From assembly GCA_029432795.1 (NCBI GenBank), contig JARNMJ010000006.1, forward strand, positions 1-64,000: 64,000 bases of DNA, in the 5' to 3' direction. Positions 1 through 64,000 of this stretch are shown in pieces; position 1 is the stretch's first letter; each line of letters begins with the position of its first letter. Below the pieces are notes generated by a model. That model searched no databases and had not been told where the DNA came from. It worked only from the letters and a program-made list of their open reading frames with translations. Origin of the DNA: Pontiellaceae bacterium B12219 (lineage in GTDB: Bacteria; Verrucomicrobiota; Kiritimatiellia; Kiritimatiellales; Pontiellaceae). The position numbers and the translations under genes are program-made.

Positions 1-2912
1 CTTTTTCGTTTCACAAACCGGTTGCCGCCGGATAATTGGCCGGCCCGCAGAAAATTGGGCCTGTGTCTGGGTGCTAACTCCGACAGACTGCTAGTCGAGA
101 AAATCGGTACCGCGCTGGCTCTGATCCAGACGGGTTCTATATGGCCGGGCTTTATGATGCCCATGGTCTGGTTGGAGCTGCTTTTCCCGGTCGACATCAC
201 CCGGAGCACGGGAAATTCTTCCGAGGGCATTGTCGATCCGTCCTCCCGAATGAATGTCCATATGGGATCATATGCCGTTTTCCCCGCAATCTGCTCCGCC
301 GTCAGTCCGAGCATGCGGCAAACCTCCGGATTGCTCAGCACAATGCTTGTATCCTCTGCGTACACGATAACACCCACCTGGAGATCGTCGATCGTCGATC
401 GGTATCGCTCTTCGCTCTCTCTCAGATTCTCTTCGGCTTGCACGCGCTCAGTGATGTCCACCACGGAGCATAAATCTTCGAAGCCGCCATGCTCCAATCG
501 CTTCCGCTCTCTGGAAAATTCAACCCAGACGATGCGGCCATCCGGATGAATATAGCGTTTGTCTATCTTGTAGTGTTCGATCTTGCCGGCCGCCATCTCG
601 GATATAAAAGGGTCGCGCCCCTCGGGATTGTTGCGGCTGTCGGGATTGTCGGGATGGTTGATGCGCAGCCAGGTTTCCTCGTTATCCTGCTCGCGGCTGA
701 TTCCGGCGATGCGCAGGTGGGCATCATTGATCATGCGGGTTTCGGTTCCGTCGGCATTCACCCGGTTCCAGCAGATGCCAACGGGCAGGGAGTCGAAAAT
801 GAACTGGAGCAGTTCTTGTTTCTGGACGGCGGCATGCTGCACCTGCTTCAGGAATCGCGCGTACTCTTTCTGATCCTCTTCGGTCTGCCTGCGTTCGGTA
901 ACATCCTGTACGGTTCCGATGGACTTAATGACGTTTCCGTCGGCATCGCGGAAATGGGTACACCGTTCGTGCAGATAACGGATCTCTCCGGTATCAAGCC
1001 GGATAATCCGTTGGGTGTGCTCATACGGGGGATTTCCCGGAATGAGGGAGCTCTTAAAGGCCTCGTCAACACACTGGAGGTCATCCGGATGAACCCGTTC
1101 AAAAAAATCCTGGATGGTGAGATGTTCTTTTTTTTGATTTATCCCAAGCAGTTGATAGACCAGATCCGACCAAAAGACTTCTCCGGTCGTACCGTCCTGT
1201 TCCCAGCTGCCGAGACGAGCGGTGGATTGCGCCAACTTCAAGTGCATTGCACTTGCTGCGAGCTTTTCTGCTGCCTTCGTTTGTTCGGTCAGGTCGAGTC
1301 CATACGCATAGTTCTTTTCGTCGAGAGGCACATACCCCCACAGCATAATTTTTTCCGATCCGTCTTTGCAGACGACCACGGTTTCCATCGGTTCGATGGG
1401 CGATTGGGTATCGAGGGCCCGCTGAACTTTTTCGGTCCATTCGGCTGCGACCTTTTTGCGGTAGTCCGGGTCGGGAAAGGCAAGCGGCATAAACTCCTCG
1501 ACCGAGGGGATGTCTTCGGCGGTATAGCCGAGCAGGTCGACGAAGGTCGGGTTCATGTATTCAAGAGTCTGTTCGATGCCGGTCGTGAGGTAGATGGTAA
1601 GCGGGAGGGTTTCGATCATGGAGCGGAAGTTTTTTTCGGTTCTCTGCAGAAGCACTTCCGCCTCCTTGCGGGCGGTAATATCGTGGTAGTTCCCCAGCAG
1701 CCCTTTAATATCCGGATCCTGCAGCAGATTGGTTACGGAGAACTCGATCCATTTATAGCTGCCATCGTTGCTTAGGTAGCGGCATTCGATGGTTTCCGTG
1801 GCATTCGGGGTATTTGCCAGTTTGTTCAGCAATTCTGTGACGGCATCCGAATCCTGAGGGTGCACGTTTGCAACTATGGGTTTGTGCAGCAGCTCTTCCG
1901 GTTTCCAACCAAACCATTTTTCGATGCTTGGACTTTTGTATCGGTTGATTCCCTTACGGTCGATGATAACGATGACGTCACCGATACTCTCCATCATTTT
2001 GCTCAGCAAACGTTCGTTCTTGCGCAAGGCTTTCGTTTTTTTCCGGACCTGTCGCTTAAGGAATTCGTTGATGAATAGAAGGCCAAGCGCGACACAAATA
2101 ATTCCGGCCAGTCCGAACCAGAGCCAGGCCGGGGCATGTTCGTGCCAGGTCCGGTTTCCGCCCAGCCAGTAATTGAGTCGGTTGTAGTAGAATGAATCTT
2201 TTTCCTGTTTCCATGAAATCAATTGGGTATCGATCTCCGCGAGGAACGGTTTGTGAAGCCCCTTCTTCGATGCAAAGAAGACCGGAAAGGGGGAAAACTG
2301 TACCGGGGTGCCGGTTAGGGCGTGTTCTTTCGCATGCTGTATACCGTAATGGTGCGGTGCCACTCCGGAATCCACTTCGCCGGACCCCACAGCGGCAAAC
2401 ACGGCATCGTGGGTTGGGTATTCAATAATCTCGCAGTTTACAGAGAGTGACTTCGCCAGTTGGATAAAGTTTTTTCCGTTAATATCCTGACGCATAACGC
2501 CAACGCGTTTTCCTTTGAGTTCCGCAATTTCTTCAATGTGTTTGGAGGGGAGCGTAAATATCTGGCTCCAGACTTCGGCGACGGCGAACTGGTTGAATTC
2601 CATTACTTCTTCGCGGTCTGCACTTCGGGCTGCGGAAACCATCAGGTCCAGTTCTTCGGTCTGGAGCTTCTGAAAACCTTCCGCCCACGTGACCGGGATG
2701 AATTCCAACGGCGGGCCGTTATGAATCTTTGAAATTTTTCGAAGCAGATCGCAATTGAGGCCCTGCGCTTCGCCGTTGTCATCGATGAAGTTGAAGGGCT
2801 CAAAGGGGAAAATGCCAACGCGCACTGTATCGGGAGCAGATTCCTGAGCGAAACCGGAAGGGGGCAGGCAGAAAAGGAAAATCAAAAGGATGAACTGAGC
2901 TGTTTTTTTCAT
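1..2912 (-). CDS. Periplasmic-binding-domain sensor with five PAS domains (C-terminus beyond left edge)
   Basis: The reading frame is open from the ATG at 2912 to the left edge, about 970 codons. Residues 1-22 form a signal peptide (MKKTAQFILLIFLFCLPPSG). Residues about 30-250 resemble a family-3 solute-binding domain (VRVGIFPFEPFNF, then LKGKRVGVMRQDING). One membrane helix follows near 257-277. Five PAS/PAC units then lie near 300-407, 420-530, 555-660, 694-820 and 832-934, with PAC endings such as DITARKEAE, DVTERRQ and DITERVQAE. No kinase or GGDEF domain is reached inside the window, so the output is unknown. The start overlaps the stop of the upstream receiver/HPt gene (ATGA), which suggests co-translation and a shared phosphorelay. 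The last roughly 30 codons at the edge do not look like PAS sequence. Confidence 0.85.
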   Translation of the reverse strand, partial: MKKTAQFILLIFLFCLPPSGFAQESAPDTVRVGIFPFEPFNFIDDNGEAQGLNCDLLRKISKIHNGPPLEFIPVTWAEGFQKLQTEELDLMVSAARSADREEVMEFNQFAVAEVWSQIFTLPSKHIEEIAELKGKRVGVMRQDINGKNFIQLAKSLSVNCEIIEYPTHDAVFAAVGSGEVDSGVAPHHYGIQHAKEHALTGTPVQFSPFPVFFASKKGLHKPFLAEIDTQLISWKQEKDSFYYNRLNYWLGGNRTWHEHAPAWLWFGLAGIICVALGLLFINEFLKRQVRKKTKALRKNERLLSKMMESIGDVIVIIDRKGINRYKSPSIEKWFGWKPEELLHKPIVANVHPQDSDAVTELLNKLANTPNATETIECRYLSNDGSYKWIEFSVTNLLQDPDIKGLLGNYHDITARKEAEVLLQRTEKNFRSMIETLPLTIYLTTGIEQTLEYMNPTFVDLLGYTAEDIPSVEEFMPLAFPDPDYRKKVAAEWTEKVQRALDTQSPIEPMETVVVCKDGSEKIMLWGYVPLDEKNYAYGLDLTEQTKAAEKLAASAMHLKLAQSTARLGSWEQDGTTGEVFWSDLVYQLLGINQKKEHLTIQDFFERVHPDDLQCVDEAFKSSLIPGNPPYEHTQRIIRLDTGEIRYLHERCTHFRDADGNVIKSIGTVQDVTERRQTEEDQKEYARFLKQVQHAAVQKQELLQFIFDSLPVGICWNRVNADGTETRMINDAHLRIAGISREQDNEETWLRINHPDNPDSRNNPEGRDPFISEMAAGKIEHYKIDKRYIHPDGRIVWVEFSRERKRLEHGGFEDLCSVVDITERVQAEENLRESEERYRSTIDDLQVGVIVYAEDTSIVLSNPEVCRMLGLTAEQIAGKTAYDPIWTFIREDGSTMPSEEFPVLRVMSTGKSSSNQTMGIIKPGHIEPVWIRASAVPIFSTSSLSELAPRHRPNFLRAGQLSGGNRFVKRK

Positions 2913-3799
2913 TCGTCGATTACCAGGGCGCTGTGGAGGAGTTTAATCAGTGCTGCCATGGCAACGTTGATGAGTTTCAGTTCGTTTTGAGCACCGTCCA
3001 GCTGTTTATCGTAGACGGCATTTTCAAGGTTTTCCGCGGCTTGTTGAATTTTTTCTGCGCCGATCGTTGCGGCGACGCCTTTGAGGGAATGGGCGAGCCG
3101 TTCGGCGGTTGTATAGTCGTGTTTATCCAGTGCGGAACGAATTTTTTGTTCGGCCTCGGAATTATGGGTTAGAAACGAATGCAGGATGGTTTCATAGAGT
3201 GCGCGGTTTCGGTTCAAGTGGAGTAAGCCCGCTTCCAAATTCAGGTCGTTAATATCGCATCCGGCCTGGAGAAGTCTCTTCACGATATCGGGGCGCGGTG
3301 TATGATCGCCGAGCTGCCGGATACCTTCGGTTGGGCGGGGAACCTGTTGTTCGGAAGAGGAGATCTGCCGTATGGTTTCAATGAGCAATGTGGATTCGAG
3401 CGGTTTGAACAGGCAGGCATCAATCCGGCCATCCGCCAGATACACAGCAGGATCCGCGTTCTGGTCATGGCTGGTTAGAATCAGCTTGGGAGTTCTCTGG
3501 CCGGCGTTTTCATTTCGAATCAGGTCGCACATTTCAAGACCGCTGATTACGGGCAGCTGCCACGCAACAACAATCCATTCATACGGGGCATTATGAGCGG
3601 CGGCTTTGCGAAAGGCTGTAATGCCCTCCTGAGTGGAAGAAACTGCAGTTGGTAAAATACCCAAAGAGGTGAGTTCTCTTTCAATGCTGTCGTGAAAATC
3701 CGCACTGTCATCCACAATCAGGGCTCGCAACCCTGACCATTTCAGCCCGGCTTGGTGGCGGGGTTGGTTTTCTTTATCGTCGCTGTAGATGTTATTCAT
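2909..3799 (-). CDS. Receiver-like domain plus HPt phosphotransfer protein; phospho-acceptor Asp missing
   Basis: A 296-residue soluble protein. Residues about 25-145 have a CheY-type receiver layout: acidic pair (IVDDSADFHDS), Thr/Ser strand (LILTSHDQ) and Lys-Pro loop (CLFKPLES). The strand that normally ends in the phosphorylated Asp reads IVVAWQLP, so Ala stands where family members have Asp before Trp. Residues about 200-290 are an HPt domain with the phosphohistidine motif AHSLKGVAATIG. The gene precedes the PAS sensor with an ATGA overlap. The HPt part should accept phosphate, while the receiver part probably cannot. It may act as a docking or signal-sensing module; that role is inference. 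Confidence 0.85.
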   Translation of the reverse strand: MNNIYSDDKENQPRHQAGLKWSGLRALIVDDSADFHDSIERELTSLGILPTAVSSTQEGITAFRKAAAHNAPYEWIVVAWQLPVISGLEMCDLIRNENAGQRTPKLILTSHDQNADPAVYLADGRIDACLFKPLESTLLIETIRQISSSEQQVPRPTEGIRQLGDHTPRPDIVKRLLQAGCDINDLNLEAGLLHLNRNRALYETILHSFLTHNSEAEQKIRSALDKHDYTTAERLAHSLKGVAATIGAEKIQQAAENLENAVYDKQLDGAQNELKLINVAMAALIKLLHSALVIDE

Positions 3800-3852
3800 C
3801 GAATGATTCCACTATATCACCTTGTAAACGTTTCGTCATATAAAAAGGCATG

Positions 3853-3868
3853 AGGTGTGACCACACCT
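3853..3868. promoter_or_regulatory. Perfect inverted repeat AGGTGTG-AC-CACACCT, candidate operator
   Basis: Two 7-bp arms separated by 2 bp lie 54 bp upstream of the start of the receiver/HPt gene. The half-site AGGTGTG recurs at 3921-3927. This fits a dimeric regulator site controlling the sensor/HPt pair. No regulator is identified. Confidence 0.45.
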
Positions 3869-3898
3869 GATTGATGAATCGTCTAATTTTGGGGATGA
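3869..3898 (+). repeat. Short direct repeat, copy 1 (flanks the ankyrin gene)
   Basis: This 30-bp stretch begins GATTGATGAATCG and ends GGGGATGA. It matches 25 of 30 positions of 5428-5457. The word GAATAGTCCC also lies beside both copies (around 3905 and 5408). The two copies bracket the ankyrin gene. Confidence 0.5.
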
Positions 3899-3959
3899 AA
3901 ATAAGGAATAGTCCCTTTTCAGGTGTGATCCACCAGAGTAAATGGATGTCCGTACGATA

Positions 3960-5348
3960 TTATTCCACAACAGCCACGGCGTTTTTCGGGCCTCGGGGCA
4001 CCTCGGCGCGATGCAAATTTGTGGTTGATTTGGGATGCCAGTTCAGGTTGGCCATCAGCTCTTCCGGGGTAATTCCTGTGTTATTGGCCTGTCCGACGGC
4101 CGCTCCATATGAAATCAGCAGCGATGCCATGGCATAGTTTTCTTTGAGCAGGGCATAATGGAGATAGGTATTTCCTCGCGGGTCAACAAAGTCAACATTC
4201 GCGCCATGGTCCAACAGGAATTCAACGAATTCCGGGCTGTTTTTATGGAGGGCGCAATGTAAAGGGGTCTGCTGCCGTTGGTTGAGATAATCCACTGCCA
4301 CGCCTTCTTTTAATAAAAACGAGGCGACAGTCCACGAATCATTCAGTGCGGCCACATGCAGGGGGGGCCACCCCTGTGCGGAAGGCAGGTTCATGTCGGC
4401 ACCTGCCAGAATCAAATCCTGTGCCGCTTTCAAATTGTCGGCTTTGGCTGCGTAATGTAAGGCAGATTCCCCGGCCGGATCCACCAGGTCGGGCTTTGCG
4501 CCGTGGTTTAGCAGAAGATCCTGAATATTAAATCCTCTGTGTACGGCCATGATCAAAGGGGATGCGCCTTTCGATTCCGGCTCATTGACACGGGCGCCGT
4601 GTTTAAGCAGGATGTCGCAGCTCAGCCTGCATTTTTGCTGTATTGCCAAATGCAGGGGAGGCGTGCCGGCAGAATTGATTCGGTTTGCCGATGCTCCGTT
4701 TTGAAGGAGCAGGTTGAGCAGTTCCGGTTGCCCGACGGCATAGGCTGCGGCTGTTTTTCCTGAGCGGTCAACTGCGTTCAGTTCAACTCCGTGGGCTAAC
4801 AGATAGTCAACCATTTCAATCTGACCGCTCCGTGTGGCGGCCATGAGCAGTGTCTGCCCATACTTGTTTTGCTCATGAATAAGCGAAGGCTTGTCCTGGA
4901 GTTGCGAATCAAGTGCCGCGACCGCATTTTTTTCAACTAACAGAAACGCCGAAGGTGGTTTGGGGTTGGAAAGCAGGCCAACAGATCCGGGGCCGATTAC
5001 AAAAACAATGAAAAGAATGAGCCAATCCATTCTGTTTAAACGCCGTTTCGGGGTTTCTGTAAGGCCGGAGTTGAATGGCAGAGCATCGGCCCGCGTGGTT
5101 GCCCGCCCATTTATCCAACGATCACGGTCAATGTTCCAGAAGGCATATCCAAAACGGAGGGTAAACAGCAGGATTCCGCAACCGATGCCGAAGGTCCAAA
5201 TCGCTATTCTGGAAAGCGTCACGCTATACAGACTGCTTTCGCCGAGTGCTGCGGAAGTTGCATAATGGCGGCTGATTAAAATAGAGGCGGCGAACAGAAG
5301 ACCAAAGAACCACAGTCCTGCTGTAATACGCCGTTTAATACATTTCAT
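3960..5348 (-). CDS. Membrane-anchored ankyrin repeat protein
   Basis: 462 residues. The start at 5348 is chosen because GGAG lies about 9 nt upstream. A longer frame begins at 5423, but its first 25 residues look non-coding. The N-terminal third carries about three membrane helices (near 7-27, 40-60 and 107-125). After that come about eight ankyrin repeats, with typical pieces such as GQTLLMAATRSGQIEMVDYL, GESALHYAAKADN and QTPLHCALHKNSPEFVEFLL. Ankyrin repeats bind proteins, so a membrane-tethered scaffold is likely. The partner is unknown. It has the same orientation as the downstream sensor genes but is separated from them by a 160-bp gap holding the candidate operator. Confidence 0.8.
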   Translation of the reverse strand: MKCIKRRITAGLWFFGLLFAASILISRHYATSAALGESSLYSVTLSRIAIWTFGIGCGILLFTLRFGYAFWNIDRDRWINGRATTRADALPFNSGLTETPKRRLNRMDWLILFIVFVIGPGSVGLLSNPKPPSAFLLVEKNAVAALDSQLQDKPSLIHEQNKYGQTLLMAATRSGQIEMVDYLLAHGVELNAVDRSGKTAAAYAVGQPELLNLLLQNGASANRINSAGTPPLHLAIQQKCRLSCDILLKHGARVNEPESKGASPLIMAVHRGFNIQDLLLNHGAKPDLVDPAGESALHYAAKADNLKAAQDLILAGADMNLPSAQGWPPLHVAALNDSWTVASFLLKEGVAVDYLNQRQQTPLHCALHKNSPEFVEFLLDHGANVDFVDPRGNTYLHYALLKENYAMASLLISYGAAVGQANNTGITPEELMANLNWHPKSTTNLHRAEVPRGPKNAVAVVE

Positions 5349-5427
5349 ATTCTCAATTACTCCCGGATTAAAATTTCCTGCTGTTGATGCATTATTCCTA
5401 GCGGATGAGAATAGTCCCGCCATGGCG

Positions 5428-5457
5428 GATTGATGAATCGGCTGCTTTTAGGGATGG
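5428..5457 (+). repeat. Short direct repeat, copy 2
   Basis: The partner of 3869-3898, matching 25 of 30 positions. It sits between the divergent ankyrin and LytTR genes. Read in frame with the LytTR gene it gives a false N-terminal extension (MMNRLLLGM). The first copy gives a similar peptide (MMNRLILGM), which supports a nucleic-acid repeat rather than coding sequence. Confidence 0.5.
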
Positions 5458-5564
5458 AGCGTCTGAATGCGGGGATAAGTTTGCCGGCGGGAATGCCGGA
5501 CTTTTTGATTTGCAGCCGGACCACCTCTAAAATACAAGAGCAGACCGTTCTTTGCTCCTTGACT

Positions 5565-6314
5565 ATGGAGGGCGATTACTCACAACCTCAAAAAGTGAAA
5601 TGTTTACTTATAGAGGACGAAGAGATCTTCCGAATTCAGCTCAAAGGCCTGTTGGCCGAGATTGGTGGATTCGAGATCATTGGCGAGGCCACCGATTGCC
5701 GGAGCGGCCTTGAATTAATCCACGCCCATCCGGAGGTTGAACTGCTGTTCCTTGATGTTGAACTACCCGATGGAACCAGCTTCGACATCATTACCCAGCT
5801 CGAAAAACTGCCGAAACTTTTATTCGTCACGAGTCACGATGCCTATGCACTGAGTGCTTTTGAAGTCAATGCCCTGGATTATATCCAAAAGCCCCTCTCT
5901 CTGGAGCGTTTAATGCTGGCATTGGATCGGTTGGGGCAGCCCGGTTCATCGGGCGGTGAAAAGCTGCCTGTTCTGAATGAGAACGACTTGGTTTTGCTCA
6001 GCTGTAACCGGCATAAATATTTCACGAAAGTATCAGAGATTGTTGCGATTCTGAGTGACGAAAACTATACGCACATTATCCGTTCCGATGGCCGCCGATT
6101 TATAATGAAGAAAACGCTCACAGCATGGGAAGAGCAGTTGCCGGGCTCCTTATTCATTCGATTGGGGCGTCAGCAGCTGGTCAGTATTTCCGCTTTGGAT
6201 CGTATGGAAATGCGGGAACGGGGCGGTCAGCTCTGGTTTAAAAATATTCCCGAACCCATTAAATTGAAGCACTCCGCTCTCAAGAATCTTCAGCAGCTGG
6301 CGAAACTGATTTAA
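5565..6314 (+). CDS. LytTR-family response regulator
   Basis: About 249 residues from the ATG at 5565. An open frame extends back to 5430, but that part is the repeat described at 5428. A GTG at 5594 is another possible start. The receiver domain has its acidic pair (LLIEDEE), phospho-acceptor Asp (LLFLDVELPDG), Thr (LLFVTSHD) and Lys-Pro (DYIQKPLS). The C-terminal 100 residues are a LytTR DNA-binding domain (YFTKVSEIVAILSDENYTHI, then LFIRLGRQQLVS). No LytS-type kinase is adjacent, so its partner lies elsewhere or is one of the window's orphan sensors. Confidence 0.88.
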   Translation: MEGDYSQPQKVKCLLIEDEEIFRIQLKGLLAEIGGFEIIGEATDCRSGLELIHAHPEVELLFLDVELPDGTSFDIITQLEKLPKLLFVTSHDAYALSAFEVNALDYIQKPLSLERLMLALDRLGQPGSSGGEKLPVLNENDLVLLSCNRHKYFTKVSEIVAILSDENYTHIIRSDGRRFIMKKTLTAWEEQLPGSLFIRLGRQQLVSISALDRMEMRERGGQLWFKNIPEPIKLKHSALKNLQQLAKLI

Positions 6315-6357
6315 TGCAGGTGTGTCGCAGGGCGGTCAGCTTTTCTGCAGGCGGAAG

Positions 6358-6963
6358 TTAATTCAAATCTTCTAAGTGTGTTGTCAGCAGCTGACCTTTG
6401 TGGTCGACGGCATCCGGATAGGAGGTTCGGATCTGCTCGAAGAGTTTTTCGGCCGCCTCGGTTTTGCCTTCTTTATTGTAGCGCATAGCGAGGTAGAGCC
6501 GGGCATAAGCACCGACGTTCACTCCGTTTCCATAATAACAATCCCCATAGTTTTCGATGGCGGAGTTGAGGTATTTCAGCTGTTCGGCGCCTTTGGTCAT
6601 CTGGCCGAGATAGAGCACGGCGCAGCCGGTTCGGTTGGCTTTCGGATAGTTGGCGATCAGCAGTTCGAGACTCTTTTTGGCTTCCTCCGATTTCCAGTCG
6701 GCGTTGGCGGTCTGATACAGCTTTTCAATATTCCGCAGATCGCTGCGGCTCAGAAATTCAGCATCGAGCATCATGCGTTCGCGCGCCAGAGCTTTTTGCT
6801 GCTTAACGATTTCTTTCACCCGTTCCTCCTCCAGCACCGGAGCCAGTTTCTGCTCCAATTCTGCAAGTCGCGTTTCCAGTGCAACAATGCGTTGGAGGAG
6901 AATACTTTCATCGGCGTTTGCGGAGAGTGCGAGCAGACTACAAATGAGGAAGATTTTTTTCAT
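6358..6963 (-). CDS. Exported coiled-coil/TPR-like protein
   Basis: 201 residues from the ATG at 6963, with AGAGGT about 12 nt upstream. It has a signal peptide (MKKIFLICSLLALSANA), then a coiled coil near residues 20-60 (VALETRLAELEQKL), then helical repeats resembling tetratricopeptide units (TEAAEKLFEQIRTSYPDAVD). The layout recalls CpoB/YbgF periplasmic proteins, but no Tol-Pal genes are nearby. It overlaps the end of the small upstream membrane gene, so the two are probably co-transcribed. Confidence 0.7.
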   Translation of the reverse strand: MKKIFLICSLLALSANADESILLQRIVALETRLAELEQKLAPVLEEERVKEIVKQQKALARERMMLDAEFLSRSDLRNIEKLYQTANADWKSEEAKKSLELLIANYPKANRTGCAVLYLGQMTKGAEQLKYLNSAIENYGDCYYGNGVNVGAYARLYLAMRYNKEGKTEAAEKLFEQIRTSYPDAVDHKGQLLTTHLEDLN

Positions 6964-7165
6964 ATGACTTTTCAACCTCTGGAAGAGTTATCACATTGGC
7001 CTGAATCAGAAAGTAAACGACAAACAGAACGGCCACGCCGATTACGGCGAGTTTGAGCAGCAGATGAATGGCTCGGTTGAAAATAACCGCTCCGCTTATG
7101 ACGGCGGCTGCCACCAGGATAATCCAAACCATTGGATGCATGGCTTTAAATGCTTCGAGATCCAT
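6938..7165 (-). CDS. Small membrane protein, unknown
   Basis: 75 residues with two hydrophobic helices (MVWIILVAAAVISGAVIF and LLLKLAVIGVAVLFVVYFLI). The start codon overlaps the stop of the upstream cupin-like gene (TAATG), with GGAGG about 10 nt upstream. The stop lies inside the next gene. The tight coupling supports a real gene. No family is recognised. Confidence 0.65.
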   Translation of the reverse strand: MDLEAFKAMHPMVWIILVAAAVISGAVIFNRAIHLLLKLAVIGVAVLFVVYFLIQANVITLPEVEKSYEKNLPHL

Positions 7166-7512
7166 TAAAGAAAGGCCTCCCCGGGACGATCGCCCGTTTT
7201 TTCGTTTTCAGTGCTTTCTTCGTTTACGACATAGAACTCAACTTTGAATTCCACAGGGCCGGTGATGATCACATGGTGAAAGCGCTCCGGAAAAATTACA
7301 ATCGGATGGCCCGGATCCGCAACCAGGACATTCTCGGCATCGTCTTCCCAGACATATTCAAGCGAGCCGCTTTCGACGATCAGATGGCCCCATTTTCCTT
7401 TTGGCGTGAGGTGTTTTTTCAGGATGCCCGGCACAACCGTGTCCTGATTCATGAGCTTGGTGGAGCCGGCCAGTTCGGCATTTTCGGGTAATGATGCATT
7501 CTGATAATTCAT
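7165..7512 (-). CDS. DUF1971/TehB-like cupin domain protein
   Basis: 115 residues. The pattern TVVPGILKKHLTPKGKWGHL, then an acidic strand (GSLEYVWED), then IFPERFHHVIITGPVEFKVE matches the small cupin domain that is also found fused to TehB-type tellurite methyltransferases. GAGGA lies 7-8 nt before the start. It is the first gene of a three-gene minus-strand unit. The substrate is unknown. The family assignment is from memory of the motif pattern. Confidence 0.7.
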   Translation of the reverse strand: MNYQNASLPENAELAGSTKLMNQDTVVPGILKKHLTPKGKWGHLIVESGSLEYVWEDDAENVLVADPGHPIVIFPERFHHVIITGPVEFKVEFYVVNEESTENEKTGDRPGEAFL

Positions 7513-7668
7513 GGCAGCGTCCTCGATTAATTAAGGAGGAGTGTAGTGGGTTCATTCCTGAATGTCTAATTTCAGCTGAGGAATCTTGTGTCGTTTGGTT
7601 TCGCGGATACGATGTCGGCCATGCAATCTTGTGATTCAACAAACTTTAACTGATTTAAAAGGGGTATC

Positions 7669-8082
7669 ATGAAATGGTTCGTGAAGTTTTTTTTTGCTGT
7701 GCTGGTCCTGCTTGGGGTGAGCGGTTGTGTCTCACCTGCGCCGATGAAAATTGCCGGGCTCGAATTTGTTAACGCAACCGATTTCCCAGTCACTCATGTG
7801 GAACTGCAGGTCTTGAGCACCTATGAAGTTGCATCCTGCAACTACATTGCCCCAGATGGGAAATTCAAAACCACGTTCCCGCTGTTGGAGTATCGCGGTC
7901 ATGAAATTCAAGTGTTCTGGAGAAATCGACTCGGAAAGCATACTTTCGGGCCGACGGTGGTGCCGCAGCCGAAGGACACTTCGGGAAAGTCGATGATGGT
8001 TGTGATTACACTCGCTCCGGGCGGGCGTGCTTCTGTTTCTTTCCGAGAAAAGAATGACCTGGGTTTTTCAGAAAGTGAATGA
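7669..8082 (+). CDS. Lipoprotein, unknown
   Basis: 137 residues with an N-terminal lipoprotein signal ending LGVSGC, so the mature protein should be anchored at Cys-20. AAGGGG lies just upstream of the ATG. The rest is beta-rich with no recognised domain. The stop codon sits close to the following oxidoreductase gene, so the two may be co-transcribed. Confidence 0.7.
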   Translation: MKWFVKFFFAVLVLLGVSGCVSPAPMKIAGLEFVNATDFPVTHVELQVLSTYEVASCNYIAPDGKFKTTFPLLEYRGHEIQVFWRNRLGKHTFGPTVVPQPKDTSGKSMMVVITLAPGGRASVSFREKNDLGFSESE

Positions 8083-8111
8083 TTCCAACCGGTGAAAATA
8101 ATAGGGATGCG

Positions 8112-9101
8112 ATGCAAACGACTCATGGAAACAAACTCATCCGTTGGGGCATCATTGGCTGCGGCGATGTAACCGAAGTGAAAAGCGGCCCGGCTTATCA
8201 GCAGACCGAAGGGTTTGAGCTGATTGCGGTGATGCGCCGCGACGAGGAAAAGGCGCGGGATTATGCGCGGCGGCATGGCGTGCCCAAGGTGTATACCGAT
8301 GCTGCAGAATTGATTGCCGATCCGGAAGTGGATGCGGTGTATATCGCCACGCCTCCGGATCATCACCACATGTATGCCCTGATGACTGCCGCTGTGGGAA
8401 AGCCGTGCTGTATTGAAAAACCGATGGCTCCGACGTATGGAGAATGTGTTGAAATCTGTGCTGCATTCGAGCAGAAAAACCTGCCGCTGTTTGTGGCTTA
8501 CTATCGCCGAACGCTGCCGCGTTTCACAAAAATAAAGAGCTGGCTGGAACAGGAATTGATCGGAAATGTGCGGCACGTCAGCTGGCAATTCAGTAAGCCG
8601 CCGAGCGCACAGGATCTGTCCGGAGAATATAACTGGCGTACCGATTCGAAGATTGCTGCGGGCGGCTATTTTGATGACCTTGCGAGCCACGGACTGGATT
8701 TGCTGGCCTTCTATTTAGGCGACTTCAGCGCCGTCTCCGGATTTTCCACGAATCAACAGAAGCTCTATTCCGCCGCCGATGCACTGACCGCGTGCTGGGT
8801 TCATGAAAACGGAATTACCGGAGCCGGCAGCTGGAATTTCGGCAGTGCCCGCAACCAGGACCGCGTGGAAATTCTGGGCAGCAAAGGGGCCATTGAATTT
8901 GCGGTGTTTGACGAGGTACCGATTCGGCTGACGACCGAAGCTGAAACGATTGAAATCACAATCGAGCATCCCAAGCCCGTTCAGCTCCCGCACGTTCAGG
9001 CGATGCGGGATTCGCTGCTGAACAACGAAAAACATCCAAGCCTTGGAAAAACCGCCGCGCACACGGCTTGGGTGATGGATCGTATTCTCGGCCGGATTTA
9101 A
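8112..9101 (+). CDS. Gfo/Idh/MocA-family NAD(P)-dependent oxidoreductase
   Basis: About 329 residues from the ATG at 8112 (AGGG 6 nt upstream). An in-frame ATG at 8079 overlaps the previous stop and is possible but lacks a good binding site. The N-terminal Rossmann fold shows WGIIGCGDVTEVKSGPAY, and the family's catalytic-Lys motif appears as CIEKPMAPTYGE. The C-terminal half is the usual alpha/beta dimerisation domain. Family members oxidise or epimerise sugars, inositols or related polyols. The substrate cannot be told from sequence. It converges with the AlkC-like gene, overlapping by 4 bp. Confidence 0.88.
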   Translation: MQTTHGNKLIRWGIIGCGDVTEVKSGPAYQQTEGFELIAVMRRDEEKARDYARRHGVPKVYTDAAELIADPEVDAVYIATPPDHHHMYALMTAAVGKPCCIEKPMAPTYGECVEICAAFEQKNLPLFVAYYRRTLPRFTKIKSWLEQELIGNVRHVSWQFSKPPSAQDLSGEYNWRTDSKIAAGGYFDDLASHGLDLLAFYLGDFSAVSGFSTNQQKLYSAADALTACWVHENGITGAGSWNFGSARNQDRVEILGSKGAIEFAVFDEVPIRLTTEAETIEITIEHPKPVQLPHVQAMRDSLLNNEKHPSLGKTAAHTAWVMDRILGRI

Positions 9102-10216
9102 AGGTTCAGCATAAAGCTGGTTCGCCCAGCCGATTTCCCGTTAATCAGAATTTCGACCGCGTGTTCGCCGGAATAATAGTTCCGGGTGGAGATCGGTTTA
9201 ATGGCGTGTTTTCTGGTCAGCTTCACTGTTTCGCCGGGGCCGATTTCCAGGGTTCGGAACTTGAAGACTTTGGGCGCAGTTTTGCCGTTGGCTTTTACAT
9301 GATGAATGGCGTAGTCGACCACTACCGTTTGAGGTTTGGTGCTTTCGGATTGGAGTTCAAAGGAAAATTCGATGGCTTCGCTCAGCTGGATTTTATCCGG
9401 TGAAATTTCCAGGGATTGGAACTTCAGTTTTAGGTGTTCCGTGAACCCGAGCAGGCCGAAAACATCCGGATGCCCGGCTTTGACCAACGACCGGGTGGCG
9501 TGGCGGATAATCCATTGACGCTCTTTGCCAGCGCCTTTTTTCCACTGTTTGGAAACGGCGATGACCTGTTCGGGATGGTCTTTGGAAATATCGTTTAAGT
9601 TGTTGGCGACGGAGCGGCGGACATAGACGCTCGGATCATCTTTCAGTTTTTCCAACAGCTGGAAAACCGGGGCGGGGTCGTCAATGAATTGCGGAAGGCG
9701 GCAGCCCCAGGGCAGGCGCGGCCGCGAGCCTTCGGAAACTAAACGGCGCACGTGCTCATCGGGATCGGCCGTCCATTCTTCCAGGGTTTGGAAAGTCAGT
9801 TCAACGTGGTTGATGATGAAGGGGCGAATGGCAAACTCGGCGGAGAACAGGGCCGTGAGCTCTTTTAATGCGTTGAGCGAAATCTCCGGATGGTCGAGGC
9901 CGTATTCGCCGATGTAGTCGACGATCGGCCAGGCGGCAAACCCGGCGAGGCTGTCGTCGGGGGCACCAAAACTCCAATGCGATTTAATCTGTACAAAAAT
10001 GTCAGCTGTCTGCTCAAAATTGTCGGGAAGAACGGTGTGCAATACAGCGATCAGGTGGCGTACGCGATCTTTGAGTTCCAGGGTGTAAAGCCCTTTCTGC
10101 GCGGCGCGTTCGAAGTGTTTCCGCGAAAAACCCGGCACTGTTTGGTTCAGGGCGTCGGCGATGCGTTGCACGGCGGCTTCGCCGAGACCGTCTTTCATTA
10201 ACGGTTTTTCTTTCAT
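9098..10216 (-). CDS. AlkC-like DNA alkylation repair glycosylase (HEAT repeats plus Ig-like domain)
   Basis: 372 residues. Residues about 1-240 are HEAT-like helical repeats, with the family-type segment EGSRPRLPWGCRLP followed by YVRRSVANNLNDISKDHP. Residues about 260-372 form a beta-rich tail like the Ig-like domain of AlkC enzymes, which excise alkylated bases such as 3-methyladenine without base flipping. It holds three perfect copies of the 15-bp dyad (9407, 9650, 9779), the densest gene in the window together with batE and the 58.9-kb lipoprotein. That use of FQSLE, FQLLE and FQTLE is dictated by the DNA motif. No clear ribosome-binding site is seen. Confidence 0.82.
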   Translation of the reverse strand: MKEKPLMKDGLGEAAVQRIADALNQTVPGFSRKHFERAAQKGLYTLELKDRVRHLIAVLHTVLPDNFEQTADIFVQIKSHWSFGAPDDSLAGFAAWPIVDYIGEYGLDHPEISLNALKELTALFSAEFAIRPFIINHVELTFQTLEEWTADPDEHVRRLVSEGSRPRLPWGCRLPQFIDDPAPVFQLLEKLKDDPSVYVRRSVANNLNDISKDHPEQVIAVSKQWKKGAGKERQWIIRHATRSLVKAGHPDVFGLLGFTEHLKLKFQSLEISPDKIQLSEAIEFSFELQSESTKPQTVVVDYAIHHVKANGKTAPKVFKFRTLEIGPGETVKLTRKHAIKPISTRNYYSGEHAVEILINGKSAGRTSFMLNL

Positions 10217-10363
10217 GGGGTTAAGACAAACTTATTTTGAATGTGCTGCCTAGCGGAAATCCGGAATATCGAAAAGGCGATAAAATTGATCATGAAATGG
10301 TGTGTAATCTGCTTTATTTATCGTTCAAGAATTGAATTTGAAGACGAGAGACAGGATTTTTTT

Positions 10364-11857
10364 GTGAAATTTTTGAGTAAAAACAGAGGCGTTTTAAGTT
10401 CAGTACTAGTATTGCTTTCCACCATATTCAGTGAAGCGGGCGGTTTCGAACGGGAAATTAAAATCTATTGGGATGGATATTCGGTACCGATCGTTAATTC
10501 GGACGGCGAGCCCTGCGGCAGGGTGATGTTCGAGTTCGGGCGGTTTAAATATAATTTTTTCACACTGATGGGCAGTCCATGCCAGGTCTTTCATTTCAAC
10601 CATGCGCTGCGCGCGGTGGAGCTGGACCTGCCGGAAGCGGAAAAGAAGATCCGGATTCGGCCGACGGAGACCGGAACAGCGACTTATGAGCCGAATAATA
10701 TCTGGAACAGTTATGCCGATTTATGGTTGCCGAAAAAAGATTTTGCAAAGCTCAAGGTGATGGATTTCGATTTTGAGCTGAATTTTTTCATGGGGCTGGA
10801 GCAACCCTCGTTTCAGGAGGGATTTCCTGGATATATCGTGGGTCAGAATCGAGGGTCGTTTGATGTCCCGGCCGCAAAAAACTGGAATGAATGGGTGCTG
10901 AATCGTGCACATGATTTCCAGGTGTTTTCAGAAAGTGAGTATTTTGATGAGAAAAAAGCCAAGGCCATTTTCAAGGCGTTGGAAGTGCAGCATAAAAAGA
11001 ATGTATTTGCGATTGCTCCGGAATTAAAGCTGAAGAATCTGGAGGTGAATTCGTATGAGCTGAGCTCGATTCTTGCAAAATATGATCTGGCGCATGTGCT
11101 CTATCGCGATGACGCCGAACGTTCTAAATTTGCTCCATTGATCGCCCGTTTTGCTCAGGGGGCAGAATCGCCGGAAGCGCAGGTGAAGGCGTATGAAAGT
11201 ATGAAGGCGCTGGCCGGCCGCGTGAAGGCTTCGCCGGAGTTCAGTCAGATGATCGAGCAGCTGAACCGCAGCTGGTTTAATGACTATATCAGCAAAAAGG
11301 CTCCGCTGAATTTTAGCGGGGACAGTTATAATGAGCCGGAAAAAATGAACCAGCTGCTCGATTATTATAGAACGAAACATGCCGAGTGGTTGCCGTATTC
11401 TGATTTGTCATTCGATTTTAATGTGGCGATGCCGGTTACCTTCACAATTACGGCGGAATGCATTCCGGGTGATCCTCCCTATTATCAGCCTCCGTTACGG
11501 CTTCTGAGTACGCAGTCATTTAATGCATTGCCTGCGAGCGAAAAAAGACGAATTCGGGAAAAACAGGATAAGCAGGATCGCCAGAAATGGCGCATGAATG
11601 TGTACGATCCGTGGAAACGCCGGTTTGACGCGGAGCAGGCTGGAATTTCTTCCACCCATATCGAAAAACAGAGTGAACAGTTATACGCCAACCTTGGCTT
11701 CGAACAAACGGTCAGCCGGGAAGAGATCATCGAGGCCCTGAATCAAATGTATGCCGATCCAATTAAGGATGCGATCGAGGAATTGAACCTCGGCACTTTT
11801 GAATATCACCAGTGGAAAATCGAAACGAAATGGAACTTACCCGATGAACAAAAATAA
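10364..11857 (+). CDS. Exported protein of unknown function
   Basis: About 497 residues from a GTG at 10364 with AGGA 7 nt upstream. An in-frame ATG at 10241 would add a non-coding-looking stretch. A signal peptide follows the GTG (VKFLSKNRGVLSSVLVLLST). The protein is rich in aromatic and charged residues, and its C-terminal 120 residues are strongly helical. No family is recognised. The stop lies within the next gene's first codons, so it heads a three-gene exported cluster ending at 15381. Confidence 0.65.
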   Translation: MKFLSKNRGVLSSVLVLLSTIFSEAGGFEREIKIYWDGYSVPIVNSDGEPCGRVMFEFGRFKYNFFTLMGSPCQVFHFNHALRAVELDLPEAEKKIRIRPTETGTATYEPNNIWNSYADLWLPKKDFAKLKVMDFDFELNFFMGLEQPSFQEGFPGYIVGQNRGSFDVPAAKNWNEWVLNRAHDFQVFSESEYFDEKKAKAIFKALEVQHKKNVFAIAPELKLKNLEVNSYELSSILAKYDLAHVLYRDDAERSKFAPLIARFAQGAESPEAQVKAYESMKALAGRVKASPEFSQMIEQLNRSWFNDYISKKAPLNFSGDSYNEPEKMNQLLDYYRTKHAEWLPYSDLSFDFNVAMPVTFTITAECIPGDPPYYQPPLRLLSTQSFNALPASEKRRIREKQDKQDRQKWRMNVYDPWKRRFDAEQAGISSTHIEKQSEQLYANLGFEQTVSREEIIEALNQMYADPIKDAIEELNLGTFEYHQWKIETKWNLPDEQK

Positions 11858-12872
11858 ATTAGCTCTGCTTGCGCTCGCCTCGCTGACCATATTAGGCACC
11901 TCCTGCACCACCAAAAAGGTGGGGGAGTGGAGTGAATGGAAAGAAGAAACGTATAGCCGGAAATATACGTATGCACCGGAAGAATATAAATTCAGTGAAG
12001 GGCCGGAACTGCAATATTCCTCCATTTCCGGATTATCAGGAAAGGAGTTATATGTCCCGCTGAATCCTCGATTGAGCCTGGAGGTGCAGGCGTTTTGCGA
12101 TGTCACGGAATCCCGCTTGCTGAAACGTCAAAAGAAACATACATCTAAAACGCATTATCCGTTGCTGGACCGGACGGCCTCCAAGAGCGGTATTCTGGAG
12201 TTTTATCTCGACCTGGCTTTCGGGGTTTTGGCGTACCCGTTCAACTACGACAGTTATAAATACAACAAAGAAGACGTTTGGTATCAGCGGGAAGAAAAGA
12301 TCGAAGACGATGTTTCGGAACAGTGGGTTTCCGCATCCAAACTGGCTGAAGCGGATCGGCCGTCGATTCGTATTCCTGAGCTGGAGATCGAATATGAGCG
12401 GGTTCAGGGGCGGGTGAGCATTCCGCTTTCCTCATACAGTGGAAAATTAATGACGCTGGATCAGCTGACCGTGCAATTGGGCGAGGAAGATTCTCCGATT
12501 GAGGCATCCGTTTCTCTGCAGGGTTTGCAGGAGCAGGAAAACCTGCGGAACAACCGGATCATACGTTATGAAACAGAGTTGCGTGTGCAGGAAGAGAACC
12601 GAATTGCAGCCGAAATCGCCGAGCAGGAACGGGTGGCCCGGGCGTTGAAAGAACGCCAGGATGCATTTAAAGAAAAAACGGAAGCTGTGGTTGCATTGGA
12701 AGAAGCAGGCGATTTTGCCGGGGCGTTGGTGGCTCAACGTGAGCTGATTCAGGCCATTCAGAATGATGATACCGATTACGGGGTCACTGTTGATGAGCTC
12801 ATTGAAAAAGCACTCGAGCTGGCCGCCCAGGCCGGGGATCTGGATGCCGTTTCTGAGCTTATGGCTCTGTAA
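11844..12872 (+). CDS. Lipoprotein with C-terminal coiled coil, unknown
   Basis: 342 residues from the ATG at 11844, which overlaps the preceding stop by 14 bp. The lipoprotein signal ends LGTSC. The middle is beta-like and aromatic-rich (ETYSRKYTYAPEEYKF). Residues about 235-342 form a long charged helix (ELRVQEENRIAAEIAEQERV) followed by short helical repeats (AGDFAGALVAQREL, AGDLDAVSEL). An envelope-anchored structural or assembly partner of the neighbouring exported proteins is plausible but unproven. Confidence 0.65.
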   Translation: MNKNKLALLALASLTILGTSCTTKKVGEWSEWKEETYSRKYTYAPEEYKFSEGPELQYSSISGLSGKELYVPLNPRLSLEVQAFCDVTESRLLKRQKKHTSKTHYPLLDRTASKSGILEFYLDLAFGVLAYPFNYDSYKYNKEDVWYQREEKIEDDVSEQWVSASKLAEADRPSIRIPELEIEYERVQGRVSIPLSSYSGKLMTLDQLTVQLGEEDSPIEASVSLQGLQEQENLRNNRIIRYETELRVQEENRIAAEIAEQERVARALKERQDAFKEKTEAVVALEEAGDFAGALVAQRELIQAIQNDDTDYGVTVDELIEKALELAAQAGDLDAVSELMAL

Positions 12873-12909
12873 ATGAAGAATAGGATGAACAAAAAAGGAT
12901 GATAAATTT

Positions 12910-15381
12910 ATGAAGTATTTTAAGCAAAAGGTACTTATAAGCAGCCTCCTTGCAACAGGTATGGCATTCGGTGGAGTGGATCACTGGGAATTCATTACGG
13001 GCGAAATGTATGAGCAGTCTGTTGACGACACAGCTCCGAGTGGAACGCCGGAGATGTTCATTTATTCCTATCTTGAATTGGAACAGCTCGCGGATGCCAC
13101 GGCCATTCGGTTGGAGGGAGGAAATTTAAGCCTTCCGTTAAATTATGAGCAGTCGGATGACGTTGAAACGGAATGGGACTTATTTGCACAATATGCAACA
13201 CCGACGGCTTTTTATGCCGACTTTCCAAGCAATGGAACGGCTCGGATTATTCTGGAAGGCCCCGGTGGATCGCTGACGCAGGAGGTGAGCCTCGCGGTGG
13301 GGAACTATCCGGAGGTTCCTTATTTGACAGGAAATAATCTTTCGGCAATGGCCGATTTGGATGTGAACCATCCCGCCCAAACGGTGACGTGGAACGATCC
13401 GCAGCATCCGGATGTGTTGATTGCATTCCAGCAGTATGTGGGCTCTGTGACGAATGAAGAGCTGTTTTATGATGACTTCGATGCGTATGAATATACCTCG
13501 TTTGACTGGCCGGAATTGGATGTCGACACGCAAACAGACTATATTGGGCTGATTGAATTTTCGGGCGGGGTGGATGTGGCCGTCGGCGGATTTGGAGTCG
13601 AAGGCTATCGCGGATTCAGTCGGTTAACCGAATTTCCGATTCTGTATGCTGATCATTCGTTAGCGGGGGATTCATTTGATGACAACAGCCTGGATGAGTC
13701 TAAATGGGCTGAATTTATTGCCGATTCCGGAACGCAGTTTACGGAAACCAATATGCGCCTGGAATATTCGAATGATGGCGGCGGTGAAGATCAGAGCATG
13801 GCCTGGGAATGGATAGGAAGTGAATTGAGCGCAACGAACAGTTGGTCGGTTGAGGTGGAAGCGGCCCAATTTCTTAATCAGGGTTCCTTTGGTGAAGAGG
13901 ATGAGCTGTGGATGGGAATGATTCTCATGGTGGATGGAGATCTGGATAATCATTTCGGCATCGAAATAAACACGTCACATTGGAATACCGAGCTCAAAAC
14001 ATTTGCGCGTACAAATGATACCGACGTGGTGGATGGCCGGGTGGTTACGATAGAAAATGAAATGACATTGAAACTTTCTTATGATGCCGAATCTCAGTTT
14101 TTGAGCAGCTCGTACGGGATCGATGGGGTCTATGTGAATTTTACCAACCTTCTGCTTTCTGCGGTGAATGGAACGGCGGGTTCTTCCTTTTCGCCAATCC
14201 TGTTTACGGGACAGGAAAATGTCGGCGTGTCCAGCGGGGAGGTGTATTTCGATGACTTCCTGATTTACGAAGGCAAAGCGCCTGATGATTACATCAGCAA
14301 AATGGAGATGGAATTTAAAACATCGTATGGCGATCCCGACGATTCGGGCGACGATGAAGCTTCGTTGAATATTTCGCTGAACGCATCTTCCGACGTAGAT
14401 TTCATTTGGGCCCGGCCGCCGGTCGGTGAGATTGATTTTGAAGTCGAGGAATACCTGATTGATGGAGATATAACGAATTGGAAGCTGGAATCGTATGTCG
14501 ACCTTTCCGACCCTTGGAACTCCGATTGGGATGGAACCTGGCTGATTACAGTCGGGCTGAGTGATGGCACGTTGGTTTCCACTGAACTGCCTTTCATACA
14601 AACGGATGGCGTAACCGCAATTCCCGAAATTTCAGGGCTTCCGTTTTTCACCGATCCAGTCGGACTCAACGGATCCTTTTCCTCGAATGAACAAATTACG
14701 GTCACCTGGAATGAGCCGGATGCGGATGCTTCCGTGATTTCGTTGAGCCTCTATTCTGAAGAGTATGATGAAGATTATGACATTGGATTTTTCGGAGATT
14801 CGATTGATGACCCTGTCGGCTGGCTCCCGCCGTTTGAGGGGCCGTTGAGTACCCGCACGGCGGGCCCGATTACCCTGAGTCCCGGCGGAAATTGGCTGGA
14901 GCTGCTTTATGGGTGGGGTCGGACTGCGGAGAACGATGACGGCATCATCTATCTGGTTGCAAAAATTGCGGAATCCGAAACCTATATTCAACGGCCGAAT
15001 GCCGGCGATGATGATAACGACGGTCTTCCGGATGTTTGGGAGCAGGACTTTTTCGGGGGGACCGATGCTGTAAACGGCGGTCCGCAGGATGATTGGGATG
15101 GCGATGAAATGGATAACCTTTCGGAATATATCGCCGGCACGGTTCCAACGAACAGTGCATCCGTTTTCAAAATTGAATCCATGGATCAAATCCCGGAAGG
15201 ATTTGTCATTCACTGGAATGCAGTGGCTGGCCGTGAATATGAAATTATGGTGAAGGAAGATCTATCCGTCGAATTGCCGTATTCTGCGGGCACGCTTTAC
15301 TATCCGCAGAATAGCTACACCAATTATTATCCGTGGGAAGAGAATAAGTTCTATTTCCTGAAAGTGAAAATAAGCGAATAA
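12910..15381 (+). CDS. Large exported protein with calcium-binding C-terminal tail
   Basis: 823 residues with a signal peptide (MKYFKQKVLISSLLATGMAFG) and AAGGA about 10 nt before the ATG. Residues about 255-460 look like a concanavalin-type jelly-roll (DDNSLDESKWAEF, then GEVYFDDFLIYEG). Near residues 697-740 the tail has acidic repeats (AGDDDNDGLPDVWEQDFFGG, then DDWDGDEMDNLSEYIAGT), typical of thrombospondin-type-3/dockerin-like calcium sites common in secreted PVC proteins. It is very acidic overall. No catalytic domain is seen. Secretion to the surface or outside is likely; the ligand is unknown. Confidence 0.7.
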   Translation: MKYFKQKVLISSLLATGMAFGGVDHWEFITGEMYEQSVDDTAPSGTPEMFIYSYLELEQLADATAIRLEGGNLSLPLNYEQSDDVETEWDLFAQYATPTAFYADFPSNGTARIILEGPGGSLTQEVSLAVGNYPEVPYLTGNNLSAMADLDVNHPAQTVTWNDPQHPDVLIAFQQYVGSVTNEELFYDDFDAYEYTSFDWPELDVDTQTDYIGLIEFSGGVDVAVGGFGVEGYRGFSRLTEFPILYADHSLAGDSFDDNSLDESKWAEFIADSGTQFTETNMRLEYSNDGGGEDQSMAWEWIGSELSATNSWSVEVEAAQFLNQGSFGEEDELWMGMILMVDGDLDNHFGIEINTSHWNTELKTFARTNDTDVVDGRVVTIENEMTLKLSYDAESQFLSSSYGIDGVYVNFTNLLLSAVNGTAGSSFSPILFTGQENVGVSSGEVYFDDFLIYEGKAPDDYISKMEMEFKTSYGDPDDSGDDEASLNISLNASSDVDFIWARPPVGEIDFEVEEYLIDGDITNWKLESYVDLSDPWNSDWDGTWLITVGLSDGTLVSTELPFIQTDGVTAIPEISGLPFFTDPVGLNGSFSSNEQITVTWNEPDADASVISLSLYSEEYDEDYDIGFFGDSIDDPVGWLPPFEGPLSTRTAGPITLSPGGNWLELLYGWGRTAENDDGIIYLVAKIAESETYIQRPNAGDDDNDGLPDVWEQDFFGGTDAVNGGPQDDWDGDEMDNLSEYIAGTVPTNSASVFKIESMDQIPEGFVIHWNAVAGREYEIMVKEDLSVELPYSAGTLYYPQNSYTNYYPWEENKFYFLKVKISE

Positions 15382-15396
15382 AACCTCCGGGATAAA

Positions 15397-15423
15397 AGTC
15401 CGCCCTTTTGATGGGGGCGGGCT
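15397..15423 (+). terminator. Stem-loop after the exported-protein cluster
   Basis: A 9-bp stem (AGTCCGCCC with GGGCGGGCT, one G-T pair) encloses a 9-nt loop, starting 15 nt after the stop. The T-run is weak (TTTG), so termination strength is uncertain. It lies between convergent genes. Confidence 0.45.
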
Positions 15424-15466
15424 TTGTGCAGGGCAGACTGGAAAGTCTGCTCAACGCCCGAAGGTT

Positions 15467-16831
15467 TTACCGATGGGAGGGACGGGAGCGGGCGACGAGC
15501 TTGATGAAGATCGGCGCACCTTCCAAACCAAAGGCTTCGCGGAACTGGTTCTGCAGATATTTCAGCCAGTTTGAACGGGCATTGGCCGGGTCGTTCACGA
15601 AGATCTTAAAGTAGATCGGATTGGTGCCGGATTGCGTTGCATAATAAATCTTGAGGCGCTTGCCCTTGGCGATCGGCGGGGAATATTTTTCAACCGCCTG
15701 TTCAATCACGCGGTTCAGCACGCCGGTTGTAATTTCGGTGCGGGTCTGCGCGGCCACATAGTCGATGGCTTCAACGGAACGACGAATGTTATAGCCGTCT
15801 TTGGCCGAAACAAACAGGACCGGAGCAAAGCCCATAAAGGGAAGTGCCTCGCGCAGAGCCGGCAGGTATTTGGTTTGCGTAACCTCATCCTCGGCATCCT
15901 TCGCCAGATCCCATTTATTGCAAAGCAGAATACAGCCTTTTTGGGCATCGATAATTTTTGCGGCCACTTTTTTATCGCGGGTTGTGGGGCCGGACTCCGC
16001 ATCGAGCATCATAATTACCACATCAGCGCGTTCGATGGCTTTATCCGTTCGAAGATTGGAAAACCAATCGACGGCACTTTTCGAGCGCGTGTCTTTCTGA
16101 ACTCCGGCGGTATCGATCAGCTGATAATGACGCGCGGTTTCGCCTTTACCGATCACGAACGGAATTTCAATGCTGTCGCGGGTGGTACCCGGTATGTCGG
16201 AAACAATCACACGTTCGTCGTTCAGCAACCGGTTAATATAGGATGATTTACCCGCATTCGGGCGCCCCACAATCGCCACACGCAGCGGCTCGTTGAGGGT
16301 CGGATTTTCTTCTTTTGGAAGTAATGGAAGCAGTGCTTCCATCAGGCTTCCGATGCCGCGGTTATGCAGTGCAGAAACCGGGAAGACCGGAAAGCCGAGG
16401 CCGTCGAAGTCGTAAGTGCCTTCTTCACGGTCCGGGTTGTCGGCCTTATTGGCAGCCAGCAGAACGGTACGTCCGCTTTGATGCAGAATACGGGCAACCT
16501 CCTGGTCGAGCGGTGTCAGGCCGGCGGAAATATCGACTACAAAAATAATGAACGAGGCATCAGAGATGGCAATTTCCGCCTGCGATTCGGTGCCCGCCAC
16601 AATTTCATCGGGTTTGGCCTGCTTGCCGAAGTGGCCCAGTCCGCCGGTATCGAACAGCTCGAAGCGTTCGCCTTCCCAATTGGCTTCACATGCCACGCGG
16701 TCGCGGGTTACACCCTCTTCTTCGTGTACAATCGACACACGACGGCCCACGAGCCGGTTAAACAGGGCCGACTTTCCAACGTTTGGGCGACCAACAATCG
16801 CCACAACTCTTTTGTTCTTCGTTTCTTCCAT
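15467..16831 (-). CDS. der: GTPase Der (EngA), ribosome assembly
   Basis: 454 residues from the ATG at 16831. The longer frame to 16876 adds 15 unlikely residues. Two GTPase domains stand in tandem: P-loops GRPNVGKSALFNRL and GRPNAGKSSYINRL, switch/G3 segments DTGGL and DTAGV, and specificity motifs NKAD and NKWD. A KH-like domain occupies the C-terminal 110 residues. Der matures the 50S subunit and is normally essential. Length is standard. No clear ribosome-binding site is seen upstream. Confidence 0.97.
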   Translation of the reverse strand: MEETKNKRVVAIVGRPNVGKSALFNRLVGRRVSIVHEEEGVTRDRVACEANWEGERFELFDTGGLGHFGKQAKPDEIVAGTESQAEIAISDASFIIFVVDISAGLTPLDQEVARILHQSGRTVLLAANKADNPDREEGTYDFDGLGFPVFPVSALHNRGIGSLMEALLPLLPKEENPTLNEPLRVAIVGRPNAGKSSYINRLLNDERVIVSDIPGTTRDSIEIPFVIGKGETARHYQLIDTAGVQKDTRSKSAVDWFSNLRTDKAIERADVVIMMLDAESGPTTRDKKVAAKIIDAQKGCILLCNKWDLAKDAEDEVTQTKYLPALREALPFMGFAPVLFVSAKDGYNIRRSVEAIDYVAAQTRTEITTGVLNRVIEQAVEKYSPPIAKGKRLKIYYATQSGTNPIYFKIFVNDPANARSNWLKYLQNQFREAFGLEGAPIFIKLVARSRPSHR

Positions 16832-16885
16832 AGTGCGGAGGGTGATACACGAAACGCCCAAGAGGCACAACGGCAAAGGGTAAAA

Positions 16886-17191
16886 TTAATTCATGATGTT
16901 GGTGATCAGAAACAGAAACAATACGAGCGAGAGCGTGCAGCAGAGGGCAACCGGCCCGGCAAATTGCTCCGCGGTCACTTCAAACCGTTTGCCGATTCGG
17001 TCAGCCAGCGGAGCGGTAAGCGAAATGCTTCCAACGAGTGGAAACCAGAGCCCCATATGATAGTCGGCCAGCAGGGGCGGAATAAACCAGGCCATGCAGA
17101 AGAGGAGAGCAAACGCGGGGCCGCAGGTCAGTCCGACGAGCCAGCAGGCTTTTCGCCGCCGGGCATTTTCTTTTTTATCTTCAAATCTCAT
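16886..17191 (-). CDS. Small membrane protein, unknown
   Basis: 101 residues from the ATG at 17191, which overlaps the stop of the M48 protease gene (ATGA). It has a basic N-terminus (FEDKKENARRRKACW), then about three hydrophobic segments, the last being the C-terminal LSLVLFLFLITNIMN. No family is recognised. Coupling to the protease gene suggests a linked membrane function. Confidence 0.6.
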   Translation of the reverse strand: MRFEDKKENARRRKACWLVGLTCGPAFALLFCMAWFIPPLLADYHMGLWFPLVGSISLTAPLADRIGKRFEVTAEQFAGPVALCCTLSLVLFLFLITNIMN

Positions 17192-19224
17192 TCCGGTTCC
17201 AGTTCCAGCGGGGTGACCCAGGGCGGGACGGGGCAATCGAGGGTTGAGGCAATTGCGCGGAACAGTTCCACTTCTTCAATGGTAATTTCGCGATCAAACA
17301 GCATGCAGGTAAGGGCCGCGCTGAGAACCTGCTTTTTCACCAATCCGGATCCTTCATTCAGTTTATCCAGCGCCTGATCCAGTTTTTCCCACGTGCATTC
17401 CGATTGATCGATCAGTGCAAATTCGCTCTTCGGATCGTCGATTACCTCGATGGCCGCCAGAAAGGCGGAGGCGGCTTCAACTCCGAAAGTATGACACTTC
17501 CGCGCCAGCACCGAGAGCAGGACGGAGGTTTCGGGAACGAGGCCCCGGATGGAATAATAGTTGGCCGGGCGTTTGCGGGTGCGTCCTTCGAAGAGAGGGT
17601 CAAGGTGATGGGTGAGTATGCGCTGAAGGGCATACTCGAAAACATCGGTTTGTTCGTCGGCCTCCACCAGCGCCTTAACCACCTGTATAAAGGCGCGGTA
17701 TTGCCCGACCGACAGAAAACGCAGCGCCGGAATCGTGAGATCGATGATCGGTAAGCGCAGTGCCGGCTCAATTTTTCCAAGGTTTGGAAGGGCTTTTTCC
17801 AGGGTTTGGAAAACGTCGGGCTCAGCCATGTGTTTAATGATTCGCATCTGGGCTCGAAGGATTTCTTCGCGCGAATCCAGCAGAAGGAAATAGACCAGCG
17901 TGCGCGCGCCGTACGGACTGCCGGCATATTCACGCACCCGGTCAGGAATGGAGGCAATAAGTGCTTTTGCGGTTGCCACATGTTTTTCCATGGGCTGGCC
18001 GACCGATTCGAGCAACTGGTGGCCATTCAGGTGAAGGTTTTTCGGAGGCGAAGATGCTGTTCTGTCTGCTGTGGCTGTCGGGGGTCGGGCATTGCTTCCG
18101 GTCAGTCCGGAGGCGGCTGCCATATTGAAAAATCTATCGTTTTCTTTTCCGGATTCTTTCGGAATGGGGGCGCCTTCCGTTTTGTGCAGATGCGCGTAGA
18201 GCGATTCATATGAGACCCGTTCGAATTTTCCTGTAAAGCCGGGTTCCAACCATTGGATACGTTTTTTGAGCGGCGGATGGGTTGAGAAGAGCGAACGTTT
18301 CAGTCCATTACCGAAAAACATGTGACTGGCCTGACCGGCTTTAGGTGAGCGTATGCGCGAGCCGTAGGCCAGACCTCCGATTTTTTTCAGGGCGGAAGCG
18401 AGGCCTCCCGGGTTTCGGGTGAACTGTACCGCCGAGGCATCGGCCAGCCGTTCGCGATGTCGGGAAATGGATGCCTTGATCATGTTGCCAAAAAAGAAAC
18501 CTGAGAATCCGACCGCTATGAGCACGAGGGCTGCGGCCAGAATGGGAGCGGCCAGTTTGCCCCCGTCGCGGGAGCGCCCGATGTTGCCGGCAACTTCGAG
18601 CAGTACCCGACCGGTCAACCCGATTATCAGCAGACCGTGCAAAAATCCAATGAGCTTGATGTTCAGTGCCATGTCCTTATTGAGGATGTGGCTGAATTCG
18701 TGGGCAATGACCCCCTGCAGTTCATCGCGGGTAAGGCCGGTCATGGTGCCATAGGTCACGGCAACCACCGCGTCGTTCGTCCCGAAGCCTGCGGCGAAGG
18801 CATTGATCCCTTTTTCTTTTTTCATCACATAAACCGGCGGAACGGGAACGCCGGATGCTATGGCCATCTCTTCCACAATATTCCGCAAGCGCCGCTCGAA
18901 GAAGTCCTCGGTAGAAGGGGCTATTTCTCGGCCCCCGAGCATGGCGGCTACGGATGATCCTCCGCCTCGGCGCAGTTCGGCGATTTTAAGCAGTGCTCCG
19001 CCCAGAACTACAATCAGTGTCGCTCCGCAGACCCCGATGAACCACTCGGGGTGCCACCACTGAACGACGGTATCGGCGGAAACCTCGGACGTCCTGTAGA
19101 AATACCACACTGCAACAGGCAGGAAATAGACCAGCAGGATGGTGCCGGTCACCGCCATTGAAAACTGAGCGATCAGCAGAAGAGTGCTGCGCCTTGCCTG
19201 ATCCTGTCTGGCGAAAAAATCCAT
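17188..19224 (-). CDS. M48-family membrane metalloprotease with C-terminal TerB-like segment
   Basis: 678 residues from the ATG at 19224, where the family's usual start (MDFFARQDQARR) begins. Two membrane helices near residues 20-45 and 80-100 precede a zinc-protease core with the catalytic motif VIAHEFSHILNKD. Two further hydrophobic helices follow. Beyond about residue 400 lies a long helical region ending in a TerB-like acidic segment (AALTCMLFDREITIEEVELF). Two dyad copies (17775, 17797) lie 7 bp apart in this extra region, where the sequence is least constrained. The gene follows lemA, a common pairing for HtpX-like proteases in membrane quality control. Confidence 0.87.
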   Translation of the reverse strand: MDFFARQDQARRSTLLLIAQFSMAVTGTILLVYFLPVAVWYFYRTSEVSADTVVQWWHPEWFIGVCGATLIVVLGGALLKIAELRRGGGSSVAAMLGGREIAPSTEDFFERRLRNIVEEMAIASGVPVPPVYVMKKEKGINAFAAGFGTNDAVVAVTYGTMTGLTRDELQGVIAHEFSHILNKDMALNIKLIGFLHGLLIIGLTGRVLLEVAGNIGRSRDGGKLAAPILAAALVLIAVGFSGFFFGNMIKASISRHRERLADASAVQFTRNPGGLASALKKIGGLAYGSRIRSPKAGQASHMFFGNGLKRSLFSTHPPLKKRIQWLEPGFTGKFERVSYESLYAHLHKTEGAPIPKESGKENDRFFNMAAASGLTGSNARPPTATADRTASSPPKNLHLNGHQLLESVGQPMEKHVATAKALIASIPDRVREYAGSPYGARTLVYFLLLDSREEILRAQMRIIKHMAEPDVFQTLEKALPNLGKIEPALRLPIIDLTIPALRFLSVGQYRAFIQVVKALVEADEQTDVFEYALQRILTHHLDPLFEGRTRKRPANYYSIRGLVPETSVLLSVLARKCHTFGVEAASAFLAAIEVIDDPKSEFALIDQSECTWEKLDQALDKLNEGSGLVKKQVLSAALTCMLFDREITIEEVELFRAIASTLDCPVPPWVTPLELEPE

Positions 19225-19310
19225 AGCGGCTGGAGGTCTAGCCACAGGAGAGCGCAGAGAACATAAAAGAAAGGTCTTTGTTCGCTTTGCGGTCTCCTGT
19301 GGCGATCAGA

Positions 19311-19901
19311 TCAATCAAAACTGACCTTAGGGGCTTCTTTAACGGCTTCGTCTGTCACTTCAAACAGTGTGCCGGCCGCGAAGTTGAACATGCCGGCGAT
19401 GATGTTGGAGGGGAAGACCTCGCGCTTGGTGTTATACACCGTGACCGCATCATTATAAGCCTGTCGTGCAAACGAGACCTTGTTTTCGGTTGCAGTCAGT
19501 TCCTCGCTCAGTTGCATCATGTTCTGGTTCGCCTTCAAATCCGGATAGGCTTCGGACAGGGCGAACAGTTTGCCGAGTGCTCCGGTCAGCATACTTTCCG
19601 CACCGAGCAATCCGGCCATGGCCCCGGCATCGCCCGGATTGGCGGCGGCGGCTTTCCCGGCGGATGCCGCCTGATTGCGCGCCTGAATCACGGCTTCGAG
19701 CGTTTCGCTCTCGTGTTTCATATAGCCTTTGGCGGTTTCGACGAGGTTGGGAATCAGGTCATAGCGCCGCTTCAGCTGCACATCAATCTGCGCAAAGGCA
19801 TTTTTAAAGCGGTTGCGCAACACCACCAAACCGTTATACATCCCGACGATCCAGATAATCAGCACGGCGATGAGTCCAAGCAAAACAAGCACAGGTATCA
19901 T
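19311..19901 (-). CDS. lemA: LemA family protein
   Basis: 196 residues. It has an N-terminal membrane helix (MIPVLVLLGLIAVLIIWIVG) and then the signature YNGLVVLRNRFKNAFAQIDV followed by QLKRRYDLIPNLVETAKGYM. The body is a helical bundle (ELTATENKVSFARQAYNDAV). AAAGGAG lies 7 nt before the ATG. It sits directly upstream of the M48 protease on the same strand. The biochemical role of LemA is poorly known. Confidence 0.92.
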   Translation of the reverse strand: MIPVLVLLGLIAVLIIWIVGMYNGLVVLRNRFKNAFAQIDVQLKRRYDLIPNLVETAKGYMKHESETLEAVIQARNQAASAGKAAAANPGDAGAMAGLLGAESMLTGALGKLFALSEAYPDLKANQNMMQLSEELTATENKVSFARQAYNDAVTVYNTKREVFPSNIIAGMFNFAAGTLFEVTDEAVKEAPKVSFD

Positions 19902-19934
19902 GAGTCTCTCCTTTAAGTTGTCCGAAGGTTTTCA

Positions 19935-19977
19935 GGTTGCAGGCTGAAGGTCTTTCCGGACCTTGGAGCTTGCAGCC
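19935..19977. repeat. Imperfect long hairpin in the lemA-nusA gap
   Basis: An inner 6-bp stem (AAGGTC/GACCTT) with a 6-nt loop is extended by a second stem of about ten pairs (GGTTGCAGGCT against AGCTTGCAGCC) after a small bulge. It lacks a T-run. It could be a decayed repeat element or part of the lemA leader. Function is not visible. Confidence 0.4.
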
Positions 19978-20075
19978 TTTGACGTTCGACCGATTTTAAA
20001 TGTGCCGGAAGAATAGATAAAAAAGTGGTCAGTTTCACTTATAAAAGTGCGAAGGTTTTATAAGATGGGCGGATC

Positions 20076-20090
20076 TTCCAAGGGTTGGAA
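20076..20090. repeat. Intergenic copy of the 15-bp dyad (spacer AGGGT)
   Basis: The only copy in the roughly 400-bp space between lemA and nusA. It lies 73 bp upstream of the candidate nusA -35 box, so a direct promoter role is possible but unsupported. Confidence 0.8.
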
Positions 20091-20162
20091 GTTGTTGCTG
20101 TTTTTTTACGTTTTTCGATATTTTTCGCCCGATGAGCTTCCCGGAATAACCCGGATTGGCCC

Positions 20163-20191
20163 TTGACGGGCGCAGGGAGTGAGCGTAGTTT
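20163..20191 (+). promoter_or_regulatory. Candidate sigma-70-type promoter for nusA-infB
   Basis: TTGACG at 20163, a 17-bp spacer, then TAGTTT at 20186. The -35 is good and the -10 is weak. It lies 115 bp upstream of nusA, leaving a long leader that contains a hairpin. Confidence 0.4.
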
Positions 20192-20224
20192 CTGCGTCTT
20201 GTTGATATTTTAGCTCTGGTAATA

Positions 20225-20248
20225 GAGTGGCCCCTCGGCCGCTCTTTT
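20225..20248 (+). terminator. Leader stem-loop with T-run before nusA (possible attenuator)
   Basis: GAGTGGCC pairs with GGCCGCTC over eight positions (one G-T pair) around a CCTC tetraloop, then TTTT follows. It ends 58 nt before the nusA start. Because NusA affects pausing and termination, an autoregulatory attenuator is an attractive inference. Confidence 0.5.
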
Positions 20249-20305
20249 GTTCTCTCTGGAGCAAGTTATTTGAAATGTAATGGTTTAGTGAAGGAGGTAG
20301 CGGTA

Positions 20306-21493
20306 ATGAATCCTGCAGAATTGAAAGCCGTTGTCGAGTACATGGAAAGTGAACGCGGTGTTGAACGTGAAGTCATCATCCGGGCAATTGAACTCGCACT
20401 ACAGAGCGTCGGAGAAAAGAACGGCGAAGTTGACGAAGACCTGCGTATCGAAATCGATCGTAAGACCTTTGAGCGTAAAGCCTATCGTCGGTTGTCCGAT
20501 GGATCCGAAATCGAAACCATGCCTCCGCATATGGGCCGGATTGCCGCGCAGACCGCCAAGCAGGTGATCATGCAGAAGATCCGCAATGCCGAGAAAGAAC
20601 TCATTTTTGAAGAGTACAAGGATCGCATCGGCGAAATCATTACTGGAACCGTTACCCGCTTTGACCGCTCCGATGTGGTCATTGAGCTGGAACACGGCGA
20701 AGCCGTCATGCCTTCCAAAGAACGCGTCCCGACTGAAGAGTATGAAGTCGGCGAGCGGGTTCGCGCACTGATTCTGAATGTTCGCGACCGTGAACGCGGT
20801 CCGGAAATTGTGCTTTCCCGCAACAACCCCGATTTTGTCCGCTGCCTTTTTGAAATTGAAGTTTCTGAAATTTCAGACGGCACCATGGAAATCAAGGGTA
20901 TTGCCCGCGAAGCCGGATACCGCAGCAAGGTTGCGGTTATCTCGCACGATGAACGGGTTGACCCGGTCGGCGCGTGCGTCGGGATGCGCGGGATGCGCGT
21001 TAAAAATATTGTCCGCGAGTTGTCGGGCGAAAAAATTGATATTGTCCGTTGGAGCGAAGACATCCATACCCTGATTGCGAATGCGCTGGCCCCGGCCCGC
21101 CTGAAGCATGTGGATGCGGATGCAGACACGCGGACCGTTCGCGTCACGGTTGAGCCGGACCAGCTTTCGCTGGCGATCGGCAAACGCGGACAGAATGCTC
21201 GCTTGACCTCCAAGCTGACCGGCTGGCGCGTCGACATCCAGAAGGATGAAGAGAGCATGAACTTCGAGGAGCGTGTTGCGGTTGCCGTAACTAAGCTCGC
21301 AGCGATCGAAGGTATCGGCGATAGCTACGCCGAGAAGCTGGTATTCTCCGGCTTCCTGACCCTGGAAGGTATTCTGGCCGCTGAAATGAGCGACCTTTCT
21401 TCCATTGAAGGCATTTCTCCTGAACAGGCGAAATCAATCTGGTACGCCGCTGAGGTGGAGTATATTAAAGAACACGGTGAGATTACGGAATGA
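20306..21493 (+). CDS. nusA: Transcription termination/antitermination factor NusA
   Basis: 395 residues from the ATG at 20306, which is preceded by a strong AAGGAGGT. The in-frame ATG at 20270 is not used in this reading. Order: N-terminal RNA-polymerase-binding domain (residues 1-125), S1 domain (about 130-200, GEIITGTVTRFDRSDVVIEL), KH1 (GACVGMRGMRVKNIVRELSG), KH2 (LSLAIGKRGQNARLTSKLTG) and one C-terminal helix-hairpin-helix repeat (AAIEGIGDSYAEKLVFSGFL). rimP, usually first in this operon, is absent here. infB follows with an ATGA overlap. Confidence 0.97.
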   Translation: MNPAELKAVVEYMESERGVEREVIIRAIELALQSVGEKNGEVDEDLRIEIDRKTFERKAYRRLSDGSEIETMPPHMGRIAAQTAKQVIMQKIRNAEKELIFEEYKDRIGEIITGTVTRFDRSDVVIELEHGEAVMPSKERVPTEEYEVGERVRALILNVRDRERGPEIVLSRNNPDFVRCLFEIEVSEISDGTMEIKGIAREAGYRSKVAVISHDERVDPVGACVGMRGMRVKNIVRELSGEKIDIVRWSEDIHTLIANALAPARLKHVDADADTRTVRVTVEPDQLSLAIGKRGQNARLTSKLTGWRVDIQKDEESMNFEERVAVAVTKLAAIEGIGDSYAEKLVFSGFLTLEGILAAEMSDLSSIEGISPEQAKSIWYAAEVEYIKEHGEITE

Positions 21494-23613
21494 TGACAGT
21501 ACAAGAAACCGCAAAAGATGTCGGCGTATCCGCTGACGAATTAATCGAGATTCTGGGAGATATCGACATCGATGTTGATGGTCCTGAATCGACGCTATCG
21601 AAAGAACAGATTAGCCAGGTGTGTGATGAGCTCGGCTATGCGTCTATTGAAGAAGCGCGCGCAGACAACGCTAAAGAAGAGCCGGCAGCTCCCGCTGCCG
21701 CAGCGCCCGTTGCTGAAGAAGTGGAAAAGGAAGCTCCCGCCGCTCCCGTTGAGGAAGCTCCGGTACAGAAGGAAGCCCCTGCGGCTGCCCCCGCCGCTCC
21801 TTCCGGCGACCCGAATCTGATCGAGCTGAAAAAGCCGAAGGTGATTGTTAAGGATTTTGCAGACATGATGGACGTAAAGCCCAACATGGTTATTGCAGAG
21901 CTCATGAAAATGAACGTCTTCGCTTCCATTAATGCGGAAATCGACCTGAAGATTGCCAAGGAAATCGGTGCCAAGTATGGCTATACGGTGCGCAAGGAGG
22001 AGAAGAAGAAAGCTCCGCCGGTGCAGCAGAAGTCAGCGAAGAAAACGGTTGTGAAGAAAAAAGAAGGCGCATCGGATACTCCGGATGCCCTCATGCCGCG
22101 TCCGCCGGTTATCACATTCATGGGGCACGTCGACCACGGTAAAACGTCGTTGCTCGACAAGATTCGGAACACGAAGGTGACTGCCGGAGAATCCGGAGGA
22201 ATCACCCAGCACATCGGTGCATATACTGTGGAGCTGAACGATCATAAGATTACGTTCCTCGACACCCCCGGCCACGCGGCCTTCACGGCAATGCGTGCAC
22301 GGGGTGCAAACATGACAGACGTTGCCGTGCTTGTGGTTGCTGCCGACGATGGTGTGATGCCGCAGACGATTGAAGCGATCAAGCATGCAAAAGCTGCCGG
22401 TGTTTGCACGATTATCGCCATGAATAAAATGGACCTTCGTTCCGCGAATCCCGATCGCCTGAAGCAGCAGCTTCAGGAAAATGATGTGATGGTGGAAGAC
22501 TGGGGCGGCAGCATCGGCTGTGTGCCGGTCAGTGCTGAAACCGGAGAAGGGATTGATGCGCTGCTTGAACGTATTCTGCTCGAATCTGAAATGCTTGAGC
22601 TGAAGGCGAACCCGAATAAACCCGCCAGTGGTTTTGTGGTTGAAGCTCAAATGGAACCGGGTATGGGCCCGACGGCCAGCGTACTTGTGAAAGAAGGAAC
22701 GCTTAAAGTCGGCGACTCCGTTATCTGCGGTCCATATTGGGGACGCGTTAAAGCGCTCATTTCCGATCAGGGAGTCAAGGTCCGTTCGGCGGGGCCGTCC
22801 ACTGCGGTTAAGTTGCTGGGGCTGACGAATGTGCCGGGCGCCGGTAATGAATTTCAGGTGATGAGCAACGACAAAGAAGCCAAGGCGATTTCCGAAGAGC
22901 TGCAGGCTGAAGCGCGTGCTGCTGCATTAGGTGGCGGCGTGTCTGCTCCCAAGAAAATGTCGCTCGACGATCTGTTCGGTGCAGCCGATTCGACGGAGAA
23001 AAAAGAGCTCAAGGTCATCATCAAGGCCGACGTGCAGGGTTCGGTTGAAGCCATTGCTCATTCCCTCAGCGGAATTAAGAGTGATAAGGTTGAGATCAAC
23101 ATCATCACCAATGATGTTGGTAACATCACGGTTAATGACGTCATGTTGGCCAGTGCTTCCGATGCCATTATTCTCGGCTTCCACACGGGCAATGAAAACG
23201 GAACCAATGCCGCCGCAAAACGCGAAGGGGTTGAGATCCGTTTGTACAGCATCATCTACGAACTGATCGAAGATATTGAGAGTGCCATGAAAGGCCTGCT
23301 CGAGCCGGAACTGCGTGAGCAGATCATCGGCGAGGCTGAAATTAAAGAGGTCTTTGAGATGAGCAGGAAGAATAAGATTGCCGGTTGTATGGTGAACAGC
23401 GGACGTATTACATCGAAAGCAAGCATCCGTATTAAACGCGGTAAAGAGATTCTGTTTGAAGGAGTGATTGGATCGCTTAAGCGCTTCCAGAATGAAGCTG
23501 CTGAAGTCCGTCAGGGTCAGGAGTGCGGTATCCGTCCGGATAACTTCACCAACTTTGACGTGGGCGATACGATTCAGGCTTACCTTGTTGAAAAGATTGC
23601 TCAAACGCTTTAG
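21490..23613 (+). CDS. infB: Translation initiation factor IF-2
   Basis: 707 residues. An N-terminal helical domain leads into an Ala/Pro/Glu-rich linker (residues about 55-105) and a lysine-rich stretch ([19 protein letters not shown]). The GTPase core has [12 protein letters not shown], the [15 protein letters not shown] switch and NKMD. Domains II-IV follow to the end. The start overlaps the nusA stop by 4 bp, so they are translationally coupled. A strong terminator follows, so the usual downstream rbfA and truB are not in this operon. Confidence 0.98.
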
Positions 23614-23635
23614 GGCACCGAGCCTCTTGCGTTAG

Positions 23636-23667
23636 AAAAAACCGTCCTGTGTTGGGCGGTTTTTTTT
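23636..23667 (+). terminator. Rho-independent terminator after infB
   Basis: ACCGTCC and GGGCGGT (one T-G pair) form the stem around TGTGTT. A-rich sequence lies before it and eight Ts after. It starts 22 nt past the infB stop. Confidence 0.85.
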
Positions 23668-23895
23668 ATGGCTTCATCCTGACGTTTCAGGTGTTCAATC
23701 TGATTGATTTCATGCGCGTAACATCAATGTCATAAGGAGTTTTTATAAATCAAACGAGTTGCATAAAAAAATCTTTCTCATTATAACGTTTTTCAGAAGC
23801 GCGAGCATTGAAGCATCTTTGCATGATTGCAAACGCAGATAAGCTAAATGGATACAGCAATGGTCGCTAGTCAGGAGTAAACCAAGGAGGCTACA

Positions 23896-24516
23896 ATGGC
23901 AGCAAAAAAGAAAGCACCGGCTAAGAAGAAAGCCGCGAAAAAAGCGCCGGCTAAAAAAGCGGCTGCGAAAAAAGCTCCAGCCAAAAAGAAGGCTGCGAAA
24001 AAAGCGCCGGCCAAGAAAGCGGCTGCGAAGAAAGCTCCAGCTAAAAAGAAGGCCGTGAAAAAAGCACCGGCGAAAAAGAAAGCTGCCAAGAAAAAAGTAG
24101 CGAAGAAGGCTCCGGCGAAGAAGAAGGTTGCTAAAAAAGCTCCAGCCAAAAAGAAGGCTGTGAAAAAGGCTCCGGCTAAAAAGAAAGCCGCGAAAAAAGC
24201 ACCGGCGAAGAAAAAGGCCGCCGCGAAGAAAGTGGCGAAGAAAAAGGCAGTAAAGAAAGCGCCGGCGAAAAAGAAGGCCGCTGCCAAAAAAGCACCGGTG
24301 AAAAAGAAAGTGGCCAAGAAAAAAGCGGTGAAGAAGGCGCCGGCTAAAAAGAAAGCCGCTAAGAAGGCTCCCGCCGGGAAAAAGGCCGCCGCGAAAAAAG
24401 CGCCTGCCAAAAAGAAGGCTGCAGCGAAGAAAGCTCCTGCAAAGAAAAAAGCGGCTGCCAAAAAAGCACCGGCTAAAAAGAAAGCTTCTAAGAAAAAAGC
24501 GGTGAAGAAAAAATAA
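23896..24516 (+). CDS. Histone H1-like Lys/Ala/Pro-repeat protein
   Basis: 206 residues made almost only of Lys, Ala, Pro and a few Val, in repeats of the type KKAPAKKKAAKKAPAKK, ending KKASKKKAVKKK. No globular domain is present. Such tails bind DNA non-specifically in bacterial H1-like and Hc1-like proteins, so a nucleoid-compacting role is likely. Synonymous codons vary between repeats (AAA/AAG, GCG/GCT/GCC/GCA), so the protein sequence rather than the DNA repeat is being kept. AAGGAGG lies 7 nt upstream, and it has its own terminator, as expected for a strongly expressed single gene. Confidence 0.88.
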   Translation: MAAKKKAPAKKKAAKKAPAKKAAAKKAPAKKKAAKKAPAKKAAAKKAPAKKKAVKKAPAKKKAAKKKVAKKAPAKKKVAKKAPAKKKAVKKAPAKKKAAKKAPAKKKAAAKKVAKKKAVKKAPAKKKAAAKKAPVKKKVAKKKAVKKAPAKKKAAKKAPAGKKAAAKKAPAKKKAAAKKAPAKKKAAAKKAPAKKKASKKKAVKKK

Positions 24517-24537
24517 AGCGCATTTCGGCCGAAGTTG

Positions 24538-24567
24538 AAAACGCCCTGCATCTGTGGGGCGTTTTTT
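24538..24567 (+). terminator. Rho-independent terminator after the histone-like gene
   Basis: AAAACGCCC pairs with GGGCGTTTT around a 10-nt loop, followed by a T-run. It starts 22 nt after the stop. Confidence 0.85.
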
Positions 24568-24625
24568 ATTGTTCGCCTTTACGCTTTAAGTCTATCTTCT
24601 GCGCAAATCAGGGAGAGTACACTCT

Positions 24626-25081
24626 ATGAGATGTCCGAAATGTGAAGGCCGGGAAAACCGCGTAATTGACAGTCGTGAAGTTCGAAATGGCGATGCGATT
24701 CGCCGTCGGCGGGTCTGTGTGGGGTGCGGGCATCGGTTTACAACCTATGAAGAAATTCAGCGTGCACAGTTGCAGGTCACCAAGCGTGATGGTCGCCGCG
24801 AAGAACTGAACCGTGATAAGCTGTTGAAAAGTCTGAACATTGCCTGTCGTAAACGGCATATCAGTGTTGAGCAGATTGAACGCCTGACGGATGCGATTGT
24901 GCTCGAAGCGGAATCCGAATTTGAGAAAGAAATTCCGAGCATTGCGCTGGGTAAAAAAGTCATGACGGCCTTGGAAAAACTCGATGAGGTGGCATACATC
25001 CGTTACGCCTCAGTCTATCGCCGCTTCCGCGATGCCGGCCAATTCATGAACGAGGTTGAGCGCCTCATCGGGCGGGAATGA
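24626..25081 (+). CDS. nrdR: Transcriptional repressor NrdR
   Basis: 151 residues, the usual length. The N-terminal zinc ribbon has two Cys pairs (MRCPKC and VCVGCGHRF). The ATP-cone domain follows (VTKRDGRREELNRDKLLKSL, then VAYIRYASVYRRFRD). NrdR senses ATP/dATP and represses ribonucleotide reductase genes; none is in the window. The stop overlaps the start of the next gene (ATGA). Confidence 0.96.
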   Translation: MRCPKCEGRENRVIDSREVRNGDAIRRRRVCVGCGHRFTTYEEIQRAQLQVTKRDGRREELNRDKLLKSLNIACRKRHISVEQIERLTDAIVLEAESEFEKEIPSIALGKKVMTALEKLDEVAYIRYASVYRRFRDAGQFMNEVERLIGRE

Positions 25082-25755
25082 TCGATAACACCTTCCAGAC
25101 TTTGGAAACAAAGGACGCCTGGACGGTTCATCTGCAGGATGTTTTCCAATCCCTGGAAATCCCTTCCGGGACGATGGCCGATAACGTATCCGCCAGCATC
25201 GCGATGTATTGCCGGAAGTTTCATCCCCGGGGAGTTCAACGTTCTGATCTTGTGCTGCTGATTGCCCGTTCCTTCTGCGCCGTAAACGATCGTGCCGCTG
25301 CCACTCGGGTGCTGCATTCGTTGCCGTCGCACAAAAGGCATAGTGCACGTTGGCTGGAAATACTGTCCGAGCTGCATCACTTTCCAACGCTCCTTCCTTA
25401 TTTTTCACTCGGTGTCATTCGCCCGGCGGGCTGGGCCGGCGCACAGCTCGACCGTATGTGGACGCTCGACTTCAGTCGTCTGGTGCTGTCCGATGCAGAG
25501 CGGCACGAGATGATGCTGTATCGTTCCATCCGCGCCATTGTTGAGCATATGTATATGTTCTGGGATGCCTCCGGTGGCGAAGGTGTACTGGGCATTAAGG
25601 GGCTTGACGGGTTCAATGTTGAAAACAACAGGAGGCGAGGGCAGACGCTGACGCAGTCGGATGATCTGCTCGCTTATATTTCGGACCTGTTTCAGCAGCA
25701 GAAAAAACCACGTGGCTGGAAGACGGTTCCCGCATTAATGAATTTAGATTTATAA
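25078..25755 (+). CDS. Conserved-looking protein of unknown function
   Basis: 225 residues, no signal peptide or membrane helix. It is helical in the N-terminal half, with tryptophan-rich patches later (RPAGWAGAQLDRMWTLDFSR). No family is recognised. It is coupled to nrdR by an ATGA overlap and followed 15 bp later by lnt. Two dyad copies (25093, 25144) lie in its first 27 codons, 36 bp apart, and give the peptides TFQTLE and VFQSLE. Confidence 0.7.
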   Translation: MIDNTFQTLETKDAWTVHLQDVFQSLEIPSGTMADNVSASIAMYCRKFHPRGVQRSDLVLLIARSFCAVNDRAAATRVLHSLPSHKRHSARWLEILSELHHFPTLLPYFSLGVIRPAGWAGAQLDRMWTLDFSRLVLSDAERHEMMLYRSIRAIVEHMYMFWDASGGEGVLGIKGLDGFNVENNRRRGQTLTQSDDLLAYISDLFQQQKKPRGWKTVPALMNLDL

Positions 25756-25770
25756 AGGCATGGTTTTCCA

Positions 25771-27447
25771 ATGATTGGATCGTTCAAGGAAATGGATAAA
25801 AAACGCAAGGCGTTCGATAATGGGCGCCCGGCTTTCAAGCTCGATCATCCGGTGCTGAAGTCGCCGTGGCTTCCAATCCTTGGAAGTATACTGTCCGGCG
25901 TGCTGCTGGCCCTGTCGTTTCCCGGCTATGGAAACGCAACGCTCATCTATGTGGCGCTGGTTCCGCTGATGTTTTCCGTGCAGTCGGCCTCGCTTAAAAA
26001 AGCATCGTGGCTTGCGCTGCTTTCCGGCTTTGTCTTTTTCATGATGTCTCTCTCCTGGCTGGGCAACCTTACCGGTAAGGTGGACGGTGTTGGTCTGCAG
26101 ATCAGTGCTTTGCTGGGCTATGCGGTGCTGGCGCTGTACTGCGCGCTCTATTTCATTCCGTTTGGCATCACCGTTTCTCTTGGTACTAAAAAGTGGGCCG
26201 GAGATAATCTGCGGAAAAATGTCCGGTTCATGTTTGCCGTCACGATGGTCTGGGTGGGGTCCGAATATCTGCGCGGCTTTCTGTTCACCGGCTTCCCCTG
26301 GAATCCGCTCGGTGTTTCGCAATATGCCAATCCATCCATCATTCAGATCGCCGAGTGGGGGGGCGTGTCCGCTGTAACCGCTTTCATTGTCTGGATGAAT
26401 GCCGGGGTATTCATCACCTTCCGCCAATACACGCACGGCAACCGTTCGCAGAAATATAAGCCGCATTATGAGCTGATGGTCGGCATTGTTCCGGTTGCGC
26501 TCTCCGTGGCGCACGGCATGAACGTGCTGCTCAACCGCCCGCAGTTTTTTGAAGCCGTCAAGACCGTCCTCGTGCAGCCGAATATCGAACAGGTTGCCAA
26601 GTGGGACGATGCCATGGATCAGGACATCCGCGATAAACTCACGCAGCTCACCAGTGCTGCAGAAAACATCGAGGGCATCGATCTGATCATCTGGCCCGAA
26701 ACCGCCATTCCCGATTTCCTGCGTTCAACGCACAATCGGACCAGCTACAACATGGTTGATAAGCTGGTGCAGAAAGGAACGCCCATTCTCGTCGGCACGA
26801 TGGACTACACGATTGAAGACGGCCGCCGCACCTATTTCAACAGTTCCATTCTCGTGAGTACCAACGGAACGGAAATGGGGAAATACGATAAACAGCACCT
26901 TGTGCCATTCGGAGAATATGTGCCGTTCCCCGGCCTGATGCGGAAGTTCACTCCGATCGAGCTCGATTTCGGACACGGACAGGAAAGCACGTTGCTTTCG
27001 CTGCCCGGAAAAGCCTCGTTCTCCGTGCTGATCTGTTTTGAAGATATTGTGTCGCCGCTGGCCGTGCAGGCCACACGCGCCGGCGCACGCTGGCTGGTGA
27101 ATCAGACGAACGATGCCTGGTTTGATCCTTCAGCACAGTCCGAGCAGCACATTGCCCACGCTGTCTTCCGCTGTATTGAAAATCGAATTCCCATGGTCCG
27201 CTGCTGCAACACCGGGGTATCCGGTGCCATCGATGCTTACGGCAATATCGACCGCAAGCTCAAACCGCGCACCGAAGGTTTCACCGTCGCCACTATTGCC
27301 CCGCGCCCTGTCGGCATGGAACAGACCTTCTACACCCGCAACGGAAATCTCTTTGCCAAAGTCTCCCTGCTTGCCGGCGCCACCGTCTTTTTTGTGCTAC
27401 GTTCCAACACTTGGAAACGCCGCAGGAAAAAAGCCGAAGCGGAATAG
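25771..27447 (+). CDS. lnt: Apolipoprotein N-acyltransferase
   Basis: 558 residues. About seven N-terminal membrane helices are followed by a periplasmic nitrilase-type domain. The catalytic triad can be placed: Glu in IWPETAIPDF, Lys in MGKYDKQHLVPFGEY and Cys in SVLICFEDI. It adds the third acyl chain to outer-membrane lipoproteins, consistent with the several lipoproteins here and a Gram-negative envelope. AAAGG lies about 10 nt before the ATG. The start codon sits in a one-mismatch dyad copy (25766-25780). Perfect copies lie near both ends of the gene (25871, 27402). Confidence 0.95.
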   Translation: MIGSFKEMDKKRKAFDNGRPAFKLDHPVLKSPWLPILGSILSGVLLALSFPGYGNATLIYVALVPLMFSVQSASLKKASWLALLSGFVFFMMSLSWLGNLTGKVDGVGLQISALLGYAVLALYCALYFIPFGITVSLGTKKWAGDNLRKNVRFMFAVTMVWVGSEYLRGFLFTGFPWNPLGVSQYANPSIIQIAEWGGVSAVTAFIVWMNAGVFITFRQYTHGNRSQKYKPHYELMVGIVPVALSVAHGMNVLLNRPQFFEAVKTVLVQPNIEQVAKWDDAMDQDIRDKLTQLTSAAENIEGIDLIIWPETAIPDFLRSTHNRTSYNMVDKLVQKGTPILVGTMDYTIEDGRRTYFNSSILVSTNGTEMGKYDKQHLVPFGEYVPFPGLMRKFTPIELDFGHGQESTLLSLPGKASFSVLICFEDIVSPLAVQATRAGARWLVNQTNDAWFDPSAQSEQHIAHAVFRCIENRIPMVRCCNTGVSGAIDAYGNIDRKLKPRTEGFTVATIAPRPVGMEQTFYTRNGNLFAKVSLLAGATVFFVLRSNTWKRRRKKAEAE

Positions 27448-27573
27448 GCGGGATGTAATTTGGGCCCAACCGTTTCGTGATGGCTCTGAAGCGCTGAATT
27501 TTCTTCACAGCGGGGGTTTGGCAAATGCACGGCTTCGGCTATATTCACGAATTCCAAACCTTGGACGTTTATT

Positions 27574-28665
27574 ATGCAGGAAGAACTGAAACCAAAAATT
27601 GAAGCCTTTCGTGAGCAGTTGACCGAAATGGAAGATTATCTGGATATTGCCGCAAAACGCGCAGAACTGGAGATTCTTGAGGCGGCTGCTGCCGAGCCGG
27701 AATTCTGGAACGATCAGAATAAGGCAAAAGTGAATATTGCGGCCACCAAATCGCTTAAGATGGTACTCGATCCGTTTGATTTGATCAGCGGCGGACTGGA
27801 TGATGCCGAGTTAATGCTGGAATTGGCCGAAGCGGGCGAAGATGGTGCGCTGGCTGAAGCCGAAGCGGAGCTGAAGAAGGTTGAAAGCAGTTTCCAGGCA
27901 TTGGAAATGCAGTCGCTGTTAGGCGATGAGTTCGATGCGAACGGGGCGTATTTGACCCTGCATGCGGGAGCGGGCGGTACGGAGAGTTGCGATTGGGCGG
28001 ACATGCTTTACCGTATGTTTACGCGCTATGCAGAACGGCACGATTTTAAAGTCCAGATTATGGATTACCAGGCGGGCGACGAGGCGGGTATTAAGAGCGT
28101 TTCGCTGTTGATCAGCGGGGCATATGCCTATGGTCTGCTGAAGTCGGAACGCGGCGTGCACCGTTTAGTGCGTATCAGCCCGTTCGATTCGCAGTCGCGC
28201 CGTCACACCTCTTTTGTTGCTGCGGATGTGACACCGGAGATCGACGATGATATCGATATTGAAATCGTGGAGTCTGATCTGCGAATCGATACCTATCGCG
28301 CGCAGGGCGCCGGTGGGCAGCACGTCAACACGACCGATTCAGCGGTTCGAATTGTTCACTTGCCGACAGGCACGGTAGTGCAATGTCAGGCGGAAAGGTC
28401 GCAGCATAAAAATAAAGCTGCCGCCATGAAAATGCTGAAGGCCCGGCTCTATGAACACGAGCGGGATAAACAGCGCCAGGCGGTCGATCAGCTTTACGGT
28501 GACAAGGGCGAAATTGCCTGGGGCTCTCAAATCCGCTCTTACGTTTTGCAGCCCTACACTCAGGTGAAAGATCACCGCACCGACGAAGTGGTCGGTAATG
28601 CGGCAAGTGTGCTCGATGGAAACATCGATCCGTTCATCGAAGCCTACCTCAAGAAAAACCGTTAG
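27574..28665 (+). CDS. prfB: Peptide chain release factor 2
   Basis: 363 residues. The stop-codon recognition motif is SPF (VRISPFDSQSRRH), which marks RF2 (UGA/UAA). The peptidyl-hydrolysis motif is GGQ (GAGGQHVNTTDSA). The frame is continuous at the site where many bacteria have an in-frame UGA and programmed +1 shift (here DYLDIAAKRAELE), so that autoregulation is absent. A one-mismatch dyad copy (27552-27566) ends 7 nt before the ATG, in the position of a ribosome-binding site. A perfect copy at 27892 encodes SFQALE. Confidence 0.97.
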   Translation: MQEELKPKIEAFREQLTEMEDYLDIAAKRAELEILEAAAAEPEFWNDQNKAKVNIAATKSLKMVLDPFDLISGGLDDAELMLELAEAGEDGALAEAEAELKKVESSFQALEMQSLLGDEFDANGAYLTLHAGAGGTESCDWADMLYRMFTRYAERHDFKVQIMDYQAGDEAGIKSVSLLISGAYAYGLLKSERGVHRLVRISPFDSQSRRHTSFVAADVTPEIDDDIDIEIVESDLRIDTYRAQGAGGQHVNTTDSAVRIVHLPTGTVVQCQAERSQHKNKAAAMKMLKARLYEHERDKQRQAVDQLYGDKGEIAWGSQIRSYVLQPYTQVKDHRTDEVVGNAASVLDGNIDPFIEAYLKKNR

Positions 28666-28694
28666 GAAGGAGGAGACCACCAAATACACTACAT

Positions 28695-28717
28695 ACACGA
28701 ATATTTTATTTTCGTGT
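28695..28717. repeat. Stem-loop in an AT-rich prfB-trpC spacer
   Basis: ACACGAA and TTCGTGT form a 7-bp stem around 9 nt. The surrounding sequence (28678-28740) is a run of CACGAA/TTCGTG/GTGGTT words, like low-complexity repeats seen between genes in this group. No T-run terminator is visible. Confidence 0.45.
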
Positions 28718-28744
28718 GGTTCGTGTTTTTTGTGGTTCAACACC

Positions 28745-29524
28745 ATGAATATTCTGGAACAGATTTGCGCGGACAAGCGCACCGAAATTGAAGAACGTAA
28801 AAAGTTCCAATCATTGGAAGAACTGCAAAGCCTGCTATCTGGTATTGAAAAACGTCCTGATTTCGTGCAGGCGCTGCGGGCAACGCCGATGGGGCTGATT
28901 GCGGAGGTGAAACGGAAGTCGCCGTCGGCGGGGCTGATTCGCGAGCCGTTCAGCCCATCAGAAATTGCGAAGGGCTACGAAGCAAACGGGGCCAGTGCGA
29001 TTTCATGCCTGATGGACCATAAATATTTCGGCGGCGGGGCGGAGGATTTTTCCGAGGTTCGGAATGCGATTGAAATACCGATGCTCTACAAAGAGTTCGT
29101 GGTTGATTCGTGGCAGATCGCCCACGCAAAAAAGATGGGCGCTTCGGCTGTACTGCTGATTGTCGGTGCTTTGAGCGATGCGGATCTCGCCGCTTTTATC
29201 GGCGAGATCCAATCGCTTGAGCTTCAACCGTTGGTGGAAGTGCATGATCGGGAAGAGATGCAGCGGGCCATTGATGCAGGGTCCGACTGTATCGGAATCA
29301 ATAACCGTAATCTGAAAACCTTTGTCACAACCCTGGATACCACCTTTGAGCTGGCGGCGATGGCTCCGTCCGACTGTACGCTGGTGAGCGAAAGCGGCAT
29401 CAAGACGCCGGAGGATGTCGTGCAGCTCAAGCAGGCGGGTGCGCATGCCATTCTGGTGGGTGAAAGTCTGTTGCGGGAAACGGATCCGGGGGCTGCCGCG
29501 AAGCATCTTCTTAGTCGGATTTAG
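28745..29524 (+). CDS. trpC: Indole-3-glycerol phosphate synthase
   Basis: 259 residues from the ATG at 28745. A longer frame from 28598 runs through prfB's end and a repeat and is not credible. TIM-barrel signatures: catalytic-Lys strand IAEVKRKSPSAG, then YKEFVVDSWQIAHAKKMGA, then CIGINNRNLKTF and LVSESGIKTPEDV. It makes indoleglycerol phosphate in tryptophan synthesis. It is a lone trp gene, with no trp neighbours. A dyad copy at 28805 gives KFQSLEEL near the N-terminus. Confidence 0.96.
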   Translation: MNILEQICADKRTEIEERKKFQSLEELQSLLSGIEKRPDFVQALRATPMGLIAEVKRKSPSAGLIREPFSPSEIAKGYEANGASAISCLMDHKYFGGGAEDFSEVRNAIEIPMLYKEFVVDSWQIAHAKKMGASAVLLIVGALSDADLAAFIGEIQSLELQPLVEVHDREEMQRAIDAGSDCIGINNRNLKTFVTTLDTTFELAAMAPSDCTLVSESGIKTPEDVVQLKQAGAHAILVGESLLRETDPGAAAKHLLSRI

Positions 29525-29599
29525 CTGTGTGGTGTTTGTCCCGCACTTGCGCAAGTGTCCGGAAATACGGGCTACCAATAAAAATATGATAGATGCGGG

Positions 29600-29628
29600 T
29601 TGACCGCTTCGCATCATTTTCGTAAACA
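29600..29628 (+). promoter_or_regulatory. Candidate promoter of tRNA-Thr
   Basis: TTGACC at 29600, a 17-bp spacer and TAAACA at 29623. It lies 20 bp before the mature tRNA 5' end, consistent with a short leader. Confidence 0.55.
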
Positions 29629-29648
29629 CAGTCCTTCTTTTTCAAGTG

Positions 29649-29724
29649 GCCAATGTAGCTCAGTTGGTAGAGCAATTCACTCGTAATGAATAGGTCGTCC
29701 GTTCGATTCGGATCATTGGCTCCA
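29649..29724 (+). tRNA. tRNA-Thr (anticodon CGT)
   Basis: 76 nt including encoded CCA. The acceptor arms GCCAATG and CATTGGC pair fully. The D-arm reads GCTCAGTTGGTAGAGC. The anticodon stem ATTCA/TGAAT encloses loop CTCGTAA with anticodon CGT, which reads ACG (Thr). The T-loop is TTCGATT. A T-run (ACTTTTTTCC) follows directly. Confidence 0.97.
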
Positions 29725-29998
29725 CTTTTTTCCTAATAAAACCCAGTTATTACAGGGTGATGTCGAAAACTTCGAAAATCCAACGGTCTGTTGCTGTCGC
29801 TTGTTGCGCTAACTGTCTGTTGCTATTTAACACAACATTAAAAACAAATGCCATTTGCCCGATTTGCTGTGTGGGAACTCGCATACAATCGGCCGGCTGC
29901 TGCTTCCGAGCACCTTGGTACTGTTCTAATTTGAAGTGGTATTTCAGTTGTGAAAAATCAGGGCTGGCGTAAGGTGAACTCCTTTTTATGGAGATTTT
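29725..29998. other. Intergenic space without a convincing gene
   Basis: A 71-codon frame at 29757-29972 is cysteine-rich, has no ribosome-binding site and resembles nothing known, so I leave it out. The rest shows no clear structure besides the T-run after the tRNA. Confidence 0.5.
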
Positions 29999-30730
29999 AT
30001 GAGTGAAGCCAAGAAGCCTGACAGTCCGCTGACCAGTATCCTGATTAACGTCATTATTCCTGTTGCCATTCTGAGCTTTCTGAGCAAAGACAAATATCTG
30101 GGGCCGGTATGGGCACTCGTAGTGGGCCTGGCTTTTCCGGTCGGCTATGGTATCCGCACAGTCATTCGCGACCGTAAAGCTGATTTCATGTCCATCATCG
30201 GGATCATCAGTGTTACGCTCACCGGTGTGTTCGGCATTCTGAAACTGCCGCCGGAATATGTGGCGATCAAAGAGGCCGCCATTCCGCTGATCCTTGGTGT
30301 TGCGATTGTGATTTCGCTGAAAACTCCGTTTCCGCTCATCAAAAAAATCCTGATGACCGAAGCGCTGTTTGATGTGGACCGTTTGAAAACGGCACTGAAG
30401 GAAAAGGGAAATGAGGCGATATTTGAAAAACGGCTGGTCGGCCTTACCTGGGGATTTGCTTCCTCGTTTTTTCTCTCTTCCGGATTGAGCTATGTATTGG
30501 CGAAAATTGTATTAAAGAGCGAACCGGGGTCGGAAGCCTATACCGCCGAGCTGGGAAAAATGACCGGGCTGAGTCATGTGGTTGTGTTGGTTCCGGTGAT
30601 GATCGTTATGTTTTTTGTGATGAACAAATTGTTTAATACACTGACGGAGCTGACCGGTTGTGAACTCGACGACCTGCTTGCCGCCCACCACCGTGAAAAA
30701 GCAGCGAAGGCTGAGCCGAGCGTTGATTAA
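29999..30730 (+). CDS. VC0807-type multi-pass membrane protein
   Basis: 243 residues with about six membrane helices (IIPVAILSFLS, GPVWALVVGLAFPVGYGI, IIGIISVTLTGVFGI, then AIPLILGVAIVIS, and two late helices). The conserved-looking loop KTPFPLIKKILMTEALFD sits mid-protein. It resembles the VC0807 group of unknown function; that is a tentative call. GGAG lies 6 nt upstream. It overlaps the next, opposite-strand gene by 4 bp at the stops. Confidence 0.65.
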   Translation: MSEAKKPDSPLTSILINVIIPVAILSFLSKDKYLGPVWALVVGLAFPVGYGIRTVIRDRKADFMSIIGIISVTLTGVFGILKLPPEYVAIKEAAIPLILGVAIVISLKTPFPLIKKILMTEALFDVDRLKTALKEKGNEAIFEKRLVGLTWGFASSFFLSSGLSYVLAKIVLKSEPGSEAYTAELGKMTGLSHVVVLVPVMIVMFFVMNKLFNTLTELTGCELDDLLAAHHREKAAKAEPSVD

Positions 30731-31179
30731 ACATCCTGCAGGTTGAGCATAAGTTTATTCAATACCATTTGCTCGCTCTGTTCCAGTTGCTGGAGGTTTT
30801 TCAGCACATCCTGAACCTCGACCGTCATTGACTTGCCTGCCATGCCTTCATAAAACCGGCAGAGTTTTTCATCGAAATAGCGTGTCGCATGAATGACGTA
30901 ATCCGTATCCACCTGATCGGGTATCGGGTAGCTGCTGAACAGTTGATCGGTGGTTGCCAGCATATATTTGAAAAACGTATCGACTGTGTTATCCGGCCTG
31001 CTTTCCTCATAGTCGGTCAGCCTCGATTCCAATTGCAGTTCATGCTCAATCAGATCCTCAATCAGCTTACAGGTGGTGTCATCCACTGCGTGATGCCGTA
31101 TGCCTTTATAAAAATGGACGAGCCTTCGATGAAATTCGCGGGCATGATCCAAGAGATCCCGTGTTTGATTAAATGACAT
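30727..31179 (-). CDS. Small helical-bundle protein, unknown (ferritin-like layout)
   Basis: 150 residues from the ATG at 31179, with AAGGAGGT 7 nt before it. It is all helix with spaced His and Glu (LLDHAREFHRRLVHFYKGIR, then IEDLIEHELQLESRL). This resembles a hemerythrin- or rubrerythrin-like bundle, but a full metal site cannot be assigned by eye. It stands alone on its strand. Confidence 0.6.
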   Translation of the reverse strand: MSFNQTRDLLDHAREFHRRLVHFYKGIRHHAVDDTTCKLIEDLIEHELQLESRLTDYEESRPDNTVDTFFKYMLATTDQLFSSYPIPDQVDTDYVIHATRYFDEKLCRFYEGMAGKSMTVEVQDVLKNLQQLEQSEQMVLNKLMLNLQDV

Positions 31180-31384
31180 TCCTGTCACCTCCTTCCCCCG
31201 TATTCTAAGCCCGACGGTTTATCTGTCAATGATTGGGGCCATACGATTCGGCTCGGCTGAGCTGGTTATTATTTTGTTTTCGCTTGGCATTGGAGCTGTA
31301 TTTTTTAATTGTGGTACTCAATTTCCCTATTTCCACCGGGGTGGATGACCGGGGTCGTTTAACGGAAGAATAAGGACTTTTCTT

Positions 31385-32551
31385 ATGAAGAAAAATGTTG
31401 GTCTGATCGCAACTCTCCTGGCTTGCTGCAGTGTTATGGCGGCCACGGCACAAAACAAAGGAAAGAATCCCTCTCTGAAGGTGGTTTGCAGCGTGTTGGC
31501 TGCAGACATCAAATTGACCGCCCATATGGATGGGGGCGATAAAACCGCCAGCCTCGGATCCAGTACTGTGCCGCTGAAGCAAGGTATGCGTTACACGTTG
31601 AACGTTTCAAAACCGGGTTACAGTCCTTATCGCAAAAGTTTACACGCAAACTGGGAAGGACTTCGGCAGCTCAGTATTGTTCTGGAGGAAGGAATCGGTC
31701 CCGACCCATCCGGGTCGTGGGTGGTTGATCTGGAGGACAGCATCACGATCGAGTTTGTTCCCATTCCCACCGGGAGTTTTATCATGGGGTCGGAGGATGG
31801 AGAAGATGACGAGCAACCCGTCCGCCCGGTTTCGTTTTCGCGGCCTTTCTGGATGGCGAAGACGGAGATAACACAACAGCAATACGGACAGTTTAAGGCC
31901 CCGCCGGAAACGTTTAAAAAGAAAGATATCCCGATGCCGATGAGTGCCGTACTTCCGGTTGCCGGCATCTCCTGGTCGGATGCCATGGAGTATTGCAACT
32001 GGTTAACCGAAAATGAGCGCATGATGGGGCGTCTTCCGGAAGGATATGAATACACGCTGCCCACTGAGGCCGAATGGGAATATGCGTGTCGGGCAGGTTC
32101 AACCGGCGATTATGCCGGGGATATCGGCAGTATGGGGTGGTTTAATAAAAACAGTTCGGAGCGCACGAATCCTGTCGCGAGTAAAAATGCTAATGCCTGG
32201 GGGCTCTACGACATGCACGGCAACGTTTGGGAGTGGTGCGCAGACTCGTGGTATGCGAACTACGAAAATGCACCGACGGATGGATCCCAGCGCGGTCTGG
32301 CGCTGAATGAATACCGCGTGCCCTCAGAGCAGTGGGGTACAGAAGGGGACACTGTCCGGCTGGTCAACAACGGGCTGCGGGTCGTGCGGGGAGGGTGCTG
32401 GAACTATCCAGCCAGTTCCTGCCGTTCTGCAAACCGTTTCTACCATAAACCGAGCGTTAAATCCAACTACCTGGGTTTCCGTCCTATACTGATTTGGAAT
32501 CCGCCGCAACCGAGCATGGAATTCACGCGCCGCATCAAACTGGCTGAATAG
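31385..32551 (+). CDS. Exported PEGA plus sulfatase-modifying-factor (FGE-sulfatase) domain protein
   Basis: 388 residues with a signal peptide (MKKNVGLIATLLACCSVMA). Residues about 30-105 look like a PEGA surface domain (YTLNVSKPGYSPYRKSL). Residues about 120-380 are the SUMF fold: FVPIPTGSFIMGSEDGEDDE, then LPTEAEWEYACRAGS, then DMHGNVWEWCADSW and VVRGGCWNYPASSCRSANRF. The Cys spacing near the end differs from catalytic formylglycine-generating enzymes: the first Cys of the usual pair position is Tyr. It is therefore probably a binding or structural SUMF member rather than a sulfatase activator. AAGGA lies about 10 nt upstream. Confidence 0.85.
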   Translation: MKKNVGLIATLLACCSVMAATAQNKGKNPSLKVVCSVLAADIKLTAHMDGGDKTASLGSSTVPLKQGMRYTLNVSKPGYSPYRKSLHANWEGLRQLSIVLEEGIGPDPSGSWVVDLEDSITIEFVPIPTGSFIMGSEDGEDDEQPVRPVSFSRPFWMAKTEITQQQYGQFKAPPETFKKKDIPMPMSAVLPVAGISWSDAMEYCNWLTENERMMGRLPEGYEYTLPTEAEWEYACRAGSTGDYAGDIGSMGWFNKNSSERTNPVASKNANAWGLYDMHGNVWEWCADSWYANYENAPTDGSQRGLALNEYRVPSEQWGTEGDTVRLVNNGLRVVRGGCWNYPASSCRSANRFYHKPSVKSNYLGFRPILIWNPPQPSMEFTRRIKLAE

Positions 32552-32573
32552 GCTGTTGCCCGCCGGGAGCGGT

Positions 32574-32588
32574 TTCCAGAGATTGGAA
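32574..32588. repeat. Intergenic dyad copy (spacer GAGAT)
   Basis: It lies 23 bp after the SUMF-type gene and 43 bp before the UbiD-type start, in the only gap between them. Confidence 0.8.
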
Positions 32589-32631
32589 GAATGCGCTTGC
32601 GATCCCGCAGTTGCTTAAACAACATGCGGGT

Positions 32632-34443
32632 ATGGGATATCAAAGCACACGGGAATGCATTCAGGCATTGGAAAAACATGGGCAGCTTCTTCGAATTACC
32701 GAGGAGGTGGATCCCTATCTTGAAATGGCGGAAATTCAGCGGCGGGTCTATCAGTCCGGTGGGCCGGCCCTTCTTTTTGAAAATGTAAAGGGATGCAAAT
32801 TCCCGTGCGCCTCCAATCTGTTTGGTACTCCCGAAAGAGCCCGACTGCTTTTTGCAGATACCTATGATCAGGTTGCGGCATTAGTGTCCGCCAAGGCCGA
32901 TCCTGCCAAGTTCATGAAAAAGCCGGGCAAGGCCATGAAGGCCGGTTTGTCGGCAATTAATGCGCTGCCGAAAAAGGTGGGACAAAGCATGGCCCCCGTT
33001 TTTGAGTGCCGCGCGAAGCTGAGCGATCTCCCGCCGATCGTCAGCTGGCCCGACGACGGCGGTCCGTTCATCACGTTGCCGCAGGTCTACAGTGAGCACC
33101 CGGATCATCCCGGTAAACCGCTGAAGAGTAATTTGGGCATGTACCGGATTCAGCTCAGCGGCAACGAATTTGAAAGGGATAAAGAAGTCGGATTGCACTA
33201 CCAAATCCACCGCGGAATCGGTGTGCACCAGAAACTGCACAACGATCAGAACAAACCGTTTCGGGTGGCCATCTTTATCGGCGGCCCGCCGGCGATGAGT
33301 TTTTCGGCCGTTATGCCGTTGCCCGAAGGTATGCCCGAAGTCGCTTTTGCCGGCCTGCTCGCTGGACGCCGTTTCCGTTACGCGCACTACAAAGACTGGA
33401 CGGTCTCCGCCGATGCTGACTTTTGCATTATCGGAACCATTAAAAATGAGCTGAAGCGTGAAGGCCCGTTTGGCGATCACCTTGGCTATTACAGCCTCGA
33501 CCATCTTTTCCCCTGTCTGGAAGTCGAAGAGGTCTTTCATCGGAAAGATGCCATTTGGCCGTTTACTGTGGTTGGACGGCCGCCGCAGGAAGACACGACC
33601 TTCGGTGAAGTAATTCACGACATGACCGGCGTGGTGATCCCGACGGAAATTCCCGGGCTGAAAGCCGTGAATGCAGTTGATGCGGCCGGGGTGCATCCTC
33701 TGTTGCTGACGATCGGGCAGGAGCGTTACACACCTTATGTGAAAACTATTCGCCCTTCAGAGCTGCTCACGATTTCCAATGCAGTGCTGGGCAAAGGGCA
33801 GCTCTCGTTGGCGAAATACTTATTTATTGTAAACGAGGCCGATGATCCATCGCTCGATATTCACGACATTCCGGCGTATTTTACGCATCTTCTTTCCCGG
33901 ATCAAATGGGAGCGCGATCTGCATTTCCAGACAGAAACGAGCATCGATACGCTCGACTATTCCGGCACCGGAATGAACCATGGTTCCAAAGTGGTGTTTG
34001 CCGCGAGCGGTGAAGGCTTCCGGACTCTGGAAACGGTTAAGCCGGATTTTGACTGTGCAGTGGTGGCACCCGGTATTCTGGCGATTCCCGGGCCGGCTTT
34101 TTCCGGCTACGATGCGGCGCCGCCCGAGGTGGAGGCCATTGCGGAAGCCATTGGAGAGCGCGTTTCGGTCGACGATTTTCCGTTGCTGATTTTATGCGAT
34201 GATCCCGCATTTTTGGCGAAGGAGTTTAATAATTTTCTGTGGGTCACGTTCACGCGCTCTAATCCGGCGCGGGATATACATGGCGTCGGGGCTGTGACCA
34301 AATTCAAGCATTGGGGTTGCACCGGCCCGCTCATTATCGATGCCCGGCTCAAACCGCACCATGCGCCTCCGTTGATCGAGGATCCGGAAGTAACTGCACG
34401 GGTTGATGATTTAATGGCGCGCGGTATTCTTTCGATGCGCTGA
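32632..34443 (+). CDS. UbiD-family (prenyl-FMN-dependent) decarboxylase
   Basis: 603 residues from the ATG at 32632 (a TTG at 32611 is an alternative), starting with the family's typical GYQSTRECIQALEKHGQL. Characteristic later segments include NLGMYRIQLSGNEFERDKEV, HYQIHRGIGVHQ and GPFGDHLGYYSLDHLFPCLE, the last matching the catalytic Glu-Arg-Glu region of the family. UbiD enzymes decarboxylate aromatic or unsaturated acids such as 4-hydroxybenzoate. At about 600 residues it is longer than E. coli UbiD. The partner UbiX is not in the window, so the substrate stays open. Confidence 0.9.
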   Translation: MGYQSTRECIQALEKHGQLLRITEEVDPYLEMAEIQRRVYQSGGPALLFENVKGCKFPCASNLFGTPERARLLFADTYDQVAALVSAKADPAKFMKKPGKAMKAGLSAINALPKKVGQSMAPVFECRAKLSDLPPIVSWPDDGGPFITLPQVYSEHPDHPGKPLKSNLGMYRIQLSGNEFERDKEVGLHYQIHRGIGVHQKLHNDQNKPFRVAIFIGGPPAMSFSAVMPLPEGMPEVAFAGLLAGRRFRYAHYKDWTVSADADFCIIGTIKNELKREGPFGDHLGYYSLDHLFPCLEVEEVFHRKDAIWPFTVVGRPPQEDTTFGEVIHDMTGVVIPTEIPGLKAVNAVDAAGVHPLLLTIGQERYTPYVKTIRPSELLTISNAVLGKGQLSLAKYLFIVNEADDPSLDIHDIPAYFTHLLSRIKWERDLHFQTETSIDTLDYSGTGMNHGSKVVFAASGEGFRTLETVKPDFDCAVVAPGILAIPGPAFSGYDAAPPEVEAIAEAIGERVSVDDFPLLILCDDPAFLAKEFNNFLWVTFTRSNPARDIHGVGAVTKFKHWGCTGPLIIDARLKPHHAPPLIEDPEVTARVDDLMARGILSMR

Positions 34444-34448
34444 GGCAT

Positions 34449-34751
34449 TCAGGAAACTTTTTCTTCGGCATCCTGCAGTTCCATCTCCGATTTGAATAAA
34501 CTTTCGATGGCGGCTACGGCCGCGGTTTCATCGTTTCCGGTCACTTCGACTTCGAGCAGGGTTCCCAGTGTGGCGCAAAGCAGAAGGAGGTTCAGAATAC
34601 TCCGGGCATCTGCAACTCTCCCTTTTGCTTTCAGTTGAATGGTGGATTGAAAACGGTTGGCTGTATGGATGACTTCCGATGCCGGACGGGCGTGTAATCC
34701 CTGCTCCCACGGTACGATGACTTTTGTCTTTTTCATGTTCATTTTTGACAT
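34449..34751 (-). CDS. HPr-family phosphocarrier protein
   Basis: About 100 residues. Phosphohistidine motif EQGLHARPASEVI. The regulatory-Ser region reads ADARSILNLLLLCATLG, where classical HPr has a Ser-46 motif. The start is uncertain: ATGs at 34751, 34742 and 34736 are all possible and none has a clear ribosome-binding site. No enzyme I or PTS permease is adjacent. It may serve in PTS-linked regulation. It ends 5 bp from the convergent UbiD gene. Confidence 0.88.
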   Translation of the reverse strand: MSKMNMKKTKVIVPWEQGLHARPASEVIHTANRFQSTIQLKAKGRVADARSILNLLLLCATLGTLLEVEVTGNDETAAVAAIESLFKSEMELQDAEEKVS

Positions 34752-34813
34752 CGGGGCCGCTGGTGTGTTCAATATTTTTATTCAGCATCACGACCTGTTT
34801 TGAGTGCATATTT

Positions 34814-35812
34814 TCAATGCGCCCATTTTTTCAGACGGCGGGGGATTGAGAGAAGGTTTCCGGAGATAAAGCGGCATACGCCTTTAAAGGAGTGGTCTCG
34901 TTTACTGGACAGAAAGGTGTCGATGATTTCCGCCGTTTCCCGGGCTCGCAGATAGCCGTAGCTTTTATGGGGGTTGGGTTCGTTATGGATTTGATAGTCG
35001 TTGGTCACTTGCAGATCCAAAGCCCGAACGCCGCGAGCGTTCGGAGCGTAATCATCGCGCAGGGTGTGGTCGAGCGCAACGGTGTCGCGGAGATCTGAAA
35101 GATTATACCAATGGGGCCAGATAGATGCCGGGGCTCTGGGTTTTCGGAGCGCAGGTGTTTCTGTTTTTTGAGATTGAAAGTTTCGCGCAACAATCGGCGG
35201 CAGTCCGAGCGGAGAGCCCATGGTGACGAAGGTATGAATTTCGAATGCATTTGCGGGGTTTGAGAGCGCATCGAAGGCGATAATGGATCCCATGGAGTGG
35301 GTGAGCAGCAGAATATCGTAGCCGCTGTATTTTTCCAGAATGCGAATCAAACGTTCCTGTGTTGCGTTTTTCATGGAGCAGTCTTTGTTGTCGAGCGACC
35401 GGCATTCATCGGTGTAGTACGTATCTAGCTCGGTAAAATAGCGCTCCATCATTTTTGCGCTTGCCGCAGGAAAGATCTCTTCCATGTTGGTTCGAAGAAA
35501 AAAACGATCCAGATGCTTTTCAATAAATTTTAACACCGCCAGATAGGCTCGTTGTGGTTTTGGAGCGGAAAGAGTGGAGCCGGGGGCATAGGGTTCGCTG
35601 AGAAAGAGCAGGTCTTCGGGGTCCTTTTCCGCGGCATTCAGTGGGGCTTCGTAGGAGAGGTCGGCCCAATAGACCATTTCGAACGGGATGTCAGGATGCG
35701 GTTTTCCGATCCGGTCAAGTCCTTCTAGAATCGCTTTCAGCCATCCGTCCTTCAGTACGTCCGGTTCCGGCTTATTTCCTAACCCGTGCAGGGCGACAAT
35801 AATCTTTTTCAT
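34814..35812 (-). CDS. Alpha/beta-hydrolase-fold protein
   Basis: 332 residues, no signal peptide. The N-terminal strand and oxyanion segment are KIIVALHGLGNKPEPD. The nucleophile elbow is LLLTHSMGSIIAFDAL (Ser between His-x and x-Gly). A late Asp/His pair (LQVTNDYQIHNEPNPHKSYG) could complete the triad. Esterase or lipase activity is likely, and a substrate related to the phosphodiesterase product is possible because the start overlaps the GDPD stop by 4 bp. Confidence 0.78.
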   Translation of the reverse strand: MKKIIVALHGLGNKPEPDVLKDGWLKAILEGLDRIGKPHPDIPFEMVYWADLSYEAPLNAAEKDPEDLLFLSEPYAPGSTLSAPKPQRAYLAVLKFIEKHLDRFFLRTNMEEIFPAASAKMMERYFTELDTYYTDECRSLDNKDCSMKNATQERLIRILEKYSGYDILLLTHSMGSIIAFDALSNPANAFEIHTFVTMGSPLGLPPIVARNFQSQKTETPALRKPRAPASIWPHWYNLSDLRDTVALDHTLRDDYAPNARGVRALDLQVTNDYQIHNEPNPHKSYGYLRARETAEIIDTFLSSKRDHSFKGVCRFISGNLLSIPRRLKKWAH

Positions 35813-36564
35813 GGGTTTCGCCTGTGCAGTTGTTGCCGTATCCAGCCGGGGCGGTTGGTTGCAATCCCGTTGATTCTGCCTTTAAAAAGCCGATTTGCGC
35901 GGTGGGGGCGGTCGACTGTCCAGCAATAGCACTTCAGCTGCTGTCTGCCGCAATCCGCAATTAATTCTGTATTGAGCTGTGGGATATTCTGCACATTGAC
36001 GCCATCGAAACCGTGCTGGGCTGCAATTTTGATATTGGCACCGAGTAATTGCCGTCTTTTTGCAGGGGAACTCACCGGCGGAACATCCAGCAACCATAGG
36101 ATTTCGAGGTCCGGAAACATCTTCCGCATTGCAAGTACAGTTTCGAGGTCAAACTCCATTAGCACGATTTGAGAATGGGGCAGGGCGGCGGCTTCGATTG
36201 TTTTCTTCAGCTGGGAAAGGGCTGCCGGGCCGACTTTGATCTCAATGAAAATCCGGCGGTCGGGCGGTATTAAGTCCACTGCAGCGGCCAGTGTCGGGAT
36301 ACGGGCATCTTTCCATTTCGCTGCTTTCCAGCTTCCAACGTCCAATGCCTGTAAATCTGCCAACGGTAAATCAGAAACATTTCGCTTAATACCGGCCACG
36401 CGCTGCAACGAAGCATCATGAATTACGACCAGTTCGCCGTCGCGGGAGAGGCGGACATCGCATTCAATCGCATCGGCCTGTTGGTCCAGACCCAGCTGAA
36501 GAGATTCCAGTGTATTTTCCGGCGCATCAAAGGACGCTCCGCGGTGGGCAATGATTTCTGTCAT
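35809..36564 (-). CDS. Glycerophosphodiester phosphodiesterase
   Basis: 251 residues, cytosolic (no signal). Catalytic features of the GDPD TIM barrel: IIAHRGASFDAPENTLESLQ, AIECDVRLSRDGELVVIHDA and IFIEIKVG. It should hydrolyse deacylated phospholipids to glycerol 3-phosphate and an alcohol. It is the first gene of a two-gene unit with the hydrolase. Confidence 0.92.
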   Translation of the reverse strand: MTEIIAHRGASFDAPENTLESLQLGLDQQADAIECDVRLSRDGELVVIHDASLQRVAGIKRNVSDLPLADLQALDVGSWKAAKWKDARIPTLAAAVDLIPPDRRIFIEIKVGPAALSQLKKTIEAAALPHSQIVLMEFDLETVLAMRKMFPDLEILWLLDVPPVSSPAKRRQLLGANIKIAAQHGFDGVNVQNIPQLNTELIADCGRQQLKCYCWTVDRPHRANRLFKGRINGIATNRPGWIRQQLHRRNP

Positions 36565-36670
36565 GATGGCCCCCAGATTTTAAGCCTGCTTTGTATAGGA
36601 AAATTTTCGATGAAAGACAGTAATCTATAAAATCGGGCAGGTCAGAATAAAAATGGATTACAGTTTAACG

Positions 36671-36685
36671 TTCCAGCCTTTGGAA
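36671..36685. repeat. Intergenic dyad copy (spacer GCCTT)
   Basis: It lies about 107 bp upstream of the GDPD start and 315 bp upstream of sdhC. Confidence 0.8.
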
Positions 36686-36943
36686 AGGTTGCCGCTGCAG
36701 GAGTTGCGTGAGCCTGTTAATTTTCAACCCGGGGGCTGTTCGGTTCCCGGATGGCTGTAAATGGCGGGATGGTTTCGGACGATTCGGTCCTGCGGCCAAT
36801 AATTAAGTTGGCAAGAGGTCTTGATGACCTCACCGCGCGCATTTAATATCGCCACTTGTTTACACATAAATGTCGTATTTCAGATAAGAACGGTCGCATT
36901 TGAATTAAATCTCATTAAGCGATTTGCAATTGTCCGAAATTAT

Positions 36944-36969
36944 TATAGGGATACTCACCTATCCCTATA
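36944..36969. promoter_or_regulatory. Perfect 10-bp inverted repeat upstream of sdhC
   Basis: TATAGGGATA, six bases, TATCCCTATA. It ends 30 bp before the sdhC start codon. It could be an operator of the TCA operon or a leader hairpin. It is AT-rich at the base and has no T-run, so it is not a typical terminator. Confidence 0.6.
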
Positions 36970-36999
36970 GATAGTTAAACTAACCAGGGAAAATAAGTA

Positions 37000-37659
37000 A
37001 TGAGTATAAAAACATCGATATTATCTTCGATTGGTCAAAAGCTGTTGCTGGCGACTTCCGGATTGATAATGTTCCTTATGTTTCTGATCCCACATATGGG
37101 TGGAAATATATTGTTTCTGTTTGGGCCGGAGCTATTTAACTCCTATGCCCATCATCTGCATAAATTAGTTCCGATCGTGATCGGGATCGAGGTGCTGATG
37201 CTGATATCAATAACGGTTCACATGATTATTGGTATTCGCGTGGCACTGGCCAATAAAAAGGCCGCATCAACGCGCCATTCGCAAAAGTCATCCGCGAAGC
37301 GTTCTTTTGCTGCTCGAATGATGCCGGTTTCCGGCCTCATGATATTTATCTTCATCATAAAGCATCTGCTTGATTTCACCTTCACTCAGAAGAATCAGGT
37401 CTATATTCATGATGAAATCGGATACGACGTCTACGAAATGGTATTGTATCGGTTCCAGGATCCGGTACATGTGGCGTTTTATATCCTGTTCATGATCGCA
37501 GTAGGATTTCATTTGAGCCATGCGCTCCAGAGTGCATTGCAGACCTATGGAATTTATGTCCCGCGCGAAGGAAGTAAGATCAAGATCGCAAGCGCAGTCA
37601 TTGCAACGTTAATGGCGGCCACATTTGCAATTATTCCAATCACCGCATTCATTCGGTAA
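37000..37659 (+). CDS. sdhC: Succinate dehydrogenase/fumarate reductase cytochrome b subunit
   Basis: 219 residues with five membrane helices, the single-subunit b558 (type B) anchor that binds two hemes. Candidate heme His residues lie in [23 protein letters not shown] and [16 protein letters not shown] lies 9 nt before the ATG. First gene of sdhCAB-sucCD-gltA. The enzyme couples succinate and quinone. The direction in the cell cannot be told, but the full set beside citrate synthase suggests an oxidative cycle. Confidence 0.93.
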
Positions 37660-37681
37660 CGCAATCACAGGGGATATAAAA

Positions 37682-39598
37682 ATGCTTAAACTAGATGCCA
37701 AGATTCCTGACGGCCCGATGGCCGAAAAGTGGACGAAACACAAATTTAACGTCAAGCTGGTCAACCCGGCAAACCGTCGCAAATACAATATTATTGTAGT
37801 CGGAACCGGCCTTGCCGGAGCCTCGGCTGCGGCAACGCTTGCTGAACAGGGGTATAACGTGGATTGTTTCACGTATTCCGACAGTCCGCGTCGCGCGCAC
37901 TCCATTGCGGCACAGGGCGGGATTAATGCCGCAAAGAACTATCCAAACGACGGCGATTCTATTCACCGTCTGTTTTACGACACCGTAAAAGGCGGCGACT
38001 ATCGTTCGCGTGAAGCCAACGTACACCGTTTGGCGGAATGTTCGAACCTGATTATCGACCACTGTGTGGCACAGGGTATTCCGTTCGCCCGTGAATACGG
38101 CGGTTATCTCGATAACCGGTCGTTCGGCGGCGCGCAGGTTTCGCGTACATTCTATGCACGCGGCCAGACCGGCCAGCAGCTCTTGATCGGTGCATACGGT
38201 GCTCTGCAGAAAGAAATTAAAAAGGGTGGCGTGAAAATGTACACCCGTTGTGAAGTCATTGATGTGGTGGTGATCGATGGTCAGGCTCGCGGTATTATTT
38301 CCCGCAACCTGGTCACCGGCGAGCTGACCCGTCATGTGGCGGATGCCGTGGTGCTGGCAACCGGCGGATACGGCAATGTCTTCTTCCTTTCCACCAACGC
38401 AATGAACTGTAATGCCACGGCGGCATGGCGCGCCTATAAAAAGGGAGCTGCCTTCGCGAACCCGTGTTATACGCAGATTCACCCGACCTGCATTCCGGTG
38501 CATGGGGAATATCAGTCGAAACTCACTCTGATGTCCGAATCGTTGCGTAACGACGGTCGTATCTGGGTGCCGAAGAAAAAAGGCGATAAGCGTCCGCCTA
38601 ATGAGATTCCGGAAGAAGAACGCGATTATTATCTGGAACGAAAATATCCAAGCTTCGGAAATCTGGTTCCGCGCGACCTCGCGTCACGCAACGCCAAACA
38701 GGTGTGCGATGCCGGACATGGTGTTGGCCCGACCGGCCAGGCGGTTTACCTCGATTTCGCGGATGCGATTGAGCGTCTGGGCAAGGACAACATCGAAGCC
38801 AAATACGGCAACCTCTTCGAAATGTATAACCGCATTACCGATGAAGATCCGTACACCACTCCGATGATGATTTTCCCGGCGGTGCATTACACGATGGGCG
38901 GCCTCTGGGTGGATTATAATCTGATGACGACATTGCCCGGCCTTTATGCGCTCGGCGAGTGCAACTTCTCAGACCATGGTGCGAACCGCCTCGGCGCTTC
39001 GGCCTTGATGCAGGGACTGGCCGATGGTTATTTCGTGATCCCGAATACGATTAACGACTATCTGGCCACCTCTGAAATTCCAAAGGTTGGAACCGACCAC
39101 GCCGCATTTGACGAGTCGGAAAAAGCCGCTAAGGAAAAACTCGATAAGTTGCTCGCCATTAACGGCAAGCGTACGGTCGATGATTTCCATAAGGAGCTAG
39201 GTCTTCTGATGTGGGAAAAATGCGGGATGGCGCGGAATGAAAAAGGGCTCAAAGAAGCTCTCGAGAAAATTCCGAAGATTCGTGAGGAATTCTGGAAAGA
39301 CCTCAACGTGCCCGGTTCGGCAGACGACCTGAACCAGGCCCTTGAAAAAGCCAACCGGGTTGCTGACTTCATGGAATTTGCCGAACTTATGGTGAAGGAC
39401 GCATTGGAGCGTGCTGAATCCTGCGGGGGGCACTTCCGGGAAGAGAGTCAAACGGAGGAAGGCGAAGCCCAGCGTAACGACGATGAATTCTGTTATGTCG
39501 CTGCGTGGGAATTCCAAGGGTTGGATAAGGAGCCGGTTCTGCATAAAGAAGAGCTGAACTTCGAAGTGGTTAAACTTTCACAGAGGTCGTACAAATAA
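37682..39598 (+). CDS. sdhA: Succinate dehydrogenase flavoprotein subunit
   Basis: 638 residues from the ATG at 37682 (AGGGG 8 nt upstream). A frame opening at 37625 overlaps sdhC and is rejected. FAD-binding motif [20 protein letters not shown], the segment around the flavin-linked His ([16 protein letters not shown]), substrate loop ([15 protein letters not shown]) and the C-terminal [17 protein letters not shown]. The long C-terminal tail is typical of type-B enzymes. One perfect dyad copy lies at 39078 (IPKVGT). The stop overlaps the sdhB start (TAATG). Confidence 0.97.
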
Positions 39599-40353
39599 TG
39601 TCTGAAAAAATTAATCTAACATTGAAGGTCTGGCGTCAGAACCGCGGGGAAGAAGGACGCTTTGAAACGTATGAGGCAAAGGGTATTGATACTGCAGCCT
39701 CGTTCCTTGAAATGCTTGACGTGGTGAATGACGAACTGACCCTGAAAGGGGTTGAGCCGATCGCATTCGAGCACGATTGCCGCGAAGGAATCTGCGGTTG
39801 CTGTGGCTCGCTGGTGAATGGTAAAACACATGGTTCGCACGATCGCACCACACTGTGTCAGTTGCATATGCGCCATTTCAAAGATGGGCAGGAGCTGGTA
39901 ATTGAACCTTTCCGCGCCAACGCATTTCCGGTCCTTAAGGACTTGATTGTGGACCGCAGCGGGCTGGATGAGATCATCACCGAAGGCGGTTATGTTGCTG
40001 TGAAAACAGGCAATGCGCCGGAAGCTTCCACGACACCGATTAAAAAGGAACTCGCGGAAGCGGCAATGGATGCCGCGGAATGCATCGGGTGTGGAGCCTG
40101 TGTGGCTGCGTGTCCAAACGGGTCGGCGATGTTGTTCACTGCTGCGAAAGTTTCGCAATATGCCTTGCTCCCGCAAGGGCATCCGGAACGAACGAAACGT
40201 GTCAAAAACATGGTTTCGAAAATGGATGAGCTTGGCTTCGGAAATTGCTCGAATGAATACGAGTGTGCTGTGGCCTGTCCAAAAGGTATCGATGTAGTTA
40301 ATATTGCCCGACTTAATCGGGAATTTATTAAAGCAAACCTGGGTAAATCCTAG
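39598..40353 (+). CDS. sdhB: Succinate dehydrogenase iron-sulfur subunit
   Basis: 251 residues. The N-terminal plant-type ferredoxin domain carries the 2Fe-2S ligands ([17 protein letters not shown], then a later Cys in TTLCQLHM). The C-terminal domain carries the 4Fe-4S and 3Fe-4S ligands ([17 protein letters not shown], then [13 protein letters not shown]). It passes electrons from FAD to the heme anchor. Confidence 0.97.
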
Positions 40354-40361
40354 AGAACTGT

Positions 40362-40388
40362 AGGGACGGCATACTGAATGCCGTCCCT
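40362..40388 (+). repeat. Perfect 11-bp stem-loop between sdhB and sucC
   Basis: AGGGACGGCAT, loop ACTGA, ATGCCGTCCCT. It starts 9 nt after the sdhB stop, and only GTTTC follows, so full termination is unlikely. It could be a dispersed palindromic element or a partial terminator or RNA-processing site that sets sdh versus suc transcript levels. Confidence 0.7.
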
Positions 40389-40413
40389 GTTTCATTTAAC
40401 GAAAAGAGATGCT

Positions 40414-41589
40414 ATGAAGATTCATGAATTTCAAGCGAAAGAACTGCTGAAAGGCTACGGTATTCCGATTCAGGATGGCGTAACCATCGAAGATGCGGAG
40501 CAGATGGAAACTGCACTGGATCAGGTGAATAAAGAATTCGGAGCAGAGCAGTACGTGATCAAAGCACAGATCCATGCCGGTGGCCGTGGAAAAGGCGGCG
40601 GCGTTAAATTTTCGCCGGATCGCGCCAGTGCGCTTGAAAATCTGAAAAATATTCTAGGCATGACACTCATTACACACCAGACGGGCTCAGAAGGCCGGCT
40701 GGTTAAAAAAGTCATGGTTGCTGAAGCGCTGGATATTCAGCAGGAATTTTATGCGGCCATCACGCTCGACCGGTCCAAAGGCATGGATGTGTTCATGGTT
40801 TCCTCCGAAGGCGGAATGGAAATTGAAGAGGTTGCCAAAACCTCTCCGGAAAAAATCGTGAAGGAAGCCATTCGTCCGGGCTTCGGGCTCCGCCCGTTTC
40901 AGGCACGTAATCTGGCCTTGGCGCTTGGACTCGAAGGCGCTGCCGCGAAACAGGCCGTCGGCATGTTTCAGAAGCTGTACAAACTCTATCGTGAGCTCGA
41001 TTGTTCCATTGTGGAAATCAATCCGCTGATCGTTACAGAGCAGGGCAATCTGGTGGCACTCGATGCCAAAATCAATTTTGATGATAACGCGCTCTATCTG
41101 CACAAAGATGTGGAGGCCATGCGCGACCTCGATGAAGAGGATCCGGCGGAAGTCGAAGCCAGTGAATTTAATCTGAACTATATCAAGCTCGACGGAAACG
41201 TCGGCTGCATGGTGAACGGTGCCGGTTTGGCTATGGCGACGATGGACATCATTAAACAGCGTGGCGGTTCGCCGGCCAACTTTCTGGATGTCGGCGGCGG
41301 TGCCAATGTGGAAACCGTGAAGAACGGATTCCGCATCATTCTGTCCGACCCGAATGTGAAGGCCATCCTGATCAATATTTTCGGTGGAATTGTCCGATGC
41401 GACCGAATTGCCAACGGCATCATTGAAGCCGTCAAAGTGCTGGATCTGAATGTGCCGGTTGTGGTGCGTTTGGCCGGCACCAACGCGGATATTGCAAAAG
41501 AGCTGTTGGCGAATGCGGATGTGGATCTGATTTCTGCGGATTCCTTCGAGGATGCCGCAATCAAAGTTGTCGAAGCGGCGAAAGGATAA
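40414..41589 (+). CDS. sucC: Succinyl-CoA synthetase beta subunit
   Basis: 391 residues from the ATG at 40414 (the frame to 40378 crosses the hairpin). ATP-grasp fold: [19 protein letters not shown] start, [18 protein letters not shown] for nucleotide binding, and the C-terminal [19 protein letters not shown] power-helix segment. It pairs with sucD, 5 bp downstream. Confidence 0.97.
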
Positions 41590-41594
41590 GAATC

Positions 41595-42494
41595 ATGGCG
41601 ATTTTAGTTAATAAGGATTCAAAAATTATCGTGCAGGGCATCACCGGCTCTGAAGGAACATTTCACGCCACCCAATGTCTGGAATATGCCGGCAACGTGG
41701 TTGGCGGCGTTACGCCCGGCAAGGGCGGACAGACTGCGCTGGATGGAAAGGTTCCGGTTTTCAACAGTTGCGCGGAAGCGCGTGAAAAAGTGGGTGCGAA
41801 TGTCTCTCTGATTTTCGTTCCGCCGCCCTTCGCGGCCGATGCCATCATGGAAGCGGCCGCCGCAGGCATTGAGCTGATTGTCTGCATCACCGAAGGCATT
41901 CCGGTTGCTCAGATGGTTGAGGTGAAAGCATTTGTTGAAAAAACAGGCTCCCGTTTTGTCGGCCCCAACTGTCCGGGAATTCTGACGCCGGACGGTGCGA
42001 AGGTTGGCATTATGCCGGGCTTCATTGCCAAAAAAGGAAGCGTCGGGGTCATTTCAAAATCCGGCACGCTGACCTACGAAGCGGTCGATCAGTTGGTGCA
42101 GCAGGGCCTTGGCCAGTCTACGTGTATCGGCATCGGGGGAGATCCAATCATTGGAACCACCATGAAAGATCTGTTGAAGATGTTCGAGCATGATGATGAA
42201 ACCGAAGCGATTGTGATGATCGGGGAAATCGGCGGCTCCATGGAAATTGAAGCGGCAGAGTATGCAAAAGCAAATATCAGCAAACCGGTGATCGGATTTA
42301 TTGCCGGGCAGACGGCACCTCCGGGCCGTCGTATGGGCCATGCCGGAGCAATTGTTTCGGGGGCGGATGAGTCTGCTGCGGCGAAAAAGAAATTGATGGC
42401 AGAATGCGGTATCATTGTAGTAGAATCTCCGGCTGACATCGGCCGTACGGTGAAGGAATCTTTAAAGAAAATCGAAATTGGAGTAGAACTATGA
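41595..42494 (+). CDS. sucD: Succinyl-CoA synthetase alpha subunit
   Basis: 299 residues. CoA-binding Rossmann domain ([20 protein letters not shown]), the Cys-containing [18 protein letters not shown], and the active-site phosphohistidine loop [22 protein letters not shown] precedes the ATG. It makes succinate and ATP/GTP from succinyl-CoA. The stop overlaps the gltA start. Confidence 0.97.
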
Positions 42495-43777
42495 GCGATA
42501 AAGCCACACTGCAATACAAGGATAAGACGATTGAGCTCGACGCCATTATCGGCAGCGAAGGCGAAATCGGTCTCGATATTACCTCTCTTCGTGCGAAAAC
42601 CGGAATGATCACTTTGGATCCGGGGTACGGAAACACGGGGTCCTGCACATCGGAAATCTCTTTTATCAATGGGGAAAAAGGAATTCTGCGCCATCGGGGT
42701 TATGCCATCGAAGAGCTGGCTGCAAAATCTTCGTTCATGGAAACGGCCTTTCTTGTACTTTACGGGCACCTTCCGTCTGAAAAGGAACTCAGTGAATTTA
42801 TTGCCGAGATCAACAGCGAATCCACCCTGCATTACGGGATGAAAAGCCATTTTGAAGGATTTCCGGATAATGCACCGCCCATGGCGGTTCTGTCATCGAT
42901 GTTGAACATTCTCACGTGCTACAACACCGATCTGTTGACCACTGCGACTGAAGGACCGGCTTTCACGGCTCCGACGGCCAAGATTATTTCAAAAGTCCGC
43001 GCCATTGCCGCCTGGGCCTATCGCACTTCGATTGGAAAACCTTTCATGCCGCCCCGCCCGGACCTGAGTTATACCGGCAATTTTCTGCACATGATGTTTT
43101 CTGAAACATTCAATTTGTATGAACCGCTTCCGGAAGTGGAACGTGCGCTGGATCTGTTCTTTATTCTGCATGCTGACCATGAGCAGAACTGCTCCACTTC
43201 CACCGTTCGTATGGTAGGAAGTTCCCACGCCAGCCTGTTCAGTGCGGTATCAGCCGGTGTCGGCGCCCTCTGGGGACCGCTGCATGGCGGTGCCAATTGC
43301 GAAGTCATCAAGATGCTCACCCGTATTCACGATGAAGGCATCAGTCCGCGCGACTTTGTTGAAAAAGCGAAAGACAAAAACTCTCCGGAAAAGCTGATGG
43401 GCTTCGGTCATCGTGTTTACAAGAGTTTTGATCCGCGCGCCAAGATCCTCAAAGGTCAGGTGGATGTGGTGCTTAAGGCCCTGAAGATTGAGGATCCGTT
43501 GCTGGACATTGCGTACGAACTGGAGGAAATGGCCCGTTCCGAGGATTATTTCATCGAACGCAATCTTTACCCGAACGTCGATTTCTACAGTGGAATTCTG
43601 TTGCGCGCCATCGGCATTCCGGTGGATATGTTCACGGTATTGTTCGCCATCGGTCGTATGCCGGGCTGGATTTCAAACTGGCGTGAAATGCACGTACAGA
43701 GTTTGCGCATCAGTCGTCCGCGTCAGATTTATACCGGTGAAACACTGCGCGACTACGTGGAAATGGCTAACCGCTAG
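42491..43777 (+). CDS. gltA: Citrate synthase
   Basis: 428 residues of the hexameric (type II) class. Catalytic His and Asp regions: [33 protein letters not shown], and [18 protein letters not shown] with [18 protein letters not shown] overlap with sucD. A dyad copy begins 1 bp after its stop codon (43778), and a long stem-loop follows, ending the operon. Confidence 0.98.
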
Positions 43778-43792
43778 TTCCAGTTGTTGGAA
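43778..43792. repeat. Intergenic dyad copy directly after gltA (spacer GTTGT)
   Basis: It starts one base after the TAG stop of gltA and ends 7 bp before the terminator stem. Confidence 0.8.
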
Positions 43793-43799
43793 GTAAGCA

Positions 43800-43853
43800 A
43801 AGAGCGTAAAGGGAAGAAGTTTTAAAGCTTCACGACCTTTACGCTCTTCTGTT
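43800..43853 (+). terminator. Terminator of the TCA operon
   Basis: A perfect 13-bp stem (AAGAGCGTAAAGG / CCTTTACGCTCTT) encloses a second small stem (GAAG/CTTC), followed by CTGTTT. It lies 22 nt past the gltA stop. Confidence 0.8.
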
Positions 43854-43863
43854 TAATGACGTC

Positions 43864-44370
43864 ATGAAATCAAAAGAAGTCTGCGTTAATGATCGTATGC
43901 AGCAGGAGTACTGCTACCGGCTGACCGAGCCGGTCGGCCGTAACTTTCGCGAGGATTTCGATCCCGAACTTTCACCGAAAGAGCTGTTGGCTATGGGTAT
44001 TTTCGGCGGGCGCTATATGACCGACTGTCGGGCTGAGTTTCCGGCATCGTGGTTTACCGCCGCAAAGCTTTGTTCGGAACGTCACGATCCGAAGCTGAAC
44101 TATTTCGGGATTAATGCTTCGAAACCATTGAGTTACTGGCTCGAAAAAGACTGGATTCATCCGGACGATCCGCGCGGCTGGTTTCAATGGTATTGCCGCT
44201 ACTATATGGGGCGGCGCCACGAGGACGACGATCGGCAGATTAAACGCTGGCGTGCCATGACCCGTCATATTGCACAGGTGGTTAAAAACTGCGATCGCGG
44301 GGATTTCAGTTGCCGCCCCCGTCAGCGTCAGGCTTTGCTCCACTGGGCATACGACAGTCGTCGATTCTAG
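43864..44370 (+). CDS. Conserved-looking cytosolic protein of unknown function
   Basis: 168 residues, rich in Trp, Tyr, Arg and His (GWFQWYCRYYMGRRHEDDDR, then RQRQALLHWAYDSRRF). No signal or membrane segment. I recognise similar uncharacterised bacterial proteins by the WFQWYCRYYMGRR stretch but know no function. No ribosome-binding site is obvious. It overlaps the convergent neighbour's stop by 4 bp. Confidence 0.65.
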   Translation: MKSKEVCVNDRMQQEYCYRLTEPVGRNFREDFDPELSPKELLAMGIFGGRYMTDCRAEFPASWFTAAKLCSERHDPKLNYFGINASKPLSYWLEKDWIHPDDPRGWFQWYCRYYMGRRHEDDDRQIKRWRAMTRHIAQVVKNCDRGDFSCRPRQRQALLHWAYDSRRF

Positions 44371-44819
44371 GCCATCTCCGGCAGGCGTCGTTCAAAAATG
44401 GCCTTTGATGTTCCGTTCCCGACGAGGTAGAGCGCAATAAGGGCCAGAGCGATTCCGGCCAGATGAACCGGTCCCTGCTGAATCGAAATCACATTCACCA
44501 TGCCGATCAGGAAATAATAAACCGTTGCGCCTTTATAAGCCCATAATGAATAGCGGGCGAGCCCGAGGCCCAGCGCAAGGTTGATGCCGGCCAACAGGAG
44601 CATCGGAGCCGGTGAGGGAAATTGAAACGCCAGAATCAGCCCGCAAACGGTTCCGATAAAGTGGCCAGCTGCCACCAGCAGGATTCCGCGCGCATGAAAG
44701 CGTGCCTTCTTTTCTTCGCCCGAAAGTTCGCTTGGGGTTTTCTCCGGGTCAATTCCACACACGGAACAGTGTCCGTTTCTTAATTCTGCCTTACCCAGGC
44801 AATGTCTGCAGCGATTCAT
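44367..44819 (-). CDS. Zinc-ribbon membrane protein, unknown
   Basis: 150 residues from the ATG at 44819. An N-terminal zinc ribbon (CRHCLGKAELRNGHCSVCG) is followed by a short acidic linker and four membrane helices (ILLVAAGHFIGTVCGLILAF and others). The upstream ribosome-binding site TTGGAG is the right arm of a one-mismatch dyad copy (44827-44841 read on the minus strand), and a perfect copy lies a little further upstream (44858). Confidence 0.7.
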   Translation of the reverse strand: MNRCRHCLGKAELRNGHCSVCGIDPEKTPSELSGEEKKARFHARGILLVAAGHFIGTVCGLILAFQFPSPAPMLLLAGINLALGLGLARYSLWAYKGATVYYFLIGMVNVISIQQGPVHLAGIALALIALYLVGNGTSKAIFERRLPEMA

Positions 44820-44857
44820 GTATTTTCTCCAATCCTTGGAAGAACTGTATTTGGTTT

Positions 44858-44872
44858 TTCCAATGGTTGGAA
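44858..44872. repeat. Intergenic dyad copy (spacer ATGGT)
   Basis: It lies 38 bp upstream of the zinc-ribbon gene start. A second, one-mismatch copy at 44827-44841 is only 16 bp away and supplies that gene's ribosome-binding site. Confidence 0.8.
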
Positions 44873-44892
44873 GTTCATGAGTCTGAAAAGGC

Positions 44893-44928
44893 GAACGGGT
44901 CGCCAAGGGGGAAGCAGGCGACCCGTTC
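44893..44928 (-). terminator. Terminator of tpx
   Basis: A perfect 12-bp stem (GAACGGGTCGCC / GGCGACCCGTTC) with a 12-nt loop. On the minus strand it is followed by GCCTTTTC. It lies 28 nt after the tpx stop. Confidence 0.75.
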
Positions 44929-44955
44929 TATTGGGGGTGTTTTAGGGGATAGTAT

Positions 44956-45453
44956 TTAGAGTGCTGCCAAAGCGGCTTCGTAGTTGGGTTCTTCGGTCGT
45001 TTCGGCAACCTGTTCGGTGTAGACCACGTTACCGGACTCATCGATCACCACCACCGAACGGGAAAGCAGGCCGGCCAGCGGGCCGTCGGCGAATGTGACA
45101 CCATAGCTGCTGCCGAATTCCGGATTGCGGAAAACCGAAACCGGAACCACGTTTTCAAGACCTTCTGCACCGCAGTAGCGGCCGAGGGCGAAGGGGAGGT
45201 CAACGGATACGCAAAGGACAACCGTATTTTCGAGCTTATCGGCTTCGGCATTGAACTTTGTCGTAGACATCGCACAGACGCCGGTGTCAATGCTCGGGAA
45301 AATATTGAGAACCACTTTCTTTCCGGCAAGATCAGCAAGTGAGCATGTGGATAGATCGGTTTTAACTGCAGAAAATGCAGGAGCTTTGCTTCCAACCGCT
45401 GGAAGTGTGCCTACGGTGTTGAACGGATTACCTTTAAGAGTGACTGAAGCCAT
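44956..45453 (-). CDS. tpx: Thiol peroxidase (Tpx, atypical 2-Cys peroxiredoxin)
   Basis: 165 residues from the ATG at 45453 (AAGGA 8 nt upstream). Peroxidatic Cys in [16 protein letters not shown] and resolving Cys in [17 protein letters not shown], as in E. coli Tpx. It reduces lipid and alkyl peroxides, so the organism faces oxygen at least at times. A dyad copy at 45390 lies in the N-terminal LPAVGSKAP segment. Confidence 0.96.
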
Positions 45454-45651
45454 TGTTTTTTCCTTTTTGTTACTGGGTGTTGCTGAAACTAAAACATCGC
45501 AGAAATTAATCAAGGACAAAAATCGTACTGTTTTGCGCCGGGGTCCGGTTCCGGGGCTTGGATGATAATCCGTAGTTGACCGCAACAGGGTTAGGTCATA
45601 GCTTTGGTCGGACTAAATGAGGGCAATGATGTGCCCGTTGGGAGAACAAAA

Positions 45652-46221
45652 ATGAATGTATTTAAAATAATGACGACTTTAGGTGTGGCGCTCGCATTGA
45701 CCGGATGCACCACTTCATCGAAGGTACAGGAAATGATTGATGCCTCCTATCGTGAACAAACCGACCGTACGGATGCCCATGAGGCCTCTATTGAAGTTCT
45801 GAAAAAGTCGGCCATGACCACGCTGGAGATGAGCAAGCAGAATGCCGAGCAATTGACCCGCATTCAGGCTCAGCTGAAGGAAATTAATTCGCAGATTAAG
45901 GTGAATAAGGGCTTTGCCGAGGCTTCGAAGGTGATGAGTGCGGCCAATACGGTGAAGGTGGCCGAAGTGGACCAATTGCTGAAAGAGAACACGGAGGCCG
46001 ACAAGCAGAATGTAGCGCGTATGAAGGAAATCGATATGCTTTATGAGTCCGTCATGATTGCTCAGTTTCAGCAGCTGGCTGACAGCGCGAATGCAGCCAT
46101 AGAAAGTCTGAAAGCCGATGGGTGGATTGGCAGTTCCAATGCGCCGGTGAAAATCGATAAACCCATTGAAATTGTGGCGCCGACCACTGTGCCTGTCACG
46201 AATGCAGTCCCGGAACAGTAG
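45652..46221 (+). CDS. Lipoprotein with coiled coil, unknown
   Basis: 189 residues from the ATG at 45652 (GGGAG 7-8 nt upstream). Lipoprotein signal ending LALTGC. Residues about 25-150 are helical and coiled-coil-like (TLEMSKQNAEQLTRIQAQLK, then EADKQNVARMKEIDMLYESV). The C-terminus is Pro/Val-rich. An envelope structural role is possible. Confidence 0.7.
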   Translation: MNVFKIMTTLGVALALTGCTTSSKVQEMIDASYREQTDRTDAHEASIEVLKKSAMTTLEMSKQNAEQLTRIQAQLKEINSQIKVNKGFAEASKVMSAANTVKVAEVDQLLKENTEADKQNVARMKEIDMLYESVMIAQFQQLADSANAAIESLKADGWIGSSNAPVKIDKPIEIVAPTTVPVTNAVPEQ

Positions 46222-46224
46222 GGT

Positions 46225-46764
46225 TTACCAACCTGTTTTTGCGAAATAGACGACGTAAAACAGTATCCAGCCTGAACCTAAGGCAATGAGCCGGGTTCGG
46301 GCTTTTTGATGTCCGGGTACGAGCTTAAGGGCGTAGTGCGTCAGCACGGTAACCACGAGAAACCGCAGGAGGCGCGCCGGAATGCTGATGAGCAGGAAGC
46401 CTGCAAACGAAATATCCGCCTGTCCCGCTGCCGTCGCGTAGATTTTATAGGGCCTCCCTTTCAGCGGAGCCTGCAAAATCGAGGAAACCCCGCGTGTTTG
46501 TATTTCTGTTTCTGCCTGTTCAATCATGGGCTGGCTGATGCCCGGAATTTTTTCCAGGGTCTGGAACGCGGCATCGGGATTCATTCTTCCCCAGCTGTAC
46601 ATCACCGCCCCGCCGAGCAGAGCCCCGAGCAGCGCGAAGAAACAGGCTTTGATTCCTTGGCCGAGTTTTTCCCGCCCGATGACGGAGAGCCCGACATCGG
46701 GAACAATGAAAAAGAGGGTTGCTTCAGCAAACCCCCAGATAAATGGAATCCATTTTAATCCCAT
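46225..46764 (-). CDS. DedA/YqaA-like membrane protein
   Basis: 179 residues with about four membrane segments (IPFIWGFAEATLFFIVPDVG, CFFALLGALLGGAVMYSWG, and two later). The Glu and Asp/Pro in the first helix and the re-entrant-like glycines recall the YqaA/SNARE-associated group. The assignment is tentative. It overlaps the plsC-like gene by 10 bp, so it belongs to the lipid operon. A dyad copy at 46552 gives AFQTLEKI in a loop. Confidence 0.65.
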   Translation of the reverse strand: MGLKWIPFIWGFAEATLFFIVPDVGLSVIGREKLGQGIKACFFALLGALLGGAVMYSWGRMNPDAAFQTLEKIPGISQPMIEQAETEIQTRGVSSILQAPLKGRPYKIYATAAGQADISFAGFLLISIPARLLRFLVVTVLTHYALKLVPGHQKARTRLIALGSGWILFYVVYFAKTGW

Positions 46765-47399
46765 GCCGGAAAGGTTCCTTTGGCGGCGAGTTCTTCCATT
46801 GAGGCATCCAGAGTTTGGAGAAAGGAAGTTCGGTTACCGGTCCAGTGCAGGGCATCGCCCACGAAAATATCGCAGATGAAGGGAACCAGCAGGGCTTCTC
46901 CTTTTGGGAGCGATTTGCCGAGCCCGTGCATAAAAACGGGAACAACCGGGACCTGCGGAAAGCGTTCGGCGAGATGAGCGATTCCGCTTTTAAACCCGGA
47001 CAGTTTTTCCGGCTGTCCGCGGGATCCTTCCGGAAAGAGGATCAGGATGTTGTTTTTTTCCAAGGCCTGGAAACAACCGTCGAGCGGATGTTTTCCCTGT
47101 TCGGCCCGAACCTTCCGCTGCAACGGAATGATGCCGATGATTCGGCTGGCAAACCAGGCGAGCGCTTTGTTTTTCATGAAATAGTCCATGGCGGCGACGG
47201 GCCGGGTGATGGGCAGTTGTTTGAGGGGCAGCAGCGACATCAGGACCATCGTATCGAGATGGCTGTTGTGGTTGGCCACGAGAATGACGGGGCCGGTTGT
47301 TGGAAGTTTTTCGCGGTTCCGGACATTCATTCCCAGAAACAAATAAACCACAGGGCGAATCAGGAGGCCGAAGTAGAGGGCTCGGAGGGGATTATTCAT
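46755..47399 (-). CDS. 1-acyl-glycerol-3-phosphate acyltransferase-like (PlsC family)
   Basis: 214 residues. Acyltransferase motif I NHNSHLDT (His-x4-Asp), motif III LFPEGSRGQPEKL, and a late VVPVFMHGLGKSLPKGE. An N-terminal hydrophobic segment tethers it to the membrane. It sits between a CdsA-like and a DedA/YqaA-like gene with overlaps on both sides. A dyad copy at 47058 encodes CFQALEKN. Confidence 0.88.
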   Translation of the reverse strand: MNNPLRALYFGLLIRPVVYLFLGMNVRNREKLPTTGPVILVANHNSHLDTMVLMSLLPLKQLPITRPVAAMDYFMKNKALAWFASRIIGIIPLQRKVRAEQGKHPLDGCFQALEKNNILILFPEGSRGQPEKLSGFKSGIAHLAERFPQVPVVPVFMHGLGKSLPKGEALLVPFICDIFVGDALHWTGNRTSFLQTLDASMEELAAKGTFPAWD

Positions 47400-48343
47400 C
47401 GGCAGTAGAAAAAGAAGATGAAGTGAAAGAACAGCGGAGCGGTATAGGTGAGGCTGTCGATCCGGTCGAGAATCCCGCCGTGGCCGGGCAGCATATTGCC
47501 GGTGTCTTTGATTTCAAGATCGCGCTTCAATGCCGAAATGGTTACATCGCCAATGAAGCCGCCCACACCGATAATGGCTCCGGCCGCCAGCGCCATGGGC
47601 CAGCTCATCGGGGTGAGGAATGGCCCGAGCAGGCCGCCCAGCAAGGTGGTGGTGGCCACGCCGCCGAGGAAGCCTTCCCAGGTTTTATTCGGGCTGACTT
47701 TCGGAATGATTTTCCGTTTGCCGAGGGTTTTGCCCCAGATGAATTGGGCCACATCGTTAAACTGCGTGAGAAAGGCCAGATAAAGGACGAGCCCCGCGCC
47801 AACGATTTCGGTGTTGTGTTCGGACAGCACCAGCAGAAAGGCCACGTGGCTGATGCTGAAAACCGTGGTCATGAGTCCCCAGTGGATGGTGCTGATGGCG
47901 CGGAGATAGTCTTTGGTTTCGCCGATGGTAATCATACGGAGCGGAATCAGCAGAAAGGCATAGACCGGAATGAAAATGAGGAACATGCCGTAGCGGCCCT
48001 GCGCGGCGAACAGATATTGAATGGGAATGCAGAGATAGGCCCAGAAAAGAACCCGCCGGTCGGCCCGTCGGGTGGGGATGATGGAAAAGTATTCCTTGAG
48101 TGCCAGAAAACTCACCAGAGCAAAAAAGACCAGTGATGCCCTTCTGGAGAGCACCAGCGCCAGTGAAAAGATGGTGATCATGATCCACCACGAACGGACG
48201 CGCAGATAAAGCTCCCGGTACTCCGGTTCGTCCATTTTGGGGCGAATGATCCGAATGGCGATGCTCGCCGCGATGAGAATAAGGTAAAGCCCCGCGAGGA
48301 ACCAGAGCACGACGGGCGGCGTGTCGAGGAGCATGATCTTCAT
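47396..48343 (-). CDS. Phosphatidate cytidylyltransferase (CdsA/YnbB-like)
   Basis: 315 residues from the ATG at 48343, which overlaps the previous stop (ATGA). About eight membrane helices. The CDS signature is present near the end: TISALKRDLEIKDTGNMLPG, then HGGILDRIDSLTYTAPLFF. It activates phosphatidate as CDP-diacylglycerol. The order after a YnbA-like gene matches the E. coli ynbA-ynbB pair, so this may be an accessory copy rather than the housekeeping enzyme. Confidence 0.9.
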   Translation of the reverse strand: MKIMLLDTPPVVLWFLAGLYLILIAASIAIRIIRPKMDEPEYRELYLRVRSWWIMITIFSLALVLSRRASLVFFALVSFLALKEYFSIIPTRRADRRVLFWAYLCIPIQYLFAAQGRYGMFLIFIPVYAFLLIPLRMITIGETKDYLRAISTIHWGLMTTVFSISHVAFLLVLSEHNTEIVGAGLVLYLAFLTQFNDVAQFIWGKTLGKRKIIPKVSPNKTWEGFLGGVATTTLLGGLLGPFLTPMSWPMALAAGAIIGVGGFIGDVTISALKRDLEIKDTGNMLPGHGGILDRIDSLTYTAPLFFHFIFFFYCR

Positions 48344-48948
48344 GAGGCCGCCTCTGCCAGGGCGCGTCGCCCGCGATTCACGATGGTGATGATTAATAAA
48401 ATACAGACGATGATCATGGCAAAGGAAACCCATGCACGTGGAAAGAGACCGATGGCGAGCAGAAAACCGAGTGCTCCGAAGACAAATGCCCGGTCACTTT
48501 TGCCCATCGGACCGTCATAGCGACGGGATGCTCCGATCTGTACGGCAATCACGCCGGTCATTTCGCTGATTACGGCGAGGACCACAATAATGACCATGAT
48601 CTTTGGGGGAAAGCCGGGGACGAGCGCCAGCGGGAGGTAGAGCGCCGCGTCTGAAATGACATCGCCCAATTCATTCAGAATGGCGCCGAGCGGTGTTTTC
48701 ATATCATGCTCGCGGGCCAGCATTCCATCGATGGCATTGAGCGCCATTCGCACAAAAAGCACGATGGGCAACAGCAGAAGAACCGCCCGGCCGGCACTGT
48801 ATTTCATGAGCAGTGCGCCGGTCAAAATGGAGAGCAGAGCCGCCGCAACGGTGACCTGATTGGCGGTATACCCGTGGTCGGCGAGTTTAACAACGATCGA
48901 ACGAAGCAAATCCTGAAACCGCGGTTTCAGATCATATACAGATGCCAT
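48340..48948 (-). CDS. CDP-alcohol phosphatidyltransferase, YnbA-like
   Basis: 202 residues, about five membrane helices. The family motif reads NAIDGMLAREHDMKTPLGAI, then LNELGDVISDAALYLP. Two positions usually Asp in the canonical motif are Asn here (NAIDG and ILNELGD), as I recall for E. coli YnbA, so the subfamily keeps this change. The alcohol acceptor is unknown. First gene of the four-gene lipid operon. Confidence 0.85.
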   Translation of the reverse strand: MASVYDLKPRFQDLLRSIVVKLADHGYTANQVTVAAALLSILTGALLMKYSAGRAVLLLLPIVLFVRMALNAIDGMLAREHDMKTPLGAILNELGDVISDAALYLPLALVPGFPPKIMVIIVVLAVISEMTGVIAVQIGASRRYDGPMGKSDRAFVFGALGFLLAIGLFPRAWVSFAMIIVCILLIITIVNRGRRALAEAAS

Positions 48949-49090
48949 ACGATTTCCCCTTAGAAATTAAGCCGGTATTCTAAAGAAACGCGAACCCTGA
49001 TGCGATGATTATTTAGATCGCGGATCCCGATTAGGCTTGATGGGGGAAAGGGACGTTCGTAAGTTATCGCGAACCAAAGGAATAATTGAA

Positions 49091-49699
49091 ATGGAACAGG
49101 CGCGCACTTCACATATCGTACGGAATACTAAAGAAACGCAGATCGATCTGATGCTGAACATCGATGGAAAAGCAAACTATGATAATTCAACCGGTGTTCC
49201 GTTTTTTGACCATATGCTGGATCTGCTGGCGAAGCACGCGCTGCTGGATCTGACGGTGAAAGCAACCGGCGATATTGATGTGGATTATCACCATCTCGTC
49301 GAAGATGTCGGTATTGTGCTGGGGGAAGCATTTAACGAGGCGCTGGGCGACCGCAAGGGTATTAACCGCTATGGCTTCTGGGTGCTCCCGATGGATGAAG
49401 CGCAGGCGCAGGCGGAGGTCTGCCTTGATCTGGGCGGCCGGCCGTTCTTCGTTTATAAAATGGACCATCCGCAAAACTATATTCGCGATTTTGATGTGAT
49501 GATCATCAAACACTTCTGGCGTTCGTTCTGTGACTCCGCAAAAATGAATCTGCACATTGAGCTGAAGTTCGGTGAAGATCTGCATCATTGCATTGAAGCC
49601 ATTTTTAAATCGGTGGCCCGCGCATTGCGGATGGCATGTGGTTCTGATCCCCGTGCACTGGATCTGCTGCCATCCAGTAAGGGCCGTATCGGCGCTTAA
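49091..49699 (+). CDS. hisB: Imidazoleglycerol-phosphate dehydratase
   Basis: 202 residues from the ATG at 49091 (AAGGA 9 nt upstream). Metal-binding motifs: VPFFDHMLDLLAKHALLDL, DVDYHHLVEDVGIVLGEAF and GEDLHHCIEAIFKS. Single-function enzyme without the phosphatase half of E. coli HisB. hisH lies 1.2 kb downstream, so histidine genes are loosely grouped. Confidence 0.96.
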   Translation: MEQARTSHIVRNTKETQIDLMLNIDGKANYDNSTGVPFFDHMLDLLAKHALLDLTVKATGDIDVDYHHLVEDVGIVLGEAFNEALGDRKGINRYGFWVLPMDEAQAQAEVCLDLGGRPFFVYKMDHPQNYIRDFDVMIIKHFWRSFCDSAKMNLHIELKFGEDLHHCIEAIFKSVARALRMACGSDPRALDLLPSSKGRIGA

Positions 49700-49702
49700 T
49701 CG

Positions 49703-50491
49703 ATGGACTTTCTTTCTGCCTACAGTTTGCTCGATCTGTTCTGGATCGGGCTCAGCCTGTTTCTGATCGGGATGAGCAAAGGCGGATTTCCGGTGGGGGC
49801 CATTGCGTTGCCGATTCTGATTCTGGTCTGGCCATCGCAGGCCGAGGCCGCGCGTTCGGCCGTGGGATTCATGCTGCCGATGCTGTGTCTGATGGATTTG
49901 ATTGCCCTCTGTTTTTACTGGCGGAAGGTCCTGTGGGGGCGGTTGATTTATCTGATGCCTGCCACAGTACTGGGCGTTGTGGTGGCGAGCTACCTTTTCG
50001 TTTCGGATTCAGCCGTGATTTCCGTTTCGGATAAAGCGCTGAAGCTGCTGATCGGATTGCTCGGAATTATTTTTGTGGTCTACTTTGCCGCCAAGAAATG
50101 GATTCTTCAGCACGTTCATGTTTCTCAACCCACCTGGGGAAAAGGAACGGTTTTCGGGTTCGGGGCAGGAATTACATCCACCCTGGCGCACGCGGCCGGC
50201 CCGGTGATGCAGATGTATCTACTGCCGCAGCAGCTGGAGAAAAAGAAGTTTGCGGGAACGAGCTGTGCCTTTTTCTGGATGCTTAATCTGATCAAGCTGA
50301 TTCCCTTCACCCTGCTCGGTAGAATTCAGGCCGACAACCTGAAACTCGGGGCGGTGCTGTTGCCGGTGATTCCGGTCGGAGTTGCACTCGGGTGGTGGCT
50401 CACACATAAGACCGAACAGAAGCATTACACGATTTTGATCTATGCCGTGCTGCTGATTACATCCGTGACCCTGATTCTTAAGGCGCTTTAA
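49703..50491 (+). CDS. TauE/SafE-family membrane transporter
   Basis: 262 residues with seven to eight membrane helices. The first repeat contains GLSLFLIGMSKGGFPVGAIA, and the second contains GFGAGITSTLAHAAGPVMQM, the duplicated pattern of this family (sulfite, sulfoacetate or other organic anion export). It begins 3 bp after hisB and is probably co-transcribed. The substrate is unknown. Confidence 0.85.
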   Translation: MDFLSAYSLLDLFWIGLSLFLIGMSKGGFPVGAIALPILILVWPSQAEAARSAVGFMLPMLCLMDLIALCFYWRKVLWGRLIYLMPATVLGVVVASYLFVSDSAVISVSDKALKLLIGLLGIIFVVYFAAKKWILQHVHVSQPTWGKGTVFGFGAGITSTLAHAAGPVMQMYLLPQQLEKKKFAGTSCAFFWMLNLIKLIPFTLLGRIQADNLKLGAVLLPVIPVGVALGWWLTHKTEQKHYTILIYAVLLITSVTLILKAL

Positions 50492-50522
50492 TTTCTCCCA
50501 GCCCCTCTCCGCGATTGGCGGA

Positions 50523-50753
50523 TCATATTTTTTTTATTCGGTAAATTTCTTTCCGGAGCGGGCAGGAACAGATGAAGGAGCTTCCATACGCATGCTGATA
50601 GGGACAGTAGGGCCGACATTCTTTGGTGAATAAAATCGTGTTGTTCACGGTACCGCTAATGGAGCACAGCGTGTTTCCTGAATGTTTACAGGAACAGCTG
50701 TTCGGGCATTTTTCAGCTGAGGTTTCTGCCAACTTTAATTCCGGATTATTCAT
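50523..50753 (-). CDS. Small cysteine-rich protein, unknown
   Basis: 76 residues from the ATG at 50753. Nine Cys residues in a spaced pattern (KCPNSCSCKHSGNTLC, ECRPYCPY, FICSCPLRKEIYRIKKI). No signal peptide is seen, so the Cys may bind iron-sulfur or zinc in the cytosol. No family is recognised. It lies between the transporter and hisH, on the opposite strand. Confidence 0.55.
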   Translation of the reverse strand: MNNPELKLAETSAEKCPNSCSCKHSGNTLCSISGTVNNTILFTKECRPYCPYQHAYGSSFICSCPLRKEIYRIKKI

Positions 50754-50933
50754 ATACACCATATTCAGTTACTGAATTAGGGTATCTCTGTACTTATTTG
50801 CGGACGATTTATTTTTTCTAGCAATATGTACTATGTTTTCTCACCTTTTGTACGCCGGAATAATTCTCCGAGTTTTAAGGTTCCCATGCGTCGGCAGGAG
50901 GATAAACTGTGCGCTTGTTCAAAGGATTACGTT

Positions 50934-51554
50934 ATGATTGGAATTATTGACTATGGAATGGGAAACCTCGGCAGCGTGACAAACGCTTTCCGGTTTCTGG
51001 AACTGGATGCCAAAATTGTTTCCACCAAACAGGAGATGGACGACTGCCGTGCGCTGATTCTTCCCGGGGTTGGAGCATTCGGCGATTGTATGGCCCACCT
51101 GGTGGAGCACGACTTTGTTGACCCGATCAAAACCTGGGTGGATTCCGGAAAGCCGTTGATGGGAATCTGTCTCGGACTTCAGGCGCTTTTCCAATCCTCG
51201 GAAGAATCCCCCGGAGTTCCAGGTCTTGGAATTTTTGAAGGAACCGTGAAAAGGTTTGATTTGCCGAAAGAACTGAAGGTGCCGCAGATCGGTTGGAACC
51301 GAATGGCGGAAGTGCAACCGGATTGCCCGATGTTTGAAGGTATTGCCGACAACTCATTCTTTTATCTGGTTCATTCGTTCTATGTTTGTCCGGACGATCC
51401 CGCTCTCATGGCCGGACAGACCGAGTATGGAATTTCATATTGTTCCGCCGCCTGGAAAGACAATGTGTTTGCCACGCAATTCCATCCTGAGAAATCGCAG
51501 GAAGCCGGGTTGCGGATGCTGCGTAACTTCTGGACGTGGGCGGAAACCCAATAA
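50934..51554 (+). CDS. hisH: Imidazole glycerol phosphate synthase, glutaminase subunit
   Basis: 206 residues from the ATG at 50934 (AAAGGA 8 nt upstream). Class-I amidotransferase triad: Cys in PLMGICLGLQALFQSSEE, and His and Glu in ATQFHPEKSQEAGL. N-terminus IGIIDYGMGNLGSVTNAFRF is typical. hisF is not in the window. A dyad copy at 51217 (VPGLGIF) and a one-mismatch copy at 51189 lie 28 bp apart. Confidence 0.97.
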   Translation: MIGIIDYGMGNLGSVTNAFRFLELDAKIVSTKQEMDDCRALILPGVGAFGDCMAHLVEHDFVDPIKTWVDSGKPLMGICLGLQALFQSSEESPGVPGLGIFEGTVKRFDLPKELKVPQIGWNRMAEVQPDCPMFEGIADNSFFYLVHSFYVCPDDPALMAGQTEYGISYCSAAWKDNVFATQFHPEKSQEAGLRMLRNFWTWAETQ

Positions 51555-51650
51555 GCGAGCGGCAATGATTAGTTTTATTCTTTTTAACTATGATTTTATT
51601 TTGCTCAGATGCTATTATTCGTAATTTGTGCGAAATGAAAAGGGGAAGCA

Positions 51651-53114
51651 ATGGGGCTAAAAAAGAAAATTCTGGCGATTATTTTCATCGCGTCTGTGGC
51701 ATCGGCTGTTGTGACAGGCGGGTTGCTGGTTTTTATTCTGAAAGTGATGGGGCTGATGGGTGAGGGGGCCAGCTCGGTTCCGATCATTTCCGCAATAGCC
51801 CTGTATTTCATGAGCGGCCTGTTTATGTTGGTGCTGCTGAATGTCCTGCTCAGTAAAAATGTCATCATGCCGGCAGTCGAACGGGAGATGCTGGAGAGCG
51901 AGCGTGAAATGCTGACCGAACAGCTGCATCATTCCCAGAAGATGGAAGCGGTCGGCCGGCTGGCCGGAAGTATTGCTCACGATTTTAACAATTTGCTGAC
52001 CATCATTGACGGCTATTCCAGTCTGATTGTGGCCGACCCCAAGGCCGCAGAAACCGGACAGAATGCACAGGAGGTCATTGATGCCGCCCGAAGAGCCTCC
52101 TTCATCACCCGAAAGCTTCTGAGTTTCAGTCAGAAGGAAAAAACCGAGCCTGTCACACTCGACCTCAACAGTACTTTGCAGGACACCGATAAAATGCTGG
52201 CCCGGTTGATTGGCGAAACCATTTCGTTGGTCACCAAAGCATCTGATGAGCCGATTTACGTTAAAGCTGACCCGGTTCAAATGGGGCAGGTGCTGATGAA
52301 CCTTGCGGTGAATGCCCGCGACGCCATGCCGAATGGCGGTCGAATCACGATTAAAGTTGTCAGGAAAACGCTTGCGGATGGTGAGTGCAATAAGCCCGAC
52401 AGACTCGGAGCCGGAGACTATGCCGAAATTTCGGTGCACGATACCGGGCACGGGATACCGGAAGAAATCATAAATAAAATTTTTGAAGCATTTTTCACCA
52501 CCAAGGATTCCGGAAAAGGAACCGGTCTGGGCCTTTCGATCGTTAAGAGTATCATGAAAGAAAATGATGGCTTCATCGATGTTCGAAGTAAGGTTGGAAA
52601 CGGAACCACGTTTCTCATTTATCTTCCGGTAACGGATCTGGATAAGGATATTGATCTGGAAGATGCTTCCGCTGCCGGTAAAGCCGCTGTGCTGGGATCT
52701 TTGCCCGTTGTTCAGGATCAGGAAAATCAGCAGGAACCCGTTCTGAATGGAGGGCCTACCATTTTGCTGGTGGAGGACGATCCGATGATCCGTACGCTGG
52801 TCGGGCAGACCCTCGAACTGCAGAACTACAACGTACTGCTGGCGGAAGAGGGTTGGGAAGGCATCAAAGTTGCGCGGAATCACAAAGGTAAAATTGACCT
52901 GCTTTTCACCGATGTGGTTATGCCCGGTCTGGGCGGTGCAGAATTGGCGATGGCTACGAAAGAGCTCTATCCCGAAATCAAGGTGCTGTTCATGTCGGGC
53001 TATTCCCGTTCGCAGCTGAATGAAGAAGGCGTTCCGGAAGATGCTTCTTTGCTCGAAAAGCCCTTCACGCCCGATAAGGTTGTATCGATGGTTCGGCGCT
53101 TACTCGCCAGCTAG
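51651..53114 (+). CDS. Hybrid histidine kinase with C-terminal receiver
   Basis: 487 residues. Two N-terminal membrane helices (IIFIASVASAVVTGGLLVFI and YFMSGLFMLVLLNVLL) frame a very short outer loop. Phospho-acceptor His in GSIAHDFNNLLTIIDGYSSL. ATP-binding N and G boxes NLAVNARDAMP, DTGHGIPEE and KGTGLGLSIVKSIM. The receiver at about 370-487 has Asp in LLFTDVVMPGLGG and Lys in LLEKPFTPDK. The signal is probably membrane or intracellular. No cognate regulator is adjacent. AGGGGAAGCA precedes the ATG. It overlaps the convergent batE-like gene by 15 bp. Confidence 0.92.
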   Translation: MGLKKKILAIIFIASVASAVVTGGLLVFILKVMGLMGEGASSVPIISAIALYFMSGLFMLVLLNVLLSKNVIMPAVEREMLESEREMLTEQLHHSQKMEAVGRLAGSIAHDFNNLLTIIDGYSSLIVADPKAAETGQNAQEVIDAARRASFITRKLLSFSQKEKTEPVTLDLNSTLQDTDKMLARLIGETISLVTKASDEPIYVKADPVQMGQVLMNLAVNARDAMPNGGRITIKVVRKTLADGECNKPDRLGAGDYAEISVHDTGHGIPEEIINKIFEAFFTTKDSGKGTGLGLSIVKSIMKENDGFIDVRSKVGNGTTFLIYLPVTDLDKDIDLEDASAAGKAAVLGSLPVVQDQENQQEPVLNGGPTILLVEDDPMIRTLVGQTLELQNYNVLLAEEGWEGIKVARNHKGKIDLLFTDVVMPGLGGAELAMATKELYPEIKVLFMSGYSRSQLNEEGVPEDASLLEKPFTPDKVVSMVRRLLAS

Positions 53115-53885
53115 CGCCACTTTTTCGCCGGCATTTTTCGGAATCCAGCAGGCCTGTCCATCGGCCAGTTGAATATGCAGCCAGTCGCCCCGTTCTTCCA
53201 GGCATTGGAACTCTGTGCCGGAATGCAGCGGGTCCAGAAACGTCGGCGCATACATGGTTCCATCGCCCTTCCGTGCCACCACCTCTTTTGCGGTAATCAC
53301 GCCCGGCTCTGCGCTATATTTAAGAACGGTGTCAGTGATCAGTGAACCGAGCAGCAGGACAGAAACCAGGCCCGAAGCGGCAACGGTGATTCGTACTTCT
53401 TTCCGGGGTGCGCGCAGCAACCAGAACCAGCTGCCCCAGAGGACCATCCAGCTGACTGCGAAGCACATGCCCCGAAAACGGGGCGATGTATTCAAATGCC
53501 ACCCGAACAATTTGGCTACCACCGGATGCGGTTCTTTTTCCGGGATAAGATCGGTACGCAGCGCAAGCGCGGTTTTCAGGTTGTGTTTTAAATCGGGGTT
53601 ATTCGGCATGTATTGCTCCGCCCGGCGATAGTTCAGAATCGCACGCCCGGCATCGCCCGCCATAAACCAGCTGTTTCCCAGATTATAAAAAACTGATCCA
53701 TTTCGGATGCCGTCTTCCTCCACCAGCAGTTCATACTGTTTTGCCGCTTCAGCATATCCGGCTGAATTGGTGGCCGAACGAAACAGCTCGTTTGCCGTTT
53801 CCAGCGTTTGGAAGCGATAATCTTTTCCAAAGGTTGGAAGTGCGAACAGCAGCCCGATACAAAGGATTTTCAGCAGCATCTTCAT
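53100..53885 (-). CDS. BatE-like TPR plus SH3 membrane protein
   Basis: 261 residues. Signal peptide (MKMLLKILCIGLLFALPTFG), two to three TPR units (GSVFYNLGNSWFMAGDAGRA), two membrane helices (near 136-155 and 165-185), and a C-terminal bacterial SH3-like domain (GTEFQCLEERGDWLHIQLAD, then ACWIPKN). Last gene of the Bat operon, joined to batD by an ATGA overlap. Three dyad copies (53196, 53799, 53825), two of them 11 bp apart. Confidence 0.85.
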   Translation of the reverse strand: MKMLLKILCIGLLFALPTFGKDYRFQTLETANELFRSATNSAGYAEAAKQYELLVEEDGIRNGSVFYNLGNSWFMAGDAGRAILNYRRAEQYMPNNPDLKHNLKTALALRTDLIPEKEPHPVVAKLFGWHLNTSPRFRGMCFAVSWMVLWGSWFWLLRAPRKEVRITVAASGLVSVLLLGSLITDTVLKYSAEPGVITAKEVVARKGDGTMYAPTFLDPLHSGTEFQCLEERGDWLHIQLADGQACWIPKNAGEKVALAGE

Positions 53886-55687
53886 TTCAGCGATTTCTCC
53901 ACGGTTTTAACAATACGGACTGCTTCGCGGACGATCTTCCGGGCATTACCCTGTTCATCATAATTCCGGGTAAAGCGATAGGCCTCGCAGAGCGAAAAGA
54001 GTATTTTCAGTTCTTCCAATGTCTGGAAGTCTGCTCCGGCGGCGGCCAGCTGTTTTTCGGCATCGCGATACGAAAGGGCGCCGGGAATCAAATGCAGGCG
54101 GTCGCCCAGATAGGCCCGAAGAACTTTATCCAGATCGCTATAGATTTCACTCTTCATCGTGCGCGTGTAGATATGGGTCGCATTTTTTCGGAAAACTTTA
54201 AATGCGCGCGCCGCTTTTGCCGTGCGCTGAATATGATGTTTCTTTTCTCCAAACAGCGAAACGAGCGCAATACAGCCCACCACAACCGGCGGCAGTAACA
54301 GCAGCATCAGCACATATACAGGGTGGGTCCATCCAAACAGGGGCGGTCGGGCGGAGTTGAGCATGGCCGGATTTTCATAGTTATGCCGTATGCCGCCTTC
54401 CACGGTCCGCAGCCGGTTCTGATAACCGGCTCCGCCGAATACGCCGATCTCTTCTGCCGCCGAGACGGTGATGGGAATGGCGGCTGATTCAAGCGTCACA
54501 TAGGCATTGGATGTCGGGCTGAAGAAGGAAAACTGAATCGGCGGGATTTCTGTATTCGCGGTCGAAAGCGGTCGGATGGTCTGGACGTAGGTTTTTGTTT
54601 TTCCCTCGCGCAGCGGCAGCGAACGGTCGGATGGAATTTCAAAACGATTCACCAGATTCGGCTGATAGCGCAACGGCTGGAAAAAGATGTTTTCCATATA
54701 TCCTTCTGCCGTGATTTTTACGGTAAGTGTAATCGGCTCGCCAACGCGGACCTGCGTGGGTTCGGCGGAAACCGCAATGGAATAATCGCCGACCATCCCG
54801 TTAAAGAGCGGCGGGCGGTTTTCGGTCGGCAGCGGTTTAACATCCAGCTCCAGCGGTTCAGACTCTGTGTAAATGCGCACCCACTGATCGCCGGTGACAT
54901 TCTGATCAAAGAAGGTGTTGTCGAAATAGGCAGGATACTGAAAGGCCGATCGCCGGTTTTTCGGGGCGTTCTCATTTTCTTTTTCCGCAGCGCACAGCAG
55001 GGAGGCCGGAGCAATGATCAGCTTACCGCTCTTTTTAGGAATCAGAAGGGTGCTGAAGCTCAGGGCCTGATGCTGCTGTCCATCGACTTCATAGCTGTTG
55101 CGCGTGGCAAGCACACGCGTGCCGTGCACCGGCAGGCCGGTGGTTTGAGCACCTTTTTCTTTTTCCGGCTCATAAAGTTCCAATCGTTGGAAACGCGTAT
55201 CGTTGAAAATCGGGAAATTAAGATCAACGGCCTTGATGGAGCGAAACGGATAGGTGGTATCCCAGGTGGTGGTGAGCAGGACCGGTTCACCGACATAGAC
55301 CGATTTCAGATCGGTTTGCTGTCGGAGCTCCATCCGATCAGAGGCGATGGGTTTCTGCGCATGAATGGTTATCGGCTTGGAATAGGCCTGGCCGAAGTAT
55401 ATGGACGGAATGGTAAGCTCGCCTTCCTGTGTGGCTCGCAAAGCAAAACGATAGAGCCAGGTGTTGGTTTCGCTGGTGTTCTGTCCATCCACCAGGGTTG
55501 TAACATTAAACGCATTGAAGTTTGTCGGGGGAACGCCGGGTTTTTCATCGGCCTTAACAACGACGTCCAGGTTAAAAACCTGCCCCAGAAAGACATTGGT
55601 CTCCGAGGCCGAAGCCTGGGCATAAAAGTTGGAGGAGGCGTATGCCGTCCCGCTGATCAGTGCACAAAATAGTAACAGCTTTTTCAT
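53882..55687 (-). CDS. BatD-like protein
   Basis: 601 residues from the ATG at 55687, one base after the preceding stop. An in-frame extension to 55978 is antisense noise over the neighbour. Signal peptide (MKKLLLFCALISGTAYA), several Ig-like beta domains (SETNVFLGQVFNLDVVVKAD, then PTQVRVGEPITLTVKITAEG), one late membrane helix (YVLMLLLLPPVVVGCIALVS) and a cytosolic helical tail. It is expected to hold the periplasmic side of the BatA/BatB complex. Dyad copies lie at 54014 and 55178. Confidence 0.87.
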   Translation of the reverse strand: MKKLLLFCALISGTAYASSNFYAQASASETNVFLGQVFNLDVVVKADEKPGVPPTNFNAFNVTTLVDGQNTSETNTWLYRFALRATQEGELTIPSIYFGQAYSKPITIHAQKPIASDRMELRQQTDLKSVYVGEPVLLTTTWDTTYPFRSIKAVDLNFPIFNDTRFQRLELYEPEKEKGAQTTGLPVHGTRVLATRNSYEVDGQQHQALSFSTLLIPKKSGKLIIAPASLLCAAEKENENAPKNRRSAFQYPAYFDNTFFDQNVTGDQWVRIYTESEPLELDVKPLPTENRPPLFNGMVGDYSIAVSAEPTQVRVGEPITLTVKITAEGYMENIFFQPLRYQPNLVNRFEIPSDRSLPLREGKTKTYVQTIRPLSTANTEIPPIQFSFFSPTSNAYVTLESAAIPITVSAAEEIGVFGGAGYQNRLRTVEGGIRHNYENPAMLNSARPPLFGWTHPVYVLMLLLLPPVVVGCIALVSLFGEKKHHIQRTAKAARAFKVFRKNATHIYTRTMKSEIYSDLDKVLRAYLGDRLHLIPGALSYRDAEKQLAAAGADFQTLEELKILFSLCEAYRFTRNYDEQGNARKIVREAVRIVKTVEKSLK

Positions 55688-55688
55688 C

Positions 55689-56771
55689 CTACCAGTCTTT
55701 CTCGACGGCCTTGTATTCCCCGGCCTTCTTTTCTTTGCGGCGTTCCATATTCCGAACCTCTTCGGCAAGAATATCCATTTCGGTCTGTGTGGGCGGAGGT
55801 ACCCCGCGGATCTCTTCGTACTCGGAAAAATCGCCGAACGGGTCTGCTTCTTCATACATGTCCGCATCTTCATCCGACTCCTCGTATTCCATATCATAGT
55901 CTTCGTAATCTTCCGATTCTTCATCCGACTCGCCATCCTGCTGATCCGGATCTTCCGGTGCGGAGCCCAGTGCGGCAATCAGTTCCGCGAGCGCCGTCGG
56001 CTGATCCGGAACCGCCATTGCCTCCGCCGCCTTCAAGGTGTGCTGCCAGGTTTCTTTCAACGGCCCCGGCACCGTGGTTCCATCGGGCAATGTGATGTCT
56101 GCCTGCAGCCCCGACTGTTCCATCACCTCGGCCAGCTCCCGGGTTTCTTTTTCCAGCGCCGCCTGCTGCGCGCCCGTGTTCTTTGCTTCCTTCAGCGCGG
56201 TTTGCCGCTCGATCAATTCCTGGAGCTTTTCGCGGATGTAGCGAATCAGCTCATTCTCCTGCTGTTTTTTTTCCTGCTCCTCTTTAATCTCTTCTTCCAC
56301 CTGCACCGCCAGCAATTGCGCCACTTCCAGATTATACGCGGCATCGGTGAAGGAAGGATCGTAGTCGAGCGCCATCCGGTAGAACCAGGCGGCCTGCATA
56401 TAGTAGTTGGCGGACGCCGCCCGATCGGATTCCCGCAGGCCTTCTCCGGTTTTCACCATGCAGTTTCCAATGTTATACCAGCTGCGGCTGCGTTCGGTTT
56501 CCGTGGTGGCCAACGCGGCGGCGGTTTCATACGAAGAAACCGCTTCGTCAAAACGCCCCAATCGATATTCAGCAATCCCCAGATTATAAAAAATGGCTGC
56601 ATCCGATGAATAGGCCGCCGCTTCCTGATAGGCATTCACCGCATCCTCAAACCGTTCTTCGGCCAACGCTTTATTTCCTGTTGCAAACAGTTTCTTCGGA
56701 TTGCCCGAAACCGTTGCTGCAAGCAGCAGCGCCGTATAGAAGAAGAGGGACTTCCAACCTTTGTGCATCAT
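55689..56771 (-). CDS. BatC-like TPR protein
   Basis: 360 residues from the ATG at 56771, overlapping the batB stop (ATGA). Signal peptide, then TPR units (AIFYNLGIAEYRLGRFDEAV, then SWYNIGNCMVKTGEGL), a charged coiled coil near residues 170-220, and a highly acidic Glu/Asp/Tyr segment (near 285-325, EESEDYEDYDMEYEESDED). The ribosome-binding site GGAGGA continues the right arm of a one-mismatch dyad copy (56781-56795). Confidence 0.83.
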   Translation of the reverse strand: MMHKGWKSLFFYTALLLAATVSGNPKKLFATGNKALAEERFEDAVNAYQEAAAYSSDAAIFYNLGIAEYRLGRFDEAVSSYETAAALATTETERSRSWYNIGNCMVKTGEGLRESDRAASANYYMQAAWFYRMALDYDPSFTDAAYNLEVAQLLAVQVEEEIKEEQEKKQQENELIRYIREKLQELIERQTALKEAKNTGAQQAALEKETRELAEVMEQSGLQADITLPDGTTVPGPLKETWQHTLKAAEAMAVPDQPTALAELIAALGSAPEDPDQQDGESDEESEDYEDYDMEYEESDEDADMYEEADPFGDFSEYEEIRGVPPPTQTEMDILAEEVRNMERRKEKKAGEYKAVEKDW

Positions 56772-57757
56772 GATGTCTTCCTCCAACGGTTGGAAATCAG
56801 CAGGAGAATGACGGCAGCGGAGAGGAAAAGATGGAATTGATCTTCATACCGCTCCATCACCTGTTTATCGGTTGAAGCCTGCTGGGCATTCGTCATGATC
56901 TGGCGGTAAATCTGCGCCAGATTCAGCGGTCCGTTGCCGACATCGAAATAGATACCGTTCACCGTGGCTTCGGTCATGCGGCGAAGCGTTTCCGACTGGA
57001 GTTTCGTCCAGACTTCCGTATTGCCGTGTTTCATGAACGCGCGCGTGCCGGTTTCTTCGTCTTCGAGCGCAATACGACTGCCGCGCAACCGGTCGCCCAG
57101 GCCGATGGCAATAAAGCGCACGCCGACGTCTTCCAATCGTTGGACGGCTTCGACTTCATCCAGTCCCTGGATCATATCTTCCCCGTCCGTGATCAGAATC
57201 AGATCCTGCATTCCGGCGTTATCGGGACTCAGCAGTTTTTCGGCGGTTCGGTCCAGCGCGTGGGCAATCATTGTGCCGCCGGCCCCGATGCTGTCCGGTG
57301 AGGCCTGACGCAGGGCCATACGGAAATAGTCGTAGTCCACCGTCAGCGGGCAGCGCACTTCCGCCGAGCCGGCAAAAAGAACCAGTGCCACGCGGTCGCC
57401 GTTCAGGTTTTCGACGCAGTCGAGAATGGCGGTTTTTGCATGTTCGAGGCGGTTCGGATGCATGTCTTCGGCGAGCATGCTTCGGGAAACATCGAGCAGA
57501 AAAATCACATCGCGCCCGGATTCCTGAAGCTGCTGTTCCTGCAGGTTCCAGGCCGGTTGCGCCAATGCGATAACGATCAATGCAAGGGCGGTGCAGGCAC
57601 TGAAGGCCTCGCGCTTGCGGCTGATGGCCCGTCCGCTTGCGCCGAAGGCAAGCAGCGCTTTTTTGCGTTTAACCGCGGCACGAATGAACAGTACCGCGGC
57701 CGCAGGAACCAGCCACAGCCAAAGGAGCATACCCGGATTGTAGAAATGGATCGGCAT
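56768..57757 (-). CDS. BatB-like von Willebrand A domain membrane protein
   Basis: 329 residues from the ATG at 57757 (GGAGG 10 nt upstream). Two N-terminal helices, a VWA domain with the metal-ion site complete (VIFLLDVSRSMLAEDM, a Thr in GAGGTMIAHAL, an Asp in LILITDGEDM), and a C-terminal helix (FHLFLSAAVILLLISNRW). It belongs with BatA as the membrane VWA pair. Confidence 0.9.
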   Translation of the reverse strand: MPIHFYNPGMLLWLWLVPAAAVLFIRAAVKRKKALLAFGASGRAISRKREAFSACTALALIVIALAQPAWNLQEQQLQESGRDVIFLLDVSRSMLAEDMHPNRLEHAKTAILDCVENLNGDRVALVLFAGSAEVRCPLTVDYDYFRMALRQASPDSIGAGGTMIAHALDRTAEKLLSPDNAGMQDLILITDGEDMIQGLDEVEAVQRLEDVGVRFIAIGLGDRLRGSRIALEDEETGTRAFMKHGNTEVWTKLQSETLRRMTEATVNGIYFDVGNGPLNLAQIYRQIMTNAQQASTDKQVMERYEDQFHLFLSAAVILLLISNRWRKTS

Positions 57758-57773
57758 CAGCGGAGTTCCTCCG

Positions 57774-57862
57774 CGTAATGCGTGATACGTAATGCATAAC
57801 ACGCCTCTGAATGGTATTTCCCTGAGTGGAGAATTACGTAATACGAATTACTCATTACGTTC
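57774..57862. repeat. Low-complexity TAATGCG/ATTACG words between batA and batB
   Basis: The only real gap inside this part of the operon. It is made of repeated and inverted words (CGTAATGCG, ATACGTAATGC, AATTACGTAATACG, ATTACTCATTACG). Such intergenic filler is often a decayed repeat. The genes on both sides remain intact. Confidence 0.5.
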
Positions 57863-57863
57863 A

Positions 57864-58898
57864 TCATGGAATCCTCCTCAACCAGGTTGTGCTGAGCAGG
57901 GTATGGAGGACGAGCAGCAGCAGGCCGGTTGCTGCGAAGGGCTGGAAGATTTCTTTAAAGGTGTGATAGCGCTCTGTTTCAATTTCGGAGGTTTCCATGG
58001 CGTTGATCTCGGCATAGACATCGCGCAGCGAGGCTTCGTCGGTGGCGCGGCGGTAGATGCCGCCGGTGGTTTCGGCCATCTTTTCGAGAATGCGTTCCTG
58101 CACCAGCGGTTCAGCCTCGATCTGTACCGGCCCTTCCGGAGTTTGGATGGTTTTCATTTCGGGCGGATCAGTAATGGCGATGGTATGCAGGCGGATGCCC
58201 CAGTGTTCGGCCAGCGCGGCGCCTTCCATGGGCAGATGGCGGCCGCAGTTGTTGTTGCCGTCGGTCAGCAGAATGATGACCTTGCTTTTAATTTCGTAGC
58301 CGGTGTCTTTTTCATCGATTTCGTTATAGCGCTCTTCTGCTGTTTTTAACCGGGCGGCTGCGAGTGTGACGGCATCACCGAAGGCAGTGCCGTCTTCGTT
58401 GGGGCGGGATTCAATCTGCAGTTCCTGAATATAAAAAAGAAGGGAGTCGTGGCTGAGGGTCAGAGGACAAACGGTGTCGGCGTATCGCGCGAAGGAAATG
58501 AGGCCGATCAGGTCGTTCGGCCGTTCGGCGGCAAATTGTTCGACGACACTTTTGGTTACTTCCATTCGGCTCATCGTGGTGTCCTGAAACGGCATCGAAA
58601 TATCCATTGAGCTGGAAATGTCCACCACCAGTTCAATGGCAACGCCCTCTTTGGGAATCCCCTGAGTCATATCCTGAATTTGCGGGCGGGCCATTGCAAG
58701 AATCAGGAGGAGCAGCGCAAAAACCTGCAGCCAGAAAAGCAGGGGCATAAGCCGCTGCCGCTGGGTCGCCGGAACGTTTTTGAACGAGGCCAGTGTGGAA
58801 AAAGGCAGGGCTTGTGCGCCTTCCCGCCGAAAATGATCGATGATCATTTTCAGCAGGGGCAGTAAAAGCAGCAGGGCCCATGGCAGTGCTAGTCGCAT
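57864..58898 (-). CDS. BatA-like von Willebrand A domain membrane protein
   Basis: 344 residues. N-terminal helices (LPWALLLLLPLLKMII and LLFWLQVFALLLLILAMARP), VWA metal-ion site (IELVVDISSSMDISM, a Thr in EDGTAFGDAV, an Asp in ILLTDGNNNCG), C-terminal helix. No dyad copy. Overlaps the preceding gene's stop by 10 bp. Confidence 0.9.
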   Translation of the reverse strand: MRLALPWALLLLLPLLKMIIDHFRREGAQALPFSTLASFKNVPATQRQRLMPLLFWLQVFALLLLILAMARPQIQDMTQGIPKEGVAIELVVDISSSMDISMPFQDTTMSRMEVTKSVVEQFAAERPNDLIGLISFARYADTVCPLTLSHDSLLFYIQELQIESRPNEDGTAFGDAVTLAAARLKTAEERYNEIDEKDTGYEIKSKVIILLTDGNNNCGRHLPMEGAALAEHWGIRLHTIAITDPPEMKTIQTPEGPVQIEAEPLVQERILEKMAETTGGIYRRATDEASLRDVYAEINAMETSEIETERYHTFKEIFQPFAATGLLLLVLHTLLSTTWLRRIP

Positions 58899-59818
58899 GG
58901 GTCTACCTTGTTTTTATGAATGAATTTGCGGATATAGCGTTCCATCTCTTCCGAAAATTCGGGTGGAAATGCATGGGAAAAGCGGGCCTGATCGCTCGCC
59001 GTTAAATATTTTTCCAGCGGATAACGTTGTCCAAGCAGAATGGGCTTGGGCAGTTTTTCAATAATTTCATCCAGGGTTTTTCCAAGGGTTGGAACCTGAA
59101 AACGGGCTTCGCAAAAAAGGCGGAGGATGCGGTTGAGTTCGTGAATTCTTTCGATGGGATCTTCCGGGAGGTTTTCCAGGGATTGGAGTGCAATTTCGTG
59201 GGGGAGTAAAACGATTTCAGGCTTGGGTCGTTTTCGGCGGAAAATGAAGGGGATGAGAAGCAGGGCCAGTAGAATGCCGAGTGCGGTATAGACGGTGTGC
59301 CGCGTTTTTTTCTGTTCGGGCAGTAATTCAACGGGGGCAGCGATGTCTTTAATTTCAAGGGCGTCAAATCCGTCGGGCAGGATGGATTCAACGTGAATGC
59401 GGATGGGTTCGGTTTGAACAGAATCGGCCCCGGCTATGATTTCCAGTGGTTGGAAAATACAGTCTCCGGCGGGGCCGGGATTAAGCTGCCAGACCCGGCG
59501 GTAGAGCTGTTTGCCGTTAGGCAGGCTTTGCAACGGTTCCGCGTAGCCGTCGGCCACGCGGAACGAATCGATGAAACTTCCAAGGTCTGGAACCGAAATC
59601 TCGGTGTTTGGTGGAGTGTGGACATCGAGCATCATGCGGATTTGTCCGGCGACGGGAATATTGGTTTCGCTGAGGGAGAGAATGACGGTGGCCGTACCGT
59701 GCCGGTATTGTTTTGAATAGACCGGTTCGGAAAATGCCGTGTGCTGCTTTTCGGGTTTGGGAGAACAGGCCGAAAAGAGGAGGGCCGTGATGAGGAGTAT
59801 GGGGCCGAAAGTCTTCAC
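58889..59818 (-). CDS. Lipoprotein of the MoxR/Bat operon (BatD/DUF4381-like)
   Basis: 309 residues. Lipoprotein signal ending LLFSAC, a beta-rich outer part (residues 30-165), one membrane helix (YTALGILLALLLIPFIF), and a cytosolic helical tail (RIHELNRILRLFCEARFQV). Its position between DUF58 and batA is where a DUF4381-type gene usually sits. Three dyad copies (59080, 59441, 59578) give VPTLGK, FQPLEI and VPDLGS. The start overlaps the DUF58 stop (ATGA). Confidence 0.78.
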   Translation of the reverse strand: MKTFGPILLITALLFSACSPKPEKQHTAFSEPVYSKQYRHGTATVILSLSETNIPVAGQIRMMLDVHTPPNTEISVPDLGSFIDSFRVADGYAEPLQSLPNGKQLYRRVWQLNPGPAGDCIFQPLEIIAGADSVQTEPIRIHVESILPDGFDALEIKDIAAPVELLPEQKKTRHTVYTALGILLALLLIPFIFRRKRPKPEIVLLPHEIALQSLENLPEDPIERIHELNRILRLFCEARFQVPTLGKTLDEIIEKLPKPILLGQRYPLEKYLTASDQARFSHAFPPEFSEEMERYIRKFIHKNKVDPCD

Positions 59819-60705
59819 AGCGTTTGCCTTTGTCCTCGGCTTTGGAAAAATCGGATAAGATCGGGGGTGTAGTCGCGGTCGGTGCGAACAGAAATCTGGT
59901 CGATATTCAACCGGCTGAGGGCCGCCTTCAGTTCAAGGCCGCGGGCTTTGGCGGCGGTGCTGAAGTTTTTCCGGGCAACCGCACTTGCGGTGTCGACGAG
60001 GATCTGTTCGCCGCTTTCGGCATCGGTGAGCTCAACCAGCCCGGCGTTGGGCAGCTCGAGTTCGCGCGGATCGGAGATGGTTATGGCGATCAGATCGTAG
60101 TGAATGGCGGCGAGCTTGAGCTGCTTTTCATAGCCCGAATCCAGGAAGTCGGAAATGAGAAAGGTGACGCATTTATTTTTGACCATCTTACGGAGGTAGT
60201 CGAGGGCGCACGTGATGGAGGTCCCTGTTCGTTTCGGTTGGAAGCCGAGTATTTCGCGGATGATGTGCAGGACGTGGATCTGCCCTTTGTCCGGCGGAAT
60301 GAACAGTTCGATTTCATCGGTGAAAATAATCAGCCCGACTTTATCGCTGTTTTTTATGGCGGAAAAGGCAAGCAGTCCGCAGAGCTCGGCAGCGACCTCG
60401 TTTTTCGTTTTTCCGGAAGAGCCGAATGTGCCGGAGGCGGACATATCGACGAGGAAAAAGAGGGCCTGTTCCCGTTCTTCGATAAAGCGTTTTACGAACG
60501 GTTTCCCGGTGCGGGCGGTTACATTCCAGTCGATCGTGCGGACTTCGTCGCCGGGCATATATTCGCGGACTTCATCGAATTCCATGCCGCGGCCCTTGAA
60601 AACGCTTTTATATTCGCCGCCCAATAGCTCGGTGACCACCTTACGACTTTTAATGTCGATCTGGCGGACCTTTTTGAGGAGCTCTTTATCTTTTTTAGAC
60701 GGCAT
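59815..60705 (-). CDS. DUF58 protein
   Basis: 296 residues. The DUF58 signature is clear: GRGMEFDEVREYMPGDEVRT, then IDWNVTARTGKPFVKRFIEE, then LFFLVDMSASGTFG, a VWA-like strand with a partial metal site. It is soluble and probably links the MoxR ATPase to the membrane VWA proteins. No dyad copy. Confidence 0.92.
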   Translation of the reverse strand: MPSKKDKELLKKVRQIDIKSRKVVTELLGGEYKSVFKGRGMEFDEVREYMPGDEVRTIDWNVTARTGKPFVKRFIEEREQALFFLVDMSASGTFGSSGKTKNEVAAELCGLLAFSAIKNSDKVGLIIFTDEIELFIPPDKGQIHVLHIIREILGFQPKRTGTSITCALDYLRKMVKNKCVTFLISDFLDSGYEKQLKLAAIHYDLIAITISDPRELELPNAGLVELTDAESGEQILVDTASAVARKNFSTAAKARGLELKAALSRLNIDQISVRTDRDYTPDLIRFFQSRGQRQTL

Positions 60706-60710
60706 TGGAA

Positions 60711-61000
60711 TTAAGATTTAAGATTTTAGAATGAAGAATTGCGGGCGGGGAATTCCCCGCACCCCTTATTCGAACGCGCTCGGCAGGCAGCGCGGTAGTT
60801 TGCTCCAACCGATGAGCCAAAACGCATGATTTGGTTGGCAATAGTCCGTCCAGCAATCGTGTTGGGCGGTGCATCAACGAGCTTCATGATTCTCAGAACG
60901 AATGTCTTTGTTCGTTCCTTCAGTTCATCACCTTTCATGAGACCTCCTGCTTGAAGCGTCGCAGACCCAAAATTCTTCATTCTTAAATCTGCATTCTTCA
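60711..61000. mobile_element. Small cassette with inverted ends carrying a broken four-helix-bundle gene
   Basis: The left end (60714-60740) and the inverse of the right end (60971-60990) share AGATTTAAGA and ATGAAGAATT in order. The left copy has an extra TTTTAGA between them. The cassette sits between moxR and DUF58, the only large gap of the operon. A 16-bp perfect palindrome (GCGGGGAATTCCCCGC, 60745-60760) lies inside the left end. No transposase is present, so it would be non-autonomous. Confidence 0.55.
60726..60938 (-). pseudogene. Truncated four-helix-bundle (23S rRNA intervening-sequence type) protein
   Basis: 70 codons from the ATG at 60938, which keeps a strong AGGAGGT. The sequence ELKERTKTFVLRIMKLVDAP followed by NQIMRFGSSVGANYRAACRA matches the N-terminal half of the four-helix-bundle/S23 family, normally about 115-130 residues. 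Similarity stops after ARS. The rest (NKGCGEFPARNSSF) reads through the palindrome into the cassette end. Helices three and four are missing, so it is probably non-functional. Confidence 0.75.
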
Positions 61001-61003
61001 TTA

Positions 61004-61993
61004 TTACGGCACTTCAACGGTGTCGAGAATCTGGCGGAGGATGTCTTCGGAATTTTTTTCTTCCGCAGCGGCTTCGTAGGTGAGCAGAACACGGTGGCGA
61101 AGGACATCGAGCGCGACGTCTTTTACATCCTGCGGAACCACATAGCCGCGGCCATTGAGCATGGCGCGGCCGCGTGAGGCCACGGCGAGGAAAATCGTGG
61201 CACGGGGAGAGGCGCCGTAGCGAATCATGTCGGCACAATCGACGCCATACTTCGCCGGATTGCGGGTCGCCTGAACGAGGTCGAGAATGTAGTGCTCGAT
61301 TTTTTCATCCATGAACACCTCATCGACCATTTTGCGCAACCGGTTGATATCATCGATTTCGATGACAGGCTGGATGTCGATTTTAACGTTGGTTTTTCCC
61401 ATGCGTTTGAGGATGCGGTGCTCTTCGTCTTTCGTGGGATACACGACATCGAGTTTGAACATGAAGCGGTCGACCTGAGCCTCGGGCAGATGGTAGGTCC
61501 CTTCCTGTTCGACCGGGTTCTGGGTGGCGAGCACCAGAAAGGGTTCATCGAGTTTGTAGGTTTGATCGCCAATGGAAACCTGATGTTCCTGCATGGCTTC
61601 GAGCAGGGCACTCTGTACTTTGGCGGGGGAGCGGTTGATTTCGTCGGCCAGGATGATATTGGCAAAAATCGGACCTAAGTGGGGGGTGAATTCGTTGGTC
61701 CCCGGATTATACATCATGGTGCCGAGCAGATCGCCGGGCAGGAGGTCGGGGGTGAACTGGATGCGGTTGAATCCGGCATGCAGCGTCTGGGCGAGGGTGG
61801 TGACTGCCAGCGTTTTGGCCAGTCCGGGAATGCCTTCAATCAGCACGTGGCCGTTGCAGAGCAGTGCGAGCAGCAGGGCATCGATCAGGTCTTCCTGACC
61901 GATGATCACTTTTCCGACCTCATTGCGCACCTTCTGGAGGATTTCGCTTTCGGCCTGATAGCGTTCATTCATTTTGATGATGTCTTCGTGCAT
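61004..61993 (-). CDS. MoxR-family AAA+ ATPase
   Basis: 329 residues. Walker A in the MoxR form (LIEGIPGLAKTLAVTTLA), Walker B IILADEINRSPAKVQSALLE, sensor region LATQNPVEQEGTYHLPEAQ. First gene of the roughly 9-kb unit with DUF58, the lipoprotein, batA, batB, batC, batD and batE. MoxR proteins act as chaperone-like ATPases that activate partners with VWA domains. This family of operons is linked to aerotolerance or stress in other bacteria. Confidence 0.95.
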   Translation of the reverse strand: MHEDIIKMNERYQAESEILQKVRNEVGKVIIGQEDLIDALLLALLCNGHVLIEGIPGLAKTLAVTTLAQTLHAGFNRIQFTPDLLPGDLLGTMMYNPGTNEFTPHLGPIFANIILADEINRSPAKVQSALLEAMQEHQVSIGDQTYKLDEPFLVLATQNPVEQEGTYHLPEAQVDRFMFKLDVVYPTKDEEHRILKRMGKTNVKIDIQPVIEIDDINRLRKMVDEVFMDEKIEHYILDLVQATRNPAKYGVDCADMIRYGASPRATIFLAVASRGRAMLNGRGYVVPQDVKDVALDVLRHRVLLTYEAAAEEKNSEDILRQILDTVEVP

Positions 61994-62104
61994 AGGATGC
62001 CTTTTAAAAAAATAACGCGGCAGTGGTGCCGCGTGTTCTACATATAACCAGTATAGAAACGATTTGAATATAGCCCATTTGGACAGTTTATTGCGGGATT
62101 TGAC

Positions 62105-62590
62105 TTATTTCCGGGAGGAGGGGACCACGAGCACATTGCAATGGGCGCGGCGGAGAATGGATTCGGAAACGCTGCCCAAAAGGGCTTTGTGGAAAAGTCC
62201 GTGGCCGTGAGAGCCAAGTATGATCATGTCGGCATTTAACTCCTTGGCTTTTTCCACGATCAAGTCTGCGGGTATTCCTTTAAGCAGGAGGGCCTGTGTG
62301 TCGAGGCCTTTTTCCCGGAGTCTGGAAGAGATGCCGAGCAGTTCGCGGTGTTCGCGTTTGATTTCTTCTGCGCTGATATCGCGGGTAAGCTGAATGTCGC
62401 CGGGCATGGTGATGGTTTCGGGAGCATAGCCGGTGAATTGGGTGGTTTCGAATGCCATGGCCTGCATTTCGTCTGCGGTAACGTGCATGATCCATATTTT
62501 TGCTTTGAGGGCGGTGGCCAGCTTCACGGCTTCGGTCAGGACGGCATCGGTGGATTTCGAAAAGTCGACTGCAACAAGCAGGTTATTCAT
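62105..62590 (-). CDS. Universal stress protein (UspA family)
   Basis: 161 residues. N-terminal strand LLVAVDFSKSTDAVLTEAVK, and the C-terminal ATP-binding motif IILGSHGHGLFHKALLGSVS followed by LRRAHCNVLVVPSSR (Gly-x2-Gly-x9-Gly-Ser pattern). It probably binds ATP and aids stress survival. AAGGAGG precedes the ATG. It stands alone. Confidence 0.93.
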   Translation of the reverse strand: MNNLLVAVDFSKSTDAVLTEAVKLATALKAKIWIMHVTADEMQAMAFETTQFTGYAPETITMPGDIQLTRDISAEEIKREHRELLGISSRLREKGLDTQALLLKGIPADLIVEKAKELNADMIILGSHGHGLFHKALLGSVSESILRRAHCNVLVVPSSRK

Positions 62591-62652
62591 GGGGTCCTCC
62601 TTTTTTGAAGATGCTCATTTTAAATCTTCGGGAGGGTTTGGCAAGAACAGGG

Positions 62653-62862
62653 TTAGCGTTGTTTCTGAGCCGGCTGAATGCCGAGTTTGTCCATACGATA
62701 GCGTAGAATGCGGCGGGTGGTGCCGAGGTGCTGTGCCGCGCGGGTCTGGACGCCGTTGCATTTTTCCAGGGCCTGGATGATCAGCCGGCGTTCAAAGTTG
62801 CCGACGGCTTCTTCGAGAATGATCGGGTTTTCCAAGGGTTGGAACTTTTCGGATTGATTCAC
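62653..62862 (-). CDS. Stand-alone Fis-type helix-turn-helix protein
   Basis: 69 residues from a GTG at 62862 that overlaps the kinase stop (GTGA). Residues about 22-60 match the C-terminal Fis/HTH_8 domain of NtrC-type activators (FERRLIIQALEKCNGVQTRA, AQHLGTTRRILRYRMDKLGI), but neither a receiver nor an AAA+ sigma-54 domain is present. It is too short to contact sigma-54 RNA polymerase in the usual way. It may be a free DNA-binding partner of the kinase, or the remnant of a split activator. A dyad copy at 62830 encodes FQPLEN near its start. Confidence 0.8.
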   Translation of the reverse strand: MNQSEKFQPLENPIILEEAVGNFERRLIIQALEKCNGVQTRAAQHLGTTRRILRYRMDKLGIQPAQKQR

Positions 62863-64000
62863 GACTGTTCCTCCAGAGCGGGAAGAACAATGGATACGGA
62901 AGTTCCGCCGGAACTGGTATCGATGTCGATCTGCCCGTTGTGGTCGATGACGGTGCGTTTTGCGATGGGCAATCCGAGGCCGAAGCCCAGCGCTTTGACG
63001 GTGATGAAGGGGGAGTACACTTTGTTTCGCAAAGGTTCTTCAATTCCGCTGCCGTTGTCGGTGACCATGATGTAGATGCTTCCGAGTTCTTTATCCGGGG
63101 AACGCCCTTTGACGGAAATGTTTATCCGTGAACCGGGTTTATTGGCCAGATTTTCGGCGGAGTTTTTGATCAGGTGATAAATGCACTCTTCGAGGGAGGC
63201 GGCATCGCCATTCACAAGCAGGTTGGTGTCGTCGGCGGATAAATGGATTTTAAGGTTTTCGTGTGCGAGCTCATTCTGAATTCGGGTGACGGCAAATTCG
63301 ATCGGTTTGCGAACGTCTATCGGGTGGAGAATGGGTTTCGGCGGATTCGCAAATTCGTTGATTTTGTCGATTATCTGGTTCAGGCGGTCAACTTCGAGGG
63401 TGACCTGCTCGCTGAACTCGGCGCGGAAGTCGGGATCTTCGAACCGTTTCGGCAACAGTTGTGAGAAGGTTTTAATGGCAACGAGCGGGTTGCGTATTTC
63501 GTGGCTCATGCTGGATGCGAGCTCATTCCAGAAGGCAGCACGTTCGACCTGTTCTTCTTTTTCCTGCAGCAGTTTCGCCCCGGTAATATCCCGCAGCATC
63601 ATCATGGCGCCGACGCATTGATTGTTATCGGTGAGGCAGCGGACTTCCGCGGACAGCGTCAGTTTTGTACGGGAATCGGTCCATTCGCGCTCTTTCAGGA
63701 CGGTCTGGCTCTCAACCGTTCTTCTGAAAAGGTCGGCAATGCGGCTTCCAAGCACTTCAACCCGTTCGCCAATAACGGTGGCTTCCTGTGGTTGGAGAAT
63801 TTCGCGGGCGGTGGAGTTGAACCAGCGGACTGTGGCATTTTCATCGCAGGCGATGATGCCGAAGGGAATCGAGTGGAGTACAGTTTCCGCAAGCGCTTTC
63901 TGCAGGGCCGTTTCTTCGTATTGAAATGCTTTTTCGAGGGTGGTGGAGATGTGGTCGGCGAGGCCGGTCAGGTCTTCAAGGTCGGCGACATCGAACGGAA
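62859..64000 (-). CDS. NtrB-like sensor histidine kinase (N-terminus beyond right edge)
   Basis: The frame is open to the right edge (about 380 codons seen). The first residues (DVADLEDLTGLADHISTTLE) look like the end of a GAF domain. A PAS domain follows (LHSIPFGIIACDENATVRWF) with a PAC-like MMMLRDITGAKLLQ. HisKA has the phospho-acceptor in ASSMSHEIRNPLVAIKTFSQ. The ATPase domain has HLIKNSAENLANKPGS, DNGSGIEE and GFGLGLPIAKRTV. It is translationally coupled to the Fis-type gene, which suggests a regulatory pair. No receiver is seen. Confidence 0.9.
   Translation of the reverse strand, partial: PFDVADLEDLTGLADHISTTLEKAFQYEETALQKALAETVLHSIPFGIIACDENATVRWFNSTAREILQPQEATVIGERVEVLGSRIADLFRRTVESQTVLKEREWTDSRTKLTLSAEVRCLTDNNQCVGAMMMLRDITGAKLLQEKEEQVERAAFWNELASSMSHEIRNPLVAIKTFSQLLPKRFEDPDFRAEFSEQVTLEVDRLNQIIDKINEFANPPKPILHPIDVRKPIEFAVTRIQNELAHENLKIHLSADDTNLLVNGDAASLEECIYHLIKNSAENLANKPGSRINISVKGRSPDKELGSIYIMVTDNGSGIEEPLRNKVYSPFITVKALGFGLGLPIAKRTVIDHNGQIDIDTSSGGTSVSIVLPALEEQS

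Follow-up and report, generated by a model that had tools for sequence, protein, structure and literature searches.

In the stretch of Pontiellaceae bacterium B12219 DNA analysed here, referred to as the window (contig JARNMJ010000006.1, positions 1 to 64,000; 64,000 nt in length), part of a gene for a four-helix-bundle (4HB) protein lies between the moxR and DUF58 genes of an operon, flanked by inverted sequences. What kind of unit is this, and how did it come to lie there? The features of the locus are collected in Table 1. The initial annotation had described the N-terminal half of a gene of the 23S rRNA intervening sequence (IVS) type with a perfect ribosome-binding site, and this proved correct: the truncated gene matched TIGR02436 with 32.7 bits (cut-off 24) over positions 2-52 of the 109 in the profile, i.e. 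over its N-terminal half. The score of the half-length protein against the Pfam family 23S_rRNA_IVP (PF05635) was 19.7 bits, below the cut-off of 33.8. The intact orthologue from a congener matched the structure 2rld at 6e-22. An AF2 model of a relative from the same class (L171) had a pLDDT of 92.5, its best PDB matches in Foldseek being 2gsc (Xcc0516), 2rld, Avd (4dwl) and the ribonucleoprotein of a diversity-generating retroelement (DGR; 8ub7). The 4HB proteins were mildly basic (median pI 8.6), and the solved S23p protein is described as a homopentameric ring (PMC4990558, citing Lin et al. 2006). Since the window gene lacks its C-terminal half, it is probably dead as a source of protein, with both ends of the unit surviving.

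Table 1. Features of the moxR-DUF58 region of the window (positions are those of the window)
Feature	Position	Strand	Remarks
moxR (AAA_3 ATPase)	61004..61993	-	PF07726, 5e-63; operon gene upstream; ends in a stop codon directly against the element
Element end 1, 5' arm, heptamer array	60970..61003		Operon sense strand AATGAAG AATGCAG ATTTAAG AATGAAG AAT
Subterminal motif GTCGCAGACC	60958..60967		Kept in gene-less copies of the element
Shine-Dalgarno AGGAGG	60943..60948	-	Perfect; 4 nt before ATG; read directly
4HB gene (23S rRNA IVP/S23p/Avd-like), N-terminal 58 codons	60765..60938	-	C-terminal half deleted relative to the intact orthologues of G013, G024 and G012
Unrelated sequence read through at the end of the truncated frame	60726..60764	-	Crosses palindrome and arm; stop at 60726
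16-bp palindrome GCGGGGAATTCCCCGC	60745..60760		Perfect; subterminal piece of end 2, just inside the arm
Element end 2, 3' arm, inverted heptamer array	60709..60743		From arm alignment and intact orthologues
DUF58 gene	59815..60705	-	PF01882, 1.7e-77; downstream neighbour

When aligned, the two arms (60709-60745 and 60966-61002) were inverted with respect to each other and 81% complementary over 37 nt. Both showed a period of 7 nt, with best identities at lag 7 of 17 and 15 over 21 positions; 99% of random window segments reached 13 at most. On the operon sense strand, the common end (AGATTTAAGA...ATGAAGAATT) reads as a degenerate array of AATKHAG heptamers, one side being one unit longer. The 7-nt period, together with the recurrence elsewhere in the genome of an end with GTCGCAGACC, places the arms beyond chance. 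The inverted flanking copies seen earlier are therefore real, but they are heptamer arrays that differ by subfamily rather than one fixed terminal repeat. The 16-bp palindrome was confirmed as perfect; intact orthologues carry GCGGGGTATCCCCGC in its place. We regard it as very likely that the window copy is a small mobile cassette in a decayed state.

The moxR-DUF58 gap was compared in 15 genomes of the genus, including the source genome, with site homology taken from the similarity of the flanking proteins. In G026 the gap was empty (18 bp). G013, G024 and G012 carried the 4HB cassette intact, with the same ends as the window copy. In G000 and G009 the cassette, again with these ends, was truncated, apparently by two separate deletions; in G005 a collapsed remnant of 25 bp was found. 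The remaining genomes contained gene-less hairpins built of other heptamers, with CGTGAGG-like units in G021, G003, G017 and G027 (decayed in G016 and G018), AAGGTCG in G001 and ATACGAA in G006. The state of the site thus differs among genomes, and the fragment is not a fixed feature of this junction. Another occupied site was found at the nqrA-nqrB junction, where a one-base overlap of stop and start codons (TAATG type) is kept in 17 congeners; G013 contains 124 bp of the window-type element there, and G021 a different insert with GATTNNN heptamers. The earlier proposal that the remnant of a non-autonomous mobile unit interrupts moxR and DUF58 is supported by these comparisons and largely right, except that the cassette sits between cistrons and breaks no gene; the term non-autonomous is apt, the element encoding neither a transposase nor a reverse transcriptase.

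Further arrangements were seen at moxR-DUF58 junctions. At L033 and L042 (G013 and G012), a gene-less hairpin of the same family is stacked on one or both sides of the intact cassette, which suggests that insertions at this junction were nested or occurred repeatedly. A paralogous second moxR-DUF58 operon (L051, L055, L057, L249) harbours, at the same junction, a related cassette with AATCGGC heptamers and a 4HB protein about 67% identical, although the DUF58 proteins of the two operons share only some 49% identity. In other families of the class, the hairpins in the gap (L045, L048 and L050) are gene-less and built of units about 9-10 nt long (CACGAATGAA; CCGCAAAAGAACACAA type), possibly a long-period branch of the same element class.

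Inspection of the source genome identified eight further TIGR02436 genes with open frames, plus a decayed one. The nine loci above the cut-off, the fragment included, showed the 7-nt periodicity in both flanks (mean identity 14.9 at lag 7, 13.3 at lag 14 and about 9 at other lags), each with a heptamer of its own (TTTCAGG, GGTCGAA, GTTAATC, ATTACGA and others). Ends of the ATTCTTC type also occurred gene-less in this genome, between other genes. Dispersal was followed with a pattern that joins the end to the subterminal motif, in effect GTCGCAGACC N4 ATTCTTCATTCTNAAATCT with three mismatches allowed. It produced 51 matches in seven of 18 congeners (17, 13, 6, 5, 5, 4 and 1), and none in the other 11 or in 10 order-level relatives; the reversed pattern, used as a control, gave no matches. 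Draft or metagenome assemblies make up most of the genomes. Both checks that the initial annotation had called for thus come out in its favour: further ends exist, some with an intact gene (at the same site in the three genomes mentioned above), and the gap is empty in one congener. Those element copies that were read were mostly gene-less and inserted directly behind stop codons, in the gaps between cistrons. When 25 were cut out and aligned, they measured about 115-150 bp, nearly all had both arms, and two main types of core were recognized; one of these (L285) retains both subterminal pieces of the gene-bearing cassette and lacks the gene. The full-length element consists of two inverted terminal arrays of some 4-5 degenerate heptamers, subterminal motifs and a single 4HB gene of the S23p/Avd type. 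Mobile families that give rise to internal-deletion derivatives are built in this way.

Could the hairpins instead have arisen locally, through slippage and template switching during replication, the 4HB gene being an ordinary gene of the host operon? An excess of heptamer repeats is found in many genomes and has been put down to slippage of the polymerase (PMC4679880), and the arm sequence at one and the same site changes between congeners. Against this reading stand the presence of an end joined to a non-repeat subterminal core at 51 sites, empty and occupied versions of one site, and the covariation of heptamer and protein at unrelated sites described below. Moreover, a survey for solo hairpins in 464 kb of sequence from the genus found no inverted heptamer pair besides that of the window, a CRISPR array apart (L231:19060-19946 in G024, with the palindromic repeat GTCGCGCCCCACGCGGGGCGCGTGGATTGAAAC). 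This non-mobile reading is disfavoured, and we consider it highly improbable.

The heptamer arms are general in the genus. For 98 cassettes, the lag-7 identity averaged 14.2 on one side and 15.3 on the other, versus 9-11 at lags that are not multiples of 7; 66-72% of the flanks reached 14, a value attained by none of the shuffled flanks. The best period was 7 in 84 of the 98. Arm-to-arm complementarity had a median of 38 within a locus and 18 between loci (p=3e-32). The layout was repeated in a sample comprising the best 80 matches from a public genome collection to the motif of one 4HB subfamily, which spanned about 15 phylum-level labels: the genes ran in the direction of their operons, and the arms, which matched each other, had 4-5 degenerate units, usually of 7 nt and sometimes of 8-10 (best period 7 in 49 of 77 loci, 8 to 10 in 25). 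Some 4HB loci had periods of 8-10 or weak arms; an apparent period of 8 or 9 rather than 7 was seen around the 4HB genes at L150, L156, L192, L195, L213 and L221. On plasmids of Cyanobacteria and Riemerella, heptamers flanked all six of the 4HB loci inspected, in direct rather than inverted orientation in Pseudanabaena. The idea that each heptamer has a 4-base core and three variable bases was discarded, contiguous cores being barely above chance (30% versus 20%).

The position of the arms makes an RNA-level element worth considering. The upstream arm follows closely on the upstream stop codon, beginning 1 nt past it in the median, and the 4HB gene mostly shares its direction with both neighbours (73 of 94 and 60 of 75 loci), those with both neighbours in antisense numbering 4 and 0. 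The arms could accordingly form a stem in the operon mRNA, which RNase III would excise or which would bring the upstream stop and the downstream start together, leaving translation unharmed. In Coxiella, RNase III removes the IVS from the transcript, and heptamers lie where it cuts (PMC4990558); some of the gap RNAs fold better than their shuffled versions (z of -4.9, -2.8 and -2.3; -2.95 for the window copy). For several solo hairpins, however, the shuffled versions fold about equally well (z about -0.5 to -1). The non-Watson-Crick positions in 131 aligned arm pairs include 183 G-U and 202 A-C. An RNA stem under selection would be expected to be enriched in G-U, of which no excess is seen; the symmetry of the arms is thus better explained by recognition of the ends at the DNA level. 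An element acting through its RNA is unlikely in our view.

The 4HB protein and these ends vary together. For 161 loci with clear heptamers, the similarity of heptamer matrices at non-homologous sites climbed with 4HB protein identity, from 0.36 to 0.60 (Mantel rho 0.24, as high in none of 300 permutations). No rise was seen in controls in which the matrix columns were shuffled or one matrix was reverse-complemented; the covariation is thus strand-specific. It held between groups and inside the set from other phyla. Pairs at the same site gave values close to those at different sites when compared at equal identity (40-70% range), so the history of the site is not its cause. A strict recognition code, in which heptamer identity follows the 4HB protein, was rejected: the relationship is weak with consensus letters and becomes clear only with matrices. 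The orthologues in the genus have low dN/dS ratios (0.02-0.16 among the values listed), and most synonymous sites are close to saturation; purifying selection on the protein is strong there. As heptamer similarity persists at such near-saturated distances, it points to selection on recognition, with co-inheritance of the whole unit as part of the explanation.

The explanation we favour overall, with a probability of roughly 60%, is that of a small mobile cassette, decayed in the window, with the 4HB protein acting as the factor that recognizes its ends. This protein would be the element's own recognition or copying factor, and the strand chemistry would be supplied by the host or by other recombination or replication machinery. 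Gene-less copies may have been moved in trans or left as remnants. As to how the ends are recognized, a pentameric Avd-like 4HB ring might bind the arrays of 4-5 heptamers at both ends, as DNA, an idea we put forward tentatively and at somewhat less than even odds. Several observations speak against the cassette with its 4HB factor. It encodes no catalytic protein, so its mobility needs a partner. Target-site duplication is represented only by a candidate, the pair AAGGAATCTAATGAA / AAGGAAACCTATGAA around the nqrA-nqrB insert of G013, which agrees at 12 of 15 positions in a place where a Shine-Dalgarno sequence and a start codon are expected anyway. The strong co-orientation with the operon is not expected of a plain DNA transposon, unless inserts in the opposite direction are lost through selection on the gene. 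The loci with periods of 8-10 or weak arms also fit less well. Finally, the covariation might also arise because protein and ends are inherited together. In another reading, the Avd-like protein would pass the cassette RNA to a reverse transcriptase acting in trans. The structural kinship with Avd, including that of the DGR ribonucleoprotein, and the sense orientation within transcribed operons are consistent with such retro-mobilization. Yet the source genome, 96% complete, contains no RVT_1 protein (PF00078), and of 28 genomes of the genus only 11 have one, the 17 without it including several with 3-8 cassettes. Retro-mobilization is thus very unlikely.

To our knowledge, the S23p/IVP proteins, known for decades, have no assigned function, the 23S IVS no explained origin, and the heptamer repeats of Xanthomonas, Nostoc, Geobacter and others no owner; the cassette described here would join the three. 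With the 23S rRNA IVS of Leptospira and Coxiella, its nearest known counterpart, it shares an inverted terminal stem with a single S23p/4HB ORF inside; in Coxiella the inverted ends pair as a 28-bp stem, and three tandem heptamers (GACAGAT) adjoin the S23p ORF (PMC4990558). It differs from them in lying between the protein genes of operons (the moxR-DUF58 gap in the window) rather than in rRNA, and in having many copies, gene-less derivatives and many flavours of heptamer. Terminal inverted repeats do surround an S23p ORF whose HMM score exceeds the curated cut-off, and the locus was filed as a variant of the IVS kind, which lacks the location inside a 23S rRNA gene and has the remaining testable anatomy. 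Conversely, the 23S IVS with S23p may be a member of the class that landed in an rRNA gene. Like MITEs and the REPIN/RAYT system, the family has short dispersed copies with inverted ends, in which the gene-less outnumber the gene-bearing; in contrast to them, its ends are degenerate heptamer arrays, its partner is a non-catalytic 4HB protein instead of a transposase, and any target duplication is a candidate. With the Avd protein of DGRs it shares, on the modelled structure, the same fold (Foldseek to 4dwl and 8ub7), but the sequence identity is 13-17% and the cassette has no reverse transcriptase, template repeat or variable repeat.

Heptamer repeats have been described separately in Xanthomonas (GGGAATC) and Nostoc (GGGGAYT; both PMC4692102), in Beggiatoaceae (TAACTGA; PMC4679880), as inverted hepta- or octamer pairs called regulator binding sites in Geobacter (PMC2700814), and as hairpins in P6b of the Nostoc trnL intron, where whole hairpins are replaced at one site (PMC4476775). 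They share with the cassette short degenerate units, mostly of seven bases, often about four per array and often in inverted pairs. In searches of the open-licence literature, no paper joining such repeats to 4HB genes was found; the link is proposed here, and was tested for 4HB loci on cyanobacterial plasmids only. A wider generalization, to which we give about one chance in three, would be a pan-bacterial mobile class in which a non-catalytic pentameric 4HB protein recognizes subfamily-specific arrays of degenerate heptamers at both ends (perhaps one unit per subunit), spreads into intercistronic gaps without a transposase of its own and sheds gene-less derivatives, with a common origin for the 23S IVS and many unexplained heptamer repeats.

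The scattering of genes annotated as '23S rRNA IVP' among unrelated operons, e.g. between cas6 and cas4, is explained by such a cassette, and the neighbours of these genes are a poor guide to their function. A role as phage cargo was considered and set aside, with one relative found in viral contigs. On the Pseudanabaena plasmid pPg_01 (L283), the 4HB gene between cas6 and cas4 is preceded by about 16 AAAAGCT units and followed by AAAAGCC units, in direct orientation, an arrangement that may explain the CRISPR-linked '23S rRNA IVP' calls in the literature.
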